The notes below the pieces were generated by a model, which saw nothing but the letters and a program-made list of their open reading frames with translations, made no database searches and had not been told where the DNA came from. A stretch of DNA of 64,000 nt. Origin: Candidatus Bathyarchaeota archaeon (lineage in GTDB: Archaea; Thermoproteota; Bathyarchaeia; Bathyarchaeales; Bathycorpusculaceae). A program made the position numbers and the translations under genes. The stretch spans positions 186,001 through 250,000 of the forward strand of contig JAOZHV010000059.1 of assembly GCA_026014725.1 (NCBI GenBank), given 5' to 3'. Shown piece by piece: positions 1 to 64,000 of this stretch (positions are counted from its first letter, which is position 1; each line of letters starts with the position of its first letter).

Positions 1-950
1 ACCTACAACGCACAGCACGCAAAATGGGCAAAGCAGTCATCGCCGCAACCACACACAAAGACATCCAACGCGACTTCGCACCAAACGTACACATCCACAA
101 ACGCTACGGCAAAGAAGTCACCGTAACATACCACCCAAAAGCCACAGCAAAACAATGCACCCTAACAAAACAAATCAAAATCCAACCCGGCACAAAACAA
201 GACTACCAACAACTAAGCCAATTCCACTACCGCACCACACGGCTACCACCAACAAGAAAAATCTTCACCCTAAAACACAAAAACCAACTCTGCGGAGTAA
301 TCGTCTACAGCTACCCCACACCCACAAGCTTCGGCAGAAGCAAAGTCTGGAAAGGCAACATAAAACAACTCCAAACAGAAGTCAGCGCAATCAGCCGCGT
401 AATCATCCACCCAAAATACCGAAGCATCGGCTTAGGAGAAAAACTCGTACACGACACACTACCGCTCGCGGGAACACCGCATATCGAAACCGTAGCAGTT
501 ATGGCAAAATACAACCCGTTCTTCGAAAAAGCAGGCATGCAAAAAATCGCACAAAGCACACCCAACAAACACGTCACAAACGCGCTACAAGAACTAGAAA
601 AACTCGGCTTTGACACAGCACTCATGGCATCAACAAACTACAACCAACAAAAAATCCAGCAAACAGGCACACAACCAATCATCAACATCCTAACAAACCT
701 CTCCAAACACGACCCAACCATACGCAGAAAACTCGCACCCACAAAAAACATCTACCCAAAACACCAAGAATTCACACAAAAAATCCAAACCCAAACCACC
801 ACACAACTCGCAGAAACACTAAAAAAACTCAGCTTCACAAACCAAACAAAAACCTACCTACACTGGCAAAGTAGCGATGGACCACTGCGGTTCGACGCCC
901 AGAATCCACCTACGTCTCCAAACCCTACACTCATACCCGCACCCCCTTGA
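1..950 (+). CDS. ABC ATPase fused to GNAT acetyltransferase (COG2401-like), C-terminal part
   Basis: The 5' end lies outside the window: the frame is open through base 3, so the Met at 24 is not the start. The first visible residues (LQRTARKMGKAVIAATTH) resemble the end of an ABC ATPase, with the switch (H-loop) His in ATTH. A GNAT acetyltransferase domain follows, with acetyl-CoA loop RSIGLG about 140 residues on. This order matches ABC-type ATPases fused to a predicted acetyltransferase (COG2401), whose substrate is unknown. Codon use is strongly A/C-rich up to about base 865. The last 25 or so codons lie inside the SRP RNA gene on the other strand, so the tail is probably not conserved. 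The assignment rests on motifs only. Confidence 0.7.
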   Translation, partial: LQRTARKMGKAVIAATTHKDIQRDFAPNVHIHKRYGKEVTVTYHPKATAKQCTLTKQIKIQPGTKQDYQQLSQFHYRTTRLPPTRKIFTLKHKNQLCGVIVYSYPTPTSFGRSKVWKGNIKQLQTEVSAISRVIIHPKYRSIGLGEKLVHDTLPLAGTPHIETVAVMAKYNPFFEKAGMQKIAQSTPNKHVTNALQELEKLGFDTALMASTNYNQQKIQQTGTQPIINILTNLSKHDPTIRRKLAPTKNIYPKHQEFTQKIQTQTTTQLAETLKKLSFTNQTKTYLHWQSSDGPLRFDAQNPPTSPNPTLIPAPP

Positions 951-1190
951 GCGCATAACGTCCAAACTTAGGTTGCTCTCTCCCGAGCCTAGCCAGATTC
1001 GCCTGCCAAACGATGAAACAACTCCCCTACGGAAGCTACCCACCGACCGCCAGCCCCAAAGGACGGATACTCAACGCTTCGGAAATGAAGACCCAAGCGG
1101 CCACGAACGCCTCATCCGCAGATGTCAGCCCGTCATGTAGAGGATTTACGGAAGTAATGGACCCCTAACCCACCGCCTAAGATCCATCGC
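874..1190 (-). ncRNA. ffs: Archaeal SRP RNA (7S RNA)
   Basis: The RNA scaffold of the signal recognition particle, which targets membrane and secreted proteins. The ends pair: minus-strand GCGATGGATC (1190-1181) against GGTCCATCGC (883-874), with one wobble, as in SRP helix 1. The SRP54-binding helix 8 is at 994-971: GCTAGG-CTC-GGGA-GAG-AGCAAC, matching the family pattern GUCAGG-UCC-GGAA-GGA-AGCAGC including a GNRA tetraloop and the two internal loops. The length of about 317 nt is normal for archaeal SRP RNA. Exact ends are inferred from the terminal helix. Confidence 0.88.
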
Positions 1191-1213
1191 CGCACATAGA
1201 AGGCTCAATCAAA

Positions 1214-1222
1214 CTTTAAAAC
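1214..1222 (-). promoter_or_regulatory. TATA-like box of the SRP RNA gene
   Basis: On the minus strand the sequence reads GTTTTAAAG, centred about 27 bases upstream of the inferred first base of the SRP RNA at 1190. That is the normal archaeal TATA-to-start distance. It lies between the end of trpA and the RNA. Confidence 0.5.
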
Positions 1223-1256
1223 CTTCCCGAATAAACCGCCACCATTTCGGGGTGTT

Positions 1257-2060
1257 CTACAACTTTTCAGAAGCAACCTTTAAGGTTCGAGCAACTGCTT
1301 CCAACTCGCTTAGCATAGTTTTACTGTTTTTCTGAATAATTTTAATGAACGCACTCCCCACGATGGCTGCATCCGCACCTGCCGCAATCACAGTTTTCAC
1401 ATGCTCAGGCTTGGAGATGCCAAACCCAACCGCCAACGGAATCTTCCCCGCCGTAAAAGGCGCAACACGCTTAATCAGCTCAACCGTAGACTCCTCAACA
1501 GTTGTTTTAGCGCCCGTAACGCCGTAATGCGAAACCAAATACAGAAAGCCCGATGAAGCGTTAACAATCTTAGTTAAGCGCTCGTTGCTCGTGGACGGCG
1601 TAGCCAAAAAAATCGTATCCAACCCATGCGCTTTCGCGGTTTTCTTGTATTCATCGGCTTCTTCCACAGGCAAATCAGGCACAATAAACCCATCAACCCT
1701 ATGCTCCCTTGCAACACCCAAAAACTTGTCCAACCCAATCCGAAACACAGGATTATAATACGTCATCACAACCACAGGCGCATCATGCCCGCTCTTGATT
1801 TTTTTAGCAATTTCCAAAACCTTCATCGGCGTGGTTCCCGCATTTAGAGCACGCAAACTCGCAGCCTGAATCGTCGGCCCATCCGCAATCGGGTCAGAAA
1901 ACGGCAACCCCAACTCCAAAATATCCACTCCCCCACGAAGGAGCGCATCAGCGATCCGCGGCGTTTGCTGTGGCGTTGGGTCACCAGCAGTAATGTAGCC
2001 AATAAGCAAACCGTTCCCGCGATTTTTCGCTTTGTGGAATGCTTTTGCTATCGCATTCAT
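1257..2060 (-). CDS. trpA: Tryptophan synthase alpha chain
   Basis: Cleaves indole-3-glycerol phosphate to indole and glyceraldehyde 3-phosphate; indole passes to TrpB. The 267 residues form a TIM barrel of normal length. Motif [10 protein letters not shown] carries the catalytic Glu and ADGP the catalytic Asp; phosphate-binding glycines are near the C-terminus (GFGIS, VGSAF). The start ATG overlaps the trpB stop by 4 bases, so it is translationally coupled as the last gene of the operon. Confidence 0.97.
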
Positions 2061-3253
2061 ATTTTTTCACCCATAAAATCAGCGATTGTTTCCACGTCCT
2101 TGTCTCCGCGCCCAGACAGGGTAATAACAATCGATTGGCTCTTTTTCATTTTTGGCGCAAGCTTCATCGCGTACGCTACGGCATGTGCAGATTCCAACGC
2201 AGGCAAAATCCCCTCTGACCTGCAAAGAGCCAAAAAAGCCTCCACAGCTTCCTTATCAGTCACAGAAGAATACTGCGCGCGCTTGGAAATTTTCAGAAAA
2301 GAATGCTCTGGACCAACGCCTGGGTAGTCTAAGCCTGCAGAAACGCTGCTGGTAGGCTGAATCTGCCCGTTGCTGTCTTGCAGCACGTAAGTTAACATGC
2401 CATGAAAGACGCCTTCTGAACCTGCACCAAGCGACGCAGCATGTTTGCCTGTTTCTAAGCCTTCACCCGCAGCTTCCACCCCGTAGAGCGCCACCTCCTC
2501 GTCATCCTCAAACTGGTAGAACGTGCCCATTGCGTTGCTTCCGCCGCCCACACAAGCCACCAATGCATCAGGCAACCTTCCTTCTTTCTGCTTAAACTGT
2601 TGCTTGAGTTCCTTGCCGATTACGCTCTGGAAATCACGAACAATCATCGGGTAAGGATGAGGCCCAACCACTGAACCAATCAAGTAATAAGTGCATTCAA
2701 GGTTGGTTACCCAGTCGCGGAATGCCTCGTTAATCGAGTCCTTGAGCGTTTTGGAGCCCGTTTCCACAGGATGCACCTGCGCGTTCAGCAACTTCATGCG
2801 GAAAACGTTAAGCCGCTGGCGCTCGCAGTCTTCGGTGCCCATGTAAACTTCAGCCTTCAACCCCAAAACAGCACATGCAATCGCTGTTGCCACTCCATGC
2901 TGCCCAGCACCAGTCTCGGCGATGACGCGAGTTTTGCCCATGCGCTTGGCAAGAAGCGCTTGCCCGATGGTGTTGTTGATTTTGTGTGCTCCGCCGTGCG
3001 CGAGGTCTTCACGTTTAAGGTAGATTTTTGCTCCGCCAAGTTGGCGTGTGAGGTTTTCTGCAAAGTACAGTGGTGTTGGTCTGCCCACGTATTCTGAGAG
3101 GTAGTAGTCTAGTTGTTTTTGGAATTCTGGGTCTTTTTTGGCGTTTATGTATGCTTCTTCAAGCTCGTTGATTGCTTCCATGAGGATTTCGGGGACGAAC
3201 CTGCCGCCGTATTTGCCGTATTTTCCATCTACGGGGTAATTGCTTAGTTTCAT
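2057..3253 (-). CDS. trpB: Tryptophan synthase beta chain (TrpB1 type)
   Basis: PLP enzyme that joins indole and serine to make tryptophan. The 398 residues include HKINN with the PLP lysine, the phosphate-binding GGGSNAMG, and GVGPEHSFL near the C-terminus, all typical of canonical TrpB1, which pairs with TrpA, rather than the longer TrpB2. It overlaps trpC by 4 bases and trpA by 4 bases. Confidence 0.98.
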
Positions 3254-4026
3254 GCGTTCACGAACTCCGCAACTTTTTCCTCAATATTTTTTGTTAGCAT
3301 GATGCTTGAGCCGATAAGGAAAGCTGAAGCGCCATACTCGCCCAAAAACTTCAAATCCGAAGGCTTTTCGATGCCGCTTTCACTTACAACCGTTAAGCCC
3401 CTAACACTATTTTTCTCAAGGATTTTTTTAGTTACGTTCAAATCAGTTTTAAGGGTTGCAAGGTCACGATTGTTTATTCCAATCATGTCAGCATTGGTCG
3501 TTATTGCAGTGCTGAATTCGTTTTCTGTGTGAACTTCGAGCAAAACCTCAAGACCATGACTGTGAGCCAGTCTAATCATTTCTTCTAGGCTGGTTTCGCC
3601 GTAGCCTCGGTCAAAAAGCGCTTGGATTAGTAAGATGGCGTTTGCTCCAATCTGCTCGGCAGTCTCTATCTGCATGGGGCTTAGGATGATGTCTTTCATA
3701 AGAATGGGCAGCTTCACCGCTAGTCGCGCATCTATAAGCGCAGTTAATGAGCCGTTGAAGTGTTTAGGCTCCGTTAACACAGAAATACCAGTTGCTCCAC
3801 CTCTCGCCATCGCCAAAGCCACCTCACCTACATCAACGCTCTTTCGGATTACCCCCAGCGAGGGGGAAGCAGTCTTAATCTCGGTGATAACTGGGTTCTT
3901 TTTGCATGCAAGGATGGCTTTCTTTAAGCTCACATAAAAATCGTACACTGGTGTAAAGATTTGATAGTAACCACTACGAATGGTTTCTTTTGCGTCAACT
4001 GCAAGTTTATCAAGGAAGTCACTCAT
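3250..4026 (-). CDS. trpC: Indole-3-glycerol phosphate synthase
   Basis: Closes the indole ring from carboxyphenylaminodeoxyribulose phosphate. A TIM barrel of 258 residues with the usual motifs in order: EIKTASPS (catalytic Lys), [25 protein letters not shown] and IGSSIM. It is a stand-alone TrpC with no fused TrpF domain. It overlaps trpD by 8 bases and trpB by 4. No trpF gene follows, although that enzyme supplies its substrate. Confidence 0.96.
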
Positions 4027-5077
4027 ATTTGGCTTCTAACTCCTCAAGCTTCTGCAGGTTTCCGTCACTCGCTTTCACCAAAGCTTTGAGTTTCGCGAGT
4101 GCTAGTCCGCTTTCGATTGATTCTTTGGCGCACTCCATGGCTTCCAAGTAATTATGTGCTTTTCCGCCTATAATAATTCCTGCGGCGCTGTTAACAAGTA
4201 CAATCTCGGCTTTAGCCTCGTTAGTTATATTGCCGCACAGGATTCTAAAGAGTGTCTCAGCGCTCTCATCAGAAGCTGATAACTGCAAATCGGTTGCTGT
4301 TGCTTTTCTTATGCCGAAATCGCGTGGATGGGTTTCTTTTTTGATTATGTTCCCGTCTTTTACGTGTACAATCAGGGTTTTGCCAACCGTTGAAATCTCA
4401 TCTAACCCATCAAACCCATGAACAATCATAGCCTCTTCACAGCCCAGTTTAGCTAGAGCACAAGCCATAGAAACTGCCATTTTTGGGTCGTAAACGCCCA
4501 ACAGTTGAGTGTTGGCACAGGCGGGATTTGTTAATGGTCCAAGCATGTTGAATACTGTGCGGATGCCGATTTCTCGTCTGGCTTCGGCAACGTATTTCAT
4601 GGCTGGGTGGAAAGCTGGCGCGAACATGAAGCCGACACCAACCCGTTCGATTATACGTTCTACCGCTTTTGGTTCTAAGTTGAGGTTTAGCCCCAACTTT
4701 TCTAGTACGTCTGCGCTACCGCTTTTGCTTGTGACTGCCCTGTTGCCGTGTTTAGCTACTGATATTCCAGCGCCAGCGATGACGAAGGCTGCGGCTGTGC
4801 TTACGTTGAAGGTTTTTAGTTTGTCGCCTCCTGTTCCGCATGTGTCAACTAGTCGTCCTTGTACGTGGGGCTGGATTTGCTGGCAGTTTTTTCTCATGAC
4901 AGAGGCAAAAGCGATTAGTTCTTCTGGTGTTTCGCCTTTCATTCGCAGAGCCGTTAGGAAAGCGGCAGTTTGGGCATTTGTTGCTTTTCCTGTCATGATT
5001 TCGTTCATGATTTGGGCTGATTCTTCGTAAGTTAGGTTGTTGCCTTCGATTATTTTTTGTATGCCTTCGCGTATCAT
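4019..5077 (-). CDS. trpD: Anthranilate phosphoribosyltransferase
   Basis: Transfers phosphoribose from PRPP to anthranilate. The PRPP-binding glycine motif GTGGDKLKTFNVST and KHGNRAVTSKSGSADVLE are both present. The frame is open to 5131, but the start is taken at the ATG at 5077 (MIREGIQ...), which overlaps the trpG stop as ATGA, the coupling seen throughout this operon. Length from that start is about 352 residues, normal for the family. Confidence 0.95.
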   Translation of the reverse strand: MIREGIQKIIEGNNLTYEESAQIMNEIMTGKATNAQTAAFLTALRMKGETPEELIAFASVMRKNCQQIQPHVQGRLVDTCGTGGDKLKTFNVSTAAAFVIAGAGISVAKHGNRAVTSKSGSADVLEKLGLNLNLEPKAVERIIERVGVGFMFAPAFHPAMKYVAEARREIGIRTVFNMLGPLTNPACANTQLLGVYDPKMAVSMACALAKLGCEEAMIVHGFDGLDEISTVGKTLIVHVKDGNIIKKETHPRDFGIRKATATDLQLSASDESAETLFRILCGNITNEAKAEIVLVNSAAGIIIGGKAHNYLEAMECAKESIESGLALAKLKALVKASDGNLQKLEELEAKYE

Positions 5078-5664
5078 CTGCCGTCTTTGCCCTCCAAGAA
5101 GTTTTTGATTATCAGTTTGCCGTCTTCGCAAAGGATTGATTCTGGGTGGAATTGTACACCGTAAATTGGATACTTCACGTGCCGTATACCCATGATTTCT
5201 CCATCATCTATGGCTTCAGCTGTAATCTGTAGGTTTGGCGGAATGGAATCTCGCTTGCCCGCTAGCGAGTGGTATCTCGTTGCAGAGAAGGGATTGCGGA
5301 CACCTTTGAAGATGCCTTTTTGGTCATGTTTTATGATGCATGTTTTTCCATGCATGAGCTTTTTTGCATGAGTGATTTTTCCGCCGAAAGCGTGGATTAT
5401 GCCTTGGTGACCTAGACAGACGCCTAATGTCGGTATGCTTGGGCTTAGGGTTTGCAGTATCGCGGTGCAGACGCCGAAGTATTTTTCGTCTTCTGGTGTG
5501 CCTGGACCTGGCGAAATCACGATTCTGTCGGGTTTAAGTTTGATTAATTCTTGCAGGTTGACTTGGTCGTTTCTGTAAACGATTGTTTCTGCGCCAAGTT
5601 CGCCTATGTACTGTACGAGGTTGTAGACGAATGAGTCGTAGTTGTCGATTATTAGTACCTTCAT
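5074..5664 (-). CDS. trpG: Anthranilate synthase glutaminase subunit
   Basis: Class I glutamine amidotransferase (196 residues) that feeds ammonia to TrpE. The nucleophile Cys sits in GVCLGHQG, the oxyanion loop is SPGPGTPED, and the His-Glu pair is in QFHPES. The same family includes the folate PabA, but the position directly after trpE with an ATGA overlap supports TrpG. Confidence 0.95.
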   Translation of the reverse strand: MKVLIIDNYDSFVYNLVQYIGELGAETIVYRNDQVNLQELIKLKPDRIVISPGPGTPEDEKYFGVCTAILQTLSPSIPTLGVCLGHQGIIHAFGGKITHAKKLMHGKTCIIKHDQKGIFKGVRNPFSATRYHSLAGKRDSIPPNLQITAEAIDDGEIMGIRHVKYPIYGVQFHPESILCEDGKLIIKNFLEGKDGR

Positions 5665-7092
5665 GTTTTTGTGTCTCCTGCGGCGTGTTCAAGCGCTTTC
5701 ATTAGTGCCTTTGCTTTGTGGTCGGTTTCAAACCACTCTTTTTCAGGTATTGAATCAGCTACTATGCCTGCGCCAACTTGAATGTAAGCTTGGTTGCCTT
5801 CTGAGAATAGCGTGCGTATGGTTATGGCAAAATCAGAGTTGCCGTTGCATGAGAAGTAGCCGACTGCTCCAGCGTAAGGTCCACGGCGTGTTGGCTCAAG
5901 TTCTTCTATGATTTCCATTGCGCGAACTTTGGGTGCACCTGAAACAGTGCCAGCTGGGAACACCGCTTTTAGGGCGTCGAAGCTTTCTAACTCGTCTTTT
6001 AAGTCGCCGATAACTTGGGAAACGATGTGTTGGACGTGGCTGAACTGGTGGACTTGCATGAAATCGGGAACGTTTACGGTTCCGTATTTGCTGATTCTGC
6101 CCAAATCGTTTCTTGCTAAATCAACCAGCATAACGTGTTCTGCACGTTCTTTTTGGTCTTTTAGCAGTTCTCTGCCAAGACGCAGGTTTTCTTGCGGGTT
6201 TGTCGTGACGGGCGTTGTGCCAGCGATTGGGAAAGTTACGACTTTTCGGTTGTCAACACGAACCAGCATTTCTGGGCTGGCACCGACGATTTGGCGTTTG
6301 TCGGATTTGTAGAAGAACATGTAGGGTGAGGGGTTAATCTGGCGCAGACTTTTGTAGAATGTCAGAAGGCTGCCTGTATATTTGAATTGGAAGCGTTTTG
6401 ATAGGACAACTTGGAATATGTCGCCTGCAGTGATGTATTGTTTGGCTTTTTTTACTGCTTTCTGGAAAGCCTGTTTTGTTGTGTTGACTTCGGGTTTGGT
6501 GTAGGTGAACGGTTCTTCTTCTACCGCTGGCTCTTTGAGTAAATCTTGAATTTCTTTGAGCCTGTTTTCACTTCTAAAATAGTAGTAAGCTTGATTTTGT
6601 GCGTGGTCAAAAACAAAACCATCCTCAAAAATGCCCATTTCCACATCAGGAAACTTTAGATCGTCTGGTTTTTGGCTGGGCAATTTTTCGATGTATCTGA
6701 TGGCGTCATAGGATATGTATCCTAATGCTCCACCGACAAAACGGAAGTCAACCATGTGGTTTGTGTAGGGTTGCAGGTGCTCTTGGATTAGTTTGAAAGG
6801 GTCATGGGTTTGTTGGGTGGTTGTTTGGTTTGTTTTGGTGTTGGTTATGGTGACTGTGCCGTTTTTGGCTGATATGATTATTTTTGAGTCGAACCCTAAA
6901 AATGAGTAACGGGCTAGTTTTTGTGGTCCTTCGATGGATTCGAGGAGGTATGCGGTTTTGTATTTTTGGTGGAGTTTTGAGAATATTTCTAGGGGTTGGT
7001 TTGTGTAGTTGAATTTAACATAGTTTATTGGATTGATTGTGAGTTGTGTTTGTGTTGGCGTTTTGCCAAAGATGATACCCCATTTTAATCAT
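5661..7092 (-). CDS. trpE: Anthranilate synthase subunit I (start region frameshifted)
   Basis: Converts chorismate to anthranilate. C-terminal chorismate-binding motifs are intact: GASPEMLVR, AGTTPVT, DLARNDLGRIS, GTVSGAPK, and GAGIVADSIPEKE. The uninterrupted frame starts only at 6755 (364 residues), but the same frame continues upstream with a normal TrpE N-terminus, including LLESIEG...ARYSFLG, the tryptophan feedback site. It contains no ATG, GTG or TTG. Removing one C from CCCC at 7078-7081 joins it to ATG at 7083 or 7092, giving MGIIFGKTPT... and about 473 residues, normal for TrpE. The gene is therefore either a consensus error or a start-region mutation. Confidence 0.92.
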
Positions 7093-7125
7093 GCTCCAAA
7101 TTAGTTCACAACAATACAGCAATGA

Positions 7126-7135
7126 CTTATTTAAG
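7126..7135 (-). promoter_or_regulatory. TATA box of the trp operon
   Basis: Minus-strand CTTAAATAAG, a good archaeal box A, centred about 40 bases upstream of the trpE ATG. Transcription would begin near 7103-7106, giving a very short leader. All six trp genes overlap, so this is probably their only promoter. Confidence 0.7.
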
Positions 7136-7142
7136 GCTTACT

Positions 7143-7158
7143 TGTACAAAAATGTACA
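7143..7158 (-). promoter_or_regulatory. Two TRP boxes (TGTACA-AAAA-TGTACA), TrpY-type operator
   Basis: Two copies of the hexamer TGTACA, at 7143-7148 and 7153-7158, separated by AAAA. They end 7 bases upstream of the trp TATA box, next to the BRE. TGTACA is the TRP box bound by the tryptophan-responsive repressor TrpY of Methanothermobacter, where binding blocks transcription of trpEGCFBAD. The inference is TrpY-like repression here by competition with TFB/TBP. No TrpY gene is in the window. Confidence 0.72.
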
Positions 7159-7301
7159 TTAAATCTGATTTGAACCTGAACCCGACCACAATCAGCAGTT
7201 TTGAAAATATTCAGGTTCAAACCACAAGGTCATCCTCAGAAGGGTACTCAGGCTCGGGTCGGTGCCTGCATAGTGAACTGGTAAAAACATTTGCGACGTG
7301 T

Positions 7302-10300
7302 TTACTTCTTTCTTCGTAGAATGGTAAGGAGTGCCATGACAACGATAACTACGACCACACCCCCAATAATGTAGAAGGCGTACTCATGTGATCCATTCCC
7401 TGCAGAAGATGTAGTTCCGATTGTGGAAGTAGGCGTAGTCATGCCTGTGGTGGGCGAGTTTATAGGGGCGGTTGGAGTTGGGGTTGGGTTTGCAGTTGAG
7501 GGCGCGGTCGGTGTAGGTGAAAGGGTTGGAGCTAATGTGGAGGTTGGTGTTGGCGATGGCGGGGGAGTGAGAGTAGTGGCTGTCCAAACAGTAGTCACGA
7601 CCTTAGGAGCGTCCATTAGGACGTTTACAGAAGTGGACGATGAATTCACAGCCCCAGTCCATCCTTTGAATACCATCATGAGTGTGGAGTTAACGACGAC
7701 AACCGTTTCCTTGATAGAGATTGACGCGTTTGACCCTTGGTTATACCAGTCTGAGCCAGAGGCTGTGCCGAACTGAGAAACAACCATCAAATAGTATTGT
7801 CTAGTCCAACTTTCGGTCAGATTAAGTGGTGCGTTAACTCGTATAGTCATAGATGCAGTGTCACCCCCCGCACCCGTCCAGCCAGCAAATACATCGCGGG
7901 TGTTATTATCGATCTGCATAATTGACTGGAAAAGAGTAACGGTTGATCCCTCGTCATACCAGCCGCTACGACTGGTATTGTCATAGGTTGACAATATGGA
8001 GACAAAGAACTGAGTTCGGTATGTAGCCTGAAGCGTTCGGTTCTGATATAACCTCATGGACTGTGAGGATTGATTTCCCCCATTGAAGGATTCGAACTTC
8101 AGCCTGATGTTGGAAGAGATTTGAACGTATTGTGGGAGGGTGATATTGTAGTTCGAAAAGTAGCTCAACTTTGCCAAGAGATTTCCATGAACATCTGTGT
8201 TGAACTGGTTGCCGTTGATGCTTAAGGGAACGTTTGGAACGTTGGTTTTTAACGTGAGCCAGACGTCTACAAATCCTCCATTTGGCTTGACTAAAGGATA
8301 GTAATCAATGCCGTTTGGGTTTATGGAGTATGGTATGCCTCCGACGCCATCTCCCATCTCAGTTCCCATGTAATCACTCCAATAATTCCCCCTTCCAGCC
8401 CAGTTCCACTGGTTAGCTTGGCCTCCGTCGTATCCATTAATAAAGTTGTTGAAACTGTTCAAAGTAATGACATTACCATTTCCAGAGACAGATATTCCGA
8501 AAGTGCTCTGTGAAACATTATTTGCTCTGACCCAGTTATAGCTAGCTACACCAAAGATCTGAATGCCAGTCGAGTCGGAACCTGAAACCATGTTGGCTTG
8601 AATGAAGTTATGTTCAGAGTCCTTGACAGCTATGCCCCAATAGTTTTGCGACATCATGTTTCCGTCAATACCTGTACCAACATAATTTCCTGTGATGGAG
8701 TTGTAGTTAGCGAAACCCGTTATGGTCACACCTACGCTACCTCCAACAATCAAGTTCCCCTCGCCCGAAGCAATGCCACCGATAAAGTTGTGATAGGATC
8801 CAAAATCCAACCTGATGCCCTTCTGCGAGCTTTGCAAGACCTTAGTCCCAGTGATGTCACTTCCAATATAATTCCCTATTACGATATTACCAGTTGCTAT
8901 AGGCCATTGTACGAAGCTAATACCGTCGTTAGTGTTTCCACTTATCACATTTCTATCAGAAGGAGAGACCCCTCCAATTAAGTTAAATGATTCAAAAACC
9001 ACAATGCCATCGTAGTTACCCAACACTTTGGTGCCAGTCACATCCGTGCCAATAAGATTGCCTGCCACAACATTCCCTTCTGCACCAGCGTCGCCAATCG
9101 TAATTCCTGCCGAGTTTCCGCTGATTACATTGTTGCGAATTGCGTTACGTGGTCCGCCCTCTATGGTGATGCCAGTACCACGGTTTCCCAAAACTGCCTC
9201 ACCTGCCGCGTCTGTACCAATATAGTTTCCTACCACTTTGTTATCGTGACCCCATAGGATGCTTATGCCCGCTCGAACATTACCAGCTATTACATTCTTG
9301 TATCCCGGCGACATACCTCCTATCGTGGTATGCGAGGCTTTATCAAGCCAAATACCAATACCCTGAACACCTAGCGTGCGCTCCCCAGTAAAATCTGTCC
9401 CTATGTAGTTGCCGAGGATCCTGTTGAAGTCAGAGACGCCCCTAATGTTATTGAAAGGGATATCTGTAGACAGCGCCTGAATATTTTCAACAATACTAAT
9501 GCCAGCAATCACGTTGCCACTGATGACGTTGCCCTCGCCAATTGTATGATTACCGCCTATGACGTTGTAAGAGCCGTTAGCAATACCTATTCCAACCGAC
9601 GGGAAATCTACAACCTGTAATCCCATTATGACATTATGGTCAGAAGTGATTACCAATCCGTTGCTCCTCGAAGGCATGTCTGTTCCGTTGAGAATCACTC
9701 CTGCCCCGACTGCGCTGATCATGATGCTTCCTTGGCTGATTAGGGGAAAGGCAGTCTTAGGCATTATCGTAGCTGGATTTGTCGGCTGGAATACGGCAGG
9801 ATCAAAAACAATCTTGTCTCCGGTTTGAGCATGTTCAAGGGCCCACCTGAGTGTAACAGGGCTACTGCTGTCAGCTGTGCTGTTTACAATCCATGTCGTG
9901 CGACCGCCAGTCGCAATAGTCTGTGAAGATGCGGCGATGCCACCTGCCAAGATTCCTGTCTGTGACTCCACTATTGTCAGTGGCTCTTCTGCGAAACTCT
10001 GGAGTGCAGCAACATTGTAGTTTGCATTGAATTGCCCACTTGAGAAGCCGGTGGCAGCATGGTTTGGAGCGCCAACAACGAACAAGCCTTCCTCACCGCA
10101 TCCAACGTAAACAGTGCCGGATTCAACTGCCACGCCTAAAGCTCGACCGTGCAACGCAATGGACTCCGTAAGAACTGGGTTGGCGGGGTCTGTGATGTCT
10201 ATGATCTGGAGACCTTGGCCTCCTGCAGCTATATACAGACTAGTTCCGTAGATTGCTACACCACATCCCTCACCAGGGATCTGCAACCTAGACACCTCTT

Positions 10301-12053
10301 TTGGCTGATTGGGCTTCGAGATGTCAATAACCATAATATCCCCTGCAGGGCCTATGAGGTAGAGAAAATTACCAGTGATAAAGGAAGACCACGCTCTTAT
10401 GAAACCTGACAGTTCGTAGGCCGAAATTATGCTTGTCCTCGTGGGATCGGAGACATTTATCGAGTAAAGTATTCCGTCGCAAGTTCCGTAAGCTACGCCG
10501 TCAGAGGCGGTAACCGAGCCTGGAACAAGGGTCTGATTAGCTCTTCCGAGCCCTCCTGTGAAATCATGCAGTGTTCCCAAGAATGCTGGTGCTGCTGGAT
10601 TTGTGACGTTAACCATCTCCCAATCGTATTCGGTGGTGACGTAGGCGATACCGTCGCAGATGTTCATTCGAGCAGTAGGCGAATATACGTCTACTGTAGA
10701 AAGGAGAGCCGGTGCCGATGGTGTGGAAATGTCAAAAATCATAATTGCGTTCGGACTGAGCAGATACGCAATGTTACCTTTGACCTCGATTCCTCGGTAA
10801 TTTTCTGCGAACCTTATAGGAGAATTGTAAGTGTACGATATTACACTTGGATAATAAGGGTTTGTTAGATTCACCACCTTGAGAGGGGCATCTCCTGCCG
10901 TGACACCAACCACGTAGCCATAATTTCCAGAGACTCCAATTTCGCCTGCATAACCAAACTCACTGAATAAACCGATCTGCATAACGCCACTTGGCAACCG
11001 TGAAATATCTATTATCCGGAGGCCGAGCGTTCTGTCGGCAAGGCAAACTGCGTTTCTAATCAAAGCTAAGTCTACCGCTTGTCCCATCCCCCTGCCTCCC
11101 TTCTCATGAGGGCCCTCGCCAAAGATTTGTGTTGGATTAGTTGTATTGGAAACATCAAGCACAGTCAGTCCAGCGAATTCATCAGCCACATAGGCTCTAT
11201 TGTCGCTGACGATAACTCTCATAGCCCAGCCCTCTGTTGGAGTCGACCCTAATGTGTATGGTTGAGCTGGGTTGGACACATCGGCGATATGAAGACCTGC
11301 CCAGCCGTCAGCGATAAATGCGGTGCTATCTAAAACAGCGATTCCATATGAATAGCCAGGTGTGTCCAATGAACTTATCTCGGATGGGTGTGTCGGAGCT
11401 GAAACGTCAGCGACGAGCAGTCCAGCCCCTCCAGCGGCAACATACACGTAATTGCCAGCCACAGCCACGTCGAAAGCATAATCGAGAATGTAGGCAGAGC
11501 CGACCTCACGTGGGTGAGTGGGGTCAGAAACATCTATTACTCGGAGCCCGCTTGGGCCATCAGCGAGATAGGCAAAACGTCCTGATACTGCCACTTTCTC
11601 GGCATAGCCAGTGGTGGTGCACTTGCTTATGATATTTGGATTGGTCGGGTGAGAGATGTCCACGAGGTACAATCCGCCCACACCATCAGCCACATACGCA
11701 ATGCCGTTTGAGATTGTTATTCCTTCCACATCAGATGCCAGAGGAGCAGTCATCGCTACTTCTGCAGGCTGCGAAGGATTTGAGAGGTCTATCACCACCA
11801 ATCGCAAACCGATTCCAACGTAGGCATAGTTGCCGTGGACCACTACTGACTGGGTTGGTCCGCCAATCTGACCTACTATCGAGAGGTTATTTGTAGAAGA
11901 TGAGAACGATGCTGAAGAGGGAAAAACCGCCCAGAGAGATTGCCTCGTAACAGTGTCCAGGAAAAAGGGAGATAACACCATGAGCACAATGAAGGCATAA
12001 GGTACACTTACTCGCTGAATTGTACTGAACGCCTTTTGTACGCGCGTTTTCAT
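7302..12053 (-). CDS. Giant surface protein: LVIVD propeller, beta-helix and membrane anchor
   Basis: About 1583 residues. The start is ATG at 12053 because GGGGTG precedes it and a signal peptide follows directly; the frame also opens 6 codons earlier. Parts in order: about 600 residues of LVIVD-type beta-propeller repeats (recurring YVAD/YVA...GLxVxDVSxPxxP); a NosD-like right-handed beta-helix rich in NVISGN and GNYIGTD turns; two copies of an InlB-like beta repeat (SGWYDEGSTVTL... and SDWYNQGSNASI..., each with GWTGA); a Pro/Thr stalk; and a C-terminal membrane helix followed by RRKK. It is probably displayed outside the cell for adhesion or polysaccharide binding. No catalytic motif is visible. 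Confidence 0.85.
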   Translation of the reverse strand: MKTRVQKAFSTIQRVSVPYAFIVLMVLSPFFLDTVTRQSLWAVFPSSASFSSSTNNLSIVGQIGGPTQSVVVHGNYAYVGIGLRLVVIDLSNPSQPAEVAMTAPLASDVEGITISNGIAYVADGVGGLYLVDISHPTNPNIISKCTTTGYAEKVAVSGRFAYLADGPSGLRVIDVSDPTHPREVGSAYILDYAFDVAVAGNYVYVAAGGAGLLVADVSAPTHPSEISSLDTPGYSYGIAVLDSTAFIADGWAGLHIADVSNPAQPYTLGSTPTEGWAMRVIVSDNRAYVADEFAGLTVLDVSNTTNPTQIFGEGPHEKGGRGMGQAVDLALIRNAVCLADRTLGLRIIDISRLPSGVMQIGLFSEFGYAGEIGVSGNYGYVVGVTAGDAPLKVVNLTNPYYPSVISYTYNSPIRFAENYRGIEVKGNIAYLLSPNAIMIFDISTPSAPALLSTVDVYSPTARMNICDGIAYVTTEYDWEMVNVTNPAAPAFLGTLHDFTGGLGRANQTLVPGSVTASDGVAYGTCDGILYSINVSDPTRTSIISAYELSGFIRAWSSFITGNFLYLIGPAGDIMVIDISKPNQPKEVSRLQIPGEGCGVAIYGTSLYIAAGGQGLQIIDITDPANPVLTESIALHGRALGVAVESGTVYVGCGEEGLFVVGAPNHAATGFSSGQFNANYNVAALQSFAEEPLTIVESQTGILAGGIAASSQTIATGGRTTWIVNSTADSSSPVTLRWALEHAQTGDKIVFDPAVFQPTNPATIMPKTAFPLISQGSIMISAVGAGVILNGTDMPSRSNGLVITSDHNVIMGLQVVDFPSVGIGIANGSYNVIGGNHTIGEGNVISGNVIAGISIVENIQALSTDIPFNNIRGVSDFNRILGNYIGTDFTGERTLGVQGIGIWLDKASHTTIGGMSPGYKNVIAGNVRAGISILWGHDNKVVGNYIGTDAAGEAVLGNRGTGITIEGGPRNAIRNNVISGNSAGITIGDAGAEGNVVAGNLIGTDVTGTKVLGNYDGIVVFESFNLIGGVSPSDRNVISGNTNDGISFVQWPIATGNIVIGNYIGSDITGTKVLQSSQKGIRLDFGSYHNFIGGIASGEGNLIVGGSVGVTITGFANYNSITGNYVGTGIDGNMMSQNYWGIAVKDSEHNFIQANMVSGSDSTGIQIFGVASYNWVRANNVSQSTFGISVSGNGNVITLNSFNNFINGYDGGQANQWNWAGRGNYWSDYMGTEMGDGVGGIPYSINPNGIDYYPLVKPNGGFVDVWLTLKTNVPNVPLSINGNQFNTDVHGNLLAKLSYFSNYNITLPQYVQISSNIRLKFESFNGGNQSSQSMRLYQNRTLQATYRTQFFVSILSTYDNTSRSGWYDEGSTVTLFQSIMQIDNNTRDVFAGWTGAGGDTASMTIRVNAPLNLTESWTRQYYLMVVSQFGTASGSDWYNQGSNASISIKETVVVVNSTLMMVFKGWTGAVNSSSTSVNVLMDAPKVVTTVWTATTLTPPPSPTPTSTLAPTLSPTPTAPSTANPTPTPTAPINSPTTGMTTPTSTIGTTSSAGNGSHEYAFYIIGGVVVVIVVMALLTILRRKK

Positions 12054-12107
12054 GCACCCCGAACTGTTCAAGAAGGTAGGTGTTATGTCTGCTATTACAA
12101 GGAGCGT

Positions 12108-12117
12108 TATTTATAAT
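12108..12117 (-). promoter_or_regulatory. TATA box of the surface-protein gene
   Basis: Minus-strand ATTATAAATA about 55 bases upstream of the chosen ATG at 12053. This predicts a leader of about 28 nt, enough for the GGGGTG ribosome binding site. Confidence 0.6.
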
Positions 12118-12303
12118 TTACCTGCAAGATGACTTGAGAATGTGAGATTTGGGTTTTTGGTTTGCTGGCAATTATGATGAAGAGACTGATTGATCATATA
12201 AATGACTAAGTAGAATGCCTGAGAAAAAACCTAACTTAAAGCATCGTTATGATTGAACCTAGCAATATCACCAAAATAGACCCATAACACGCAATATGCA
12301 TTG

Positions 12304-12626
12304 CTACCTCAGGATGCTGCCTATCCATGATAAATAACTCTCAGAACCTTCCACTATTGGGAGTGCAAGGATTTCAGGCACTTCATAACTGTGCAGGCTC
12401 TTAACACGGTCAGCTAATTCCAAAAACAAGTCCGCACGCGATTTCATAATTACCAAACATTCCTCTGCTTGGTCGATTTTGCCTTGCCAGTGAAAAAACG
12501 AAGTTACTGGAGAGATTATGTTTGCGCATGCAATCAGTTTGTCTTTTAGTAGCGCTTGAGAGATTTTTTCGGCTTCTGCCCTGTTTGCGGTTGTAACTAA
12601 AACAATAACGAAATTAGTACTCATGG
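12304..12626 (-). CDS. cutA: CutA-like divalent cation tolerance protein
   Basis: About 106 residues from ATG at 12626 (MSTNFVIVLVTT), the normal CutA length; an upstream ATG would add 18 residues not typical of the family. Characteristic features are the N-terminal strand with VTTANRAEAEKI, the ACANII segment, FHWQGKI, and SYEVPEILALPI near the end. CutA proteins are small cytoplasmic trimers bound to metal tolerance, with an uncertain molecular role. Confidence 0.9.
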
Positions 12627-12741
12627 TCGTTTCACAATTTAATGTTGGTTTGTGGGAAATAAAACCTTGCCATGCCACAGGGAAGCGTTAATACATTTAA
12701 ATTCCCATGTACAAGTATAAAGTATTGTTGAGGTGGCACTT

Positions 12742-13242
12742 TTGAAAGAGGAACAATTCAAGATTCTCAAAACTATGAGTGAAGCAAAAAATCGTATGGA
12801 CCTAAACATGTTTGCGCAAGCCGTAAACTTAAGTCCTGACCAAGCGATGGCTGAAATTCAGGAACTTGCAAAAGAGGGCTTTTTACGCAAGGTCGGTAAA
12901 GGGTATAGCTTGACAGTGAAAGGCAAGAGTTTCCTTAAAGTTTTTCAGATTGTTTCAAGTGAAATGAGCTTTCAATTCTACGAGCGCATGGATAAGCCAC
13001 TAGGGTTAACTGCCAAGTCAATAGAAGAGTTCTACAAGGCAATCAAGCAAGTGTGCACTGATTCGCTGGAGTTCCACCTGTGCAGAGGCGACTTTGAAAG
13101 GTGGCTGAGCGATGTTTGCGGGGACAAGAAATTAGCCCAAGAAATCGCAGCGCTAAAGACTGATGAGTTGAAGGGTGAAGAACTAAGAACAGCCTTGCTA
13201 AAAACCATCGACGCAAAATACGCCATCGAAGAATTCCTCTAG
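12742..13242 (+). CDS. Winged-helix protein (DUF5752-like C-terminal domain)
   Basis: About 166 residues. Start taken as TTG at 12742 because GAGGTG at 12730-12735 is a well-spaced ribosome binding site; the GTG at 12733 lies inside that site. Residues 1-65 form a winged helix (three helices, then KVGKGYSLTVKGK). The rest has the pattern SIEEFYKAIK...SLEFHLCRGDFERWLSDVCGD, resembling DUF5752, found in archaeal regulator-like proteins. ATTTAAAT about 35 bases upstream is a plausible TATA box. Its stop overlaps trmO convergently by 4 bases. Function unknown. Confidence 0.7.
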   Translation: MKEEQFKILKTMSEAKNRMDLNMFAQAVNLSPDQAMAEIQELAKEGFLRKVGKGYSLTVKGKSFLKVFQIVSSEMSFQFYERMDKPLGLTAKSIEEFYKAIKQVCTDSLEFHLCRGDFERWLSDVCGDKKLAQEIAALKTDELKGEELRTALLKTIDAKYAIEEFL

Positions 13243-13706
13243 GCTTTTTTCCGCTCTGACTCTAGTTTTTTCCACCAATCGGGAACTTTCGCATCAGCAG
13301 CAATATCCCACATATCAAACGGCTTAACATCCAACACTGGAGTATCATCGTAAGCATCTAAACCCTTAACCGTCAAAACGTTACCTTCCACTTTCAAAAG
13401 TTCAACCAACGTCAAGGCAATAGGGTTTGGTCTGAGCATGGTTCGGGTGGCGAAAACTCCAAGCAACGGCAAGTCCATTCTGCCTCTGAGGTGAACCTTT
13501 AGGGTTTTTCTTTGCTCGCTTGAGAGTTGGTTTAGCCAAAACAGCACAAACAAATGTGAAAAACCATCAATACTCTCTAAACCATCAACCAACTCACTGT
13601 TAAGGATAATCTGTGAGATGGCGGTTTTATCTTTAATTTCATCGCCAACAGCGCTGGTTTTGACATAACCAATCGGTTGCAAAACAACTTTTTCTCCAAT
13701 AGCCAT
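13239..13706 (-). CDS. trmO: tRNA (t6A37) methyltransferase TrmO
   Basis: A 155-residue single-domain TrmO (YaeB/UPF0066), which uses SAM to methylate N6-threonylcarbamoyladenosine at position 37 of some tRNAs. Motifs: IGYVKTS at the N-terminus, GLESIDGFSHLFVLFWL, LGVFATRTMLRPNPIALT (the signature) and LDAYDDTPVLDVKP. Convergent with the winged-helix gene. Confidence 0.93.
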   Translation of the reverse strand: MAIGEKVVLQPIGYVKTSAVGDEIKDKTAISQIILNSELVDGLESIDGFSHLFVLFWLNQLSSEQRKTLKVHLRGRMDLPLLGVFATRTMLRPNPIALTLVELLKVEGNVLTVKGLDAYDDTPVLDVKPFDMWDIAADAKVPDWWKKLESERKKA

Positions 13707-13899
13707 GTGTTTTCACCAAACTTTTGATTGAATAAACCAAACATATAAGCCTTCAATCTATCGCTCAGAAAAAACTATACCCACCTTATTTATACTCCCA
13801 CAGTTGCCCGTAATTGAGCTTTGCCTGCATCAAGCCACAACAACAAAAACCGCAATCTCTATATTACTCCATGAAAACTTTCTCAAAACAGCCACTTGC

Positions 13900-13977
13900 G
13901 GGCCCGTAGCTCAGTCAGGCCAGAGCGGCGGACTCTTAATCCGTAGGTCGCGGGTTCAATTCCCGTCGGGCCCGCCA
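13900..13977 (+). tRNA. tRNA-Lys (CUU)
   Basis: Acceptor stem GGGCCCG (13900-13906) pairs with CGGGCCC (13967-13973); discriminator G and an encoded CCA follow at 13975-13977. The anticodon loop CTCTTAA gives anticodon CTT at 13935-13937. T arm GCGGG-TTCAATT-CCCGT. No intron. Confidence 0.97.
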
Positions 13978-13983
13978 AACAAC

Positions 13984-14538
13984 TTAGATTTTAGTTGCGA
14001 GTCCCTCTGCCCACTTTTGTATTGCTTGAACGTCTCTTGTGTCATAAACGTCTGGTTCAGTTTCTTTGTAGTTTGCGGCAAGTTTGGGGCGTTCATTCTC
14101 CATGCCCTTTTTCATAATCCAACTCATCGTGTTAAAATTGTATATTGCCCCAAAAAAGCCCAATGCAACTGGTTTAAGGTTGTACTTGGCTACTTTTTCG
14201 TCAAGGTATTTTGTTTTTGCGTTTGTTGCTATTTCAGGTTTATCAGGGTTCATCTTTTCAGCGGCAGAACCGCAATTGACAAACAACGCCACCTTCTTTG
14301 TGCTTAGCTCTTTTTGGAACTTTTTAAGAAAATCCTCTGGCTCTCCAGTCCAGCGTCCAACCTGAATGCCGCTGCCCACAATAATCAGGTCATACTCGGC
14401 GATGGATTTGATTTTTTCTTTTTTCGCATTCACAACCTTGGCTTCTACGCCTTGCTTTTGAAGTGTTTGGGCGATGTCTTGGGCGGTTACCGCGGCTGTT
14501 CCTGTTCTTGTTCCGTATACAATCAAAGCTTTTGACAT
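13984..14538 (-). CDS. Flavodoxin-domain protein (flavodoxin_5 / HemG-like)
   Basis: 184 residues, cytoplasmic. N-terminal FMN phosphate loop in IVYGTRTGTAA, then IIVGSGIQVGRWTGEP and LFVNCGSAAE, matching the flavodoxin_5 family that includes bacterial HemG protoporphyrinogen oxidase. No other haem genes are visible, so a haem role is not supported; general low-potential electron transfer is more likely. It ends 7 bases from tRNA-Lys and is convergent with it. Confidence 0.8.
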   Translation of the reverse strand: MSKALIVYGTRTGTAAVTAQDIAQTLQKQGVEAKVVNAKKEKIKSIAEYDLIIVGSGIQVGRWTGEPEDFLKKFQKELSTKKVALFVNCGSAAEKMNPDKPEIATNAKTKYLDEKVAKYNLKPVALGFFGAIYNFNTMSWIMKKGMENERPKLAANYKETEPDVYDTRDVQAIQKWAEGLATKI

Positions 14539-14683
14539 GAAATATCCCTTTTTTAGTATAGTTCAGAGGTGTCTAATGTATTTTGGCATGCTTGATTTAT
14601 ACGCGCCTGAGCAGTGCATACTTGCCAGCGTCTCGACCAAGAGTACAATTTTTTAAGAAGAAAGAAATAGTTATTGAGTTAAG

Positions 14684-15607
14684 ATGAAAGCAAAAATCTT
14701 TCTGCTACTTGCAATGGTAGCATTGTCTTTTCAAATCTTTGTAGCGCCCGCCCAAGCTCAAGATTGGCTGAGCATCCAAAATGAATACTTCATAGTCAAA
14801 TACCATTCTGGCTATGAAGCAGACGCTAATGTCACGCTAAATACAGCCATGATTGTTCGCAATATCACTCTTGAAAAATACCCTCATGTGCTTAGCTCAA
14901 AAGTCGTGATAGAAATATACGCTAACCCGCAAGAACTAGGATACCCCACAGCAGTTGCAGTGGTAGACGCACATAATGCGACCATTAAAATCTTACGACC
15001 ATCTTGGGAAGGAAGCTGGGGTGGTTATGAACAACTCGATAACCCTTTTAGAAGGGTGTTAAATCATGAATACGTGCATGTCCCATTTTACATAGACCTC
15101 TACTCAAAGCCTACAGGATACGATAATCCGCCCTCTTGGTTCAGCCAAGGAATCGCTGAATACATAAGTCAAAATTACCTCCCCATCTATGAATATAGGG
15201 TTCGAGAGGCTGTAAAGAACAACAAATTCACCATAGAAGAACCCTACTCATGGGGGCTCTACATTCTTGAATTCATGTACCACGAATATGAGCAAGAAAA
15301 AATCGTCAAACTAATCAAAAGCAACGCATTAACCTTCGACGACGCGCTAACCAGAGAATTAAATGAAACAACATCAGAATTTGAAAATAAATGGAAAACA
15401 TATTTAATGGAAAAATTCCAAGTTTCGCCAACGCCAAGCTCTACACCAATAATACCAGAAGCGCCACCATTTGTTGCCGTTGCAATATTAGCTACTCTAA
15501 CTTGCATTATTGCATTGATGCGGGCTAACCGAAAATATCGTAAAAATTTTTTTCCAGCGCAACTTAACGCTTTCATAGCGCTGATGATGATTCTCCAAAT
15601 GTCTTGA
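14684..15607 (+). CDS. Secreted peptidase MA-like metallohydrolase with C-terminal anchor
   Basis: 307 residues. A signal peptide covers residues 1-25. The zinc-protease motif HEYVH lies about residue 128, and PSWFSQGIAEY about 30 residues later supplies the third ligand Glu, as in gluzincins of the peptidase MA family. A Pro/Ser/Thr linker near residue 250 leads to a membrane helix (FVAVAILATLTCIIALM). Probably a membrane-held extracellular protease; substrate unknown. Confidence 0.78.
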   Translation: MKAKIFLLLAMVALSFQIFVAPAQAQDWLSIQNEYFIVKYHSGYEADANVTLNTAMIVRNITLEKYPHVLSSKVVIEIYANPQELGYPTAVAVVDAHNATIKILRPSWEGSWGGYEQLDNPFRRVLNHEYVHVPFYIDLYSKPTGYDNPPSWFSQGIAEYISQNYLPIYEYRVREAVKNNKFTIEEPYSWGLYILEFMYHEYEQEKIVKLIKSNALTFDDALTRELNETTSEFENKWKTYLMEKFQVSPTPSSTPIIPEAPPFVAVAILATLTCIIALMRANRKYRKNFFPAQLNAFIALMMILQMS

Positions 15608-15705
15608 GTAACAGGTTTAAATGCCGCATTTGATTCACAAAAGTCTGTGCTTATGTAAAAGTTAAAAAAGACAAACAGCGAATTATAAGATGGGGAGGCA
15701 GTGCG

Positions 15706-16083
15706 TTGAGCGAGCGCAAAGAACTGCTGAATATGCTCAGAGTCATGTGGAGGAAAGGCGACTCGCCTCTTCGACGGATTTATTCCTCTTGGGAAGAATT
15801 GGAAAGCAACACAGAAATAATGCTATATAAAAACGAGCCAAAAGAGGTGTCAGCCCGTAAGTCTTGCCCTTACTGCGGTGCACTGCAGAAAATTGTAAAA
15901 CCAATTGACGAGCTGTTTCCATACGGCGATTGTGAATCATGCAAACAGACATTTCATATCAACAATAATTTAAGCGTCAGAAAATTAACCGAGGAAGAGA
16001 AAGAAAACATGCCTGCTGAATGGGTGCGGATACTGGAAGACCTAAAAAACAAGAAGTTAGCGATAGTGTTCAAGTTAGACTAA
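15706..16083 (+). CDS. Small zinc-ribbon protein of unknown function
   Basis: 125 residues from TTG at 15706, chosen because GGGGAGG lies about 7 bases upstream. One zinc ribbon is visible: CPYCGA near residue 50 and CESCKQTF near residue 75. The rest is charged with no membrane segment or signal. Not recognised; could be a nucleic-acid or protein-binding accessory factor. Confidence 0.6.
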   Translation: MSERKELLNMLRVMWRKGDSPLRRIYSSWEELESNTEIMLYKNEPKEVSARKSCPYCGALQKIVKPIDELFPYGDCESCKQTFHINNNLSVRKLTEEEKENMPAEWVRILEDLKNKKLAIVFKLD

Positions 16084-16239
16084 CACTTGAGCTTCTCTCT
16101 AAACAGCACTAAAAAGCGATTTTAAACCCCTACTTAGGAAAACACCCTACAGACATAGTCTTTTAAATGATATGCGAGGTTCCGCCAACTAACAAAAATA
16201 TTATTATCAAAAAGCAGCAAGTACTTAGCGAGTGCTAAA

Positions 16240-17102
16240 ATGAAGAGAAAAACGGTCGCGCTGGCAGTTGTCTTTGCGTTATATGCCTCATTAGTGTTCG
16301 GAGTGCAGACAAATGACGCGGTGAGAGCAAATCCTATCAACACACACCTGATACCTAGCATAGAGATTGGTTTTCCTGATACTTCAATCGGCGGCTACGT
16401 CAACAGTACCGTCGGATTCAGAATCTACGTCTATATGCCCATCGAATCTCCAGCACTCAACAGTATAACCTACATCCTAGACGGAGGGTCATCGACTAAC
16501 ATTCAAGACTTAAAAGTCACCAAAAATCACGATGATGGCGCTGGGATTGATTACAAAACGTACACAGCGCACATCACCTTAACAGGCTTATCTGAAGATA
16601 CCCATTCACTGGTAGCTTACGCTGGAAACATGTCTGATTCTAGAGACTTCACTGTAAACTCTTTTTACCATGTTACAGCACTTTATGTCGTTTCACCAAA
16701 TAACCAAATATACTCCACGACCGTGCCATTGACATTTACTTTTACTGGGGAAATAAAGAATGCTCATTACTACTTGTATAATGGTAAGAAAATAGTTTCT
16801 GAAAACCTCTCAGCGGAAACATAACCTTAGACAACCTTCCAGATGGAAGTTACACCATGTACCTGTTTGTGACAACACAGTATGGACAGGATTCAAAACA
16901 AGTGCATTTCTATATAATTAGTAACTATACGCTCACAATCGTTGCAATTGTACTAGCATTACTTGCCATTTCGATTTGCGTGTTGGTTTACTTTAAAAAG
17001 TTTAGACCGAAAAGTGTTGTAACAAACGCCACAACCAGCCTGCAACGCACCTCAAACGCTGACACAAAAAAGCAGCTCGCCGCTAAACCCACTGGTAGAT
17101 GA
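16240..17102 (+). pseudogene. Secreted membrane-anchored beta-sandwich protein, frameshifted
   Basis: Two frames make one protein. The first (16240-16824, 194 residues) has a signal peptide and Ig-like strands and ends ...NLSAET. The second resumes at once as NITLDNLPDGSYTMYLFVTT, then a membrane helix (TLTIVAIVLALLAISICVLVYF) and a basic tail, ending at 17102. One extra A in the AAA at 16817-16819 would restore the frame through NLSAENITLDNLPDG. The gene is either broken or a homopolymer consensus error. The last 25 codons lie in the 115-bp repeat shared with 29 kb. Function unknown. Confidence 0.7.
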
Positions 17103-17141
17103 TGAATAAGGGCGACACTCTCTTCTTCTACTACTAGAAAA
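17027..17141 (+). repeat. 115-bp inverted repeat, copy 1
   Basis: Matches the reverse complement of 29046-29160 at 114 of 115 positions (one G/A difference). Copy 1 covers the last 25 codons of the secreted-protein gene plus 39 bases beyond its stop, and ends about 130 bases before the S19e start. Copy 2 begins 7 bases after tRNA-Pro. Confidence 0.95.
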
Positions 17142-17273
17142 AACAAAAAACTGTGGCAAACAGGAGCGCTTTAGGCTAAGGCGACCACTAATGTTTGCTT
17201 TTGACGCCAGAGACATATTTATATTAGGCTTCATTGTTTTACTGCAAGGAAAAACTAAAGGGATAGAGACTCT

Positions 17274-17738
17274 TTGACTACTCCTCACGACGTTCCAGCA
17301 TCAAAATTCATCGACCGCTTATCACGGTACATTAGGGAAAACATTGACGAAGTTCAACCGCCTACATGGGCAACCTTCGTCAAAACAGGCACACATGTCG
17401 AGAAACAACCCCAAAACCCTAACTGGTGGTACACCAGAAGCGCAAGCATACTCCGCAAAGTCTACGTTCACGGGCCAATCGGACTGGAGAATTTGCGCTC
17501 TGACTACGGCGGAAGAAAAAACAATGGTGTTAAAAAGAATCACGTCACCAAAGCAGGCGGAAGCAGCATCCGCAAAATCCTCCAGCAACTTGAAAGTGCT
17601 GGTTTAATCCAGACTGTCAGGCCCAAAGGCAGGGTTATGACTCCTAAGGGTCGAAAGCTTATGCAGGAAGTTGCTGGCGACTTAGCAAAAGAAATGGTTA
17701 AAACTGCCCCTGAACTCAAGAAGTATCAAGGCGAATAA
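17274..17738 (+). CDS. rps19e: Ribosomal protein S19e
   Basis: Small-subunit ribosomal protein of archaea and eukaryotes, 154 residues. Typical segments: VPASKFIDRLSRYI, PPTWATFVKTGTH, WWYTRSASILRKVY, GPIGLENLRSDYGGRKNNG and the C-terminal winged helix ending GLIQTVRPKGRVMTPKGRKL. Start is TTG at 17274. First gene of an S19e-PDCD5-L39e-L31e cluster. Confidence 0.97.
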   Translation: MTTPHDVPASKFIDRLSRYIRENIDEVQPPTWATFVKTGTHVEKQPQNPNWWYTRSASILRKVYVHGPIGLENLRSDYGGRKNNGVKKNHVTKAGGSSIRKILQQLESAGLIQTVRPKGRVMTPKGRKLMQEVAGDLAKEMVKTAPELKKYQGE

Positions 17739-17742
17739 CGCG

Positions 17743-18072
17743 ATGTCGGATGATGAGCTTGAGCAAATTCGTAAACGAAAACTTTTGTCGATGCAAAATC
17801 GCCTAAGCGAGGAGCAACGGCAAGCTCAAGTTGAACAACAAATAGAACAGCAAAAACAGGCGCTCTTAGCAAAGATATTGTCGCCTGAAGCTCGGCAAAG
17901 ACTAAATAACCTTAAAATGGTTAAACGTGAGTTCGCTGAGCAAATCGAGTTGCAACTCATCGAGATGGCGCAATCTGGAAGGTTGCCGATGCCGCTGTCG
18001 GATGTGCAGCTCAAACAAATCCTAATTCAGCTTCAATCAAGGAAGCGAGAAACAACAATCAGAAGGATATAA
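17743..18072 (+). CDS. DNA-binding protein of the PDCD5 family
   Basis: 109 residues, all helical, basic C-terminus. The N-terminal DDELEQIRKRKLLSMQ and the core ILSPEARQRLNNLKMVK are family hallmarks. Archaeal members bind DNA or RNA in vitro and usually sit between S19e and L39e, exactly as here, 4 bases after S19e. Role probably ribosome- or chromatin-related. Confidence 0.94.
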   Translation: MSDDELEQIRKRKLLSMQNRLSEEQRQAQVEQQIEQQKQALLAKILSPEARQRLNNLKMVKREFAEQIELQLIEMAQSGRLPMPLSDVQLKQILIQLQSRKRETTIRRI

Positions 18073-18074
18073 AC

Positions 18075-18233
18075 ATGGCACGAGTAAAACCAACCGCAAA
18101 GAAACTCAGGTTAGCTAAAGCTGGCAGAGAATCACAGTCTGTTCCAACATGGGTTATTGCCAGAACTGACGGTAAAGTTAGAAGCAATCCTAAACAGCGC
18201 CGCAACTGGAGAAGCAGAAAAATAAAAGCATAG
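18075..18233 (+). CDS. rpl39e: Ribosomal protein L39e
   Basis: A 52-residue highly basic protein from ATG at 18075: MARVKPTAKKLRLAKAGRES, then SVPTWVIARTDGKV and a final RRNWRSRKIKA. Length and the VPTWVIARTxGKV...RRNWRRxKI pattern fit L39e, a component of the large-subunit exit tunnel. It starts 2 bases after the PDCD5 stop. Confidence 0.96.
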   Translation: MARVKPTAKKLRLAKAGRESQSVPTWVIARTDGKVRSNPKQRRNWRSRKIKA

Positions 18234-18248
18234 GAGAACCAGAAAACC

Positions 18249-18749
18249 ATGGCTAAAGAAACTAAACAAGAAGAGCAAATACCTGAAGATGAAGAATTAG
18301 AAGAATTAGCAGACTTACCTGACGAAGAAGCAGAATTGGAAGAAACTGCTGAACAAGAGCAGGCTCCAGTTGAAGAGCAACCAGTAGCCGAAGAGGAAGA
18401 AGCGGCAGAAGAAGAGAAAGGAAAGCCTGCGAAAAAGAAAAAAGAAGAAGAAATCGTAGAGGAAAGATTCTACACAATACCGCTACAAAGGGCATTGGTG
18501 CGTCCACCCAAAAAACGTGCTCCACGTGCAGTACAACTGATTAAAGCATTCATAAACAGACACATGAAGGTTGAAACACAGGTTTCCGAAGAAGAGGAAG
18601 AAGAAGAGCTATCCCGACTGATTATAAGCGAAGAAGTTAACGAGAAAATTTGGGGAAAAGGCATAGAGAAACCTCCACGCAGAATTAAAGTGCGCGCAAC
18701 CAAAGATAAAGACGGCAACGTAACAGTCTACTTAGCCGAAAACCAGTAA
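18249..18749 (+). CDS. rpl31e: Ribosomal protein L31e with long acidic N-terminal extension
   Basis: 166 residues; archaeal L31e is normally about 90. The L31e domain starts near residue 75 (ERFYTIPLQRAL, then RAPRAVQLIKAFINRHMK and IWGKGIEKPPRRIKVRATKD). The first 72 residues are mostly Glu, Pro and Ala, then a KPAKKKKEEE hinge. ATG at 18249 has GGAGA upstream and no later ATG precedes the domain, so the extension is probably translated. eIF6 often follows L31e in archaea but does not here. Confidence 0.93.
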   Translation: MAKETKQEEQIPEDEELEELADLPDEEAELEETAEQEQAPVEEQPVAEEEEAAEEEKGKPAKKKKEEEIVEERFYTIPLQRALVRPPKKRAPRAVQLIKAFINRHMKVETQVSEEEEEEELSRLIISEEVNEKIWGKGIEKPPRRIKVRATKDKDGNVTVYLAENQ

Positions 18750-18809
18750 ACCTTTACAACTCTCTATCCTTCACATCTTCATTTTTTTTAAATACTATCT
18801 CTAACAGTT

Positions 18810-20360
18810 TTAGTTATAATGCCTTTTAAGCGGAATCTCGATTATAAACGTCGTTCCTTCCCCAACAGTGGTTTCGAAGCTTACATTTCCATCCAAGGCT
18901 TCGACTAGCTTCTTCACAACCGCCAAGCCAAATCCTTGACCTTTAGACTTAGTCGTAAACAAAGGCTTGAAAATTCTGCTCTTGACCTCCTCAGTCATAC
19001 CTTTACCAGTGTCTGAGACAGCTATGATTACAGCATTTTCTCTTCGGAAAGCGCTTATGGTGAGGTTGCCACCTTTCTCTTCCATAGCTTGTATGCCGTT
19101 ACGAACAAGATTAACTAATATACGCTTCAAAAACGAAGGGTCAACTTTAAGCATTGGAAACGACTTCTCTATTTTATAGGACACGCTAACGTTTTCGGGC
19201 GCATCTAACTCCGAGAGTACGTCTTGGATTATTTCTTCAAGGCACGTTTCTTGGATAGTTGCAGTTAAGGGTTTAGCGTAATCCTGCAGGTCGGTTACGA
19301 TTTTGTTTATGTACATTGTTTGTTTCTCAATACAGTTAATGCTTGATGTCAAGTTCTTTCTTGCTTCGCACTCAGGCAACCCGTTTATTTCTTCTTTCGC
19401 TAAAAACAACTCGCAAATAATCGTCTGCAACGGATTACGAATATCATGACCAACCATACCTGCGGTTTCGCCAATAGCCGCTAAGCGCTCAACACCTTTC
19501 ATCCTCTCAGTTCGGATTTTTATTACTTCTTCAAGGCGCTTAGCATACTGCTCCAGCGAGTCTTGAAGCTTCCTGCGTTCGGTTACATCTTTCAAAAGCA
19601 CTGATATTCCATCGCCTGTGGGGTAAACTTGAATTTCAAAGAAAAACTCTCCATCACAATTGGGTAGATTGCCAACCCATGTGCGCGGCTTTTTTGAATG
19701 CATAGTGGAAAGAAAAACCTTAACAAACTTTTTTGTCGCTTTACTTTTTCCGAAAACATCAAAATAATGCTTATTCACAGCTTCTTTAATGTCGATTCCA
19801 GTTAGTTTCTCAATTGTCTTATTCCAATAGTTAATCTTTAAACTTGAATCCAACGCAAAGAAGGGGTCAGTGATGCTCTTTGCTATTTTTCTGTACTGCC
19901 TCTCGCTTTGCCTTAGCGCTTGCTCAGTTCTCTTTCGTCCAGTTATGTCTTTGATTATCATTACGAAATGGTCTTTTTCCGGGCAATAAGCGCTAATCGA
20001 AAACCATCTGTTGAGTGCTGGGTAAGCGCTCTCAAACGTTAAACTTTTACCTGTATGGGCTACTTTGCCACATTTTTTAATCCACTTTAACGGTTCACTT
20101 TCCAGTGTGGAAAATAGCTCCGTAGCTTTTCTGCCCACAACAGGTTTATGCAGACGTGCAAGTTTACGACATAGTTTATTCATATCATAAAAAACGTAAT
20201 CCTTAGCGTTTCCAAACTCATCAAAAATGACCTTGCAATAAGCAAACCCGTAATTCATGTGCTCAAATAACCCATCATACACATTTTTACCAAGCGATGT
20301 TAATGTGGAAAGAACCTCATCGCTTAGTTTGGCATCTTGCATTTGAGGCATATCTAACAT
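18810..20360 (-). CDS. Soluble PAS-domain sensor histidine kinase
   Basis: 516 residues without membrane segments, so a cytoplasmic sensor. Two PAS regions (about residues 30-140 and 150-265) precede a HisKA helix with the phospho-acceptor in GMVGHDIRNPLQ, then the N box (LVRNGIQAMEEKGG), G1 (DTGKGM), F (FKPLFTTKSKG) and G2 (GFGLAVV) of the kinase ATPase. No response regulator is adjacent, so the partner is unknown. Confidence 0.92.
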   Translation of the reverse strand: MLDMPQMQDAKLSDEVLSTLTSLGKNVYDGLFEHMNYGFAYCKVIFDEFGNAKDYVFYDMNKLCRKLARLHKPVVGRKATELFSTLESEPLKWIKKCGKVAHTGKSLTFESAYPALNRWFSISAYCPEKDHFVMIIKDITGRKRTEQALRQSERQYRKIAKSITDPFFALDSSLKINYWNKTIEKLTGIDIKEAVNKHYFDVFGKSKATKKFVKVFLSTMHSKKPRTWVGNLPNCDGEFFFEIQVYPTGDGISVLLKDVTERRKLQDSLEQYAKRLEEVIKIRTERMKGVERLAAIGETAGMVGHDIRNPLQTIICELFLAKEEINGLPECEARKNLTSSINCIEKQTMYINKIVTDLQDYAKPLTATIQETCLEEIIQDVLSELDAPENVSVSYKIEKSFPMLKVDPSFLKRILVNLVRNGIQAMEEKGGNLTISAFRRENAVIIAVSDTGKGMTEEVKSRIFKPLFTTKSKGQGFGLAVVKKLVEALDGNVSFETTVGEGTTFIIEIPLKRHYN

Positions 20361-20584
20361 CCAAATCCTTCTCCATTTTTAAGCAAAGAAGCACTCTACA
20401 ATTAGACCTACACAGCTCTCCTGAATTAGCTGTACAACCTACTTATCACTAGTAATACAGGGTTCATTAAGCTTTTCTCTTAACGAAACTTGTCAATAAC
20501 AAGCCAAACGTCTCCATTGTCCATGTTATTTTTTACATAATCGGAGTAACATTCAAAAGCGACCCTTACGCAAACATTAGAATA

Positions 20585-21217
20585 ATGATACCTGTTCTGA
20601 ACGTTAATTGGCAAAGCCTACCATCCGACTACTCGCCTAGCGAACGCGATGCAGACGTGCTGGCACTCATCGAAAACGAAGACTTAGCCACGTTCACGTT
20701 TGATGGCCTCAAACGCAGAACAGGTTTACATCCAGAAACACTCTCACGCATCCTGAACCGACTGGAGCAGGAAGGCATCATCAAAAAAGAACATGAAGGC
20801 TACCGTGTAACCCCAAAAATAACTAAACTGAAACTGCATCAGCCAAGCAAAGAAACACCTACAACCCCGCTCATACAAACTTTCTTGCCCTCAGACTTAA
20901 TTACGCCACAGCTTATTTTGGGGCTTAAGGGCAAATGGTTCGGCTTGCTCCGCTGGGTAGGCATTTCTGAAAACGCTCAAGGCGTCACGCTAAAATGGAT
21001 AACCGAGGACGGTGGAATCCAAATATCCGCCCACATCCAAGGCACAGCCCTAAACATTGAAGCCAAATTCTTAACCAACAACAACCTCAACTTGGCACTG
21101 AAAGCTTCCTACCAACTGATGTCCCTCATCGGCAGACTGTGCATAACTTCGCAGTCACAAAGACATGCCGTAGCCCGAAACGTAGCTTACTTTGGCGACT
21201 TTATGTTGCCATCATAA
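20585..21217 (+). CDS. Winged-helix transcriptional regulator
   Basis: 210 residues. Residues 20-80 form a winged helix: ERDADVLALIENEDLATFTFDGLKRR, then GLHPETLSRILNRLEQEGI and KKEHEGYRV. The C-terminal 110 residues are beta-rich with no family recognised; they could bind a ligand or dimerise. It precedes the HtrA-like gene on the same strand and may control it. Confidence 0.7.
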   Translation: MIPVLNVNWQSLPSDYSPSERDADVLALIENEDLATFTFDGLKRRTGLHPETLSRILNRLEQEGIIKKEHEGYRVTPKITKLKLHQPSKETPTTPLIQTFLPSDLITPQLILGLKGKWFGLLRWVGISENAQGVTLKWITEDGGIQISAHIQGTALNIEAKFLTNNNLNLALKASYQLMSLIGRLCITSQSQRHAVARNVAYFGDFMLPS

Positions 21218-21279
21218 GTTTGTGACTAACTATGGGCATTCCTTAGTCAACAAATACTATTTTGCCCATTTAGTCTTCT

Positions 21280-22218
21280 GTGAAAAATATGACTCAACTA
21301 GTTAACTCACTTGAAATCCTAAAATCAGTCTCAGAAGCAACCAGCAACCTAATCAAAAAAGCTTCAGAATCAGTGGTGGCAGTAAAAGCGCAGATGTCAC
21401 GGGGCACAGGCGTGGTTTTAACCAGAGACGGTTACATCGTCACCTGCAACCACGTTCTTGCAGGATGCAACACCGTCAAAATAGGACAAGGAGAGAAAAC
21501 GCTTAACGCAAAAATCGTGGGCATCGACCCATACAACGACATAGCCTTACTTAAGGCAGAGAGAGGCGAATTCACACCCATAGAAATGGGCGATTCAGAA
21601 AAACTAAACGTAGGACAATACGTTTTAGCATTAGCTAACCCATTCAACCGCCAGCAACCAACCGCCACCAGCGGCATGGTCACAAGCGTAAACAGCACTC
21701 TGCGCGGATGGCGCGGAACACACATGGAAAACATCATCGCCACCGACGCCCAGCTAAACCCAGGCTTCAGCGGCGGGCCACTCATTGATGTTGATGGCAA
21801 ACTCATCGGCATAAACACTGCTTACGTTTGGCAAAGAGGCATCGCCATACCTATAAACAAAGTCAAAACCATAGCTGACCGCTTAATGACTGGACGCAGC
21901 GCTCAACGCGGATACTTGGGCATAATCGCTAACACAGTTGCCATACCGCAAGAAATCGCTGACCAAATCGGCTTAGATCAAGAAACAGGCGTCATGATAT
22001 TCTCAGTCGAACCAGACTCCCCAGCACGCAAGGCAGGATTAGCCATGGGTGATGTGATAGTCAAATTCAACGGCAAACCCGTCAACGACTTCTACGACCT
22101 GCCAAGCCTGCTCGCTGAAGACGTAATCGGCAAAGAAACCAAACTAACCATCATACGCAGAGAAAAACTCCTCGAAGGCACAATTACTCCAGCAACTTAC
22201 GGAGGCGAAGAAGACTGA
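21280..22218 (+). CDS. HtrA/Deg-like serine protease with PDZ domain, apparently cytoplasmic
   Basis: 312 residues. Trypsin-like domain with the triad in order: His in CNHVL, Asp in DPYNDIALLK, Ser in NPGFSGGPL. A PDZ domain follows from about residue 215 (YLGI..., GVMIFSVEPDSPARKAGLAMGDVIV). Start is GTG at 21280 or ATG nine bases on. No signal peptide or membrane segment is seen, unlike most bacterial DegP/DegS, so it probably acts on misfolded proteins inside the cell. Confidence 0.93.
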   Translation: MKNMTQLVNSLEILKSVSEATSNLIKKASESVVAVKAQMSRGTGVVLTRDGYIVTCNHVLAGCNTVKIGQGEKTLNAKIVGIDPYNDIALLKAERGEFTPIEMGDSEKLNVGQYVLALANPFNRQQPTATSGMVTSVNSTLRGWRGTHMENIIATDAQLNPGFSGGPLIDVDGKLIGINTAYVWQRGIAIPINKVKTIADRLMTGRSAQRGYLGIIANTVAIPQEIADQIGLDQETGVMIFSVEPDSPARKAGLAMGDVIVKFNGKPVNDFYDLPSLLAEDVIGKETKLTIIRREKLLEGTITPATYGGEED

Positions 22219-22364
22219 TTAGCAAAATTCCCTTAGAACTTGAACCGCCCTCACCGATGTCGCCGCCGCCACTGCGCAGACGCCCCAGCCCGATGCCGCA
22301 AATCAGCATGACCCCAACCGAAAAGCCAACGCTCAGACTATTCTTAAACGAACGATGGAACTAA
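22215..22364 (+). CDS. Possible small Pro/Arg-rich protein after the HtrA gene
   Basis: A 49-codon frame overlaps the end of the protease gene and runs to TAA at 22362. It reads ISKIPLELEPPSPMSPPP, then LRRRPSPMPQISMTP and RLFLNERWN. GGAGG at 22201-22205 fits initiation near CTG 22215 or ATT 22218; the first in-frame ATG is at 22257 (35 codons). The composition looks coding, but the start is non-standard and no homologue is recognised. Confidence 0.35.
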   Translation: MISKIPLELEPPSPMSPPPLRRRPSPMPQISMTPTEKPTLRLFLNERWN

Positions 22365-22381
22365 ACCCAACAACTTTTTCT

Positions 22382-23404
22382 TTAGGCTTCTTTAACTGCT
22401 TTAACAGTTCGCTTTAACAATAATTCCGCTACTTCTTGGCTTGGCCAGCTTCCTAAGCCGCAGTCAGGCCCCGTAAACGTCATGCGCTCGCCATATTTTT
22501 CTTTAGCAAACCTGTAGCGTTTTTTTATGGTTTCCACTGTTTCAACCAACTGTTCATTTGTTGGTTTTGTGATGCCTCTCTCGTAGAGTTCAGCCCATAT
22601 GGTGTCGATGTCTGTTCGGGTGATGCCGACGCGGATTTGTTTGTCTGCCTTCTCAAGCATGCTTTTTGATACAGCTTCTATGTTTTTTGGGGAGGCGCCG
22701 TACTCAAACGATAAAACATCAAGCCCCCTAACAGGAAGTAAATCGTGAATTGCTGTGCTGAAGTGAAGATGAATCTGTTTGATTGGTCCTTGAAAGTTAT
22801 AGGCTGTTTCAAGCGTTTCACGAATCAAGTCAGGTGTCGCTGAAAGGTTGGTGTGTCCAAGGCTGGGTTCATCTATGGAAACCACTTTGGTTTCTATGTA
22901 CTTGTTATTTAAGATGGAATTCTTCGCAAAGCGGTTTATCGTTTGGGCAATCCCATCCAACACATCTGGGAAAGCTGTTGTCCCAACCTGTTGCAGGTAC
23001 TGTTCGATTGCGCCAAAAATGGAAACCCGCAACTGAATTTTCTTGCCGAATTCTTCGCTTAGCTTTTTTGCTTCTTGGTTAATGACGTATATTTCTGGCA
23101 GAACGGCTTTTTCTTGGTCAACAATAAAAGAGCCCTTTTCCATCGCGATGTGAATCATGTCGCCGACTTGTCTTATTCCACTGTATTGCTGAGGAAAGTT
23201 GACGACGTCAAGACCTGAAGCAATTTTTTTCTTAAACGAATCGATGACAATTGAGCAGAAGTTTCTTTGGATGAATTCGTCTTTTGAGGGGTCTTTGCCG
23301 TTGATTATGGCTTGTCTTGCAAGTTGATAAGCTTCGCTGAAGCGGTCTCTGTTTGTGTTGGGCGGCAACGGGAAGCTGCCTATGTCGTCGATTAAGGTTT
23401 CCAT
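22382..23404 (-). CDS. MetE-like cobalamin-independent methionine synthase core
   Basis: 340 residues, the length of archaeal core MetE proteins that lack the N-terminal half of bacterial MetE. The N-terminus DDIGSFPLPPN, SIDEPSLGH in the middle and TGPDCGLGSWPS near the C-terminus with a putative Zn-ligand Cys match the UROD/MetE superfamily; LHFS supplies a likely His. Such proteins transfer a methyl group to homocysteine from a methylcorrinoid or unknown donor in archaea. The donor here is not inferable. Confidence 0.8.
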   Translation of the reverse strand: METLIDDIGSFPLPPNTNRDRFSEAYQLARQAIINGKDPSKDEFIQRNFCSIVIDSFKKKIASGLDVVNFPQQYSGIRQVGDMIHIAMEKGSFIVDQEKAVLPEIYVINQEAKKLSEEFGKKIQLRVSIFGAIEQYLQQVGTTAFPDVLDGIAQTINRFAKNSILNNKYIETKVVSIDEPSLGHTNLSATPDLIRETLETAYNFQGPIKQIHLHFSTAIHDLLPVRGLDVLSFEYGASPKNIEAVSKSMLEKADKQIRVGITRTDIDTIWAELYERGITKPTNEQLVETVETIKKRYRFAKEKYGERMTFTGPDCGLGSWPSQEVAELLLKRTVKAVKEA

Positions 23405-23466
23405 ACAAGCTATTGAGTCGAGAAAAGTCTATTAAAGCTAATCCTACCATTAAACCGCTGAAAGGT

Positions 23467-23913
23467 ATGAAATCAACAACTGAAAATTGTATATTCTGCA
23501 AAATCATCCGCAGAGAGGCACATGCAAGTATAGTTTACGAGGACGAGCAAGTCATTGCTTTTTTGAGTAACCACCCTGTTAATGTGGGGCACACGCTGGT
23601 GGTTCCCAAAAAACATTATGTGAATATTTTCGATATTCCAGAGGACGAAGCCGCCTACCTGTACAAAATAACAAAGAGAATAGCTCATACCGTCAAAGAC
23701 GCAACAGATGTTGCTGGCATCCGAATCGTGCAGAATAACGGTGAAGCCGCTGGTCAAGTAATTTTTCACTTGCATGTCCACATTATCCCGATGAAACCAC
23801 ACAATCAAAATAGTCATGATGGCGCTTACCGCGACAAGACAAAACCCCGAAGCAGCGAAGAACTGGAAAGCGACGCAGAAAAAATAAGACACGCCCTCAT
23901 GCGACCTAATTGA
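23467..23913 (+). CDS. HIT-family nucleotide hydrolase/transferase
   Basis: About 148 residues from ATG at 23467 (MKSTTENCIFCKII), preceded by AAAGGT; the frame extends further upstream but overlaps the divergent MetE-like gene. The HIT motif is HLHVHIIP, and CIFCKII with later residues suggests a zinc site typical of Hint-like proteins. HIT proteins cleave nucleoside phosphoramidates or AppppA-type compounds. Confidence 0.93.
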   Translation: MKSTTENCIFCKIIRREAHASIVYEDEQVIAFLSNHPVNVGHTLVVPKKHYVNIFDIPEDEAAYLYKITKRIAHTVKDATDVAGIRIVQNNGEAAGQVIFHLHVHIIPMKPHNQNSHDGAYRDKTKPRSSEELESDAEKIRHALMRPN

Positions 23914-23982
23914 GTGCAAATGATGCTTATCAGAACAAGTTTTAATACAGTTCCATAACAAAGTAACACTCAGGTGTGTTCC

Positions 23983-25260
23983 ATGGCTGAGTCAGAAGAA
24001 GAAATTTACTCAATTATGTTCACATCGCTTAAGCATCCAGTTCGCCGCAAAATCCTGCGAATGCTTGCCGACAAACCTATGACTTTCATGGAACTGGTTG
24101 AGTACATCGGCCTCTCCAGCTCACACTTGACTTACCATTTGGAAAGTCTCGGCGAACTTGTCTTTAAAATTGAGGATGGCAGATACAAGCTCTCAAGCTT
24201 TGGTTATGCTACCGTCACAGCCATGAAAGGCGTGGAAGAAGCGCCCGAAATCGAAGTTAAACGCCGCATAAAGCTTCCTTTCAGGTGGAAATCTATAATT
24301 GCAACGTTGTTGGTTGCTGTTGTGCTTTTGGCAACTTTTTCTGCATTGCAATTTGCGGCTTTAAATCAAGTCACAGCCAACCAAAACAAATTGATAGCGG
24401 AAAATCAGCAGTTGCTGTCATGGGGTTTAGGCACAAATAAAGTCGCCACCCTACTTCGCGATGTTGCTCAAATTGACACAACCAAATACAAGATTACTTT
24501 GTTGAGTAACACGGTTGAGCAGCGGCAAGACTTCAATGTTGCGGAAGAACTTTTAAAATACTCCCTAACCAGCCCCACAAGCAACTTAGACGCAAGCTTC
24601 CGCTTCCGAGACAACCACCTCTCACGCTACCAACTCAACCCAATCGAAAGCCAGCCAATCTACACCAGAACCCAACCAGGAGATGTTTTGGAAAATGCTA
24701 AAGCAACGCTTAGCCGATACAGAGACTACTCAGGCGATGCGTACCTTGACCAGATGGCTAACCTGATAGTGCAAGTTAACCAACTTGAAAACACTGAAGT
24801 AACAGAGGGCAACATGAAACTTAAAATCACTATTGTAGGCGGCACTGTTGACTTTCTTTGGATGTACACGGATAAGGGCATTGATTTCTCAGCTAAAAGC
24901 CTGCGCATGACCTTTCAAAGCAACATCCTAACTACCTTAACGGATGGGTACTTCCTCTTTACCATCGGCAACACTAACCTTGCAATCAGCCAAGACCAAG
25001 CCGTAACCATCGCCAAAAACCACGTTAAAACCTTAACGTGGAACATAGACGGTAAACAAACCAGCGGCTTTAACGCTCAAGACACGCCAGTTTCAGTGGA
25101 GCTTTTGCCTCATCCGAGGGGTGATTCAGTTGCGCTTGTTCCTTATTGGTACGTGGTACTGAGGCTTGATAAAGTGTACGCTGGCGGCATAAACATAGTA
25201 ACTGTCGGCGTTTACGCTGACACCGGAGAAATCGCTGACGTCCAGATGCTAAGCGGCTAA
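23983..25260 (+). CDS. Membrane-anchored winged-helix regulator with extracytoplasmic domain
   Basis: About 425 residues from ATG at 23983. The N-terminal 80 residues form an ArsR-like winged helix (HPVRRKILRMLADKPMTFME, SSHLTYHLESLGEL). One membrane helix near residue 110 (IIATLLVAVVLLATFSALQF) is followed by about 300 residues, probably outside the cell. DNA-binding inside plus sensor outside suggests one-component signalling. Sensor domain and target unknown. Confidence 0.75.
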   Translation: MAESEEEIYSIMFTSLKHPVRRKILRMLADKPMTFMELVEYIGLSSSHLTYHLESLGELVFKIEDGRYKLSSFGYATVTAMKGVEEAPEIEVKRRIKLPFRWKSIIATLLVAVVLLATFSALQFAALNQVTANQNKLIAENQQLLSWGLGTNKVATLLRDVAQIDTTKYKITLLSNTVEQRQDFNVAEELLKYSLTSPTSNLDASFRFRDNHLSRYQLNPIESQPIYTRTQPGDVLENAKATLSRYRDYSGDAYLDQMANLIVQVNQLENTEVTEGNMKLKITIVGGTVDFLWMYTDKGIDFSAKSLRMTFQSNILTTLTDGYFLFTIGNTNLAISQDQAVTIAKNHVKTLTWNIDGKQTSGFNAQDTPVSVELLPHPRGDSVALVPYWYVVLRLDKVYAGGINIVTVGVYADTGEIADVQMLSG

Positions 25261-25800
25261 AACCGCGACGTAACAGTTCACGTTTTCCTCATCCACGAAA
25301 GAAACCAGTCGCAAGCCCGAATCCTCTAAAACATCCATGAAAACCTCAAGCGGAAAAGCCTTCTTTAACCCCGTTACCACAAGCCACCCGTTGTTTTTTG
25401 CAACCCTTTTTAGCTCATCAAGTGTCTGTGTGGGTTTAGGCAGGTTCTGAAGCACCGTAAAAGCGAAAACAGCCCCAAAAAAGCTGTCTCTAAAAGGCAG
25501 GTGGTCAGCGTCAGCCTGCACAACAAACACGTTACTCAAAGCCTTCGTCTGTTCTTTTGCCAAAAGCAACAGTTTACGGGAAATGTCCACACCAATAATC
25601 AGGCTTGCTCGCATGGCAACTTCGCCAAAGAAAAGTCCTGAACCACAGCCCACATCTAAGACAAAAGCATTTTCAATATTGATGCTTTGCAGTGCTTTTT
25701 GATATTTCATTTTCTGTTCTTGTGCGTATCGCTCCTCGTAAATGTCTGCTGTTGTGTCGTAACGTTGCATTATTTTGCGCTTGCTTTTCCATGCTGACAA
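25249..25800 (-). CDS. Class I SAM-dependent methyltransferase
   Basis: 183 residues. Motif I is VLDVGCGSGLFFGE, followed by IGVDISRKLL, VVQADADHLPFRDSFFG and FTVLQNLP, as in Methyltransf_11 enzymes acting on small molecules or lipids. MQRYDTTADIYEERY at the N-terminus is the usual cap of this group. It overlaps the preceding regulator gene by 12 bases convergently. Substrate unknown. Confidence 0.85.
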   Translation of the reverse strand: MSAWKSKRKIMQRYDTTADIYEERYAQEQKMKYQKALQSINIENAFVLDVGCGSGLFFGEVAMRASLIIGVDISRKLLLLAKEQTKALSNVFVVQADADHLPFRDSFFGAVFAFTVLQNLPKPTQTLDELKRVAKNNGWLVVTGLKKAFPLEVFMDVLEDSGLRLVSFVDEENVNCYVAVLAA

Positions 25801-25859
25801 TGCCTGTGCCTTCGAGAACTCTTATGTACCATTGGCTAATTAATAGTTGGCTGAACCAG

Positions 25860-26657
25860 ATGCAGCAACCAAACAAAATTACGGTACTCACAGAGCCAAC
25901 GTTAGCGGAAGCGGCAAGGCTTATTGAGAAAGCTTTCTCGCAGAGAAAAACCCTCATCGTTGCTGGCACGTGTAGCGTGCGTTATGTCGGCAGAGCAAAC
26001 TCAACGCTTGAACTCGGCGAACGCCTCTTAATAATAAAGTCAGATGGCGCGCTTCTTGTTCACCGCCCCGTGGGGTATGAACCTGTGAATTGGCAGCCGC
26101 AGGGAAGCGTCTTTCACGTTACGTTAGGCGAGGAAAATCTTGAGGTGCATGCGGTCAGGCAGAAGCCCAGAGAAAACGTAAAAATCCGTTTCAACAGTGT
26201 CCTTATGGTTTCAGCTTTGAGTTTGGATGATTCAGGCGAGTTTTTGCTTCATGCCAGCGAAGTAGACATGCACAGATCTATTCTGATTAAGCCTTCACTT
26301 TTTGAGGAGGGATTCAAGCCAATCAGTTATGAAAAGAAAGTGGAGCCTGGCTTTGTGGACGTTTACGGAGTGGACAAGAATGGCAAGCTCGTGGTGATAG
26401 AGGTGAAGCGTAAAACCGCCAGCAAAGAAGCCGTCCTGCAGCTTGCCCGCTACATCGAGGCGATAAAGGAAAAAGCCAACCGTGAACTCCGCGGCGTGTT
26501 GGTTGCGCCTAGTTTGGGTAAAGATGTGCAGCGGTTGCTTGTGACGATGGGGTTAGAGTTTAAGGCGTTGGACCCAAAAGAGTGCGCTCAGGTACTCAAA
26601 AAGGCGGAGAATGCACGGCTGGAGAAATTTTTCGGAGATTCAGTTGGGAAGCCTTAA
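25860..26657 (+). CDS. nucS: Endonuclease NucS
   Basis: About 265 residues from ATG at 25860 (MQQPNKITVLTEPTLAEA); TAATTAATA about 20 bases upstream suggests leaderless transcription. The N-terminal dimer/DNA-binding domain has RYVGRANSTLELGERLLIIK, and the C-terminal RecB-like nuclease has GFVDVYGVDKNGKLVVIEVK with D, E-x-K and LARYIEAI. NucS/EndoMS nicks both strands at G-containing mismatches; archaea generally use it in place of MutS/MutL. Confidence 0.93.
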   Translation: MQQPNKITVLTEPTLAEAARLIEKAFSQRKTLIVAGTCSVRYVGRANSTLELGERLLIIKSDGALLVHRPVGYEPVNWQPQGSVFHVTLGEENLEVHAVRQKPRENVKIRFNSVLMVSALSLDDSGEFLLHASEVDMHRSILIKPSLFEEGFKPISYEKKVEPGFVDVYGVDKNGKLVVIEVKRKTASKEAVLQLARYIEAIKEKANRELRGVLVAPSLGKDVQRLLVTMGLEFKALDPKECAQVLKKAENARLEKFFGDSVGKP

Positions 26658-26694
26658 ATTATTCCCTTGCTTTTGGCTTGTTTGGAGTGTGTAA

Positions 26695-27237
26695 ATGTTG
26701 AATTTGTGGAAAAGTATCCCAGCGGGCGATAATCCGCCTGAACTACTAAACATGGTTATCGAAGTCATGAGCGGTTCTCGGGACAAGTACGAGTACAAAT
26801 CTGATTGGGAAGCCTTCGTTTTAGACCGCATTATCCCTTCCTCAGTTGTGTTTCCAGTTGAATACGGATTTGTCCCTAGAACATGGTACATTGACGACGA
26901 CCCATTGGACATTATGACCTTGTCCTTTGAGCCCCTAGAAGTTGCCAGCATTGCCAAGGTACGTGTGATTGGCGCTTTAATGATGGAAGACGAGAAAGGA
27001 CCAGACGCGAAAATTCTCTCAGTGCTTGTAAACGACGCACGCTTCGAAGGATACAACGACATATCTGACATACATAAGCATGAGCTGGTTGAAATTCAAG
27101 AGTTCTTTGAAACTTACAAGCGGCTTGAACCTCACAAGTGGACTAAAGTAAAAGGTTGGAAGAACCAAAAGGAAGCCAAAGCCATCGTCGCTGAGGCGAT
27201 GGAAAGATACCTCAAGCTTGCTGGCGATAGGCCGTAA
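26695..27237 (+). CDS. ppa: Inorganic pyrophosphatase (family I)
   Basis: 180 residues, soluble. Family I signatures: KYEYKSDWEAFVLDR, VEYGFVPRTWYIDDDPLDIMT (metal-binding acids) and DEKGPDAKILSV. The usual DGDPLD is DDDPLD here, a minor variant. It hydrolyses pyrophosphate from biosynthesis. It overlaps the sugar-dehydrogenase 3' end by about 26 bases on the opposite strand. Confidence 0.94.
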   Translation: MLNLWKSIPAGDNPPELLNMVIEVMSGSRDKYEYKSDWEAFVLDRIIPSSVVFPVEYGFVPRTWYIDDDPLDIMTLSFEPLEVASIAKVRVIGALMMEDEKGPDAKILSVLVNDARFEGYNDISDIHKHELVEIQEFFETYKRLEPHKWTKVKGWKNQKEAKAIVAEAMERYLKLAGDRP

Positions 27238-28825
27238 AACCACTTTTTCTTTTTCGAATTTTTAGAGCCATAACCGATGTAGCGATTAATAATCCTGCCA
27301 GTGCTAACAATGATGGAGATTCAGGAACAACCGTGTATGTATAGAATGCCCCCAGATTATCTTTAACTGTAGTGTTGTTAGCGTTATCAGTTGCGATTAT
27401 TCTGTAGCCAACCGTCGTCTGATTCAGCATAGCTGGTATTGCGGCAGAATACGTGCCGCCGCTGACATGCGACATTGTTAAGTTATTCCACACGGTATCA
27501 TTGCTGTAAGACAGAATTACTTCCTTAATTCCACTGACAGCATCAGTCACATTAACCATAACGGTTACTTCTTGATCAGGCAACGGTTCCAGCGGTATCT
27601 GGACTGGGTCACCTACAACTGGCGGTGTAGATTCATTTACATGCAAGCGATAAATTCTACCGTCTAATGCGCAAATGTAGAGTTCATCGTTTTCGTCAAC
27701 GCCGAACGAAAGAATATTCAAGTTCGTATCAACAAGCTCAGAATTAGCAGCATCTCCATTTGTATGATACTCTAATGCCCAAATTCGCCCTGACCCAAAA
27801 TCACCATAAACATATTTCCCAACGAGTTCTTTTAGGTTTGAACCATGGTAAACAAATCCTCCAATCACGGAGATGCCTAAATCACGCGAGTACTCCCAAA
27901 CGGGTAACTCAAGACCTGACAGATCAGCTGAATCAGGCTCAAAAGGCAGGCTTCCCTCCATTAGGCTCCAGCCGTAGTTTTTGCCCTTCTCTACAATATC
28001 AATCTCTTCTATTCGGGCTTGCCCCACGTCGCCGACCCACAAGCGACTTGTTTCGAAGTCAAAACTAAAACGCCAAGGGTTACGGAAGCCATACGCATAA
28101 ATTTCCTCACGATAGCCAAGAGTGTTGCCTTTGAACGGATTGCCGCTTGGGATAGAGTAGTTGGTGCCTGAAACGTCAATGCGCAAGATTTTTCCCAGCA
28201 GGGTTCCAAGGTCTTGTCCTCGCTTATTAGGGTCGTTGCCTGGTCCGCCGTCGCCTAGCGCAATGTAGAGGTAGCCGTCGGTTCCAAAAGCGATTTGTCC
28301 ACCGTTATGGATGGCGGTAGGCTGTAACACTTCCATGAGAATAGATTCACTTTGGGCGTTCGCTTGGTTGGGATTGGTCGGAGATGCTGAGAAGCGAGAG
28401 ATTATTGTCCTGCGCGGGTTATCAGCGACATAATTAACATAGAACTGTCTGTCACTTTCAAAGTTTGGAGAAAAAGCTAAGCCAAGCAAGCCCTGTTCAC
28501 CTCCAAAAAGCACGCGGTCAGTAATATCAAGAAAAACACTGCTGGAGGATATGCTGGGTGTGTTTTCAAAAACACGGATAATGCCTTGCTGTTCGACAAC
28601 AAAAAGCCTGTTTGTGCCATCCTCAGCCGCGTAAAGACCTACAGGAGTGTTGAATTGAAGGTTTGGGAAAGCAACGCCAACATTATAAGTGCCCTCAAGA
28701 GCAGAAGTAGTCTGTAGTTTAAACCAATTGCCAAGCGGGTCTTTAAGTAAAACAAAAGCAGCCACGACTAATAGCGAAATCAACAGTAAGGACAAAATTA
28801 ACCGTTTAAAACTCATAACTTTCAC
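27212..28825 (-). CDS. PQQ-dependent sugar dehydrogenase-like protein, secreted and anchored
   Basis: 537 residues. A signal peptide near residues 5-30, then a six-bladed propeller of the glucose/sorbosone dehydrogenase type: GLLGLAFSPNFESDRQFYVNYV, HNGGQIAFGTDGYLYIALGDGG, YGFRNPWRFSFD. From about residue 400 an Ig-like domain (VMVNVTDAVSGIKEVILSYS) leads to a C-terminal membrane helix (PSLLALAGLLIATSVMALKI). Related enzymes oxidise aldoses outside the cell with PQQ or related cofactors; cofactor use here is not demonstrable. Confidence 0.85.
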   Translation of the reverse strand: MKVMSFKRLILSLLLISLLVVAAFVLLKDPLGNWFKLQTTSALEGTYNVGVAFPNLQFNTPVGLYAAEDGTNRLFVVEQQGIIRVFENTPSISSSSVFLDITDRVLFGGEQGLLGLAFSPNFESDRQFYVNYVADNPRRTIISRFSASPTNPNQANAQSESILMEVLQPTAIHNGGQIAFGTDGYLYIALGDGGPGNDPNKRGQDLGTLLGKILRIDVSGTNYSIPSGNPFKGNTLGYREEIYAYGFRNPWRFSFDFETSRLWVGDVGQARIEEIDIVEKGKNYGWSLMEGSLPFEPDSADLSGLELPVWEYSRDLGISVIGGFVYHGSNLKELVGKYVYGDFGSGRIWALEYHTNGDAANSELVDTNLNILSFGVDENDELYICALDGRIYRLHVNESTPPVVGDPVQIPLEPLPDQEVTVMVNVTDAVSGIKEVILSYSNDTVWNNLTMSHVSGGTYSAAIPAMLNQTTVGYRIIATDNANNTTVKDNLGAFYTYTVVPESPSLLALAGLLIATSVMALKIRKRKSGFTAYRQQA

Positions 28826-28961
28826 TTTGGATTATAACTAGTTTACGGATTAACTAATTTATGCATTATGGAGAAATAGCCTTGTCGAATTAATTACCGC
28901 TAAAGTTAAAGCTAAGCACAATTATTGTATGAAATCGCGCGCCTCATCTGGCTTGGCAATT

Positions 28962-29039
28962 GGGGCTTTCGGCTAGCTTGGTCCAGGCTTGTAGCCTCGG
29001 GCGCTATAGACCCCGGTTCAAATCCGGGAAGCCCCACCA
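28962..29039 (+). tRNA. tRNA-Pro (CGG)
   Basis: Acceptor GGGGCTT (28962-28968) pairs with AAGCCCC (29029-29035); discriminator A, encoded CCA at 29037-29039. The anticodon stem GTAGC/GCTAT encloses CTCGGGC, anticodon CGG at 28998-29000. T arm CCCGG-TTCAAAT-CCGGG. D stem has two G-U pairs. The 115-bp repeat begins 7 bases after CCA. Confidence 0.92.
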
Positions 29040-29045
29040 GTGTTA

Positions 29046-29160
29046 TTTTCTAGTAGTAGAAGAAGAGAGTGTCGCCCTTATTCATCATCTACCAGTGGGC
29101 TTAGCGGCGAGCTGCTTTTTTGTGTCAGCGTTTGAGGTGCGTTGCAGGCTGGTTGTGGCG
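29046..29160 (-). repeat. 115-bp inverted repeat, copy 2
   Basis: Reverse complement of 17027-17141 with one mismatch. Its minus-strand reading ends in the same 24 residues as the 16.2-17.1 kb protein (ATTSLQRTSNADTKKQLAAK and PTGR). Upstream of that, the frame stays open for about 30 codons with unrelated residues (GTDKYPTPEKLLLLEES) before a stop in the shikimate-kinase gene. Confidence 0.95.
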
Positions 29161-29227
29161 GATTCCTCAAGTAGAAGGAGCTTTTCTGGCGTTGGATATT
29201 TGTCTGTGCCGTTGAGTGTTGCTTTAG

Positions 29228-29722
29228 TTACAAAAGTTGCTCAATAATCCTGTCCACAGCAACCTTATCGCTAAGACCTGTCACGTCAATGGTTACATCG
29301 GCATACCGCCTGTAAAGCGGCTGCCTCTCCAAAAAAAGCCCATCCAACCCCTTCTCCCTTAAACCAACAACCCCTCTAATCGAAAAATTTACTCTACGCC
29401 GCTTAATCTCCTCCAAAGAAGCATCCAAAAACACCACTCTAGAGATACCCTTCAAAAAACCCATCGCTCTCGGCGAATATATGGAGCTACCTCCTGAAGA
29501 AATAACAGAATCACACACCGCACCTATGCCCAGTATGGCATTCTCCTCTAGCTCCAGAAACTTTTTCTCACCCAAACAATCGATTAAATCCTGCAATCTC
29601 TGGTTAGTATCCTGTTTAATAATCCTGTCAATGTCAATAAAGCGATAACCCAACCGCTTCGACAAAAGCAACCCTACACGACTCTTCCCCACACCAGACA
29701 TACCAATAAGAGTAACATTCAT
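29228..29722 (-). CDS. P-loop shikimate-kinase-like protein (bacterial AroK type)
   Basis: About 164 residues from ATG at 29722 (MNVTLIGMSGVGKS), starting at the Walker A motif as in AroK; the longer frame adds non-homologous residues. FIDIDRII matches the shikimate-binding F-D-x-D segment, and SSGGSSIYSP replaces the usual GGG triplet with GGS. Most archaea use an unrelated GHMP-type shikimate kinase. Adjacent to the 115-bp repeat at the edge of an accessory island. A different small-molecule kinase is possible. Confidence 0.72.
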   Translation of the reverse strand: MNVTLIGMSGVGKSRVGLLLSKRLGYRFIDIDRIIKQDTNQRLQDLIDCLGEKKFLELEENAILGIGAVCDSVISSGGSSIYSPRAMGFLKGISRVVFLDASLEEIKRRRVNFSIRGVVGLREKGLDGLFLERQPLYRRYADVTIDVTGLSDKVAVDRIIEQLL

Positions 29723-29996
29723 AACAAAGAATATAGGTACACACATTAATTTCATTTTTTGAGGCAGATTGCAGACTGGTTGTATAGCAAACCGCAAGCA
29801 GATGCACTGTTCTAACGCTAAATACTTCGCCTGTTAGATATTCATGAATTCTTCGATAACAACCGAGCTTTTCTAAAAAAATCTTGTAACCCTTTTATAT
29901 GGAAAAACTATTCAGTTCTGGTACCTTAACGGTTGATTCCATAAGGCTGTTACTTTTCGGTTGATAAAAAATCTGCAAACTTATTGGTTGCTTGTG

Positions 29997-30194
29997 CTAA
30001 AGTTTCTCGATTGCCTTTTTCCCTAATCTTTCAACCATGTCCTTCCGTTTTTTCGCATCCAAGATTCTGTGCTCCTTTCCAGTAAGATGTTGCTCAAAAT
30101 TATGTAGCCAATGATTTTTAGAAATTCCCTTTATACTCTTGTTGCAACTACCACCCAAAGGACAGAAAATTTCGATGCTTCTTTTTCTTTCCAA
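29997..30194 (-). CDS. Small possible zinc-finger protein
   Basis: 65 residues, very basic. CPLGGSC is followed by HWLHNFEQH and H in GKEHR, a spacing compatible with a C2H2-like zinc site. No flanking operon partner. Could be real or the relic of a mobile element; not recognised. Confidence 0.4.
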   Translation of the reverse strand: MERKRSIEIFCPLGGSCNKSIKGISKNHWLHNFEQHLTGKEHRILDAKKRKDMVERLGKKAIEKL

Positions 30195-30340
30195 GACCTA
30201 TCCCTACCTACTATTAGACTGCCTTTGGAGAAATAACCCTTTTGCCTTACAGTAAAAGAAGATGAGGCTTGAAACAGATTAAACTTCATCTTTCAAGTAG
30301 CTTGCATTTTGTATCAGTGTTTTCCATCTACTTTCTCTTC

Positions 30341-30624
30341 TATCTGTTTCCGCAAGCCTCTGATGGTGTCTTACCGTTTAATGCTTCGTGAGGTCGTATA
30401 TAATTGTGGTAATTTTGCTATACTGTTAGGGTTTGTTCTGGTTGCATGTTTGCTGCTGCATATATGGTCAGGTCGTCCGAATAAGTGATTTAATCTTGCA
30501 CTTTCAGTTCATCTTCAGCAGTAAATGAACCCACGCCTTTTAGGGTTCCAAAGCCTTTATTACGCTTCTTGCTTCTACTTTCAAACGTTCTTTTTTTCAC
30601 TCTGACTGGCTTTTTGGGCAACAT
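30341..30624 (-). pseudogene. Decayed transposase (DDE integrase-type C-terminus)
   Basis: One minus-strand frame from ATG at 30624 reads through two stops (TAA at 30490-30492 and a TAG near 30418) to TAG at 30341. Pieces: a basic MLPKKPVRVKKRTFESRS start, an unmatched middle, and finally QNYHNYIRPHEALNGKTPSE, the C-terminal signature of IS-type integrase transposases (YNxxRPHxALNGxTPxE). No catalytic region or terminal repeats are seen. Confidence 0.72.
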
Positions 30625-30699
30625 TAATCCTCTAATGAATTTTGTTGTTGATCTTTAGCAGATATCCAGAGCGAGATATACCTGTTATTAGAGGTCAGA

Positions 30700-30860
30700 T
30701 GAGATATTTTTGTGCTATTCTCTTGCGGCAACCGCTAAGAAGGGGCAGGATCATATCAGCAGTTGCGTACACAGTAGGGATAGCTCCAGAATACATCGTC
30801 ATATGGTACCTTGTGATGCTAAGAAACCGATGTTTTCTACAGTTAGACAGAGACAGGACT
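30700..30860 (-). pseudogene. Degenerate copy of the TerL C-terminal region
   Basis: About 100 bases around 30757-30855 resemble 31581-31680 in the intact terminase gene, with GCAGTTGC and CCAGAATAC(A/G)TCGTCAT in common, roughly 65-70% identical by eye with a 2-base gap. On the minus strand it still reads DDVFW, matching THDDVFW of the terminase nuclease site, but with frameshifts and stops. Confidence 0.5.
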
Positions 30861-30928
30861 CTATAATGAACTGCCGACAGTCATGTTTAAAAGCGTAAGA
30901 ATATCTTTGAGTAATACGTGAGTAATGT

Positions 30929-31159
30929 ATGGAGTCAGAAGTGGTAGTAACTAAGAAAGGTCAGACAACCATTCCTGCAAGACTGCGCAAAAAGTTCAAG
31001 ATAGAAGAGGGAACACGCTTAGAAGTCGTCGAAACAGAGGAAGGAATCCTGTTTAAACCCAAAAAATCCTTTTGGGACCTGATTGGGTCAGGGGCACCAT
31101 ACGCTACTGTCGAAGAGGTAAAGAAGGACTTAGACAAGATGCGGGCTGAAGATGTCTAA
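30929..31159 (+). CDS. VapB-type antitoxin (AbrB/SpoVT fold)
   Basis: 76 residues. The N-terminal swapped-hairpin DNA-binding domain is visible (VVVTKKGQTTIPARLRKKF...TRLEVVETEEGILFKP); the acidic C-terminal tail probably binds the toxin. Its stop overlaps the toxin start by 8 bases, the usual order. Expected to bind and repress its own promoter. Confidence 0.88.
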   Translation: MESEVVVTKKGQTTIPARLRKKFKIEEGTRLEVVETEEGILFKPKKSFWDLIGSGAPYATVEEVKKDLDKMRAEDV

Positions 31160-31535
31160 ACGAGTCTACGATACGCGTTTTCTTGCGGAGGCTGTGTACT
31201 CCAAAGACTCCAGTTTTCAAAGAAGGGCGGAAGCAGAAAAGAGGAACCATGAAAGATACATTTCTACAGTAGCAGTGCATGAACTTTACCGGTTAACGTT
31301 AATGCGTGAGGGCAGAGAAACCGCCAAGCTTCGAATATCACTGTTAACGAAAACCTTCAAAGTTATCCCTGTTGACGAGCAAATTGCGGAGAGTTCTGCT
31401 GAATTGAGACAAAAATATCAGCTTTCGATGGGCGACAGCATGATAGCTGCAACAGCAGCCATGTTGGATGCGGTTTGTGTTTCCGATGACCCACACTTTA
31501 AGCAAATTAAAGAAATACGCACCGTTTGGGTGTAA
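31152..31535 (+). CDS. VapC-type toxin (PIN-domain ribonuclease)
   Basis: 127 residues. PIN acidic residues appear in order: Asp in YDTRFLAE, Glu in VHELYRL, Asp in MGDSMIAAT and Asp pair in VSDDPHF. PIN toxins cut tRNA or rRNA when unpaired with antitoxin. Convergent with the terminase gene, which ends 5 bases away. Confidence 0.88.
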   Translation: MSKRVYDTRFLAEAVYSKDSSFQRRAEAEKRNHERYISTVAVHELYRLTLMREGRETAKLRISLLTKTFKVIPVDEQIAESSAELRQKYQLSMGDSMIAATAAMLDAVCVSDDPHFKQIKEIRTVWV

Positions 31536-31540
31536 CATTA

Positions 31541-32992
31541 TTATCTGGGAATAGAAGCAAAGAAGGGCTCTTGTCCCATTTCTGCAGTTGCATAAACCGC
31601 TAGTGCCACCGCCCAGAATACGTCGTCATGTGTTCCTTGTGGGTGGTGGTAGCCTATGGTGCCGTCTTTGTTTAGGCTGTAGCGTTCCACGTTAAGTTCA
31701 TTGCATATGTCGCCTCTATACGGGCGCTCCCAGCTAAGTAGCGGGTAGAAGAATTGGTGGTTTGCCATGCGCTGTTTAAGCAGGCTTGCCATCTCGCTCT
31801 TGCGCGGCACGCTAAAGTTTACGCCTTCAGCGTTGTAGATTTTGGCGTTTTGCATGTCCGCTATGATGCTTGGACCTTCCCTTGTGAAGTCCACTCGGAT
31901 ACGCTCGAATTTGCCCCAGCGGTCCTGCAACGCTTTGAGGTAGCCCAGCACAGTTGCGTAGATGGTGGGTTGCTGGAAAATCTTGAGGTGGCGCAAAAAC
32001 AACCGCTCATTTTTACGTTCAACCACAGCAAGAACACTGTAATCGCGAGTCTGCGCCAAATCCAGCCCAGCATAAAATTGTCCTCGACGCTCTGTTTCTG
32101 GATTGTACTCTTTTAGGTCTTCACCACACGTTGCAGTTGTGCCAATGCAACTGGCGATTAGGCTCTGGGTTAGCCATACGTCTTGGTCTTCTGTCCACTC
32201 AGCCTCCATCTCCCTTCGCCAGCGGATTGGGTCATCGCCCATCTGCGTGCGGATTTTCTGTATGATGCTGGGTTTTAGTGGTCCGTTGGGTTCCATCGCT
32301 TGCTCCACGGTGACGTGGGAGGTTTTGTAATCGGCGAAGTCTTTGTGGGTGAACATTTTGTAGAAGACGCTGTCGGTGTGCCAAGGGGTGCTGGTGCAGA
32401 CAAATTTGCCGTTAGTCGTGCCCAAGGTGTAGAGGATGGCATCGTAGAGGGCTTGGTCGTTGGCTACAAAGTTGAATTCGTCAGCGTAAACCACATGCAA
32501 AGTTGGTCCTCGGATAGTTTCAGGGTTATTTGGGAAAGCCTCAATCACGCTGCCGTTAGAAAAGTGAATTTGAGTGCGCTGAGGCGCAAAAACCAATCCT
32601 GATGGAAGCTTGCGGGAAAGGGAGCCTATGCGGCTGAGGATACGTTTGGTTTGACGGTAGGATGGACCAACGATGCCGATGGCGCTGTCTGGATGCGTGA
32701 TTGCGTACCAAAGCAACAACGCGGCAACTATGAAACTTTTACCGCTCTGCCGACTCCACCGCGCAGCAATAAACTGGTTCTCAACAAACAGTTTGATAAA
32801 TTCTTCTTGATAGGCGTAGGGCTTAAATTTCAAAATTTCCCTGCAAAAATCAACTGGGTTAGCGCTGAGTCCCTCAGTTTTCTCAAGTGCCAACTCTTCA
32901 GCTAGCAAGTTACTGCGCTGGACTTTTTGCCACTGAATTAGATACTTGTTGGGGCGCATTGTTTTGGCTTTTACCCTCAAGGAGCGCGGCAT
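31541..32992 (-). CDS. Terminase large subunit (intact, orphan)
   Basis: 483 residues, full length for TerL. ATPase: Walker A SRQSGKS near residues 80-86, Walker B VVYADEF (Asp-Glu near 171), coupling motif CTSTPW near 200. RNase H-like nuclease: GLDLAQTRDYSVLAVVE (Asp near 311), DFTREGPS and THDDVFWAV (near 455). All catalytic motifs are intact. Tailed viruses use this motor to cut and package DNA. No portal, protease or capsid gene lies nearby. It overlaps the TerS-like gene by 83 bases. Confidence 0.92.
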   Translation of the reverse strand: MPRSLRVKAKTMRPNKYLIQWQKVQRSNLLAEELALEKTEGLSANPVDFCREILKFKPYAYQEEFIKLFVENQFIAARWSRQSGKSFIVAALLLWYAITHPDSAIGIVGPSYRQTKRILSRIGSLSRKLPSGLVFAPQRTQIHFSNGSVIEAFPNNPETIRGPTLHVVYADEFNFVANDQALYDAILYTLGTTNGKFVCTSTPWHTDSVFYKMFTHKDFADYKTSHVTVEQAMEPNGPLKPSIIQKIRTQMGDDPIRWRREMEAEWTEDQDVWLTQSLIASCIGTTATCGEDLKEYNPETERRGQFYAGLDLAQTRDYSVLAVVERKNERLFLRHLKIFQQPTIYATVLGYLKALQDRWGKFERIRVDFTREGPSIIADMQNAKIYNAEGVNFSVPRKSEMASLLKQRMANHQFFYPLLSWERPYRGDICNELNVERYSLNKDGTIGYHHPQGTHDDVFWAVALAVYATAEMGQEPFFASIPR

Positions 32993-33359
32993 ATTTTGCC
33001 TCCATGTCGTTTAGTTTTGCTTCAACCTCTCGGTAGCTCAGGTAATCGGCTAGAATTTCCTTGTAGGTTCGGGCTAACGTGGCGATGGCTTGTAGGCGCT
33101 GAACTTCCACTTTGTTTAGCCCCGGTTCTTTTGCTGCTTTGAGTGCACCCGCCAATTCCTTGAGCGTTTCTTCGACGCTGGGTAACTCGTCGGGCAGAGG
33201 CAGATTGGCTTTGGTTACTTGTTCGGATGGTACTAAGCCGAGGCGCTGGCATTTCAGCAGGATTGCGGTAGGTGTTCGCTTTAGGGTTGAGGCTATTACG
33301 TCTATGGGGGTGTTGGCTTCTATGAGTTTTTTGAGTTGAATTTCTTCTCGACGTTCCAA
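32910..33359 (-). CDS. Terminase small subunit-like DNA-binding protein
   Basis: 149 residues from TTG at 33359. An N-terminal helix-turn-helix (EIQLKKLIEANTPIDVIAST, RTPTAILLKCQRLG) is followed by a helical region and a C-terminal coiled coil (YLSYREVEAKLNDMEAKYAA), the layout of TerS. Its position directly before TerL, with an 83-base overlap, supports this. Sequence family not recognised beyond that. Confidence 0.65.
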   Translation of the reverse strand: MERREEIQLKKLIEANTPIDVIASTLKRTPTAILLKCQRLGLVPSEQVTKANLPLPDELPSVEETLKELAGALKAAKEPGLNKVEVQRLQAIATLARTYKEILADYLSYREVEAKLNDMEAKYAALLEGKSQNNAPQQVSNSVAKSPAQ

Positions 33360-33552
33360 GGGATTCCTTTAGTCATAGGCTTTCACAACAGTGCAGTGAG
33401 CAAGCTTGCTTTTGAACTATTTTGCGCTTAAAAAAGTCTGATTTACAAATACTTTTTAAATAATTGTACCTTAGAGCTCAAATTTAGTCATATTATTAGC
33501 AGTAATGGATCACGAAAAATCTCTCATTGAATTCTCTGCAAATAAAAAATAA

Positions 33553-33852
33553 CTATTTTGGCGACTCCGCAACTCTGCGTTTTCTAAAGAGAATAAACAC
33601 GTGCCCCCTAACCTCAACCAAAGCAGCGCCAGTCGCCTCAGCAGCACGAACCGCAATCACCTGCGCAGTAACCTCACCCACCAACGCCGCAGGCAAAACC
33701 CGCACCTTCACCATCTTGTTCTTCTGAAGTTGTTTTTCAATTTCAGCTACCGACTGAGAAGTCAACCCATCCTTGCCAACCCAAATCGTCGGACCCTCAT
33801 CTTTCAGAACATGCCTAACATGGCGCTTCATCCGAGTAGTTATCTTACTCAA
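33553..33852 (-). CDS. YhbY/CRM-domain RNA-binding protein
   Basis: 99 residues forming one CRM domain: RHVLKDEGPTIWVGKDGLT at the N-terminus, EIEKQLQKNKMVKVRVLP, and GHVFILFRKRR at the end. YhbY binds the large ribosomal subunit or its precursors. Its start overlaps the end of rnp4 by 8 bases, a normal archaeal pairing, usually followed by S19e. Confidence 0.92.
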   Translation of the reverse strand: MSKITTRMKRHVRHVLKDEGPTIWVGKDGLTSQSVAEIEKQLQKNKMVKVRVLPAALVGEVTAQVIAVRAAEATGAALVEVRGHVFILFRKRRVAESPK

Positions 33853-34177
33853 GCTTCTTCTGCTCCTTTTTCGCCTTCAACAATATACGAGTCTGATTAC
33901 CACAATTTAAACACGTCACTACAACATGAGGCTCCCTTTTCTGCCTTACCCTAACCCGACAATTAACCCCATAAACAAACAAACTATTACAGGCTTTACA
34001 CGTCTGACGCCTAAACTCAACAGGCAAACGAACCTTCGCCCCCATAGCAATCCGCCGAGCAGACGCAACATACTGCACAGCCAGTTTAGGGTCAGTCCTG
34101 CCTACTTTCCTTGCCTGCTCAAACAACACCGCAATCCTCTGTTTAGCTATCTGTCTAACACTAGTCTGTTGCTTCAT
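33845..34177 (-). CDS. rnp4: RNase P protein subunit Rpp21 (Rnp4)
   Basis: About 110 residues from ATG at 34177. An N-terminal helical bundle (IAKQRIAVLFEQA, VGRTDPKLAVQYVASARRIA) and zinc-ribbon cysteines CKAC and CLNC near the end match Rpp21, which binds the RNase P RNA and activates tRNA 5' processing. Confidence 0.95.
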   Translation of the reverse strand: MKQQTSVRQIAKQRIAVLFEQARKVGRTDPKLAVQYVASARRIAMGAKVRLPVEFRRQTCKACNSLFVYGVNCRVRVRQKREPHVVVTCLNCGNQTRILLKAKKEQKKLE

Positions 34178-34235
34178 CAAACCTTACCAAACAAGCAAAA
34201 GAACACAGCATCAATACATAACACTTGCGTTCAAA

Positions 34236-35126
34236 CTACCAGCTTCTCTGCGAAAGCTCAGACCGCAACCGCTCCAACGCATCCCCAAGCCCAAGCGGCT
34301 TAACCCTCAAATCTTGCTGAGCCTTCGAAGTATCAAGTGAAGAATCCCTCGGACGCTTAGCGACCCACGAAAAAGATGAAGATTCAACAGGCTCAATCAA
34401 ACACTTATCCAAACTAAAAGCATCAGCAAGCAGCTCAGCAAACTCAAACCTGCTAACCCGACTTGCACCACATAAATGATACGTTCCCGTTAAACGACAC
34501 TCAACAACCTCTAACGTCATCTCAGCTAAGTTCGTATTCAACGTCGGCGTGTTCCACTGGTCAGTGATAATCTTAACCCTCTCACCTTTCCGTAAGGTTT
34601 CAATAAGCCAAAGGGCAAAGTTGACTTTCCCAGCCGCTGGGGTCGAACCGAAAATAACACTTGGGCGCGCAATAAAATACTCGGTTAGGGTTTGAACGAT
34701 TTCTTCCCCTTTAAGCTTCGTGAGCCCGTAATAGTTGATTGGTTTAGGCTTATCTCCCTCAGTGTAGCATCCAGCTTCACCGCTGAAAACATAATCAGTT
34801 GAAATGTAAATCAAAAAAGAACCAGCACTTTTAGCCGCCTCAACGATATTTTTTGTACCTTCAACATTTACCTTCCAAGCAAGCTCCTGATTCAACTCAC
34901 ACTTATCAACATCCGTAAGCGACGCCGCGTGAACAACAACATCAGGCTTAATGCTTCTAAACGATTCTTCAACCATACTCCTATCAGTAATATCCAGTCT
35001 AACGAAATTACTGCAAGCTGACAGGTTTTGGACATCGCAAGAGTTAACCTCAAAATTTCTCGCCAGCGCCAGCTGAGCCAGCTTTGAACCGTAAAGTCCA
35101 CTCGCACCTGTAATCAACAGTTTCAA
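34236..35126 (-). CDS. rfbD: dTDP-4-dehydrorhamnose reductase
   Basis: About 296 residues from TTG at 35126, which overlaps the rfbB stop (TTGA). N-terminal NADPH-binding LKLLITGASGLYGS, the YISTDYVFSG segment with catalytic Thr, and YYGLTKLKGE supplying Tyr/Lys. It makes dTDP-L-rhamnose. Last gene of the rfbACBD operon. Confidence 0.93.
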   Translation of the reverse strand: MKLLITGASGLYGSKLAQLALARNFEVNSCDVQNLSACSNFVRLDITDRSMVEESFRSIKPDVVVHAASLTDVDKCELNQELAWKVNVEGTKNIVEAAKSAGSFLIYISTDYVFSGEAGCYTEGDKPKPINYYGLTKLKGEEIVQTLTEYFIARPSVIFGSTPAAGKVNFALWLIETLRKGERVKIITDQWNTPTLNTNLAEMTLEVVECRLTGTYHLCGASRVSRFEFAELLADAFSLDKCLIEPVESSSFSWVAKRPRDSSLDTSKAQQDLRVKPLGLGDALERLRSELSQRSW

Positions 35127-36130
35127 CGAAAGCCACCAAGCTTCCAAGGCGTAGGATGCAAAATTACATCAGTAGCAAACGGCGACCACCAATGCTCATT
35201 ATCAAGATACCACTGAACCGTCGACTTCAAAGACTCCTCAAAACTAAACTTAGGCTTCCAACCCAACTCAGACCTAATCTTAGATGAATCCAAACTATAA
35301 CGAACATCATGGCCAGGTCTATCCTCAACAAAGGTAATTAGGCTTTCAGGCTTATTCATTTGAGCCAGGATTTTTTTAACAATATCGAGGTTGGAAACCT
35401 CATTGCCAGCTGAAACATTGTAGATTTCACCAGCATTGCCCTTCTCAAGCACGGTGCATACTGCTTCACAATGGTCTTCGACGTAAATCCAGTCTCGAAT
35501 GTTGGTTCCTTTCCCGTAAATTGGGATTGGCAAATCCCTCAACGCACGAATAACCGTTTTAGGAATTAACTTCTCAGGCAACTGGTAAGGACCGAAATTG
35601 TTGGTGCACCGTGTAATAGATGCTTTCAAACCAAACGTCCTATGATAAGACAGAACAAACATGTCAGCAGCCGCCTTCGAAGCAGAGTAAGGATTAGACG
35701 GCTTAGGCGGCGTGCTCTCGGTGAAAGAACCCTCAAGTGCTTCGCCGTAAACTTCATCTGTCGACACCTGCAAAAGCTTAGCCTTATGGTTATGTTTGCG
35801 TATAGCCTCCAAAATAGTGAAGGTTCCCAACGTATTGTTCTGCAAGAACACGTTTGGATCAGCTATGCTGCGGTCAACGTGCGTTTCAGCGGCGATATTT
35901 ACCACGGCATCGACTTGATGAACTAACCTGTTAATGAGTTGAGGATTACAAATGTCACCCTTAATGAAAGTGTAACGCTTGTTATTCTCTAAATCACGCA
36001 GGCTAGTCGGATTAGAGCCTATACCCATCTTATCAACGTTAATCAGCTCGTAGTCTGGATGCTTGGCAAGAACATGTCTACAGAAGTTGCTTCCGATGAA
36101 TCCTAAACCGCCAGTAACTAACAATTTCAT
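35123..36130 (-). CDS. rfbB: dTDP-glucose 4,6-dehydratase
   Basis: 335 residues, extended SDR. MKLLVTGGLGFIGSNFCRHV binds NAD; AAETHVDRSI and STDEVYGE are family signatures; Tyr and Lys are in NPYSASKAAAD. Makes dTDP-4-keto-6-deoxyglucose for rhamnose and other deoxysugars. Confidence 0.97.
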   Translation of the reverse strand: MKLLVTGGLGFIGSNFCRHVLAKHPDYELINVDKMGIGSNPTSLRDLENNKRYTFIKGDICNPQLINRLVHQVDAVVNIAAETHVDRSIADPNVFLQNNTLGTFTILEAIRKHNHKAKLLQVSTDEVYGEALEGSFTESTPPKPSNPYSASKAAADMFVLSYHRTFGLKASITRCTNNFGPYQLPEKLIPKTVIRALRDLPIPIYGKGTNIRDWIYVEDHCEAVCTVLEKGNAGEIYNVSAGNEVSNLDIVKKILAQMNKPESLITFVEDRPGHDVRYSLDSSKIRSELGWKPKFSFEESLKSTVQWYLDNEHWWSPFATDVILHPTPWKLGGFR

Positions 36131-36136
36131 AATTCA

Positions 36137-36667
36137 TCACTTATGTGGCGGATAGTTCCAATCCCAAGGTTTACCAACACGCGGATCATCGTTTCTTCCG
36201 TTGATAATTTTTGGAATGAGTGTTGGGTCATTCCACTCCCGGCGTTGCTCGTCTGGGTCTGCTGGGTTATACAAATTAGTGGTAAAATACAGTAGCATGG
36301 CAGGTTCATTGCCAAGTGCTTTGAAACCGTGCCAATAATGACCAGGCATACGCACAATCTGCATGTCCAAAGCGTTTGAAACTATTTCATTTAGTTCGTG
36401 TGATTTGTCATCAAAGGCACAGATTTTTATCATCCCTTTCAGCGCCAAGAAATAATCGGTTTGTCCCCTGAGGTGCCTGTGCCATGCACGAATAATACCA
36501 GGGTAAGTAAACGAGATATTTGACTGTGCAACCGTGTCTTCGCCAAAAAGTTCAGTCCAGTCTTTACGCATGACTTCTGTAAAAAAGCCTCTCTCGTCAG
36601 ATAAACGCTTTATCGGTTTAATGATTATTCCTTTCAGCATGAGTAATTCCTTGTTTCCATCAGTCAT
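36137..36667 (-). CDS. rfbC: dTDP-4-dehydrorhamnose 3,5-epimerase-like cupin
   Basis: 176 residues. Cupin fold with VAQSNISFTYPGIIRAWHRH, carrying the catalytic His, and MPGHYWHGFKALG. It differs from classic RmlC (LRGLHYQ) but resembles the archaeal branch. A start at MLKGIII (36640) is possible. Between rfbB and rfbA. Confidence 0.9.
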   Translation of the reverse strand: MTDGNKELLMLKGIIIKPIKRLSDERGFFTEVMRKDWTELFGEDTVAQSNISFTYPGIIRAWHRHLRGQTDYFLALKGMIKICAFDDKSHELNEIVSNALDMQIVRMPGHYWHGFKALGNEPAMLLYFTTNLYNPADPDEQRREWNDPTLIPKIINGRNDDPRVGKPWDWNYPPHK

Positions 36668-36708
36668 TATTCTTCTAAAAATGTTTATAATAGTTACCTT
36701 TTTTGACC

Positions 36709-37767
36709 CTAAACTTCTACTTCCGAGTAATCGCCAACATGTAACTTTATAGTCCTGTTCCGCTGATTCCGAGTAACTTTAGCGTTTTTACCAATCAAAC
36801 TGTCTTCAATCCGCTCCACATCACGAACAACAACATCTTCTTGCACAACGCAGTATTCCATGTTAGAATTCAAGACCTTTGAGTTATCGCCGATGCTTGT
36901 GTATGGTCCAATGAACGAGTTCTCAATCAACACGTTCCTTCCTATCACACATGGTCCTCTGACCGTGCTGTTTATGATTTTTGCTTCTGAATCCACCTTT
37001 ACTCTGCCATCTACTGTGCTGTTGGTTACCGTTCCATTAACCTGGCGCTCGATGTACTCGTCTAATATTTTCGCGTTAGCCGATAAGATATCGTCTTTTT
37101 TGCCAGTATCAAGCCACCAAGAATCCAAAATTTCAGCCTTAACTGAGAAGCCCATTCTAATCATTTCTTCAATGGCATCCGTTATCTCCAATTCACCTCG
37201 CCAAGACGGCTTAATCCTTTCAATAGCTTGGTGAATCTTGTTAGAAAACAGGTAAGTGCCGATAATAGCAAGATTACCCATTGGGGTCTTAGGCTTCTCA
37301 ACCAAATGGACAATATTACCTTTCGCATCCAACTGTGCGATACCGAAACTAGAGGGGTTCTCAACCTCTTTTAGAATAATTAGCGCGTCAAGGTGCTCAC
37401 TTTTAAACTTCTTGACAAACATGTTCAAACCTTGACCCGTCAAGTTGTCACCTAAACACATGACAAACGAATCCTGACCTAGAAAACGCTTGGCTGTTTT
37501 AACAGCATGAGCCAGACCAAGCGGTTCCTGCGGAATATAAGAAACTTTGAGGCTCCAGCTTGAACCATCACCAACATAATTCTCCACATATCTGCCAGTC
37601 TCAGGCGCTGTAATAACGCCCACCTTTCTTATGCTCGTCGTCGCAATTTGGTCAAGAACATACCCCAAAATGGGTTTGTTAGCAACTGGAATAAGCTGTT
37701 TAGCGCATGTGAAAGTTAAAGGTCTAAGCCTCGTTCCTTTGCCGCCGCTTAAAACAAGTGCTTTCAT
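36709..37767 (-). CDS. rfbA: Glucose-1-phosphate thymidylyltransferase, long archaeal form
   Basis: About 352 residues from ATG at 37767 (MKALVLSGGKGTRLRPLT, the nucleotide-binding signature). MCLGDNLTG binds metal and substrate. From residue 240 a left-handed beta-helix (INSTVRGPCVIGRNVLIENS) follows; short bacterial RmlA lacks it. It starts the dTDP-rhamnose pathway; first gene of the operon. Confidence 0.92.
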   Translation of the reverse strand: MKALVLSGGKGTRLRPLTFTCAKQLIPVANKPILGYVLDQIATTSIRKVGVITAPETGRYVENYVGDGSSWSLKVSYIPQEPLGLAHAVKTAKRFLGQDSFVMCLGDNLTGQGLNMFVKKFKSEHLDALIILKEVENPSSFGIAQLDAKGNIVHLVEKPKTPMGNLAIIGTYLFSNKIHQAIERIKPSWRGELEITDAIEEMIRMGFSVKAEILDSWWLDTGKKDDILSANAKILDEYIERQVNGTVTNSTVDGRVKVDSEAKIINSTVRGPCVIGRNVLIENSFIGPYTSIGDNSKVLNSNMEYCVVQEDVVVRDVERIEDSLIGKNAKVTRNQRNRTIKLHVGDYSEVEV

Positions 37768-37857
37768 GTTAATCCCTGAGTAGTTAGGCACAGCTCGGTA
37801 TTATTATTTGCTGTTTTGAAATCAAGATAAAGGTCAAGCCACACATATGTTTAGTTA

Positions 37858-39441
37858 TTAGTGAACAAGCTCGACTAATTTTTCGACAATATCTATTATA
37901 ATATTTAGTGGTTTTCGCAAAGGACCAAGCGCATTAACGATATCTCGGACATTGGTTATATCGGCCTTGTTTAGGGTTCGGGTAAGTACTGACATGATGG
38001 TGAAGACAAAGACGAACACGACTACACCTATCGCTAGCTCCAATGGAGCTGGGAGGGCTAGAAGTAAAATCAGCAGATATGTTAAGACTGATGCTACTGC
38101 GGATGAGAATAAGATTTTAGCTGAAGAAAGCCATTCTACTGAGACACTGAATTGTTTCTTTATGAATATCAAACTAATGAACAGGCCAGGTAAACTCACG
38201 ACTATAGAAGTTATTATTAAGCCTACCACTCCGTAGTTTGAGATGAGTATGAAGCTTAATGGGAAACCTATAACCGCTGTGAGTATGGCTACTTTGATGT
38301 TGAATTTTGTGTATCCTTGACCGTTTATGAGGTTGCTCACACTCAGGCTTCCAAAGGCTGTGAAGAGGTAACTTATTGAAAGTAACGCCAGAAAGAGAGG
38401 TGCTTGAGAATAGTCTGTTTGGAATATTGTGATAATGGCCGGTTGTGCAAGTGTCATGACAATAGCTGTTACTGGAACAACTATCAATGAGGCGTATTTG
38501 ACGGAGTATTGGAAGACGTTTTTTAGGGTTTGCTGGTCTTTTTGGGCATCTAGTTTGGAGAAGGCTGGCAACATCATAGTTAGTACAGGTGTGGCGAAGA
38601 ACGTTATTAGGACCACGAAGTTTAGGGCTACGCTGTAGTTACCTATCGCAGCGTCACCAGTTTGTCCAGTGACGTAAATGTTCATTAGATAACTATAGAA
38701 TTGCCCTAAAAAGCCATATAGGATTGCGCCCACTGATATTGGGGCGCCGTACTTTAGCATGATTTTGGTTGTGGATAGGATTTCTAGTTTGCTATTGGGT
38801 GTTTTTGGAAGAGACTTGTACATTGTATAGGTGAGCAGTATGCCAGTTAGTCCTGCTATTAAGGCAGCGGTTATGTAACCCCATACTGCGCCTGCTGTGC
38901 CAAAACCTAGAAGCACAAGTGCTATTATGAGACCCGTTTTGACTGCGGCTTGGACAATGAGCATTATGCTGTTTAGGTGCATTTTTTCTAGCCCTGTAAA
39001 AGCAGCTGTTGCTGTGCTGATGAGTGCACCTGTTAGGATAACGATTGAGGATATCTGGATTAAAGGAGTTATTAACGGTCGGCCAAACAAGTTGGCCAAA
39101 AAACCTGACAAAGTGAAAGAGATTATTGTAAGTATAATACCAAGGGTTAATTCGAAAATTAGTCCAGATAGGATTGTGCTTTTGATTTTTTCTAGTTGGT
39201 TTTGGCTGTTATATTGTGCTACGTATCTTGTGATTGCTGTATTTATTCCCCAGTCTCTGAAGGTGGCGAATAGTACGGGTGCATTTACAGCTATGGTGTA
39301 TAGTCCGTAGTTTTCGTCGCCCAGAAGCTTGGCTATGAATATGGTGCCGACTGCTGAGATGACTGTGGAGAGGATTAGTCCCCAGAGTAGGTGTACGCTG
39401 CCTTTGGCTGTTGTTTGCGCCATTTGTGCTGCTTTGGTCAT
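37858..39441 (-). CDS. Polysaccharide flippase (MATE/Wzx-like)
   Basis: 527 residues with 12-14 hydrophobic helices. The start KGSVHLLWGLILSTVISAVGTIFIA, GDENYGLYTIAVNAPVLFATF and ARYVAQYN are typical of polysaccharide-synthesis flippases. It probably moves lipid-linked glycan, perhaps rhamnose-containing, across the membrane. Confidence 0.92.
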   Translation of the reverse strand: MTKAAQMAQTTAKGSVHLLWGLILSTVISAVGTIFIAKLLGDENYGLYTIAVNAPVLFATFRDWGINTAITRYVAQYNSQNQLEKIKSTILSGLIFELTLGIILTIISFTLSGFLANLFGRPLITPLIQISSIVILTGALISTATAAFTGLEKMHLNSIMLIVQAAVKTGLIIALVLLGFGTAGAVWGYITAALIAGLTGILLTYTMYKSLPKTPNSKLEILSTTKIMLKYGAPISVGAILYGFLGQFYSYLMNIYVTGQTGDAAIGNYSVALNFVVLITFFATPVLTMMLPAFSKLDAQKDQQTLKNVFQYSVKYASLIVVPVTAIVMTLAQPAIITIFQTDYSQAPLFLALLSISYLFTAFGSLSVSNLINGQGYTKFNIKVAILTAVIGFPLSFILISNYGVVGLIITSIVVSLPGLFISLIFIKKQFSVSVEWLSSAKILFSSAVASVLTYLLILLLALPAPLELAIGVVVFVFVFTIMSVLTRTLNKADITNVRDIVNALGPLRKPLNIIIDIVEKLVELVH

Positions 39442-39603
39442 TTGCCTGAGTCCTTGTGTTTTGAGGTGTTGGTTGGTTTGTTGTTGGTGCGGTTGTTCTT
39501 TTGGTTTGTGGTTGCTTTTTTATTTTATCAGGGTTTGCGTGGATTTATGTTATGAGGGTTGTTGGATTTGCTCTTTTTTTTAAAGTGGAAAATAACAAAT
39601 CCA

Positions 39604-40968
39604 CTAACTAAATGCCGTTGATACTATAATTGTGGTTATGAGGAGCGCTGTCAGAGAGAATTCTGTTAATGGGTTATCAGGTGAAGCAGTAGGTGTAGGA
39701 GTTGGCGAAGGCGTGGGAGAGAGTGTCGGGGAAGGCGTTGGCGTTGGGTCGTAGGAATTCCAGTAGATAAGCTGATTATATCCGTTGCTGCCTTCTTGCA
39801 GACCATCGTTGTAGAGGATGTCGAGTCTTGCTCCGTATTGCTTTAGTAGTGTACCAACGCTTAGGCTAATGTTGCCTGTGAGCTCATCTGCTTCCCACAC
39901 TCCCCAGATGTGGTCTTTTGGCCAACGGAAACCAAAGCCATAAGCATCGGGAAGAACAAAGGCGGTTCGTTGGTTTTTAGGTATGATTTTGGGCGGGTTG
40001 TTTTGTGCGTAGTTCCAGAAGCGTTGCATTGCATCGTAATGCTCTGCTTGGAGGGTGCTGTGGCCATTTTCGTCGCTGTCAAATACTATTATGTATTTTG
40101 CGCCATTATCGTAGGCTAACAGCATGTCGTTGTAGAGTTGCTCGCCACTTTCTAGGAATGGCGGATTGGTGTAAGTCCATGTTATGATGACGCCCCAATC
40201 TTTGTTTTGCTTTTCAGCTGCACCCCTGCAGAGGGCAATGTTTATCTCTCTACTGTAGTTCCAGCCAAATTGGGCAAAAACTGTGTCGTAACCAGCTTTA
40301 TAATCATACCAGTAGAGAGCGTAGTCTGATGTGAAGGTTTCATAATAAGCTGGCGGTCGTTCGTAGCCTAAGAAATTAGAAACGCCCTCAGTAAACATAT
40401 TTGCCGCATTAACATAACTGCTTGGATAACCAGTAAAATTGTTCCAACCATACTCGGCAGTTCCATCTAGCTGTTTGCCGCCTGGCTCATCTAGAATATA
40501 GAACCCTAATAGTCGTTCTCCCCAGCGATTCTGTGCCATAGAATACCATTCAGTTTCGTTCAGCCCCTCTGTGGTGTATTGTGGAAGAGCTGGACGTAAG
40601 CTTATGATTGACAAACCCCTGTCATAGGCGTACTGGAATGTCTCATTTACTCTGTCCTGAAACCAAGTCACTTGTGTACTGCCAAAAACAACGAGGTTAG
40701 TGTAGCTGCTGACTTTATCAATCGCTAATTTGGCTTCTTGGGTTGCTCCGTAAGCAATATCGATGCCGACATAAACATTCGGTGTTGCTTGTGCATAACT
40801 GTCGGAGATAAAAATTTTATTTGGAAGAAACTGAATAGCCAGCAAGGCAAAAACAACTATAGCGAGCAGTCTAGTTTTCAACAGAGTTTTCCCTCGAACA
40901 CTTATTTTAGCCCTCAATGAGGAACGGCGGTATTTATTTCTACACCATAGAACGCGTGACTTGTGCAT
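39604..40968 (-). CDS. Secreted TIM-barrel glycosidase-like protein with anchor
   Basis: 454 residues. After a basic start, a signal/membrane helix (LAIVVFALLAIQFLP). A barrel-like domain follows with YVGIDIAYG, GLSIISLRPALPQ, GFYILDEPGG (possible catalytic acid) and WGVIITWTYT. Then a PTPSPTLSPTPSP linker and a C-terminal hydrophobic helix. Setting in a glycan cluster suggests glycan trimming at the cell surface. No glycoside-hydrolase family identified. Confidence 0.6.
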   Translation of the reverse strand: MHKSRVLWCRNKYRRSSLRAKISVRGKTLLKTRLLAIVVFALLAIQFLPNKIFISDSYAQATPNVYVGIDIAYGATQEAKLAIDKVSSYTNLVVFGSTQVTWFQDRVNETFQYAYDRGLSIISLRPALPQYTTEGLNETEWYSMAQNRWGERLLGFYILDEPGGKQLDGTAEYGWNNFTGYPSSYVNAANMFTEGVSNFLGYERPPAYYETFTSDYALYWYDYKAGYDTVFAQFGWNYSREINIALCRGAAEKQNKDWGVIITWTYTNPPFLESGEQLYNDMLLAYDNGAKYIIVFDSDENGHSTLQAEHYDAMQRFWNYAQNNPPKIIPKNQRTAFVLPDAYGFGFRWPKDHIWGVWEADELTGNISLSVGTLLKQYGARLDILYNDGLQEGSNGYNQLIYWNSYDPTPTPSPTLSPTPSPTPTPTASPDNPLTEFSLTALLITTIIVSTAFS

Positions 40969-41017
40969 CGTGTTGCCTGTACTGATTTGAGTGCTTGAGT
41001 TTTCCAGACTTTTTTAG

Positions 41018-42139
41018 TCAACCAATCAGTTTTGCTACATAAGATATCTTCTTTAGAGGATAAATGATGGCGGCTGATAACACAAATGTAACAAGGGCAA
41101 TCAGCGGCACATCAAACAGCAGGTTGTTTGTGTAAGGAAAACTGAAGCCTAAAAGTCCAAGATGAAGCGTCTCCAAAACGATAACGTGCACCAAATAAAG
41201 GGGCAAAGTATTTTGCTCAATCCAGCGGATTAGGCGGTTGACGGTTGCGTTGCCGTTTTCAATGCGGCTCTTTGGAATACTTATTAGAATAAGAAAAAGC
41301 GCGGCTGAAGCAATTATCATATTGAAACTTAAATATCCGTGGAAATAACCTGTAGCCTGTTCGCCCATGTTGGCAGTGAGGAACCATTCGCCAAAGATTG
41401 CCACAAGCAATCCAAAGGCTAAGCCCACATATGCCACGGCTGAATGTATCTTTGTGTTAACAAGGTAGATGCCTAAGAGGAAAAATCCGACCCAATCAGT
41501 GATTACAAACATGAAAGGGTCAAAGCTCAAACTGGTGAAAGTACGGATTATGGGAACTGAGATTGTGCCGACAAACCAAATGGCAATTAAAAGCGTGAAT
41601 TTGTTGCGGTCGATATGCTTGACTAAAATGCGCAGGATGGGCGTCACAGCGTATAATCCTACAAGCAAGTAAAGAAACCACAAAATTGGGTATGAACCAG
41701 AAATTAGACCTTGCCCTATGCTGGAGAACGTGACTGGCTTATCGTAAACAGTAAAACTCCAAATAAAATACACCACAGTCCAAAAAATAAGCGGTAAACC
41801 AATGCGGTGGAAGCGTTTTTTGAAGAACTCTCCCATTGGCTCATCAGCCTTAGCTGGGTTCAGTAGCAGGGCACCGCTCAACATTACGAATAGTGGCACT
41901 CCCAAGTATCCGATGGCACCATAAACATCAGCGGTGAACCAGTTTATTATGACAGCGGAGGTGATTTCACCGGGGATTTTGTAGGGGAAAAATGAGGCGT
42001 GAACGAGTATGACCATTAGAATTGCGATGGTGCGGATTAAGTCTACTGGATAATTTACGTTGACTGGCTTTGACTGCAATGGTACTTTAGAGTCTTGCGC
42101 ATTAAGCCCCTCGCATTCGGAACGGATTACACCACTCAT
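41018..42139 (-). CDS. Acyltransferase 3 family membrane protein
   Basis: 373 residues, about 10 membrane helices. VDLIRTIAILMVILVHASFF carries the active-site His of the OafA-type fold; GYLGVPLFVMLSGALLL and FWTVVYFIWSF follow. Such enzymes O-acetylate sugars. Probably decorates the surface glycan. Confidence 0.88.
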   Translation of the reverse strand: MSGVIRSECEGLNAQDSKVPLQSKPVNVNYPVDLIRTIAILMVILVHASFFPYKIPGEITSAVIINWFTADVYGAIGYLGVPLFVMLSGALLLNPAKADEPMGEFFKKRFHRIGLPLIFWTVVYFIWSFTVYDKPVTFSSIGQGLISGSYPILWFLYLLVGLYAVTPILRILVKHIDRNKFTLLIAIWFVGTISVPIIRTFTSLSFDPFMFVITDWVGFFLLGIYLVNTKIHSAVAYVGLAFGLLVAIFGEWFLTANMGEQATGYFHGYLSFNMIIASAALFLILISIPKSRIENGNATVNRLIRWIEQNTLPLYLVHVIVLETLHLGLLGFSFPYTNNLLFDVPLIALVTFVLSAAIIYPLKKISYVAKLIG

Positions 42140-42264
42140 GCAAAACTGAGTAAAAAAAGTTGGGGCTTTTGGGCTAAAGATTCAAAGGTCATTATAAGTC
42201 TTTTTTAAGTTTTTATCTGATTGTTGAGCAAAGAATAGCCAGAGAAAAATTGGAAGTTTGATTG

Positions 42265-42843
42265 TTAGTCTTTCCACTCTGTTTCATCAAAATCTTGAGT
42301 TTTCGCTTCTTCGTCGTCGATGGAAGCGCTTTCTGTTGAGCTTTCCGTAGAAAACATATTTTTTGATTTCAGCAAAGAAAATATCGCTACAAGCGAAAGA
42401 CCAAGCGTGGGAATTCCCGTCGTTATGATTCCATCAGAGAATCCTAATTCATATAGCCAAACTATGACAAATGTGAAGATCACTGAAGCTATTAGCAGCA
42501 TATTTCCGATTACAGTGAAGTTAAAGTGCTTTCTCTTTAGCGAAGATAATGCTGCGATGAACCCGACTGTTGAAGAACCGAACGCAAAAACTACAAAAAG
42601 CAAGAATCCGATAGCGTTAGAAGTATCGTAACCATAGGCAGTATAGTACGCGATATACGATTGATAATACACTATACCTAGGAATCCTAACGAAACAGTA
42701 AGAGTTGAGGCGATGAGTGCTAAAAGTCCTACATTATTGTTGTAATCTGATGTTTTTGATGACGCGTCAAGTGTAGCGCCACAGTATGCACAGAAACTGC
42801 TTTTTTCGTCGAGTATTTGTTTTCCGCATTTTTCACAATTCAA
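42265..42843 (-). CDS. Zinc-ribbon multipass membrane protein
   Basis: 192 residues. N-terminal zinc ribbon CEKCGKQI...CAYCGATL, then four hydrophobic helices and an acidic tail (SASIDDEEAKTQDFDETEW). Many archaea have such zinc-ribbon membrane proteins; their role is unknown. Confidence 0.65.
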   Translation of the reverse strand: MNCEKCGKQILDEKSSFCAYCGATLDASSKTSDYNNNVGLLALIASTLTVSLGFLGIVYYQSYIAYYTAYGYDTSNAIGFLLFVVFAFGSSTVGFIAALSSLKRKHFNFTVIGNMLLIASVIFTFVIVWLYELGFSDGIITTGIPTLGLSLVAIFSLLKSKNMFSTESSTESASIDDEEAKTQDFDETEWKD

Positions 42844-43017
42844 GTTAGATTGCCTTCGTTTGGAACGTTACTTAGTAGGCACTCTACATTTAACTCTATT
42901 TCCAAATTAATCCCAAGTTGAAACGTGACTATCGATTGACCATCTTCTATGTCTGGAAAATGTAAGTGAAAGTTCTTTAACGATAAAGGGGGTACTAGAC
43001 TTAAGTATTGACGGGTT

Positions 43018-43033
43018 GCGCAAAATTGTGCGC
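43018..43033. repeat. Short palindrome GCGCA-N6-TGCGC upstream of a secreted-protein gene
   Basis: A perfect 5-base inverted repeat (GCGCA / TGCGC) about 95-110 bases upstream of the next gene. Could be an operator; nothing else supports that. Confidence 0.3.
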
Positions 43034-43126
43034 TGGGATTTTGGGTTAATTTTGTATTAATTTGGGTTAGAATCTGTTACATTTAGGGTTGAATTTTGAA
43101 AAATTGCTTAATAATCGTTTAAACTC

Positions 43127-43693
43127 TTGGGGTTTCGTTGGAACGGAGGTGAAAAAATCGACAAAAAAACAATTGCAATTAGTCTAATAATGCTGACGAT
43201 ACTTGCTACGGCAGTAGGGGCTTTCACAATGATGGCGTTTGCGTCAGCCAACGAAACAAACTCGACAGATACCACCACAGATACGACACAAACAACTCAG
43301 ACAACTGACCATTTTCGGGGTGATGACAACATGATGATGGAAGCTCAATGCTTTGGTGGATTCACTGGTAGGCGAGGCGGTCATGGCGGAATGGGAGGCT
43401 ACAGCACTATCGAAGTTAGCTCCGAGTACACAGATAACATAAATGCAATACTTAACAGTGACAGTGACGTGCAGAACCTAATTTCCCAAGGCTACAACGT
43501 AACATCAATTAAACCTATAATCAAGAACGTAATCGAAGGTGACGGAACCCTAACCACCAAGGCAACCACAGCAACGGTGATAATGAAGAACGGAGAATCA
43601 GGCTATGCAACCATCAGCGTTGACGTCGCAAACGAAAAAGTTACTCAAATAGTTACGATAACAAGAACAGTCATTGACAAAACAAGCAGTTAA
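43127..43693 (+). CDS. Secreted protein of unknown function (start possibly frameshifted)
   Basis: 188 residues from TTG 43127, with a signal peptide (AISLIMLTILATAVGAFTMMA), a Thr-rich stretch and an acidic beta-like domain. GGAGG at 43145-43149 precedes GTG 43149 and AAAAAA, but that GTG is one base out of frame. One more A would give GTG AAA AAA ATC, an ideal start (MKKIDKKTIAISL). Either a consensus error or a TTG or ATC start. Confidence 0.6.
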   Translation: MGFRWNGGEKIDKKTIAISLIMLTILATAVGAFTMMAFASANETNSTDTTTDTTQTTQTTDHFRGDDNMMMEAQCFGGFTGRRGGHGGMGGYSTIEVSSEYTDNINAILNSDSDVQNLISQGYNVTSIKPIIKNVIEGDGTLTTKATTATVIMKNGESGYATISVDVANEKVTQIVTITRTVIDKTSS

Positions 43694-43824
43694 ACGATAT
43701 AACGCGGCGTACGAGAGCATAAAGCTTGCAAACCTTTCTCTATCTTCCACCTTTCCTTCTATACTTTGATAAGCACGTAAGCTCTGGCATTAAGACAGGT
43801 CTTTAACTTAACTATTCCATTTTT

Positions 43825-44754
43825 TTAAATTAATTCTCGTAAACCATCTTTCAAGCTAACCTTAGGCTCATAGTCCAACAGCTTTCTAGCTTTAGAAATA
43901 TCTGCTAAACTGTGCTTGATGTCGCCAGCTCGATGGTTTTCATACTTAATCTCCACGTCTACGTTGCTTAACTCTAAAACCGATTTAGCTAATTCGTTAA
44001 TGGAAGTGGATTTGCCAGAACCGATATTGAAAACTTCGCCCTCAGCCTTCTCGCTTTTCATGGCAGCCAAGATTGCGTCAACGATATCATTCACGTTTAC
44101 AAAATCTCTTGTTTGCGAGCCGTCACCATAGATTATCAAGGGTTCTTTTTTCTTTACTCTGCTGATAAAGCGTGTAATTACTCCGCTGTAGTCATTCACA
44201 CCCTGCCTTGAGCCGTACACGTTAAAGAAGCGCAAAACAACTGTTTTCAATAGCTGTCTTTCGTAAAAACTTAGACAATACCGTTCGCCAATAAGTTTGG
44301 AGTCAGCATATGGAGAAATTGGATTGGTTTTTATGTCTTCAGTAACAGGATTGACCTCCGGGTCACCGTAAACGGCGCAACTAGATATGAACACAAATTT
44401 GCCAACACCTTCTTCTGCACAAGACCGCAAAAGGTTTAGTGTGCCGTGGAGATTTACGTCAAAAGTCAATTCTGGGTTTTCAACCGAAAAGGGTACACTG
44501 ATAATTGCAGCCAAATGAACAACGAAATCAATGCCAGCAACATTTTTTCTAACTAATGAGACATCACGAATGTCGCCTTTAACAAAATCAACTCTATTAG
44601 TGTGCAGGTGATGTTGAATATTTTCTATCTTGCCGCTTGACAAATCGTCAATTATCCTAACAAAATAACCTTCAGCCACCAGCCTGTCAACTAAGTGGCT
44701 TCCGATAAAACCAGCCCCACCAGTAACCAAAATTTTTTTCTCAACTTCAGTCAT
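43825..44754 (-). CDS. NAD-dependent sugar-nucleotide epimerase/dehydratase
   Basis: 309 residues, extended SDR of the GalE type. ILVTGGAGFIGSHLVDRL binds NAD; SSCAVYGDPE and SPYADSKLIGERY hold Ser and Tyr-Lys; GDGSQTRDFVNVNDIVDAI is typical. Probably a UDP-sugar 4-epimerase; exact substrate cannot be read. Confidence 0.9.
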   Translation of the reverse strand: MTEVEKKILVTGGAGFIGSHLVDRLVAEGYFVRIIDDLSSGKIENIQHHLHTNRVDFVKGDIRDVSLVRKNVAGIDFVVHLAAIISVPFSVENPELTFDVNLHGTLNLLRSCAEEGVGKFVFISSCAVYGDPEVNPVTEDIKTNPISPYADSKLIGERYCLSFYERQLLKTVVLRFFNVYGSRQGVNDYSGVITRFISRVKKKEPLIIYGDGSQTRDFVNVNDIVDAILAAMKSEKAEGEVFNIGSGKSTSINELAKSVLELSNVDVEIKYENHRAGDIKHSLADISKARKLLDYEPKVSLKDGLRELI

Positions 44755-44978
44755 ATTAAGGCGCAGCTAACGATTCATATATCGCAATTTACACGGCTGA
44801 AACAATTATAAAGTTATTCCTATACCAAATTATCTATTGGTGATTTCCAAAAACTGCTCTTATTTTTTGGGACGGGAGCACACTTAGCAACTGTGCATTA
44901 ATCATGTACGTAGTAAAAACTAAACAGCCCGCTTTTAAATTAGCAGAGGACGAGGAAATTACAAAGCGACAACTGTAA

Positions 44979-45023
44979 GACTTTTGACTAAGTCATTGTA
45001 AAACGATATAGTCGCTAAAAGTC
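44979..45023. repeat. Imperfect hairpin sequence
   Basis: GACTTTTGACTA pairs with TAGTC-GCT-AAAAGTC, giving 12 pairs with a 3-base bulge and a loop of about 18 bases. Not followed by a T-run. Could be an operator or structured leader; role unknown. Confidence 0.4.
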
Positions 45024-45059
45024 AGGTGTTTAACTTAACCATAGTAAGAATACCAAGTG

Positions 45060-45075
45060 TGAAACGCTCGTTTCA
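45060..45075. promoter_or_regulatory. Palindromic operator TGAAAC-GCTC-GTTTCA
   Basis: A perfect 6-base inverted repeat with a 4-base spacer, 47 bases upstream of the following ATG. The same arms and spacer length occur 49 bases upstream of the gene at 47192. The shared form and spacing argue for one regulator. Confidence 0.6.
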
Positions 45076-45121
45076 AAATAGTCCTTAACTATGAGTTCCA
45101 TAATAATTATAGTGATTAAAA

Positions 45122-46108
45122 ATGGAAAAGCCAAAAATCATCGCTTTCGCAATAATAATTCTGCTAGTTTCAACGGCACTTCCAGCGATGGTTTTTGTTA
45201 GTGGGCAAACAAACCAAGTCATTGAAGAAAAAATTGTCAGGTTAGCTGAAGAGGCAGGAAACCAAGTTCAAAGCCTAATTACCCGTATTTACTCAGATGA
45301 CGATGCTCTAGGAAAAATTGAGAATGTCACTCTCACAAATCAACTCGAGAGCAACATCACGCTATACCAAACAGATGGCTTGAAAAAACTAGAGGTCGCC
45401 AAAGAGGCTTTGGCAAATTCCCAGTATGATGTTGCCGCAGATTCAGCCCTTGAAGCGTTACAAATCTTCAGAGACATTTACAGCTCCCTACAAGCCATCT
45501 TGAAAGCTGCAGATGTCCAATTTGATGGGGTGATGGGTAATCAAGAGTTATCTGATGCCATTACTCGTGAGTTACAAAGAATAAGCACACTCAAAGACAT
45601 CCTTCCAACGGACACAACGCAAGAAATCCTCAACCTTCTTGATGACGCGAATGGCAAATTGCTTGAAGCCAAAGCTCTGTTGCTTGATGGCAAAGTTGAT
45701 GAAGCCAAATCACTGTTCCTTGAGGCGAAACAAAACATAGCTCAAGTCTACCACTACCTAAAGAATCAAGCTGAAGAATCAAACAATTGGCGCCTCAACG
45801 CCTACTGCCAAAGACTTCAGCAAAGAATCCAAGAACGCTTCGCGTACGGAAATCAGCATGGCATAAACTTTAACGCGGTCCTAGAAAGTCACGGATACCA
45901 GAGCGAAAATCAATTCATGCAGACACTCCAAGGCAGAATACAAAACGCTCAGTCGCAAACAAACCTGCAAAACGCCATTCAAGAATGTCAATCAATTAGC
46001 CAAATGGTCCAAAGTATGGAACAAGCACTGAATCAAGAAATTAACCGTCAACAAGGAGGAAGCGGAGCTGGCGGTGGCAACGGTCCAGGCGGTAATGGCG
46101 GCAGCTAA
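45122..46108 (+). CDS. Secreted helical protein with Gly-rich tail
   Basis: 328 residues. A signal peptide (IIAFAIIILLVSTALPAMVFVSGQ) precedes long helical stretches rich in Gln, Ala and Glu with TPR-like spacing (YDVAADSALEALQIFRDI, VDEAKSLFLEAKQNIAQVYH). The end is Gly-rich (GGSGAGGGNGPGGNGGS). Not recognised. Shares an operator with the gene at 47192. Confidence 0.6.
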   Translation: MEKPKIIAFAIIILLVSTALPAMVFVSGQTNQVIEEKIVRLAEEAGNQVQSLITRIYSDDDALGKIENVTLTNQLESNITLYQTDGLKKLEVAKEALANSQYDVAADSALEALQIFRDIYSSLQAILKAADVQFDGVMGNQELSDAITRELQRISTLKDILPTDTTQEILNLLDDANGKLLEAKALLLDGKVDEAKSLFLEAKQNIAQVYHYLKNQAEESNNWRLNAYCQRLQQRIQERFAYGNQHGINFNAVLESHGYQSENQFMQTLQGRIQNAQSQTNLQNAIQECQSISQMVQSMEQALNQEINRQQGGSGAGGGNGPGGNGGS

Positions 46109-46125
46109 AACGACCAGTTTTCAGC

Positions 46126-47073
46126 CTATTTTTTGAGAACCACTTGGTTTTCTAAACCAATCTTTTTTACTTCAACTATCTCCAGTTTCTCAAGACGCTT
46201 AACTAATCTCCACAGGCTTGTTCGGGGTACATCAGGGAACCGTTCTCGTATTTCAGCCTCAAAAGCCGCGCCGCCTTTTTCAGCCAAAAACTGAAGCACT
46301 TCACGGTCTTCTTTCATTAACTGTGGGTTTTCGTTGAATGTTTTCTTTAGGTTGAATCGTCGTTTTCGCTTAAACGCTAATACTACGACCAAAAGAAGTG
46401 TTGCCAGTACAATGCCTGTTATGGCGCCTATGTACTCGAAAGGAAAGCTAAAGATGCCGTGAGGAACTGGAGTTTGACTATTTTGGTCTTCTGTTACCAA
46501 CTGCAAAAGGTAGCTGATTTCCCATTGCCCCGAATTCAAGCGCAGGGAAACCTGATTATTAGTGGTGTCTATTTCAGTTGGTGCGTTGCTTAGATAGATA
46601 ATGGTTGAGTTAACAGGGAAAACCACTGAAACACTGCATGGATTATTCATGGTTAAGGTCCAGACCTCGTTTTCCTTGCAAGTGAGGGCGTTAGTGTCAT
46701 ATTGGACCTGAAGTTTGGCGGCACCTAAAGAATAGATAACTAGGTTTTTTTGGTTAAGTTGGTAATCAACCGCTGTCAGATTGTCGTCCAAAACAACCAA
46801 GTTTTCAACAGAAGCAGACAACAATGGAATAGTAACCTCGGCTGAAAGTTCATCTACAAGTAATGTCTGGGTAACATGGGCTAAGCCGTCTCGGTAAACT
46901 CTAACGTCGGTTGATTCAACTTCAAACGGCAATTGAGCGGTGGCAGGAAAAGAAAAGATAGCTACAAGTAATATTGCAAGGAGCGTGATTTTCCAGCTTC
47001 CGCTATGCTGTCTCATGATACGTCGCAATAAAGTCTGCTTATGCAAAAATAAGGTTTGTGCACATTTAAGCAA
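46126..47073 (-). CDS. Membrane-anchored winged-helix protein with outer beta domain
   Basis: 315 residues. Signal or first membrane helix near residues 27-45, a beta-rich outer domain to about 210, a membrane helix (IGAITGIVLATLLLVVVLAF), and a cytoplasmic winged helix near 255-310 (EDREVLQFLAEKGGAAFEAE, FPDVPRTSLWRLVKRLEKLE). The layout matches archaeal membrane proteins with a MarR-like C-terminus. Divergent from the gene at 47192; the palindrome lies between. Confidence 0.75.
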   Translation of the reverse strand: MLKCAQTLFLHKQTLLRRIMRQHSGSWKITLLAILLVAIFSFPATAQLPFEVESTDVRVYRDGLAHVTQTLLVDELSAEVTIPLLSASVENLVVLDDNLTAVDYQLNQKNLVIYSLGAAKLQVQYDTNALTCKENEVWTLTMNNPCSVSVVFPVNSTIIYLSNAPTEIDTTNNQVSLRLNSGQWEISYLLQLVTEDQNSQTPVPHGIFSFPFEYIGAITGIVLATLLLVVVLAFKRKRRFNLKKTFNENPQLMKEDREVLQFLAEKGGAAFEAEIRERFPDVPRTSLWRLVKRLEKLEIVEVKKIGLENQVVLKK

Positions 47074-47127
47074 TGTTTACTGCTCATTTTGACTTTAATT
47101 TACCGTTAAGTAATGCTATTTCAGGTT

Positions 47128-47143
47128 TGAAACGATTGTTTCA
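47128..47143. promoter_or_regulatory. Palindromic operator TGAAAC-GATT-GTTTCA
   Basis: Same arms and spacer length as 45060-45075. It sits between the divergent membrane winged-helix gene (start 47073) and the secreted gene (start 47192), so it could control both. Downstream, GTCCCTTATG may be the promoter element. Confidence 0.62.
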
Positions 47144-47191
47144 CAGTGTCCCTTATGTCTTGCGTTAGCATACTCTTTTTCGGGTGATAAA

Positions 47192-48019
47192 ATGAATAAA
47201 CCAAGCAACCTAAAAAGAATCAGTGGACTACTACTCGTATTGTTGATTATCGGGTTAGTAGCGCCTCTATCTACGGCAATTGCAGGCAACCAGAATGGGC
47301 AAGGGCAACAATCTGAAACAGGAAATAACAGCCCTGAAACGCCAAGCACGAACGCAAATCAGACTGGCCCCAATTTCCCAGATAATGCAAAGCAGTACAA
47401 CCGAACTGACCTAACACCTGTTGCTCAAAGAGAACAAGTCCAAGCAAGAGAACAAACACTGTTCAGGTATAGAAACATGACTATGCTTATGAACTGCTCC
47501 CAAAACTGTGAAGTAACCTTTACTGCTGATGAAGAAGTAACACCCAAAATTTTTGGGTTAACAGTTGAGCCAAACCAAACAATGTCGCTAGTGATGAACC
47601 TGTCTAGGTCTCCGCTGCAAGGTGCAATGGTTAACGAGCGAAGCCTAAACTTCTACTTAGGAATAGAACCCAACGCCACGGTGCAACTGCAAGCGCAAAT
47701 AAGACTATACATCAACCAGACAGAACTCAACCAAAACCTAAACAGAGAAGTTAACGCTTCAAGATTAACTTGGATGTACTGGAACCAAACCAGAGCGCAA
47801 TGGGAGGCGGTTGAAAGCTACATGGACCAGAATGGCTACTTGGTGTGCAATACCAACCACTTTTCCACTTGGACAGTGGCGGAAATTGAGCCTGAAGCAG
47901 AACCCTCCACCGAGCCAACAGAAGACAATAACATACCAACAGTATACATCGTTGCGATAGTGGTAGTCGCAATTGTAGCAGTCGCTTCAGGACTAATTGC
48001 ATATAAGAAGCGTAAGTAG
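47192..48019 (+). CDS. Secreted protein with C-terminal membrane anchor
   Basis: 275 residues. Signal peptide (LLLVLLIIGLVAPLSTAIAG), a Gln/Asn/Thr-rich linker, a beta-rich domain, an acidic-proline hinge (EPEAEPSTEPTEDN) and a membrane helix (TVYIVAIVVVAIVAVASGLI) with basic end. GGGTGAT precedes the ATG. Function unknown. Confidence 0.65.
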   Translation: MNKPSNLKRISGLLLVLLIIGLVAPLSTAIAGNQNGQGQQSETGNNSPETPSTNANQTGPNFPDNAKQYNRTDLTPVAQREQVQAREQTLFRYRNMTMLMNCSQNCEVTFTADEEVTPKIFGLTVEPNQTMSLVMNLSRSPLQGAMVNERSLNFYLGIEPNATVQLQAQIRLYINQTELNQNLNREVNASRLTWMYWNQTRAQWEAVESYMDQNGYLVCNTNHFSTWTVAEIEPEAEPSTEPTEDNNIPTVYIVAIVVVAIVAVASGLIAYKKRK

Positions 48020-48041
48020 CCAATTTTTTTCTTTTATTTTC

Positions 48042-48521
48042 TTATTTCAATTTTTTAACTTGCTCGTTCGCAGTTTCAAGCTCTTTCTTTTTGCTCTCTT
48101 GGTAGCTCTTGACTTTACCTTGCAATTCAGCATTTTCCAAGCTCAAGATTTTCGCTGCCGCAATGGCTGCGCCTTCAGGCTCAATCGTCACAACAGAGCC
48201 TATTCCGCTTGGAACTCTAAGAGAAGAATAAATGTCTGCACCGCCGAACTTTTCGCTGTAAGGTGGACAGGCGATTACGGGTTTTGTGGTGTTGCCGTCG
48301 ACAAAAGCGCTTAAAGCGTTCGAGCGCCCTGCAACCGTGATGTAAACAGCTTTTTCTTTTTCAAATTCCTTGATTATGGCAAGGACTTTCTCGGGCGTCT
48401 TGTGTGCTGAAGCAACCCTGAACTCGTAGTTTATGCCTAACAGTTTTAGGTATTTTGATATTTCACGGGAAAAATCTAAATCCCGCTCTGAACCCATAAT
48501 TATTACTGCTACGCCAACCAT
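48042..48521 (-). CDS. purE: Class II PurE (AIR carboxylase)
   Basis: About 159 residues from ATG 48521 (MVGVAVIIMGSERD). SAHKTPEKVL and AGRSNALSAFVDGNTTKPVI with CPPYSEKFGGADIYSSLRVP match class II PurE (as in animal PAICS), which carboxylates AIR directly with CO2 and needs no PurK. Class I enzymes have AGGAAHLPG instead. A Lys/Glu tail follows the domain. No other purine gene is nearby. Confidence 0.9.
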   Translation of the reverse strand: MVGVAVIIMGSERDLDFSREISKYLKLLGINYEFRVASAHKTPEKVLAIIKEFEKEKAVYITVAGRSNALSAFVDGNTTKPVIACPPYSEKFGGADIYSSLRVPSGIGSVVTIEPEGAAIAAAKILSLENAELQGKVKSYQESKKKELETANEQVKKLK

Positions 48522-48574
48522 GCAAGTTTCACTGTACACTTTAATGAGCAAGTAGCTAATTAATTTTTAATGTT

Positions 48575-49063
48575 TTAAGGTTGATAGGTTGCTACAGGTT
48601 CCAATTCCCAGCTTGTAATTTTTCCAAGCGAAGTCCAAGCTGTAAAGCGGCGGGTGACAATTTGATGCGGTTGTAGAGTGCCGATTATGTCTTCTTTAAC
48701 GTCTGTACCGTTACTCGTATGCAACGTGTACCTTAATCGCACATTGAAAAGTGTTAAATCTCCAACGTTTTCAACTTCGCCAGTTACCCAAAGATAATTA
48801 GCGTTCCGTTGCCCCTCCATTAACTTGATTCCAAGGCGTGTCTCAATTTTGGGTGATAATTCGCCATTTGCGTTTGCCCCGAAGAGATTCAGCAAGTCGG
48901 AATAATTCCGTTTAAGAACCTCCAACTCGCTGTTTGTTTTTTCCAGTAACTCTAGCAGTTCATGATTACTTTTTGTTAAAGCTACTTGCTGATGGAGCAA
49001 GACTCCGGTTGTTATCAACAGCACAATGACGATTGTGACTGTTATTATCGTCTTCTTGCTCAT
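48575..49063 (-). CDS. Membrane-anchored protein with FxLYD-like domain
   Basis: 162 residues. One N-terminal membrane helix (IITVTIVIVLLITTGVLL), a coiled-coil-like stretch (LLELLEKTNSELEVLKRNYS) and a beta domain with VTGEVENVGDLTLFNVRLRY, resembling FxLYD/transglutaminase-associated folds. Probably outside the membrane. Confidence 0.55.
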   Translation of the reverse strand: MSKKTIITVTIVIVLLITTGVLLHQQVALTKSNHELLELLEKTNSELEVLKRNYSDLLNLFGANANGELSPKIETRLGIKLMEGQRNANYLWVTGEVENVGDLTLFNVRLRYTLHTSNGTDVKEDIIGTLQPHQIVTRRFTAWTSLGKITSWELEPVATYQP

Positions 49064-49179
49064 TTTTTATAGACATTCTCCTATATTTTAGCCAGATATA
49101 GAAGGGATATTTTACTCTTCGAGGAGAACAAACTGTTCCTCTAAAAGAACACTAAATCTAACACGAAAAAGAGAAAGAA

Positions 49180-49377
49180 CTATCCTTCTCCAAAGAATCT
49201 TTGTTCAAACCTCTTAAGCCACGGCGGAGTTTTAACCAATGCATAAATCAGCATGCCAAGAATGCTTGCGCCTATAGCCACCAATATTGGGAGAAGCACG
49301 TAAACTATGACTGGCACTCCCTCGCTTATGGCTATGTAACCAAGGAATCCCCATACGCCAATGAAAACACCTACCAT
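49180..49377 (-). CDS. Small two-helix membrane protein
   Basis: 65 residues with two hydrophobic helices (VGVFIGVWGFLGYIAI and IVYVLLPILVAIGASILGML), then WLKRFEQRF. Not recognised; could be a membrane peptide of the adjacent regulator unit. Confidence 0.5.
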   Translation of the reverse strand: MVGVFIGVWGFLGYIAISEGVPVIVYVLLPILVAIGASILGMLIYALVKTPPWLKRFEQRFFGEG

Positions 49378-49464
49378 AGCAATGTTGATTATCAGAATCG
49401 CTTTAACTATAGGTTGAAGGCTGCTCTTTTGAGATAACGCGGCAATTTTGACATATTTCTCATC

Positions 49465-49743
49465 TTACATGCTTGTTCTTTGTTGAATAAGGTTTAGGTG
49501 CTCGACGGCTTTTTCTCCAAAAGATGTTAAAACGTAGTAGTTGCTACTATTTTTTTCAATTAACCCCTTGAGCTGTTCTAAATGATAGTTAAGCTTTCCA
49601 GTAGATAAACCAAGTTCAGTAATAAGTTCGGTATACGATATGCCTTGCTTTCTTGACTGAACAATTCTAATTATCGTCCGACGCGTCTGATGAGCTAAAG
49701 CTTGGAAGGTAACATTTTCAATCTGCTCACTCTTAGTCAACAT
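49465..49743 (-). CDS. ArsR-like winged-helix regulator
   Basis: 92 residues of winged helix only: TFQALAHQTRRTIIRIVQSR, SYTELITELGLSTGKLNYHL, and KNSSNYYVLTSFGEKAVEHL. Dimeric DNA binder; effector not predictable. It may control the 49.2-kb membrane protein downstream. Confidence 0.8.
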   Translation of the reverse strand: MLTKSEQIENVTFQALAHQTRRTIIRIVQSRKQGISYTELITELGLSTGKLNYHLEQLKGLIEKNSSNYYVLTSFGEKAVEHLNLIQQRTSM

Positions 49744-49839
49744 TTACTTATCCTCAAAAATCTAATGAACAAGAACCCCTTAAATGACTTTTTAACAACT
49801 TTTCCTTGACAAAAATTCCGTCGCTTAAAAAAAATAAAC

Positions 49840-50325
49840 CTAACCAAACAAGCCAAGCAATACTTCAGTTAACTTTTTTGCGGTAGCTTGAACCTCAGAA
49901 CTTAACCCTTCACCAAACTCCATGTTTTTGGGCTCAACCAGCAACAAACCAATTTTTGCACCCGTTGCCTGCTTAACATACTCACAAAAAAGCCTCAAAG
50001 GCAAAATATGCGTTGTAACAGCCGAAAAATCCACAATCGACTCAGCATCCACAAGACGAACCTGCCCAGGTTTGAGCCCTAAAAAAGCAGCATCAACCAA
50101 CAATACATTCGTAGGATTGAATTCCTCGATGTCCAAGAGGTAGCTTTCTGGAACCGTCTCACACTCCAGCAGGAGAACATTTTTTGAAAGCTTGTTTTTG
50201 AGGTCTTCAACGATTTTCAGTCCGATGTAATCGTCTTGGCGTATGGGGTTGCCAATTCCAGCTATTACAACCCGCTTTGCGCCGTCTAACCAGTCTTTGA
50301 GTTTTTTTTCGATTTTATCAGGCAT
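49840..50325 (-). CDS. Hydrogenase maturation protease (HycI/HyaD)
   Basis: 161 residues. GIGNPIRQDDYIGLKI at the N-terminus holds the first nickel-sensing acidic residue; VLLVDAAFLGLKPGQVRLVD and the later TTHILPLRLF follow as in HycI. It cleaves the C-terminal peptide from a [NiFe] large subunit after nickel insertion. MvhA in the same cluster has such a C-terminal extension. Confidence 0.9.
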   Translation of the reverse strand: MPDKIEKKLKDWLDGAKRVVIAGIGNPIRQDDYIGLKIVEDLKNKLSKNVLLLECETVPESYLLDIEEFNPTNVLLVDAAFLGLKPGQVRLVDAESIVDFSAVTTHILPLRLFCEYVKQATGAKIGLLLVEPKNMEFGEGLSSEVQATAKKLTEVLLGLFG

Positions 50326-50398
50326 GGAAACACCGATGCAGAGAAAATAAGCGTGTACCTAGAAAAAGTTTACCACGGCATATTGCGGTAAGCCATGT

Positions 50399-50731
50399 CT
50401 ATTCATTGCTAGGCTGTTTCCTCTCTAGCCGTGGAGGTTTCCTACGACCATCCCACACATGATGCAACGCTAAACTTGGATGATGCAGAAGCATTCGTGG
50501 ACCAGAATAACGCATTACTTTCTTGACTTGCTCTTTCATGTCTGGTCGGTAACAGTGAATTAGGCATTTGCCGCATGTGCTTTTTTTCTCTTGAAAAGGG
50601 CACTTATCCAGACGCATAAAAGCGTACTCTTGGAACTGTTTGCATTCAGGGCAAATCTCTCCATGAGTGCTGTGGTGGTTTTTGCAGTAGATTTCTACCA
50701 TGCACTGTATGGTTTTTTTCTCGCGCTTCAT
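50399..50731 (-). CDS. YgbA-like NO-responsive family protein
   Basis: About 110 residues from ATG 50731 (MKREKKTIQCMVEIYCKNHH). Cysteines form clusters: C-x(5)-C, then CPECKQF, CPFQ, CGKCLIHC. This matches the nitrous-oxide-stimulated promoter (YgbA) family, a small Fe-S or zinc protein. Between the hydrogenase genes and the maturation protease. Confidence 0.8.
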   Translation of the reverse strand: MKREKKTIQCMVEIYCKNHHSTHGEICPECKQFQEYAFMRLDKCPFQEKKSTCGKCLIHCYRPDMKEQVKKVMRYSGPRMLLHHPSLALHHVWDGRRKPPRLERKQPSNE

Positions 50732-50869
50732 TCTCTTATGATTGGGGTTGGGAGGTTGCGGTTGCATTCAAATCGTGCCCTAATGTAAGAAAGAAACATG
50801 TGTTTTTCACATAAAGGTTTACCCTAAAACATTAGGGATTATTGATGCCCTGAAAGAAAGCGAGCTAAG

Positions 50870-52324
50870 TTAACGGCTAACTTTGCTGACTAACTGTTTT
50901 TGAGCGTTAAAGACCTCAACAGTTAGGGGCATTTGTCCAACTGCAGCATGTGTTGCGCAGCCGAAGCATGGGTCGTAGGCTCGGAAAGCCATCTCAACCA
51001 TGTTTAGGATGCCGTTGTCGACTTTGCCGTCGTGGATTAAGCCTTTTGCTGCGTCGCGGATGCTCATGCAGATGGCTGGGTAGTTGTTGGTGGTTGCCAC
51101 GATTAAGTTAACGTCTTTAACGAGCGCGTCTTTGTCTAGGACGTAGTGGTGGATTAGTGTTCCGCGTGCTGCTTCGGTGATGCCGACTCCTTCGCCTGGT
51201 TCGCCTGGCTTGTTGCGCACGTTTTTGCTTGTGATTTCTGGGTCTTTAACTAGTTCCATCGCACGTTCAGTTGCGTAGAGCAATTCGATGAGTCTTGCCC
51301 AGTGGAAAGCCAAGGTGCTGTGAACTGGTTTACCGCCGAGCGTCTTGTACATGACCTCGTATTCTGCCTGTGCAAGCGGAGTTGCCATACCATCGGAAGC
51401 ATTTAATCGTCCAAGTGGACCGACACGGTAAACACCGCTGTCTGCGCCTGGAACTTGTCCTTTCCAGCCGATTGCTTTGAGGTATGGGAATTTGCTGTAT
51501 GTCCATGGTTCCACGTGTTCGCCGATGTGTTTTAGGTAATCTTTGGGTTCAAACTTTAGGAACTCTTTACCTTTGGGGTCAACAACTCGAATTTTGCCAT
51601 CATAAAAGTTTACTTTATTGTTTTTATCAACTGTGCCCATATAGTAGGTTGGCATTGTGTAAGCATCACTCTTGATTAGGTCAACGTATTTGGTGTTGCC
51701 TAAAACTACATCATGGAACAGTTTAAGCGTGAATTGCGCAAAGTTTACGCATGAAGCAGCCATTCTCTCGATTTCTTGCCTGTTTTCTTCGCTTAGCGGC
51801 TTTGACATCCCGCCTGGTAATCCACAGACTGGATGAGTGGCTTTTCCCCCGATGATTTCGGTCATTTTTTGACCGTAAGCCCGATGTTTTATGACTTCTT
51901 TTGCAATGTCTAAGCCTACTTTCTCGATGACGCCGAGAATGTTGCGTTTTTCTGGTGGCGCATCTGGTCCGACAACGAAATCTGGTCCACCAAGATAATA
52001 GAAGTGTAGTGTATGGTCATAAATGTAGTAGGCGCTGTACATTAGTTCTCGAAGCTTCTTTGCTGCCGAAGTTGGTTCTACGTTGAATGCTGCGTCTAAG
52101 GCTTTAACTGCTGCAAAGTGGTGGGCAACTGGGCAGACACCGCAGATTCTGGTGGTTAGTTGAGGCATGAGTTCGGCTTTTCTGCCGATGCAGAATTTTT
52201 CGAAGCCTCTTAGTTCGGGGATTTTTAGGTAAGCGTTTTCTACTTCGCCTTGGTCGTTTAGGAATATGGATACGTTTCCGTGTCCTTCAAGGCGTGTGAT
52301 TGGGTCAATTATTATTTCTTTCAT
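50870..52324 (-). CDS. mvhA: [NiFe] hydrogenase large subunit (MvhA-like)
   Basis: 484 residues. Nickel ligands sit in RICGVCPVAHH near residue 60 and DPCFGCATHA near residue 450, with a 25-residue extension after the His to be cleaved. The sequence fits group 3c, F420-non-reducing hydrogenase, partner of heterodisulfide reductase. Starts 4 bases into the end of mvhG. It splits H2 and passes electrons to MvhG. Confidence 0.95.
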   Translation of the reverse strand: MKEIIIDPITRLEGHGNVSIFLNDQGEVENAYLKIPELRGFEKFCIGRKAELMPQLTTRICGVCPVAHHFAAVKALDAAFNVEPTSAAKKLRELMYSAYYIYDHTLHFYYLGGPDFVVGPDAPPEKRNILGVIEKVGLDIAKEVIKHRAYGQKMTEIIGGKATHPVCGLPGGMSKPLSEENRQEIERMAASCVNFAQFTLKLFHDVVLGNTKYVDLIKSDAYTMPTYYMGTVDKNNKVNFYDGKIRVVDPKGKEFLKFEPKDYLKHIGEHVEPWTYSKFPYLKAIGWKGQVPGADSGVYRVGPLGRLNASDGMATPLAQAEYEVMYKTLGGKPVHSTLAFHWARLIELLYATERAMELVKDPEITSKNVRNKPGEPGEGVGITEAARGTLIHHYVLDKDALVKDVNLIVATTNNYPAICMSIRDAAKGLIHDGKVDNGILNMVEMAFRAYDPCFGCATHAAVGQMPLTVEVFNAQKQLVSKVSR

Positions 52325-53307
52325 TTTTTAATCACCTTTCTTTTAAGGATGGAAGCTGGAAGACTGTACATGTAGAAGGTGCCAACTGGATCTTTAATTT
52401 GGCTGATCAAGTCTTCAATCTCCTTCTCAGTATATTTTACTTTGCCTGGCTCGCCGTCATATCCGAGAATGGACGCTAATGCAGATATCATTGCTGCGCC
52501 TTGTTCTGGCACGCTGGGGGCTGGTCCACCGCAACCTGTGCAAGGCATGTCTACTTTTAGGCATTGTGCGCCACAACCGCTTCTGGTTGCAAGCCCCATG
52601 CATAAGATGCCTTGTTCGAGGAGACACTTTTCTGGTTCAGGAGCCTTTTCGTAGACTCGGTAGAGTTTACCGATTTTTTTGTTTTCGCGTTTGCGTTCGC
52701 ATTCGTCGCAGACTGCTTTGAGGGGAGCTAGCACTGAGCCTTTTGGCGGCAACTGATTGCTTGCGATGGCGTCTACTGCGGCGGCAATTAGTTTAACTGG
52801 GGGTGGGCAACCTGGCAGGTAGTAGTCAACGTCAACGGTTTGGTCGAGGGTTTTTACTGTGTCGTAGAATTCTGGGATTTTGAGGGTTCCTTCAGGAACC
52901 TTGGTTACGGTTTGAGGAGCGGTTGAGGCTGGGTTAATGTTGGACTTGTCTTTAATGTAAACCTGCTCAAAAATTTCATTCTTATTATGCAAGTTTGCAA
53001 GCCCTGGTATGCAGCCTTCGTGGGCGCATGAACCGAAAGCAACCAGAGTTTTTGATTTTTGTCTTAGAAGTTTTGCCATATGTTCTTGTTCGCTGTTGCG
53101 GATGGAACCGTTGAAGAATGTTATGTCGATGTGTTTGTCTGGGAGTGCTTCGACATCTTTGTATTTGATGTCCATGGCGACTGGCCAGAAAACTATGTCG
53201 GCGATTTTTACTACGTCTAGGATTTTCTCGTTTATGTCTAAGACGGCTATTTCGCAGCCGCCGCAACTTGCAGCCCAATAGAAGGCTATTTTTAATTTTT
53301 GACTCAT
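52321..53307 (-). CDS. mvhG: [NiFe] hydrogenase small subunit (MvhG-like)
   Basis: 328 residues. The N-terminal FYWAASCGGCEIAVLDINE begins the first Fe-S site; CPP in PGCPPPVK and later CDECERKRE, CLEQGILC, CGAQCLKVDMPCTGCGG hold further clusters. Carries electrons from MvhA. Overlaps mvhA and hdrB by 4 bases each. Confidence 0.95.
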   Translation of the reverse strand: MSQKLKIAFYWAASCGGCEIAVLDINEKILDVVKIADIVFWPVAMDIKYKDVEALPDKHIDITFFNGSIRNSEQEHMAKLLRQKSKTLVAFGSCAHEGCIPGLANLHNKNEIFEQVYIKDKSNINPASTAPQTVTKVPEGTLKIPEFYDTVKTLDQTVDVDYYLPGCPPPVKLIAAAVDAIASNQLPPKGSVLAPLKAVCDECERKRENKKIGKLYRVYEKAPEPEKCLLEQGILCMGLATRSGCGAQCLKVDMPCTGCGGPAPSVPEQGAAMISALASILGYDGEPGKVKYTEKEIEDLISQIKDPVGTFYMYSLPASILKRKVIKK

Positions 53308-54197
53308 GGTTTGTTTGCTCCTTCGGCTATTTTGTTTAAGAGTTTTGAGGTGTTTACTCTAAGTTCGTTGAATGCTAATTCTTCTGGTTTCATACCCATG
53401 GCTAACCCCAACAGCTGTGGGTAATGGAGTATTGGAATGCCATAGGTTTCATTAAACATTTTCTCTATTCTAAGCTCGTTTGTATCATACATTATGTGGC
53501 AGAACGGGCAAATCGTGATGAGCGCTTGCGCGTCAACTTGTTTTACGTGGTTTAGTTTGTCTCTTGCGAGTTGCAGGGCAACTTTGTCGCTGACTCCAAC
53601 GCTTGGTGCTCCGCAGCATTCGGTTTCGTCGATGTAGTCGAGGCATGTGGCGCCTGTGGCTTCGATGAGCATTTTTAGTGTTTGCGGGTCTTCGGGGTCG
53701 TCAAAGCCGATGTATTCTTTTGGTCTCAGGATGTGGCAACCGTTGTGTTCAGCAACTTTAATGTTTGTTAGTGGTTGAATGACTGCGGCTTTTATTTTTT
53801 CTACGCCAACGTCTTCTTTGAGGACTTGGAGAAGGTGTTTTGTTTCGATGGCGCCTTTGAATTCTAAGCCTGCTTCTTTTAAGTGCGCATTGATTTGGTC
53901 TTTGAGGGCTTTGTCTGCTTTGAGGGTTTTGTTGACTTTCTTTAGGGTTCCTGCGCATCCTGGACAGAGGGTAATTATGTTGAGACCTTGTTGCTCGGCC
54001 AGTGCAAGGTTTTTGGCTGCTAAAATAAGCATGGTTTCGTGGCTGACTGGGTCAAGGGGGAGACCACAGCAGTTGAATTCTGGCATTTCAACCAGTTCAA
54101 TTCCAAGTTTGGCGAGAATTTTGCGTGCGCTGATTTCGTAAGCAGAAACTCTGTAGGGGATTGCGCATCCGAGGAATATTAGGAATTTATTGCCCAC
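53304..54197 (-). CDS. hdrB: Heterodisulfide reductase subunit B (HdrB-like)
   Basis: 297 residues, two CCG domains: FNCCGLPLDP, CPGCAGTL, then ECCGAPSVGV and CPFCHIMYD. These bind the noncubane [4Fe-4S] clusters that reduce CoM-S-S-CoB in methanogens. In Bathyarchaeia-like archaea the substrate may be another disulfide. Overlaps hdrC by 11 bases. Confidence 0.93.
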   Translation of the reverse strand: MGNKFLIFLGCAIPYRVSAYEISARKILAKLGIELVEMPEFNCCGLPLDPVSHETMLILAAKNLALAEQQGLNIITLCPGCAGTLKKVNKTLKADKALKDQINAHLKEAGLEFKGAIETKHLLQVLKEDVGVEKIKAAVIQPLTNIKVAEHNGCHILRPKEYIGFDDPEDPQTLKMLIEATGATCLDYIDETECCGAPSVGVSDKVALQLARDKLNHVKQVDAQALITICPFCHIMYDTNELRIEKMFNETYGIPILHYPQLLGLAMGMKPEELAFNELRVNTSKLLNKIAEGANKP

Positions 54198-54750
54198 TTT
54201 GAGTTGCTCCTGTTGGTTGTTTTATTCGTTCAATGAATTTTACTCCCTTTAGGGTTTTTTGAACGTTTTCAGCGTTGCCTTTGGGCAGTGGTGGAAGCCC
54301 TTGGCTTTCGCGTTTTTTGATTCTTAATTCTGGGATTTTGTAAGCGTAACCTGATTCAAGTACAGCTTGGGTTTGGTCTTTGAAGACTTGCGGTATGCAA
54401 CCCTTTTCCACAGCGAGATTGCGGAAGACGCGGATGACGTTTGCGACTTCGACGTCTTGTGGGCAACGGTCTGTGCATGTGAAGCATGCCGCACATAACC
54501 ATAGTGTGTCGCTGTTTAGCACGCGGTCTCTTAGACCCAGTTGTGCCATGTGGATAAGGGTGCGTGGTCGGTAACTGTCGCTGTACCTTGCCACTGGGCA
54601 GTCTGATGTGCATGTTCCACACTGGAAACATTTTAGGATTTTTTCGCTTCCGTGGATTTTTTGTAGTTCATATTTGAATTTGGGGTCGAGTTCGGAAGCT
54701 TTTATGGGCTCTTGGCCTTTTGTTGTGGGGGGTGCTGCTGTCTCAGTCAT
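54187..54750 (-). CDS. hdrC: Heterodisulfide reductase subunit C (HdrC-like)
   Basis: 187 residues. Two [4Fe-4S] motifs: CFQCGTCTSDCPV and CAACFTCTDRCPQ, as in HdrC, the electron-relay partner of HdrB. First gene of the unit hdrC-hdrB-mvhG-mvhA, which contains no hdrA or mvhD. Confidence 0.93.
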   Translation of the reverse strand: MTETAAPPTTKGQEPIKASELDPKFKYELQKIHGSEKILKCFQCGTCTSDCPVARYSDSYRPRTLIHMAQLGLRDRVLNSDTLWLCAACFTCTDRCPQDVEVANVIRVFRNLAVEKGCIPQVFKDQTQAVLESGYAYKIPELRIKKRESQGLPPLPKGNAENVQKTLKGVKFIERIKQPTGATQSGQ

Positions 54751-54779
54751 AAGGTTTTCACTTTGACAGATTAATTTTG

Positions 54780-54793
54780 AGCACGTGCGTGCT
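54780..54793. promoter_or_regulatory. Possible operator AGCACG-TG-CGTGCT before hdrC
   Basis: A perfect 6-base inverted repeat with 2-base spacer, 30-43 bases upstream of the hdrC ATG. GCTTTATG farther upstream may be the TATA element. May bind a regulator; no second copy is seen here. Confidence 0.4.
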
Positions 54794-54978
54794 TAGTTAC
54801 TCTCAAATCCCATAACAACTACATAAAGCTTGAGCCAAATCATGGATGATTCTTCCATAATTTCTAAGCCATTAAAATCATTGAAAACTTAACTGAAATC
54901 GCCACAACTAAGCTTCCGAACCAGCCATCAAAAACATCCAATCTTTGAAACTAAAGCTTGATTTTTTCTATATCCACT

Positions 54979-56205
54979 TTATATTTCTACAATCGGCAAT
55001 TTTTTGAAATATTGCTTGTTGCTTTGCCATAGTGTTACGATGGCGATTGCTTGCAGTACTAAAGCAAACACAACCATTACCGTTGCTGAATATCCGCTTT
55101 CGATGAAAAAACCAAAAATGACTCCGCTTGCCAACGTACCTATGCCCAGAATAGTGTTAAAGACACCATACGCTGTGCCTCTCCTTCCAAGTGGAACAAA
55201 CGCGCACACGGCAGCGCGATAGATTGATTCTTGCATGCCCAGCACAAGGCCAAACATTACGCATGCGGCAACGATGCCTGCTAGACCACCCAGAGAGACA
55301 AAAAGGATGGGAAACACTGACAGCGTAAACGGTAAGGCAAGAAGCTTGATTCCCAGCTTATCAAACAAGTGTCCAGAAACTAAAGCCATCGGCGCATCTA
55401 CACCTTGCACAATTACATACAATAGAGGCACTATCCATGCTTGACCTAGAGGTTGGAGAATTAAAGACCCAGAGAAGAGTATGAGTGCAACTGGAATAAG
55501 CCCTAAAGTGTTTAAGAAAACTGCAAGGCAATATAACCAGAAGCTACGAGTGAGCGGTGCGCGTTCTTGTTTGGCGTTTTTTGCTTCGGCTTCAACGTTT
55601 TTTCCAACTTTTCTATAGGTGTAGGCTATCACTATCATCATTAAAACGTAGGGAATTATGAGAAGCCCAAACGCCACTTGATAATTATTTGCGGTGAAAA
55701 ACAATACGGCGGCAAAGAGCAGGGGACCTAAAATGCCGCCAATTTGGTCTATTGCTTCGTGAATTCCGAATGCTTTTCCCGAACCAACGTTCTTGCCGAT
55801 TACAGAAACAACCGTGTCTCTTGGTGGCGACCTCAAAGCTTTCCCCAGTCTTTCTAGCAGAATGAGAACGATTACTAGTTCAAGGCTGTAGGTTAAGCCT
55901 ATGAGCGGTATTGCAAGGATTAACCCGTATCCTGCGAATATGAAGACCCAATAGGCTTTGCTTTTGTCCGCCAATGTTCCGCTGATTAGTCTTGCACCGT
56001 AGCCTAAGAATTCTCCTGCGCCGCTTACGATGCCAACCATAACCGCTGAGGCGCCAAGAAACATTAAGTAGTCAGGGGCGATTCCTCTGCCTGACTCATA
56101 AACAATGTCTCCCAGCATGCTCACAAGCCCTAATGTGAGGATGGCGAGGTAGGCTGTTCTCTTAGAAATTTTAGTATCAGCCAAGCATACCCCGCCTTTT
56201 ATCAT
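54979..56205 (-). CDS. Major facilitator superfamily transporter
   Basis: 408 residues, 12 hydrophobic helices. Central-loop basic motif GTLADKSKAYWVFIFAGYG, then RLGKALRSPPRDTVVSV. Related proteins include tetracycline/multidrug-type exporters. Substrate unknown. The start may be the internal TTG after MIKGGVC. Confidence 0.9.
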   Translation of the reverse strand: MIKGGVCLADTKISKRTAYLAILTLGLVSMLGDIVYESGRGIAPDYLMFLGASAVMVGIVSGAGEFLGYGARLISGTLADKSKAYWVFIFAGYGLILAIPLIGLTYSLELVIVLILLERLGKALRSPPRDTVVSVIGKNVGSGKAFGIHEAIDQIGGILGPLLFAAVLFFTANNYQVAFGLLIIPYVLMMIVIAYTYRKVGKNVEAEAKNAKQERAPLTRSFWLYCLAVFLNTLGLIPVALILFSGSLILQPLGQAWIVPLLYVIVQGVDAPMALVSGHLFDKLGIKLLALPFTLSVFPILFVSLGGLAGIVAACVMFGLVLGMQESIYRAAVCAFVPLGRRGTAYGVFNTILGIGTLASGVIFGFFIESGYSATVMVVFALVLQAIAIVTLWQSNKQYFKKLPIVEI

Positions 56206-56242
56206 CTTTAGTTTGAGTCATTTTATCAGAAACAAGCTTTGT

Positions 56243-56554
56243 CTATACAACATATATATCTTGAATGCTTACTATCCCGTTGTCTCCTACAATATGTTTT
56301 AGTTCAGGCAGTAACGGTTCAAGTTTTGACTGCTCATCTATGACTTCGATAATCAGGGGCATGTTTACTGTGACGCCTTCCAGTTTTAGAGCGGACTTTC
56401 CTCGTTTCCCAAACCCGTTTACTCCAGTCCAAACGGTAGCGCCAGCAACCCCTGATTTCTGCAATAAATCCATTATTAGTGTTTGTAGACGTTTACCGCC
56501 GACTTCATCATTTTTCTTGAATACAATTTTGACGCTCCACATTTTCATTCTCAT
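56243..56554 (-). CDS. DUF190 protein (CrcB partner)
   Basis: 103 residues. A small alpha/beta protein with KRLQTLIMDLLQKSGVAGAT and GFGKRGKSALKLEGV, typical of DUF190, which is often next to crcB and may be a regulatory subunit. Overlaps crcB by 4 bases. Confidence 0.85.
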   Translation of the reverse strand: MRMKMWSVKIVFKKNDEVGGKRLQTLIMDLLQKSGVAGATVWTGVNGFGKRGKSALKLEGVTVNMPLIIEVIDEQSKLEPLLPELKHIVGDNGIVSIQDIYVV

Positions 56555-56940
56555 TTCAACACAAGCTCCATCATACCTGTACCTAACAATCTGCCACCGA
56601 TTACAGCTACAAAAGATAAGCCAACATTGGCCGCCATGTCTAAAGCCGCAATACCTAACCTGTGGCTATCAACCAGATTAACAGTCTCAAGTTCGAAGGA
56701 TGACATGGTAGTGAATGAACCGCAGAAGCCCACAGCCATGAATATTGAATAGCGCGAGTCCAAATTAAAAGCAATCGAGAGCACTGAGAAGAGCCCCAAA
56801 ATGAAACTGCCTAACACATTGACAATCAATACATTAACTGGCAGAACGCCTATTGTTATTGGAGATTCAACCATCCTGTAACGTAAGTATGCACCGATTA
56901 TAGCACCGATTGCTAAAAGAAGAAATTCAATTCCCTTCAT
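56551..56940 (-). CDS. crcB: Fluoride ion channel CrcB/Fluc
   Basis: 129 residues, four helices. GAIIGAYLRYRM at the N-terminus and NVLGSFILGLFSVL (conserved Asn) match the Fluc family, with GFCGSFTTMSSFELE as the third-helix signature. Dimeric fluoride exporter. It overlaps the preceding gene by 14 bases and is under a fluoride riboswitch. Confidence 0.95.
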   Translation of the reverse strand: MKGIEFLLLAIGAIIGAYLRYRMVESPITIGVLPVNVLIVNVLGSFILGLFSVLSIAFNLDSRYSIFMAVGFCGSFTTMSSFELETVNLVDSHRLGIAALDMAANVGLSFVAVIGGRLLGTGMMELVLK

Positions 56941-57763
56941 TGCTCAAAATCCTCATTATAGCCACTACTTGATAGGTATTTTCGAATGTTGATATTCCAA
57001 GCGTTGATCGCGCAAACCCGCCGTTTCCGTTTTGGCATTCAAGTAGAAACTGCATTGTTTGCGTAGGATATTTACTTTGTTGACCAAGCAAGCTCAGACT
57101 CATTATTCCGTGATACGTGTATTCGACGTAAGGCATAAAATTTATTGGAATTGCTGTAAAACCACCGTTAGGTTTTTCGCAGGCTCTCAGGAACATCAGA
57201 GCACTGCTGAGAGAGGTTAAGTCATAGCGCAGGTAACTTAAAGATTGAATGGCATAAAATGTAGAGGTAATGTTAGATTTGCCTTTTGAACCAAATCCGC
57301 CGTCATGTGGATTCCTAAATTTCAGAATCCAATCAGCCACCTTGCCGTCATTTGTGTGGATGTTGAAGAGGCGCGCAAGCTCAAGAGCCATGGCTATTGG
57401 TGTAAATTCAGACGAGGCTTCTGAGAAAATGTCTGTTGAGTGAATGTAGTTTGAGGGGTCACCAAGTGTAAGTATTTGTTCTTTGAGAAATTGGTCGTTA
57501 TCTACCCCGCACAGCAACTTGGATTTGGTTACATAAAACAGCGAGTAAATGGTGTCAACTTCGAGTTGATCTAACCACTTAATAGTTTTTGCCTTATTAG
57601 GAAATTCTGCATCCAACCATTGTAAAATTGAAAGACCATAAAAAGTGTCTTGAGCGTTTGAGTGCCCACCTTGACAAAACGTGTATCCGCCATCATCGTT
57701 CTGTCTATCGACAACATATTTTATGACCGCCTTTGAATCTAAGCCAGTTAACCGCTGTGTCAT
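56927..57763 (-). CDS. Prenyltransferase/squalene-cyclase-like alpha-barrel protein
   Basis: 278 residues of tandem helical repeats with QNDDGGYTFCQGG, NPHDGGFGSKGKS, EKPNGGFTAI and CQNGNGGFARSTLG, as in protein-prenyltransferase beta subunits and squalene cyclases. The known catalytic metal triad (D-x-C-x-H) of farnesyl/geranylgeranyl transferases is not obvious. First gene after the fluoride riboswitch, joined to crcB. Function uncertain. Confidence 0.75.
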   Translation of the reverse strand: MTQRLTGLDSKAVIKYVVDRQNDDGGYTFCQGGHSNAQDTFYGLSILQWLDAEFPNKAKTIKWLDQLEVDTIYSLFYVTKSKLLCGVDNDQFLKEQILTLGDPSNYIHSTDIFSEASSEFTPIAMALELARLFNIHTNDGKVADWILKFRNPHDGGFGSKGKSNITSTFYAIQSLSYLRYDLTSLSSALMFLRACEKPNGGFTAIPINFMPYVEYTYHGIMSLSLLGQQSKYPTQTMQFLLECQNGNGGFARSTLGISTFENTYQVVAIMRILSNEGN

Positions 57764-57781
57764 GTTCTCACTTTCAATAGT

Positions 57782-57838
57782 ATAGAAGCCATCAGCCTTT
57801 AGTTAAAAGGCGGTTAATCGGCGAGCCTCATCGCCTTA
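57782..57838 (-). promoter_or_regulatory. Fluoride riboswitch (crcB motif)
   Basis: Minus strand reads GGCGATGAGGCTCGCC, then ATTAACCGCCTTTT, AAAGGCTGATGGCTTCTA. This follows the consensus GGCGATGAGGC-CGCC, AACxGCC, GGCTGATGGCxTCT, with P1 and P3 paired as in known fluoride riboswitches. It ends about 20 bases before the start, whose GTGAG site lies in the gap, so translational control is likely. Confidence 0.93.
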
Positions 57839-57898
57839 AACTTGAAAAATACAAAATCAGCATAATAAGGCTTCTTCTCGCGCCGCGCAAGATTTATG

Positions 57899-58456
57899 CT
57901 ACTCATTAAAACAGTGGAAAAGGGCTAGTTCATCTTCAGTTATGCCTGCTTGGCGCAGTTTGGTGATGCATGTTTGGTATTGTTTTTGTGTAAACCTTGA
58001 GGGCTCAAGGGAAGCGCCTTTGCTTGTGAAAAGGCAGGTTTCTTTGGCAACTCTGCCTTTTTTGAGGACGAACAATTGTTTTTTGAATCGGTTGAGTGCT
58101 TGGCAGTTTTGGGTTAGCATGCCAAAGGGGGTGTTGGGGAATTGTCGGCATCCGCTGGGTCGAAACTCGTAGATTGTGCAGGTTTTGTTTTCAAGAAACG
58201 GGCAGGGGGTCTGCGTGATGTATTGGTCGTAGTTTGCTTCGTCTGCTTCCCAAAGTTTGCCTAGCTCTTCGTAGAGGGCTTTTGCTTTAGCGCAGACTTC
58301 GGGGTGTTCTTGTGGGTTTGCGTTGATTGGTCCAGCAGTCAAGAAATCATCCAGCGTGCAGCAGACGCCACATTGGTTGCAGAGAAACGGCAAATTAATT
58401 GACCAAACGCCGTTTTTGGTTTTGAATTCTAAGTGGACATAGAAGGTGTCAATCAT
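57899..58456 (-). CDS. YkgJ-family cysteine-cluster protein
   Basis: 185 residues. The cysteines CNQCGVCC near residue 26, CPFLENKTCTIYEFRPSGCR near 105 and later CLFTSKG match the YkgJ/UPF0153 zinc- or iron-binding family. Cytoplasmic; role unknown. Confidence 0.88.
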   Translation of the reverse strand: MIDTFYVHLEFKTKNGVWSINLPFLCNQCGVCCTLDDFLTAGPINANPQEHPEVCAKAKALYEELGKLWEADEANYDQYITQTPCPFLENKTCTIYEFRPSGCRQFPNTPFGMLTQNCQALNRFKKQLFVLKKGRVAKETCLFTSKGASLEPSRFTQKQYQTCITKLRQAGITEDELALFHCFNE

Positions 58457-58510
58457 CTTGCATTCCGAACACGATTCAACTGTTTGTTTGTTGCTTTCAA
58501 CTTTTCGCTC

Positions 58511-58828
58511 TTAAAAATTTGTATTATCAACCAACTGCAGCTTAACGAACTTAATTACAAGCAACCCAGCAACAAAAAATACAGCAGTAAACCATACCAC
58601 GGCTAATCCTAAGTATACAAAGTTGCCAGTCTGAGCAAATAAAATAATTAGTATGAATATGAAAACACTGCCTATCGCGCCTCCAGCGCCCCCAATAGCG
58701 CTATTAATCTCTTTGTTTTTTACTCTAAGCTTTGAGGCACAAACTTGGCACGTAATTGAGTTAAGGTTAGTAAGCCGTAACATTTTTCGTGCTTGAATTT
58801 TATTACCGCATTTGGGGCAATCGGTCAT
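58511..58828 (-). CDS. Zinc-ribbon protein with two membrane helices
   Basis: 105 residues. CPKCGN and CQVCASKL form the ribbon, followed by two helices (IGSVFIFILIILFAQTG and VYLGLAVVWFTAVFFVAGLL). No recognised family; membrane protein of unknown function. Confidence 0.6.
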   Translation of the reverse strand: MTDCPKCGNKIQARKMLRLTNLNSITCQVCASKLRVKNKEINSAIGGAGGAIGSVFIFILIILFAQTGNFVYLGLAVVWFTAVFFVAGLLVIKFVKLQLVDNTNF

Positions 58829-58949
58829 TTTTAACCAAGATTAAATGAGTGCCTTCGGATATTAAGTTTGAGGTTGCACCTTAAGAGCTAAAATGTACCT
58901 TATGTAATGCTTAAATAATTTCGGCTCTTGTATTTGTTCGGCTGAGAAA

Positions 58950-60371
58950 GTGACACTTACACAACAGAAAATTCGCTTTTTTAACACACTAACCCGTAGA
59001 AAGGAAGAGTTCAAGCCGTTGGAACAGGGCAAGGTGAAGATGTACACTTGTGGTCCAACAGTCTACGATTTTGCGCACATCGGCAACTTCCGCGCTTTCC
59101 TCTTTGAAGACTTGCTTAAACGCTGGCTGATTCAGCGCGGCTACAAGGTTACGCACGTCATGAACCTAACTGACGTGGATGATAAAACCATTAAGGGCAG
59201 CCAAAAGCAGGGTTTGCCACTTAGGCAATTTACTGATTTTTACGTGAAAGCCTTCTTTGAGGATATTAAAGCCCTAAACATCATGCCTGCAGACGTTTAT
59301 CCAAAAGCAACCGACCACATACCCGAAATGGTCACAATAATCAAAACATTGATGGCTAAAGGTATCGCTTATCGAGGCGAAGACGGTTCAATCTACTATG
59401 CTGTCAGCAAGTTCCCAGACTACGGCAAACTATCCCACATAAAAGTCGGCGAACTCAAGGCAGGCGCACGAGTCAGCCAAGACGAATACGCCAAAGAAGA
59501 AGCCCAAGACTTCGCCCTCTGGAAAGCATGGACACCAGAAGATGGCGATGTATTTTGGGAGACGGAACTGGGCAAGGGCAGACCAGGCTGGCACATCGAA
59601 TGCAGCGCCATGAGCATGAAGTATCTGGGCGAAACCTTTGACATTCACTGTGGCGGCGTAGACAACATGTTCCCGCATCACGAGAACGAGATTGCGCAAA
59701 GCGAAGCCGCAACGGGCAAGAGGTTTGTGAATTACTGGTTGCACAACGAGCACCTGCAGGTAGAAGGCAAAAAAATGGCAAAACGCTTTGGCAACTTCTA
59801 CACTCTACGCGACCTATTAGCGAAAGGCTACGACCCTATCGCGATTCGCTACTTGCTGTTGTCAACGCATTATAGGCAACAATTCAACTTCACCTTTGAG
59901 GGCTTAGAAGCCGCAAAAAGCGCTGTTGAACGCTTAAGAAATTTTGTTAGGCGCCTGCACGATGCAGACGGAAAAGAATGCAAAGAAGTCTCAGCCTTAA
60001 CAGAGAAGCTTGAGGCGTGTTTTGGCGGCTCAATGGATGATGACTTAAACATCAGCGTGGCTTTGGCGTCACTTTTTGATTTCGTCCGCGACATAAACAA
60101 CCTGCTGGATTCCAACAAGGTAAGCAAGGCAGAAGCGGCAGACATCCGCGGGTTGATGATGCGCATTGACGAGGTTTTAGGCGTCATCGGCAAAGTGGAA
60201 TCCGAAGAGGTACTGCCCAAAGATATTGACGCAATAGTGCAGAAGCGCGAGGAAGCACGCAAAGCCAAAAACTGGAAAGAAGCCGACGCCATACGAGCGC
60301 AACTAAAAGCCATGGGCATCGTGCTTGAGGACACAGCGCAGGGTGTGCGGTGGCACAGAGAGAAAACTTAG
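58950..60371 (+). CDS. cysS: Cysteinyl-tRNA synthetase
   Basis: 473 residues from GTG 58950. Class I ATP motif FAHIGNFRAFLFED (HIGN), zinc ligands CGPTVYD and ECSAMSMKYLG, HCGGVDNMFPHHENE, and the KMSKS-like KKMAKRFGN. The standard route of Cys-tRNA synthesis, rather than the SepRS/SepCysS route of some methanogens. Confidence 0.97.
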   Translation: MTLTQQKIRFFNTLTRRKEEFKPLEQGKVKMYTCGPTVYDFAHIGNFRAFLFEDLLKRWLIQRGYKVTHVMNLTDVDDKTIKGSQKQGLPLRQFTDFYVKAFFEDIKALNIMPADVYPKATDHIPEMVTIIKTLMAKGIAYRGEDGSIYYAVSKFPDYGKLSHIKVGELKAGARVSQDEYAKEEAQDFALWKAWTPEDGDVFWETELGKGRPGWHIECSAMSMKYLGETFDIHCGGVDNMFPHHENEIAQSEAATGKRFVNYWLHNEHLQVEGKKMAKRFGNFYTLRDLLAKGYDPIAIRYLLLSTHYRQQFNFTFEGLEAAKSAVERLRNFVRRLHDADGKECKEVSALTEKLEACFGGSMDDDLNISVALASLFDFVRDINNLLDSNKVSKAEAADIRGLMMRIDEVLGVIGKVESEEVLPKDIDAIVQKREEARKAKNWKEADAIRAQLKAMGIVLEDTAQGVRWHREKT

Positions 60372-61153
60372 GCAGTTTTACCTGTTAAGTTCCATTCTGA
60401 GGTCGCGTACTTTTCTTTGCAGAGTTTTTTGGCAAGCTCAACCTCGTAAGGCAACAATGAGCCTGGTTCAAGCTGGATTTTCAGCATAGCTCTAAAGCCC
60501 TGTGTAAGCGCGTTGACAGCGGTTTCTGGCGAAATTGGATGCCTCAACTCATTTTCGATACTAGTGATTTTCCGCTGTGCAATGTCTGTTGCTTGAGCGC
60601 AGGAGAGGCTTTTGAGTTTTAGAAGCGTGAACATTTTGGGCAAATCCGCCTTCAACAGTAAGGTGCCGTGTTGCAGTACAATGCCACGTGTGATAGTTTG
60701 GCTACTGCCGCTGATTTTTTTGCCATTCACCGTTAGATTCGGGCAGTTTTTTGCGTCGCCGCTGCTGAAATCTGCAGGTACACCCAAGAGCCGCAGGGCG
60801 TCGGTTATGGCTTCATAAATTTTGAAGTAGACAGTTGTTATGTCTGCAGTTCCTAAATCACTCACTTTTGCCACCACGCTGTAAGTAACCTCGCCTTCGT
60901 AGTCGTGGTAGACGGTGCCGCCGCCGCTGATGCGCCTAACAACATCCACGCCCAGTTTTTTGCAGTTGTCAAGGTAGAGTTCGTTTTCTGGGTTCTGGTT
61001 TTTGCCGATGCTTGCGGCTGAGGGCTGCCAACGATAAAACCGCAAGGTGTTGGGCACTTTGTTGGCTGTTCGTGCGGTTAGGATGGCTTCGTCGATTGCC
61101 ATGTTCATTGCGGCAGTGTTAGTTTCCAGTGGGAGTAAACGCCAAGTGTCCAT
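60368..61153 (-). CDS. lplA: Lipoate-protein ligase A
   Basis: 261 residues. WQPSAASIGKNQNPENEL, the lipoyl-binding VRRISGGGTVYHDYEGEVTY, and GKKISGSSQ are LplA motifs. It attaches lipoate to 2-oxoacid or glycine-cleavage proteins. No LplB-type C-terminal gene is adjacent. Confidence 0.92.
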   Translation of the reverse strand: MDTWRLLPLETNTAAMNMAIDEAILTARTANKVPNTLRFYRWQPSAASIGKNQNPENELYLDNCKKLGVDVVRRISGGGTVYHDYEGEVTYSVVAKVSDLGTADITTVYFKIYEAITDALRLLGVPADFSSGDAKNCPNLTVNGKKISGSSQTITRGIVLQHGTLLLKADLPKMFTLLKLKSLSCAQATDIAQRKITSIENELRHPISPETAVNALTQGFRAMLKIQLEPGSLLPYEVELAKKLCKEKYATSEWNLTGKTA

Positions 61154-61288
61154 TATTGTTCAGTCCTTGCCAATGAAAAATTGTGTTAGACTTAAAACTG
61201 TTATGCAAAACTGTCTGTTTTTGGGGATTAAGTTATTTAGATGCGCTTAACTTTAAACCAGAAACAATCAAACAAACGAGGAAATTTC

Positions 61289-62071
61289 ATGCCTAAAGCT
61301 AAAGTCGGCGTTTCAATGCTCTACTGCCTTGGCGAGCCATTCAACCGCATGGTCAAACGCTTAGGCAAATTGGACACACACTACATAGAGATTTTAGATG
61401 ACGGCACACACGAACTAAACAAGGCGCGCATTGCACTACTCAAGGAAGCTGCAAAACGCTACAAACTAGAATATTCCCTGCATGCACCGTTCGCAGACAT
61501 CAACATTGGTTCGCCCATCAAGCCGATGCTGAACGCTTCGATGAAGCGCTTAAAGCAGTCTCTGCAAAATGCCAGCGACATGGGTGCTAAACTCTGGGTT
61601 TTCCATCCTGGCCAGCGCACGGGCATCGGGCAGTTCTATCCGGGCGCGGATTTTCGGCAGACTTGCCAGAGCATCCAAGAACTCTACGAGATAGCAGAAA
61701 AGCTTGGCGTGAATATTGCTTTGGAGAATTTGCCTGCAAAATACTGGTTTTTGATGAACACTCCTGAAGAGTTCATGAAAATGTACCGTGAAACTAAGCT
61801 GCCAGTCGGCATCGCCATGGACCTTGGGCACGCCAACTTGGAGGGGCAAATTAAGCCGTTCTTTGAGTTGTTAGCGGACAAGATTGTTCACGTTCACGCC
61901 AGCGACAACGACGGTTCAGACGACCAGCACCTTGGTGTGGGCGATGGCAAAATTGATTATGAGTGGTTTGCGGAGACGTTGAAGAACAATGGCTTTGACA
62001 AGATGGTTATGGTTGAAGCCATGACGCATGTTTCAGAGAGCCTAAAGAAACTGCGGGCGCTACTCGCTTAG
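61289..62071 (+). CDS. Xylose isomerase-like TIM-barrel protein
   Basis: About 260 residues from ATG 61289 after GAGGAAA. YSLHAPFADINIGSP, NIALENLPAKYWF and VHVHASDNDGSDDQHLGVGDG provide the metal-binding His and Glu of the AP endonuclease 2/sugar isomerase family. Sugar-phosphate isomerase or epimerase is likely; substrate unknown. Confidence 0.85.
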   Translation: MPKAKVGVSMLYCLGEPFNRMVKRLGKLDTHYIEILDDGTHELNKARIALLKEAAKRYKLEYSLHAPFADINIGSPIKPMLNASMKRLKQSLQNASDMGAKLWVFHPGQRTGIGQFYPGADFRQTCQSIQELYEIAEKLGVNIALENLPAKYWFLMNTPEEFMKMYRETKLPVGIAMDLGHANLEGQIKPFFELLADKIVHVHASDNDGSDDQHLGVGDGKIDYEWFAETLKNNGFDKMVMVEAMTHVSESLKKLRALLA

Positions 62072-62980
62072 CGGCAACTCCAGCTCCAAGAAGTCCTCGG
62101 CTAAAATGGTGTTTGGAAAAAATTTTTGTGCCTGCTCCAAAAGCAACCTTGCATCTGGGTACCGTGCGCTGATGTGAAATAGGACGAGTTGTTTTGCGCC
62201 TGCGGCTTTGGCTTGGCTTGCTGCTTGGCTTGGTGTTGAATGGCAATCGGTGCCTGCTTTTTCAGTTAACGCATCGTCGAAGGTGCAGTCGTGAATCACC
62301 AAGTCTGCGCCTTGAGCGAATTTTGCGAAGGTTTCGAAGGGTTTAGTGTCGCCTGTGTATATGATTTTGCGTCCAGCACGCGGTGGACCCATAACGTCGC
62401 TTGGTTTCACGGTTTTGCCGTTGGGGAGCGCGATTTCTTCGCCGTGTTGGAGCTTAGACCACAATTCGCCCGCGGGAACGCCAAGCGCCAAAGCCTTCTG
62501 GGGGTAGAATTTTCCTGGGCGCGGTTTTTCCACGAACGCGAAGGCGTAGCTTTCTATGGCGTGGTTTGATTTCGCGGCTATAACTTGGTACTCTTCTTCA
62601 TCGCAAACGACTCCTTCGGCGAGGATCTCGTTGATTTCGACTGGGAAGGTTAAGCCGAAGTTGAGGGTTTCTTTGGCGCAGACAAGGAACTCTTTTAGTC
62701 CTTTTGGAGCGTAGATTTGTACGGGTTCTTTTCTGTCCATCAGAGCCATGGTTTGCAGTAGTCCTGGCAAGCCCAGAACGTGGTCGCCGTGCAAATGCGT
62801 GAGGAAGATTTTGAGTTTTTTGTGGAAGCTTACTTTGGCTTGCATCATTTGGCGTTGTACGTTTTCGCCGCAGTCAAACATCCACTGGTCTCGGGGGCAC
62901 TGCACCACCACAGCGGGTAGGCTGCGTTTGAGGGTTGGGACGCTGCCGCTTGTTCCTAAGAATACCACGCGAATGCTCAC
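62060..62980 (-). CDS. rnz: Ribonuclease Z
   Basis: 306 residues. Metallo-beta-lactamase motifs: FLTHLHGDHVLGLPGLLQT (HxHxDH), IYTGDTKPF, VIHDCTFDD and HISARYPDA. It removes the tRNA 3' trailer, even though tRNAs here encode CCA. Overlaps the TIM-barrel gene by 12 bases convergently. Confidence 0.94.
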   Translation of the reverse strand: MSIRVVFLGTSGSVPTLKRSLPAVVVQCPRDQWMFDCGENVQRQMMQAKVSFHKKLKIFLTHLHGDHVLGLPGLLQTMALMDRKEPVQIYAPKGLKEFLVCAKETLNFGLTFPVEINEILAEGVVCDEEEYQVIAAKSNHAIESYAFAFVEKPRPGKFYPQKALALGVPAGELWSKLQHGEEIALPNGKTVKPSDVMGPPRAGRKIIYTGDTKPFETFAKFAQGADLVIHDCTFDDALTEKAGTDCHSTPSQAASQAKAAGAKQLVLFHISARYPDARLLLEQAQKFFPNTILAEDFLELELPLSE

Positions 62981-64000
62981 TTGTTGGTCACCTTTTCGAA
63001 TACTGCGATTTCCCGCGTTAGCGTCCTGTGAACGTAGGCGAAGTGTGATTCCACATGCCGAAAGCCCAAGCGGGCGCCGATACGGGATATGTTTAATGTT
63101 TTAGGGGAAGCTATACAAATCCGTTGCCCCGCGCCGAGGAGTTGCCAAGATGAAGCCAGAACTTCTGTGACTAGTTGTTTGGTTGTTGATTTGAGGGTGC
63201 TTGCTGAGCGTCCGTAAGGGGGGTCAGTAACCACCACGTCTACTCGTGTGAATGGGAGTTTGCGTGCGTCAGCTAAAATCAGTCCCTCGGCTGTGATGTG
63301 GAAGTATGCGAGGTTTTTTTTAGCGCCCAACACCATCCGTTTCTGTGCATCAACGCCGATTGCGCGGCAACCGATGTATGTGGCTTCGATGAGGGAGCTG
63401 CCTGTGCCGCAGAACGGGTCAAGCACCAAGCTTTCTGCTTTTGCGTGTGCGAGGTTTACCATGCAGCGTGTGAGTTTTGAGGGCATGGCTGATGGGTGGA
63501 AGAAGGGTTTTTTTCGTGGTCTGCGTTCGCTGAAGGTTTTGGTTTGGATTTCGGTTAGTTTTAAGCCGAAGATGAGTTTTTCGTTTGTGATGATGCCGAT
63601 GAAGGTTTTGTCTGGGTTTTTGAGGTTAACTTTTGTGCCTTGGGTGCGTTGGAGGATTATTTTGCCTAGTTTGCCTTCGAGGGTCATGGTGTTTATGTTT
63701 TGGTCGGCGTAGTTTTTTATGCGGTTTATGCGTACTGAAAAGGTTTCGCCTGTTTTGAGGACGGCGGAGTAGTCTGTTTGGTTTGCGGTTTTTGTGATGT
63801 CGGTTTCTGTTGCTTGTGAGATGAATAGTTCTTGTGCGCAGACGCGTGTGAATGCGGCTCTTATCTGCACGGGCTCCACGCTTGAGAGGTCGGCTTCTAA
63901 GCGCAGGGTTTGGTCTAGCACTTCAACGTTTGAGTAGGCGTAGCCTTCGGCTTCAAGGATTGCTTTTACTTCTGCGGCTGGCAGGGTTTCGTTTTCGCCT
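62977..64000 (-). CDS. THUMP-domain RNA methyltransferase, 5'-truncated by the window edge
   Basis: The frame continues past 63921 without a stop to the window end (GENETLPAAEVKAILEAEGY), so the true start is outside. A THUMP-like domain (TDYSVKT...SVRINRIK) precedes a SAM domain: DPFCGTGSSLIEA, GVDAQKRMV and catalytic DPPYG. This matches archaeal tRNA m2G10 methyltransferases (Trm11/TrmG10). Overlaps rnz by 4 bases. Confidence 0.9.
   Translation of the reverse strand, partial: GENETLPAAEVKAILEAEGYAYSNVEVLDQTLRLEADLSSVEPVQIRAAFTRVCAQELFISQATETDITKTANQTDYSAVLKTGETFSVRINRIKNYADQNINTMTLEGKLGKIILQRTQGTKVNLKNPDKTFIGIITNEKLIFGLKLTEIQTKTFSERRPRKKPFFHPSAMPSKLTRCMVNLAHAKAESLVLDPFCGTGSSLIEATYIGCRAIGVDAQKRMVLGAKKNLAYFHITAEGLILADARKLPFTRVDVVVTDPPYGRSASTLKSTTKQLVTEVLASSWQLLGAGQRICIASPKTLNISRIGARLGFRHVESHFAYVHRTLTREIAVFEKVTNK

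Follow-up and report, generated by a model that had tools for sequence, protein, structure and literature searches.

The window analysed here, a stretch of 64,000 nucleotides (positions 186001–250000 of contig C59), lies in a 2.56 Mb assembly that is 97% complete, and the host of the gene pair it contains is a Bathyarchaeota archaeon, with Bathyarchaeota MAGs as its relatives in a named genome collection. The pair, predicted to encode the large (TerL) and small (TerS) subunits of a terminase, is flanked by a shikimate kinase gene at one end and by YhbY–Rpp21 at the other (Table 1). These neighbours (YhbY, RNase P Rpp21, shikimate kinase) are ordinary housekeeping genes, joined by a VapBC toxin–antitoxin (TA) pair, and lend no support to the "decayed island" in which the original prediction had placed the terminase. 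The clusters of portal-like, tail or head-tail genes that related proviruses possess are missing from the vicinity of the pair. That the window holds no other phage gene was nearly right; the exception is an ABC-ATPase/GNAT gene whose 3' portion occupies window 24–950 (+) and which comes after a second, different TerL at contig position 184060–185325, just beyond the window edge.

Table 1. Features of the terminase locus (window coordinates)
Feature	Position	Strand	Basis
VapB-type (MazE/AbrB) antitoxin	30929–31159	+	PF04014, 4.1e-11
VapC-type PIN toxin	31152–31535	+	PF01850, 3.4e-16; tail to tail with TerL, 5 bp between stops
TerL, terminase large subunit, 483 aa	31541–32992	-	ORF and translation; Pfam; PHROG_2; T4 gp17; motif conservation
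TerS, putative terminase small subunit, 149 aa, TTG start	32910–33359	-	ORF; homologues beside TerL; predicted helices
Remnant of the ancestral TerS start, ATGACTAAAGGAATCCCTTGG from ~33377	33360–33377	-	Alignment with the G011 and G018 copies
Promoter-like upstream part of the shared unit, common to the G011 and G018 copies; outer end inexact	33378–33470 (approximate)	-	Flank alignment; similarity limits

TerL is of full length and retains every ATPase and nuclease residue, as had been claimed for it. It matches Pfam Terminase_6N (5.5e-20; 72.4 bits, cut-off 22), with only a sub-threshold match to Terminase_6C, and PHROG_2 (terminase large subunit) at 2.9e-42; it also matches T4 gp17 in sequence. 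The model fold, of only moderate confidence, matches T4 gp17 and HK97 TerL, and its nuclease part matches the G20c and RB49 TerL nucleases. The Walker A region reads R78-W-x-R-Q-S-G-K85, Walker B is D171-E172, the coupling motif is S201-T202-P203, and the nuclease residues are D311, D368 and D456/D457; all of these ATPase and nuclease residues are invariant across the copies of the clade described below that retain the region. Judged by sequence and model, the protein combines the ATPase domain and RNase H-like nuclease domain of the T4 gp17/Terminase_6 type. Its C-terminal tail, MxPEPFLAVIPR, is common to the copies of this clade and the nearest structural proviruses and is absent from most distant TerLs.

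TerS overlaps TerL by 83 nt. The original prediction was correct on the overlap and less so on intactness: a frameshift has disabled the ancestral ATG, leaving a TTG to act as the start. Because a 1-nt loss puts the ancestral start out of frame, the frame opened by ATGACTAAAGGAATCCCTTGG meets a stop after 18 codons, and the TTG-started protein is short of ~7 N-terminal residues present in homologues. A three-helix N-terminal domain (helix-turn-helix) followed by a long helix is predicted. TerS had no Pfam or other family match, and a fold search gave no significant match; clear homologues adjoin TerL in viral contigs and proviruses, and its position and predicted helices fit a terminase small subunit. 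As protein families, TerS and TerL are nothing new.

Homologues of TerL occur in 49 of 101 relatives, with nine matches within the window's own genome, and gene maps of ~60 loci distinguish three contexts. Class A comprises proviruses with a tail tube (PF18906), tape-measure-like and tail proteins, followed by TerS, TerL and the ABC-ATPase/GNAT gene. This last gene was at first taken for a portal, which was wrong; it encodes an ABC-ATPase/GNAT protein. In class B, small genes and a TerS-like gene precede TerL and the ABC gene, with no recognised structural genes; one such module lies 31 kb from the window pair on the same contig, and it is its ABC gene that extends into the window. Class C is TerS–TerL alone (hereafter solo), and the window pair belongs to it. 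That class B module (C59:184060–186950; L042:7900–11951) has a TerL 52% identical to the window TerL, and modules resembling that of L042 are also present in G043, G018, G007, G025 and G013; possibly the class B module represents a second class of free-standing terminase.

The 15 solo copies examined, from 11 species and four genera, form one clade with support of 100/100 (IQ-TREE, 50 TerLs). This clade is nested among the TerLs of tailed proviruses, and its sister is a virus-type copy. It holds when 34 TerLs taken from IMG/VR contigs are added along with four further genome copies, the sole new member, from G116, being likewise solo; a scan of a named genome collection largely recovered the same TerL loci. 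No structural gene clusters of related proviruses lie near the 15 copies, most of which have several kb of sequence on both sides, and every copy is made up of exactly these two genes, the ABC gene that trails viral TerL being absent. The search for homologous pairs in related genomes that had been suggested thus did find pairs standing alone, and the locus lacks the portal, capsid and tail genes by which a provirus would be recognised. We reject the suggestion that the pair is a recently stranded piece of a virus, as the solo state is inherited by the whole clade (15/15 members). Copies are carried by 9 of the 32 genomes in the genus, some of which have broken ones only. In the assemblies of several genomes with solo copies, a close virus-type TerL is missing; overall, solo copies co-occur with virus-type TerLs (9/13 versus 20/78 genomes, P = 0.003; within the genus, P = 0.013), with P values that ignore phylogeny and bin quality. 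In the open-access library searched, we found no paper that describes terminases standing alone in this way.

The shared unit measures ~1.95 kb (promoter–TerS–TerL), and DNA similarity between copies at different loci runs from ~100 bp before the TerS start to at most ~30 bp past the TerL stop. Solo copies sit at different loci. In G018, host sequence after PolD–MazG matches that of pair-free species up to ~140 bp before TerS. G006 has the pair, together with a CHAT protease, in a stretch between two syntenic genes; the corresponding stretch of G013 holds other genes. A TerL relic lies between shikimate kinase and YhbY, the window's own locus, in two other species (G018 and G015); insertion there is therefore old, which further contradicts recent stranding. 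Neither terminal inverted repeats nor target duplications were seen in the flank alignments or at the window locus, the copies all being old and their ends inexact. No integrase was recognised among the genes neighbouring solo copies, and no att-like repeat at the window locus. The tRNA-Pro at 28962 was rejected as an attachment site, since its 3' end is not repeated, and ARAGORN placed no tRNA close to the other solo copies. Separately, relative to G018, G007 and G015, the S19e–PDCD5 operon is split from shikimate kinase and YhbY by an inversion-like rearrangement (window 17274–18749 and 28962–29797). The TerS side was rejected as the breakpoint that displaced the S19e operon to 17274, as the break, placed from the same three genomes, falls between S19e and shikimate kinase.

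Comparison with PolD2 (DNA polymerase D) bears on how the pair spread. The G000:C52 and G048:C24 copies, from different genera and at different loci, have a TerL protein identity of 0.89 versus 0.73 for PolD2, and fourfold-site values of 0.56 and 0.36, respectively. Between the window and G018 and G011, TerL is 85–86% identical (fourfold 0.53–0.55) and PolD2 79–80% (0.29–0.30), while against G013, the closest host compared (PolD2 85%), TerL reaches only 73%. Between genera TerL is less diverged than PolD2, which argues for horizontal transfer of the pair, the best explanation of these sequence comparisons even though synonymous sites are near saturation. The G000:C6 copy is 91.6% identical to that of G032:C37, flanks included, a likeness that may reflect transfer; as the contig is 3.2 kb long and a binning error is conceivable, it was left out of the evidence.

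At the PolD–MazG locus common to G011 and G018, the pair co-diverges with its host (TerL dS 0.88, PolD2 0.74), and TerL dN/dS is 0.07; other TerL pairs give ~0.05–0.10 and TerS ~0.07–0.26 (Nei–Gojobori). The solo pairs look functional and under purifying selection. Selection for another role, which had been raised as one reading of the intact motor, is upheld in outline by these low TerL values and the invariant catalytic residues; of what was to speak against it (homologues confined to viruses, neutral dN/dS or disabling mutations), we encountered only the frameshifted TerS start here and several broken copies. Decay is nevertheless part of the pattern, as some solo copies are broken and some loci keep TerL C-terminal relics only. 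Solitary relics of solo-type TerL mostly comprise the C-terminal end (~residues 419–483; L093:6720–6899, L191 ~5460–5740, L094:6347–6496, L049:7175–7264, L100:8383–8496 and L101:8433–8525), a bias that may stem from detection, this block being strongly conserved, or from deletion. Their interpretation as packaging cut points was discarded, given that those of G018 and G015 have a common, inherited boundary and carry no cargo.

Beyond the original prediction, the pair is multi-copy and horizontally mobile, and one of its sides is coupled to defence or TA genes. Where the window has VapC, other solo copies carry a different PIN or defence gene, and in G011 a VapB relic after TerL is the same gene as the window antitoxin (blastn to L050). 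A defence or TA gene lies on the TerL side in 11/16 copies and on the TerS side in 1/16 (Fisher P = 6e-4), and 6 PIN genes were observed within 1 kb of solo copies versus 0.13 expected from each genome's counts; the neighbour classes were set by family matches and reading after the pattern had been noticed, so the P values are approximate. The TerL side carries VapBC or PIN genes in the window, G013, G024, G009, G005 and G116, the VapB relic and a NucC-like nuclease in G011, IetS in G018, a CHAT protease in G006, a type II methyltransferase (R-M) in G000:C52, and TIR-APAZ with pAgo (SPARTA type) in G048. Genes on the TerS side include YhbY, PolD–MazG, ArgRS, HMG-CoA reductase, CDC48 (whose PADLOC IetA matches we read as AAA cross-matches), a UbiD-like protein assigned by sequence reading, and some unknowns. 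Five of the 16 copies have no recognisable defence neighbour.

Several further observations concern the surroundings of these and related terminases. A SPARTA-type operon of TIR-APAZ and short pAgo in a Bathyarchaeota genome (L057:6350–9215, -) is convergent with a solo TerL. Bathyarchaeota tailed proviruses (L045, L058, L067, L069, L070 and similar) end in TerS–TerL–ABC/GNAT, after which come type I R-M, methyltransferase or other defence-like genes; the cargo habit may accordingly predate the solo unit. A gene of 147–151 aa, divergent from TerS and, in those of its copies that were searched, matching nothing in Pfam or PADLOC, is kept in three related solo copies (L054:11592–12035; L110:10961–11416; L081, at the same place). 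At the G013 solo locus, a second TerS-like ORF without TerL (L054:16432–16818, -) lies near another TA pair.

From data that point to one origin, horizontal spread, many sites, purifying selection, decay and a defence or TA neighbour, we infer a satellite function. The pair belongs to one lineage of tailed-virus terminases that has parted from its virus and survives in Bathyarchaeota as a free-standing unit. We propose tentatively, giving the idea somewhat less than an even chance, that this unit acts as a minimal packaging satellite. Empty heads would come from a related tailed virus or an induced provirus, TerS would mark a packaging start in or near the unit, and TerL, its tail still of viral form, would dock on the viral portal and package chromosomal DNA. 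The unit and its neighbours would then travel inside virus particles, as in lateral transduction, and linked defence or TA genes would hitchhike and in return help to anchor the unit in its chromosome. This model postulates a packaging start, a particle and an insertion step; in a synonymous-constraint scan for a pac site, only the TerS–TerL overlap stands out. Contact with the portal or prohead is a role ascribed to the TerL C-terminus in other phages, and the match of the MxPEPFLAVIPR tail to that of structural proviruses fits continued docking on those portals.

One-sided cargo favours a packaging satellite over defence by packaging interference. On the latter account, which we hold to be unlikely though a serious contender, the pair is an exapted antiviral system: the host terminase would compete for viral portals, or cut or package the wrong DNA, so that the virus fails, and the pair would spread through protection and join defence genes as in any defence island. 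The associated defence genes, the intact motor with its viral-type tail, the purifying selection and the co-occurrence with virus-type TerLs all agree with such a system. A general defence island, however, predicts otherwise than defence genes almost only on the TerL side and mostly housekeeping genes on the TerS side; TerL also matched no PADLOC model, although absence from that library is weak evidence. Domestication for a cellular DNA-processing task unrelated to viruses appears improbable: low dN/dS and vertical persistence at the PolD–MazG locus (G011, G018) would suit such a role, but the pair is patchy even within the genus (9/32 genomes), its loci differ, decay is frequent, and the viral portal-side tail is kept.

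The several copies and relics that are clearly decaying, and the TA genes adjoining many copies, might suggest chance leftovers of decayed proviruses held by linkage to those genes. Leftovers of separate proviruses would scatter over the tree and keep different genes, whereas the solo copies are monophyletic, comprise exactly the same two genes every time with the ABC gene missing, and show low dN/dS, making this origin very unlikely. We also hold to be very unlikely a transposon-like element that moves by itself with TerL as recombinase; a ~1.95 kb unit at unrelated loci without an integrase would be compatible with one, as would the RNase H-like nuclease fold common to terminases and DDE transposases, yet the expected terminal inverted repeats and target duplications were not seen in the flanks, no terminase is known to join DNA ends, and the C-terminal tail is kept as in viral TerLs.

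Returning to the packaging satellite, the evidence suggests that the solo unit is a very small virus-exploiting mobile unit. Whether it is a categorically new mobile element, namely a two-gene, integrase-free, capsid-free terminase unit making adjoining chromosomal DNA the cargo of virus particles, is more doubtful, and we regard this as a possibility only; if true, a selfish pair (or the host) makes viruses the vehicles of defence genes. What moves those defence genes of the chromosome that lie outside recognisable mobile elements is a standing question, to which a recent answer in bacteria is lateral transduction by prophages and phage-inducible chromosomal islands (PICIs), where pac phages and PICIs move defence islands downstream of the packaging start (PMC12829572). 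A free-standing terminase lineage that crosses archaeal genera, usually with a defence gene at one flank, would amount to a dedicated transfer device far below the size of known satellites. A lone terminase need not mean a dead provirus, and a TerS–TerL pair that lacks further virus genes and precedes a defence gene offers a searchable signature.

Among known systems, examples of the nearest kind are the tailed (pro)viruses of Bathyarchaeia (BATPV1 and BATPV2, PMC11705971; Fuxiviridae and Kunpengviridae, PMC10848311). Judged by the proviruses analysed here, the solo unit shares with them the TerL family, the TerS–TerL overlap and the catalytic motifs, with likeness in the C-terminal TerL tail limited to the nearest proviruses found; their terminases adjoin head, tail and ABC-ATPase/GNAT genes, whereas the solo unit has none. 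Phage satellites (PICI, cfPICI, PLE and PICMI; PMC11389934) resemble it by hypothesis, in that it would work like a satellite through the use of helper-virus particles, a packaging function and defence cargo. Such satellites span 7–20 kb and hold an integrase as well as genes for regulation and replication, bounded by att sites (PMC13376191); the solo unit, in contrast, is ~1.95 kb, carries both terminase subunits, and has neither an integrase nor att sites at its ends, unlike satellites of the PICI type. The defence genes flank the packaging module on a single side, a layout that fits packaging in one direction from a start site and recalls lateral transduction (PMC12829572), although there the terminase resides in a complete prophage or PICI and here it is a free-standing pair. 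Like gene transfer agents, finally, the pair is a host-resident terminase under apparent purifying selection that could package host DNA. Gene transfer agents possess head and tail genes of their own and pass on mostly by vertical inheritance, whereas the solo unit has no structural genes and appears to move horizontally.
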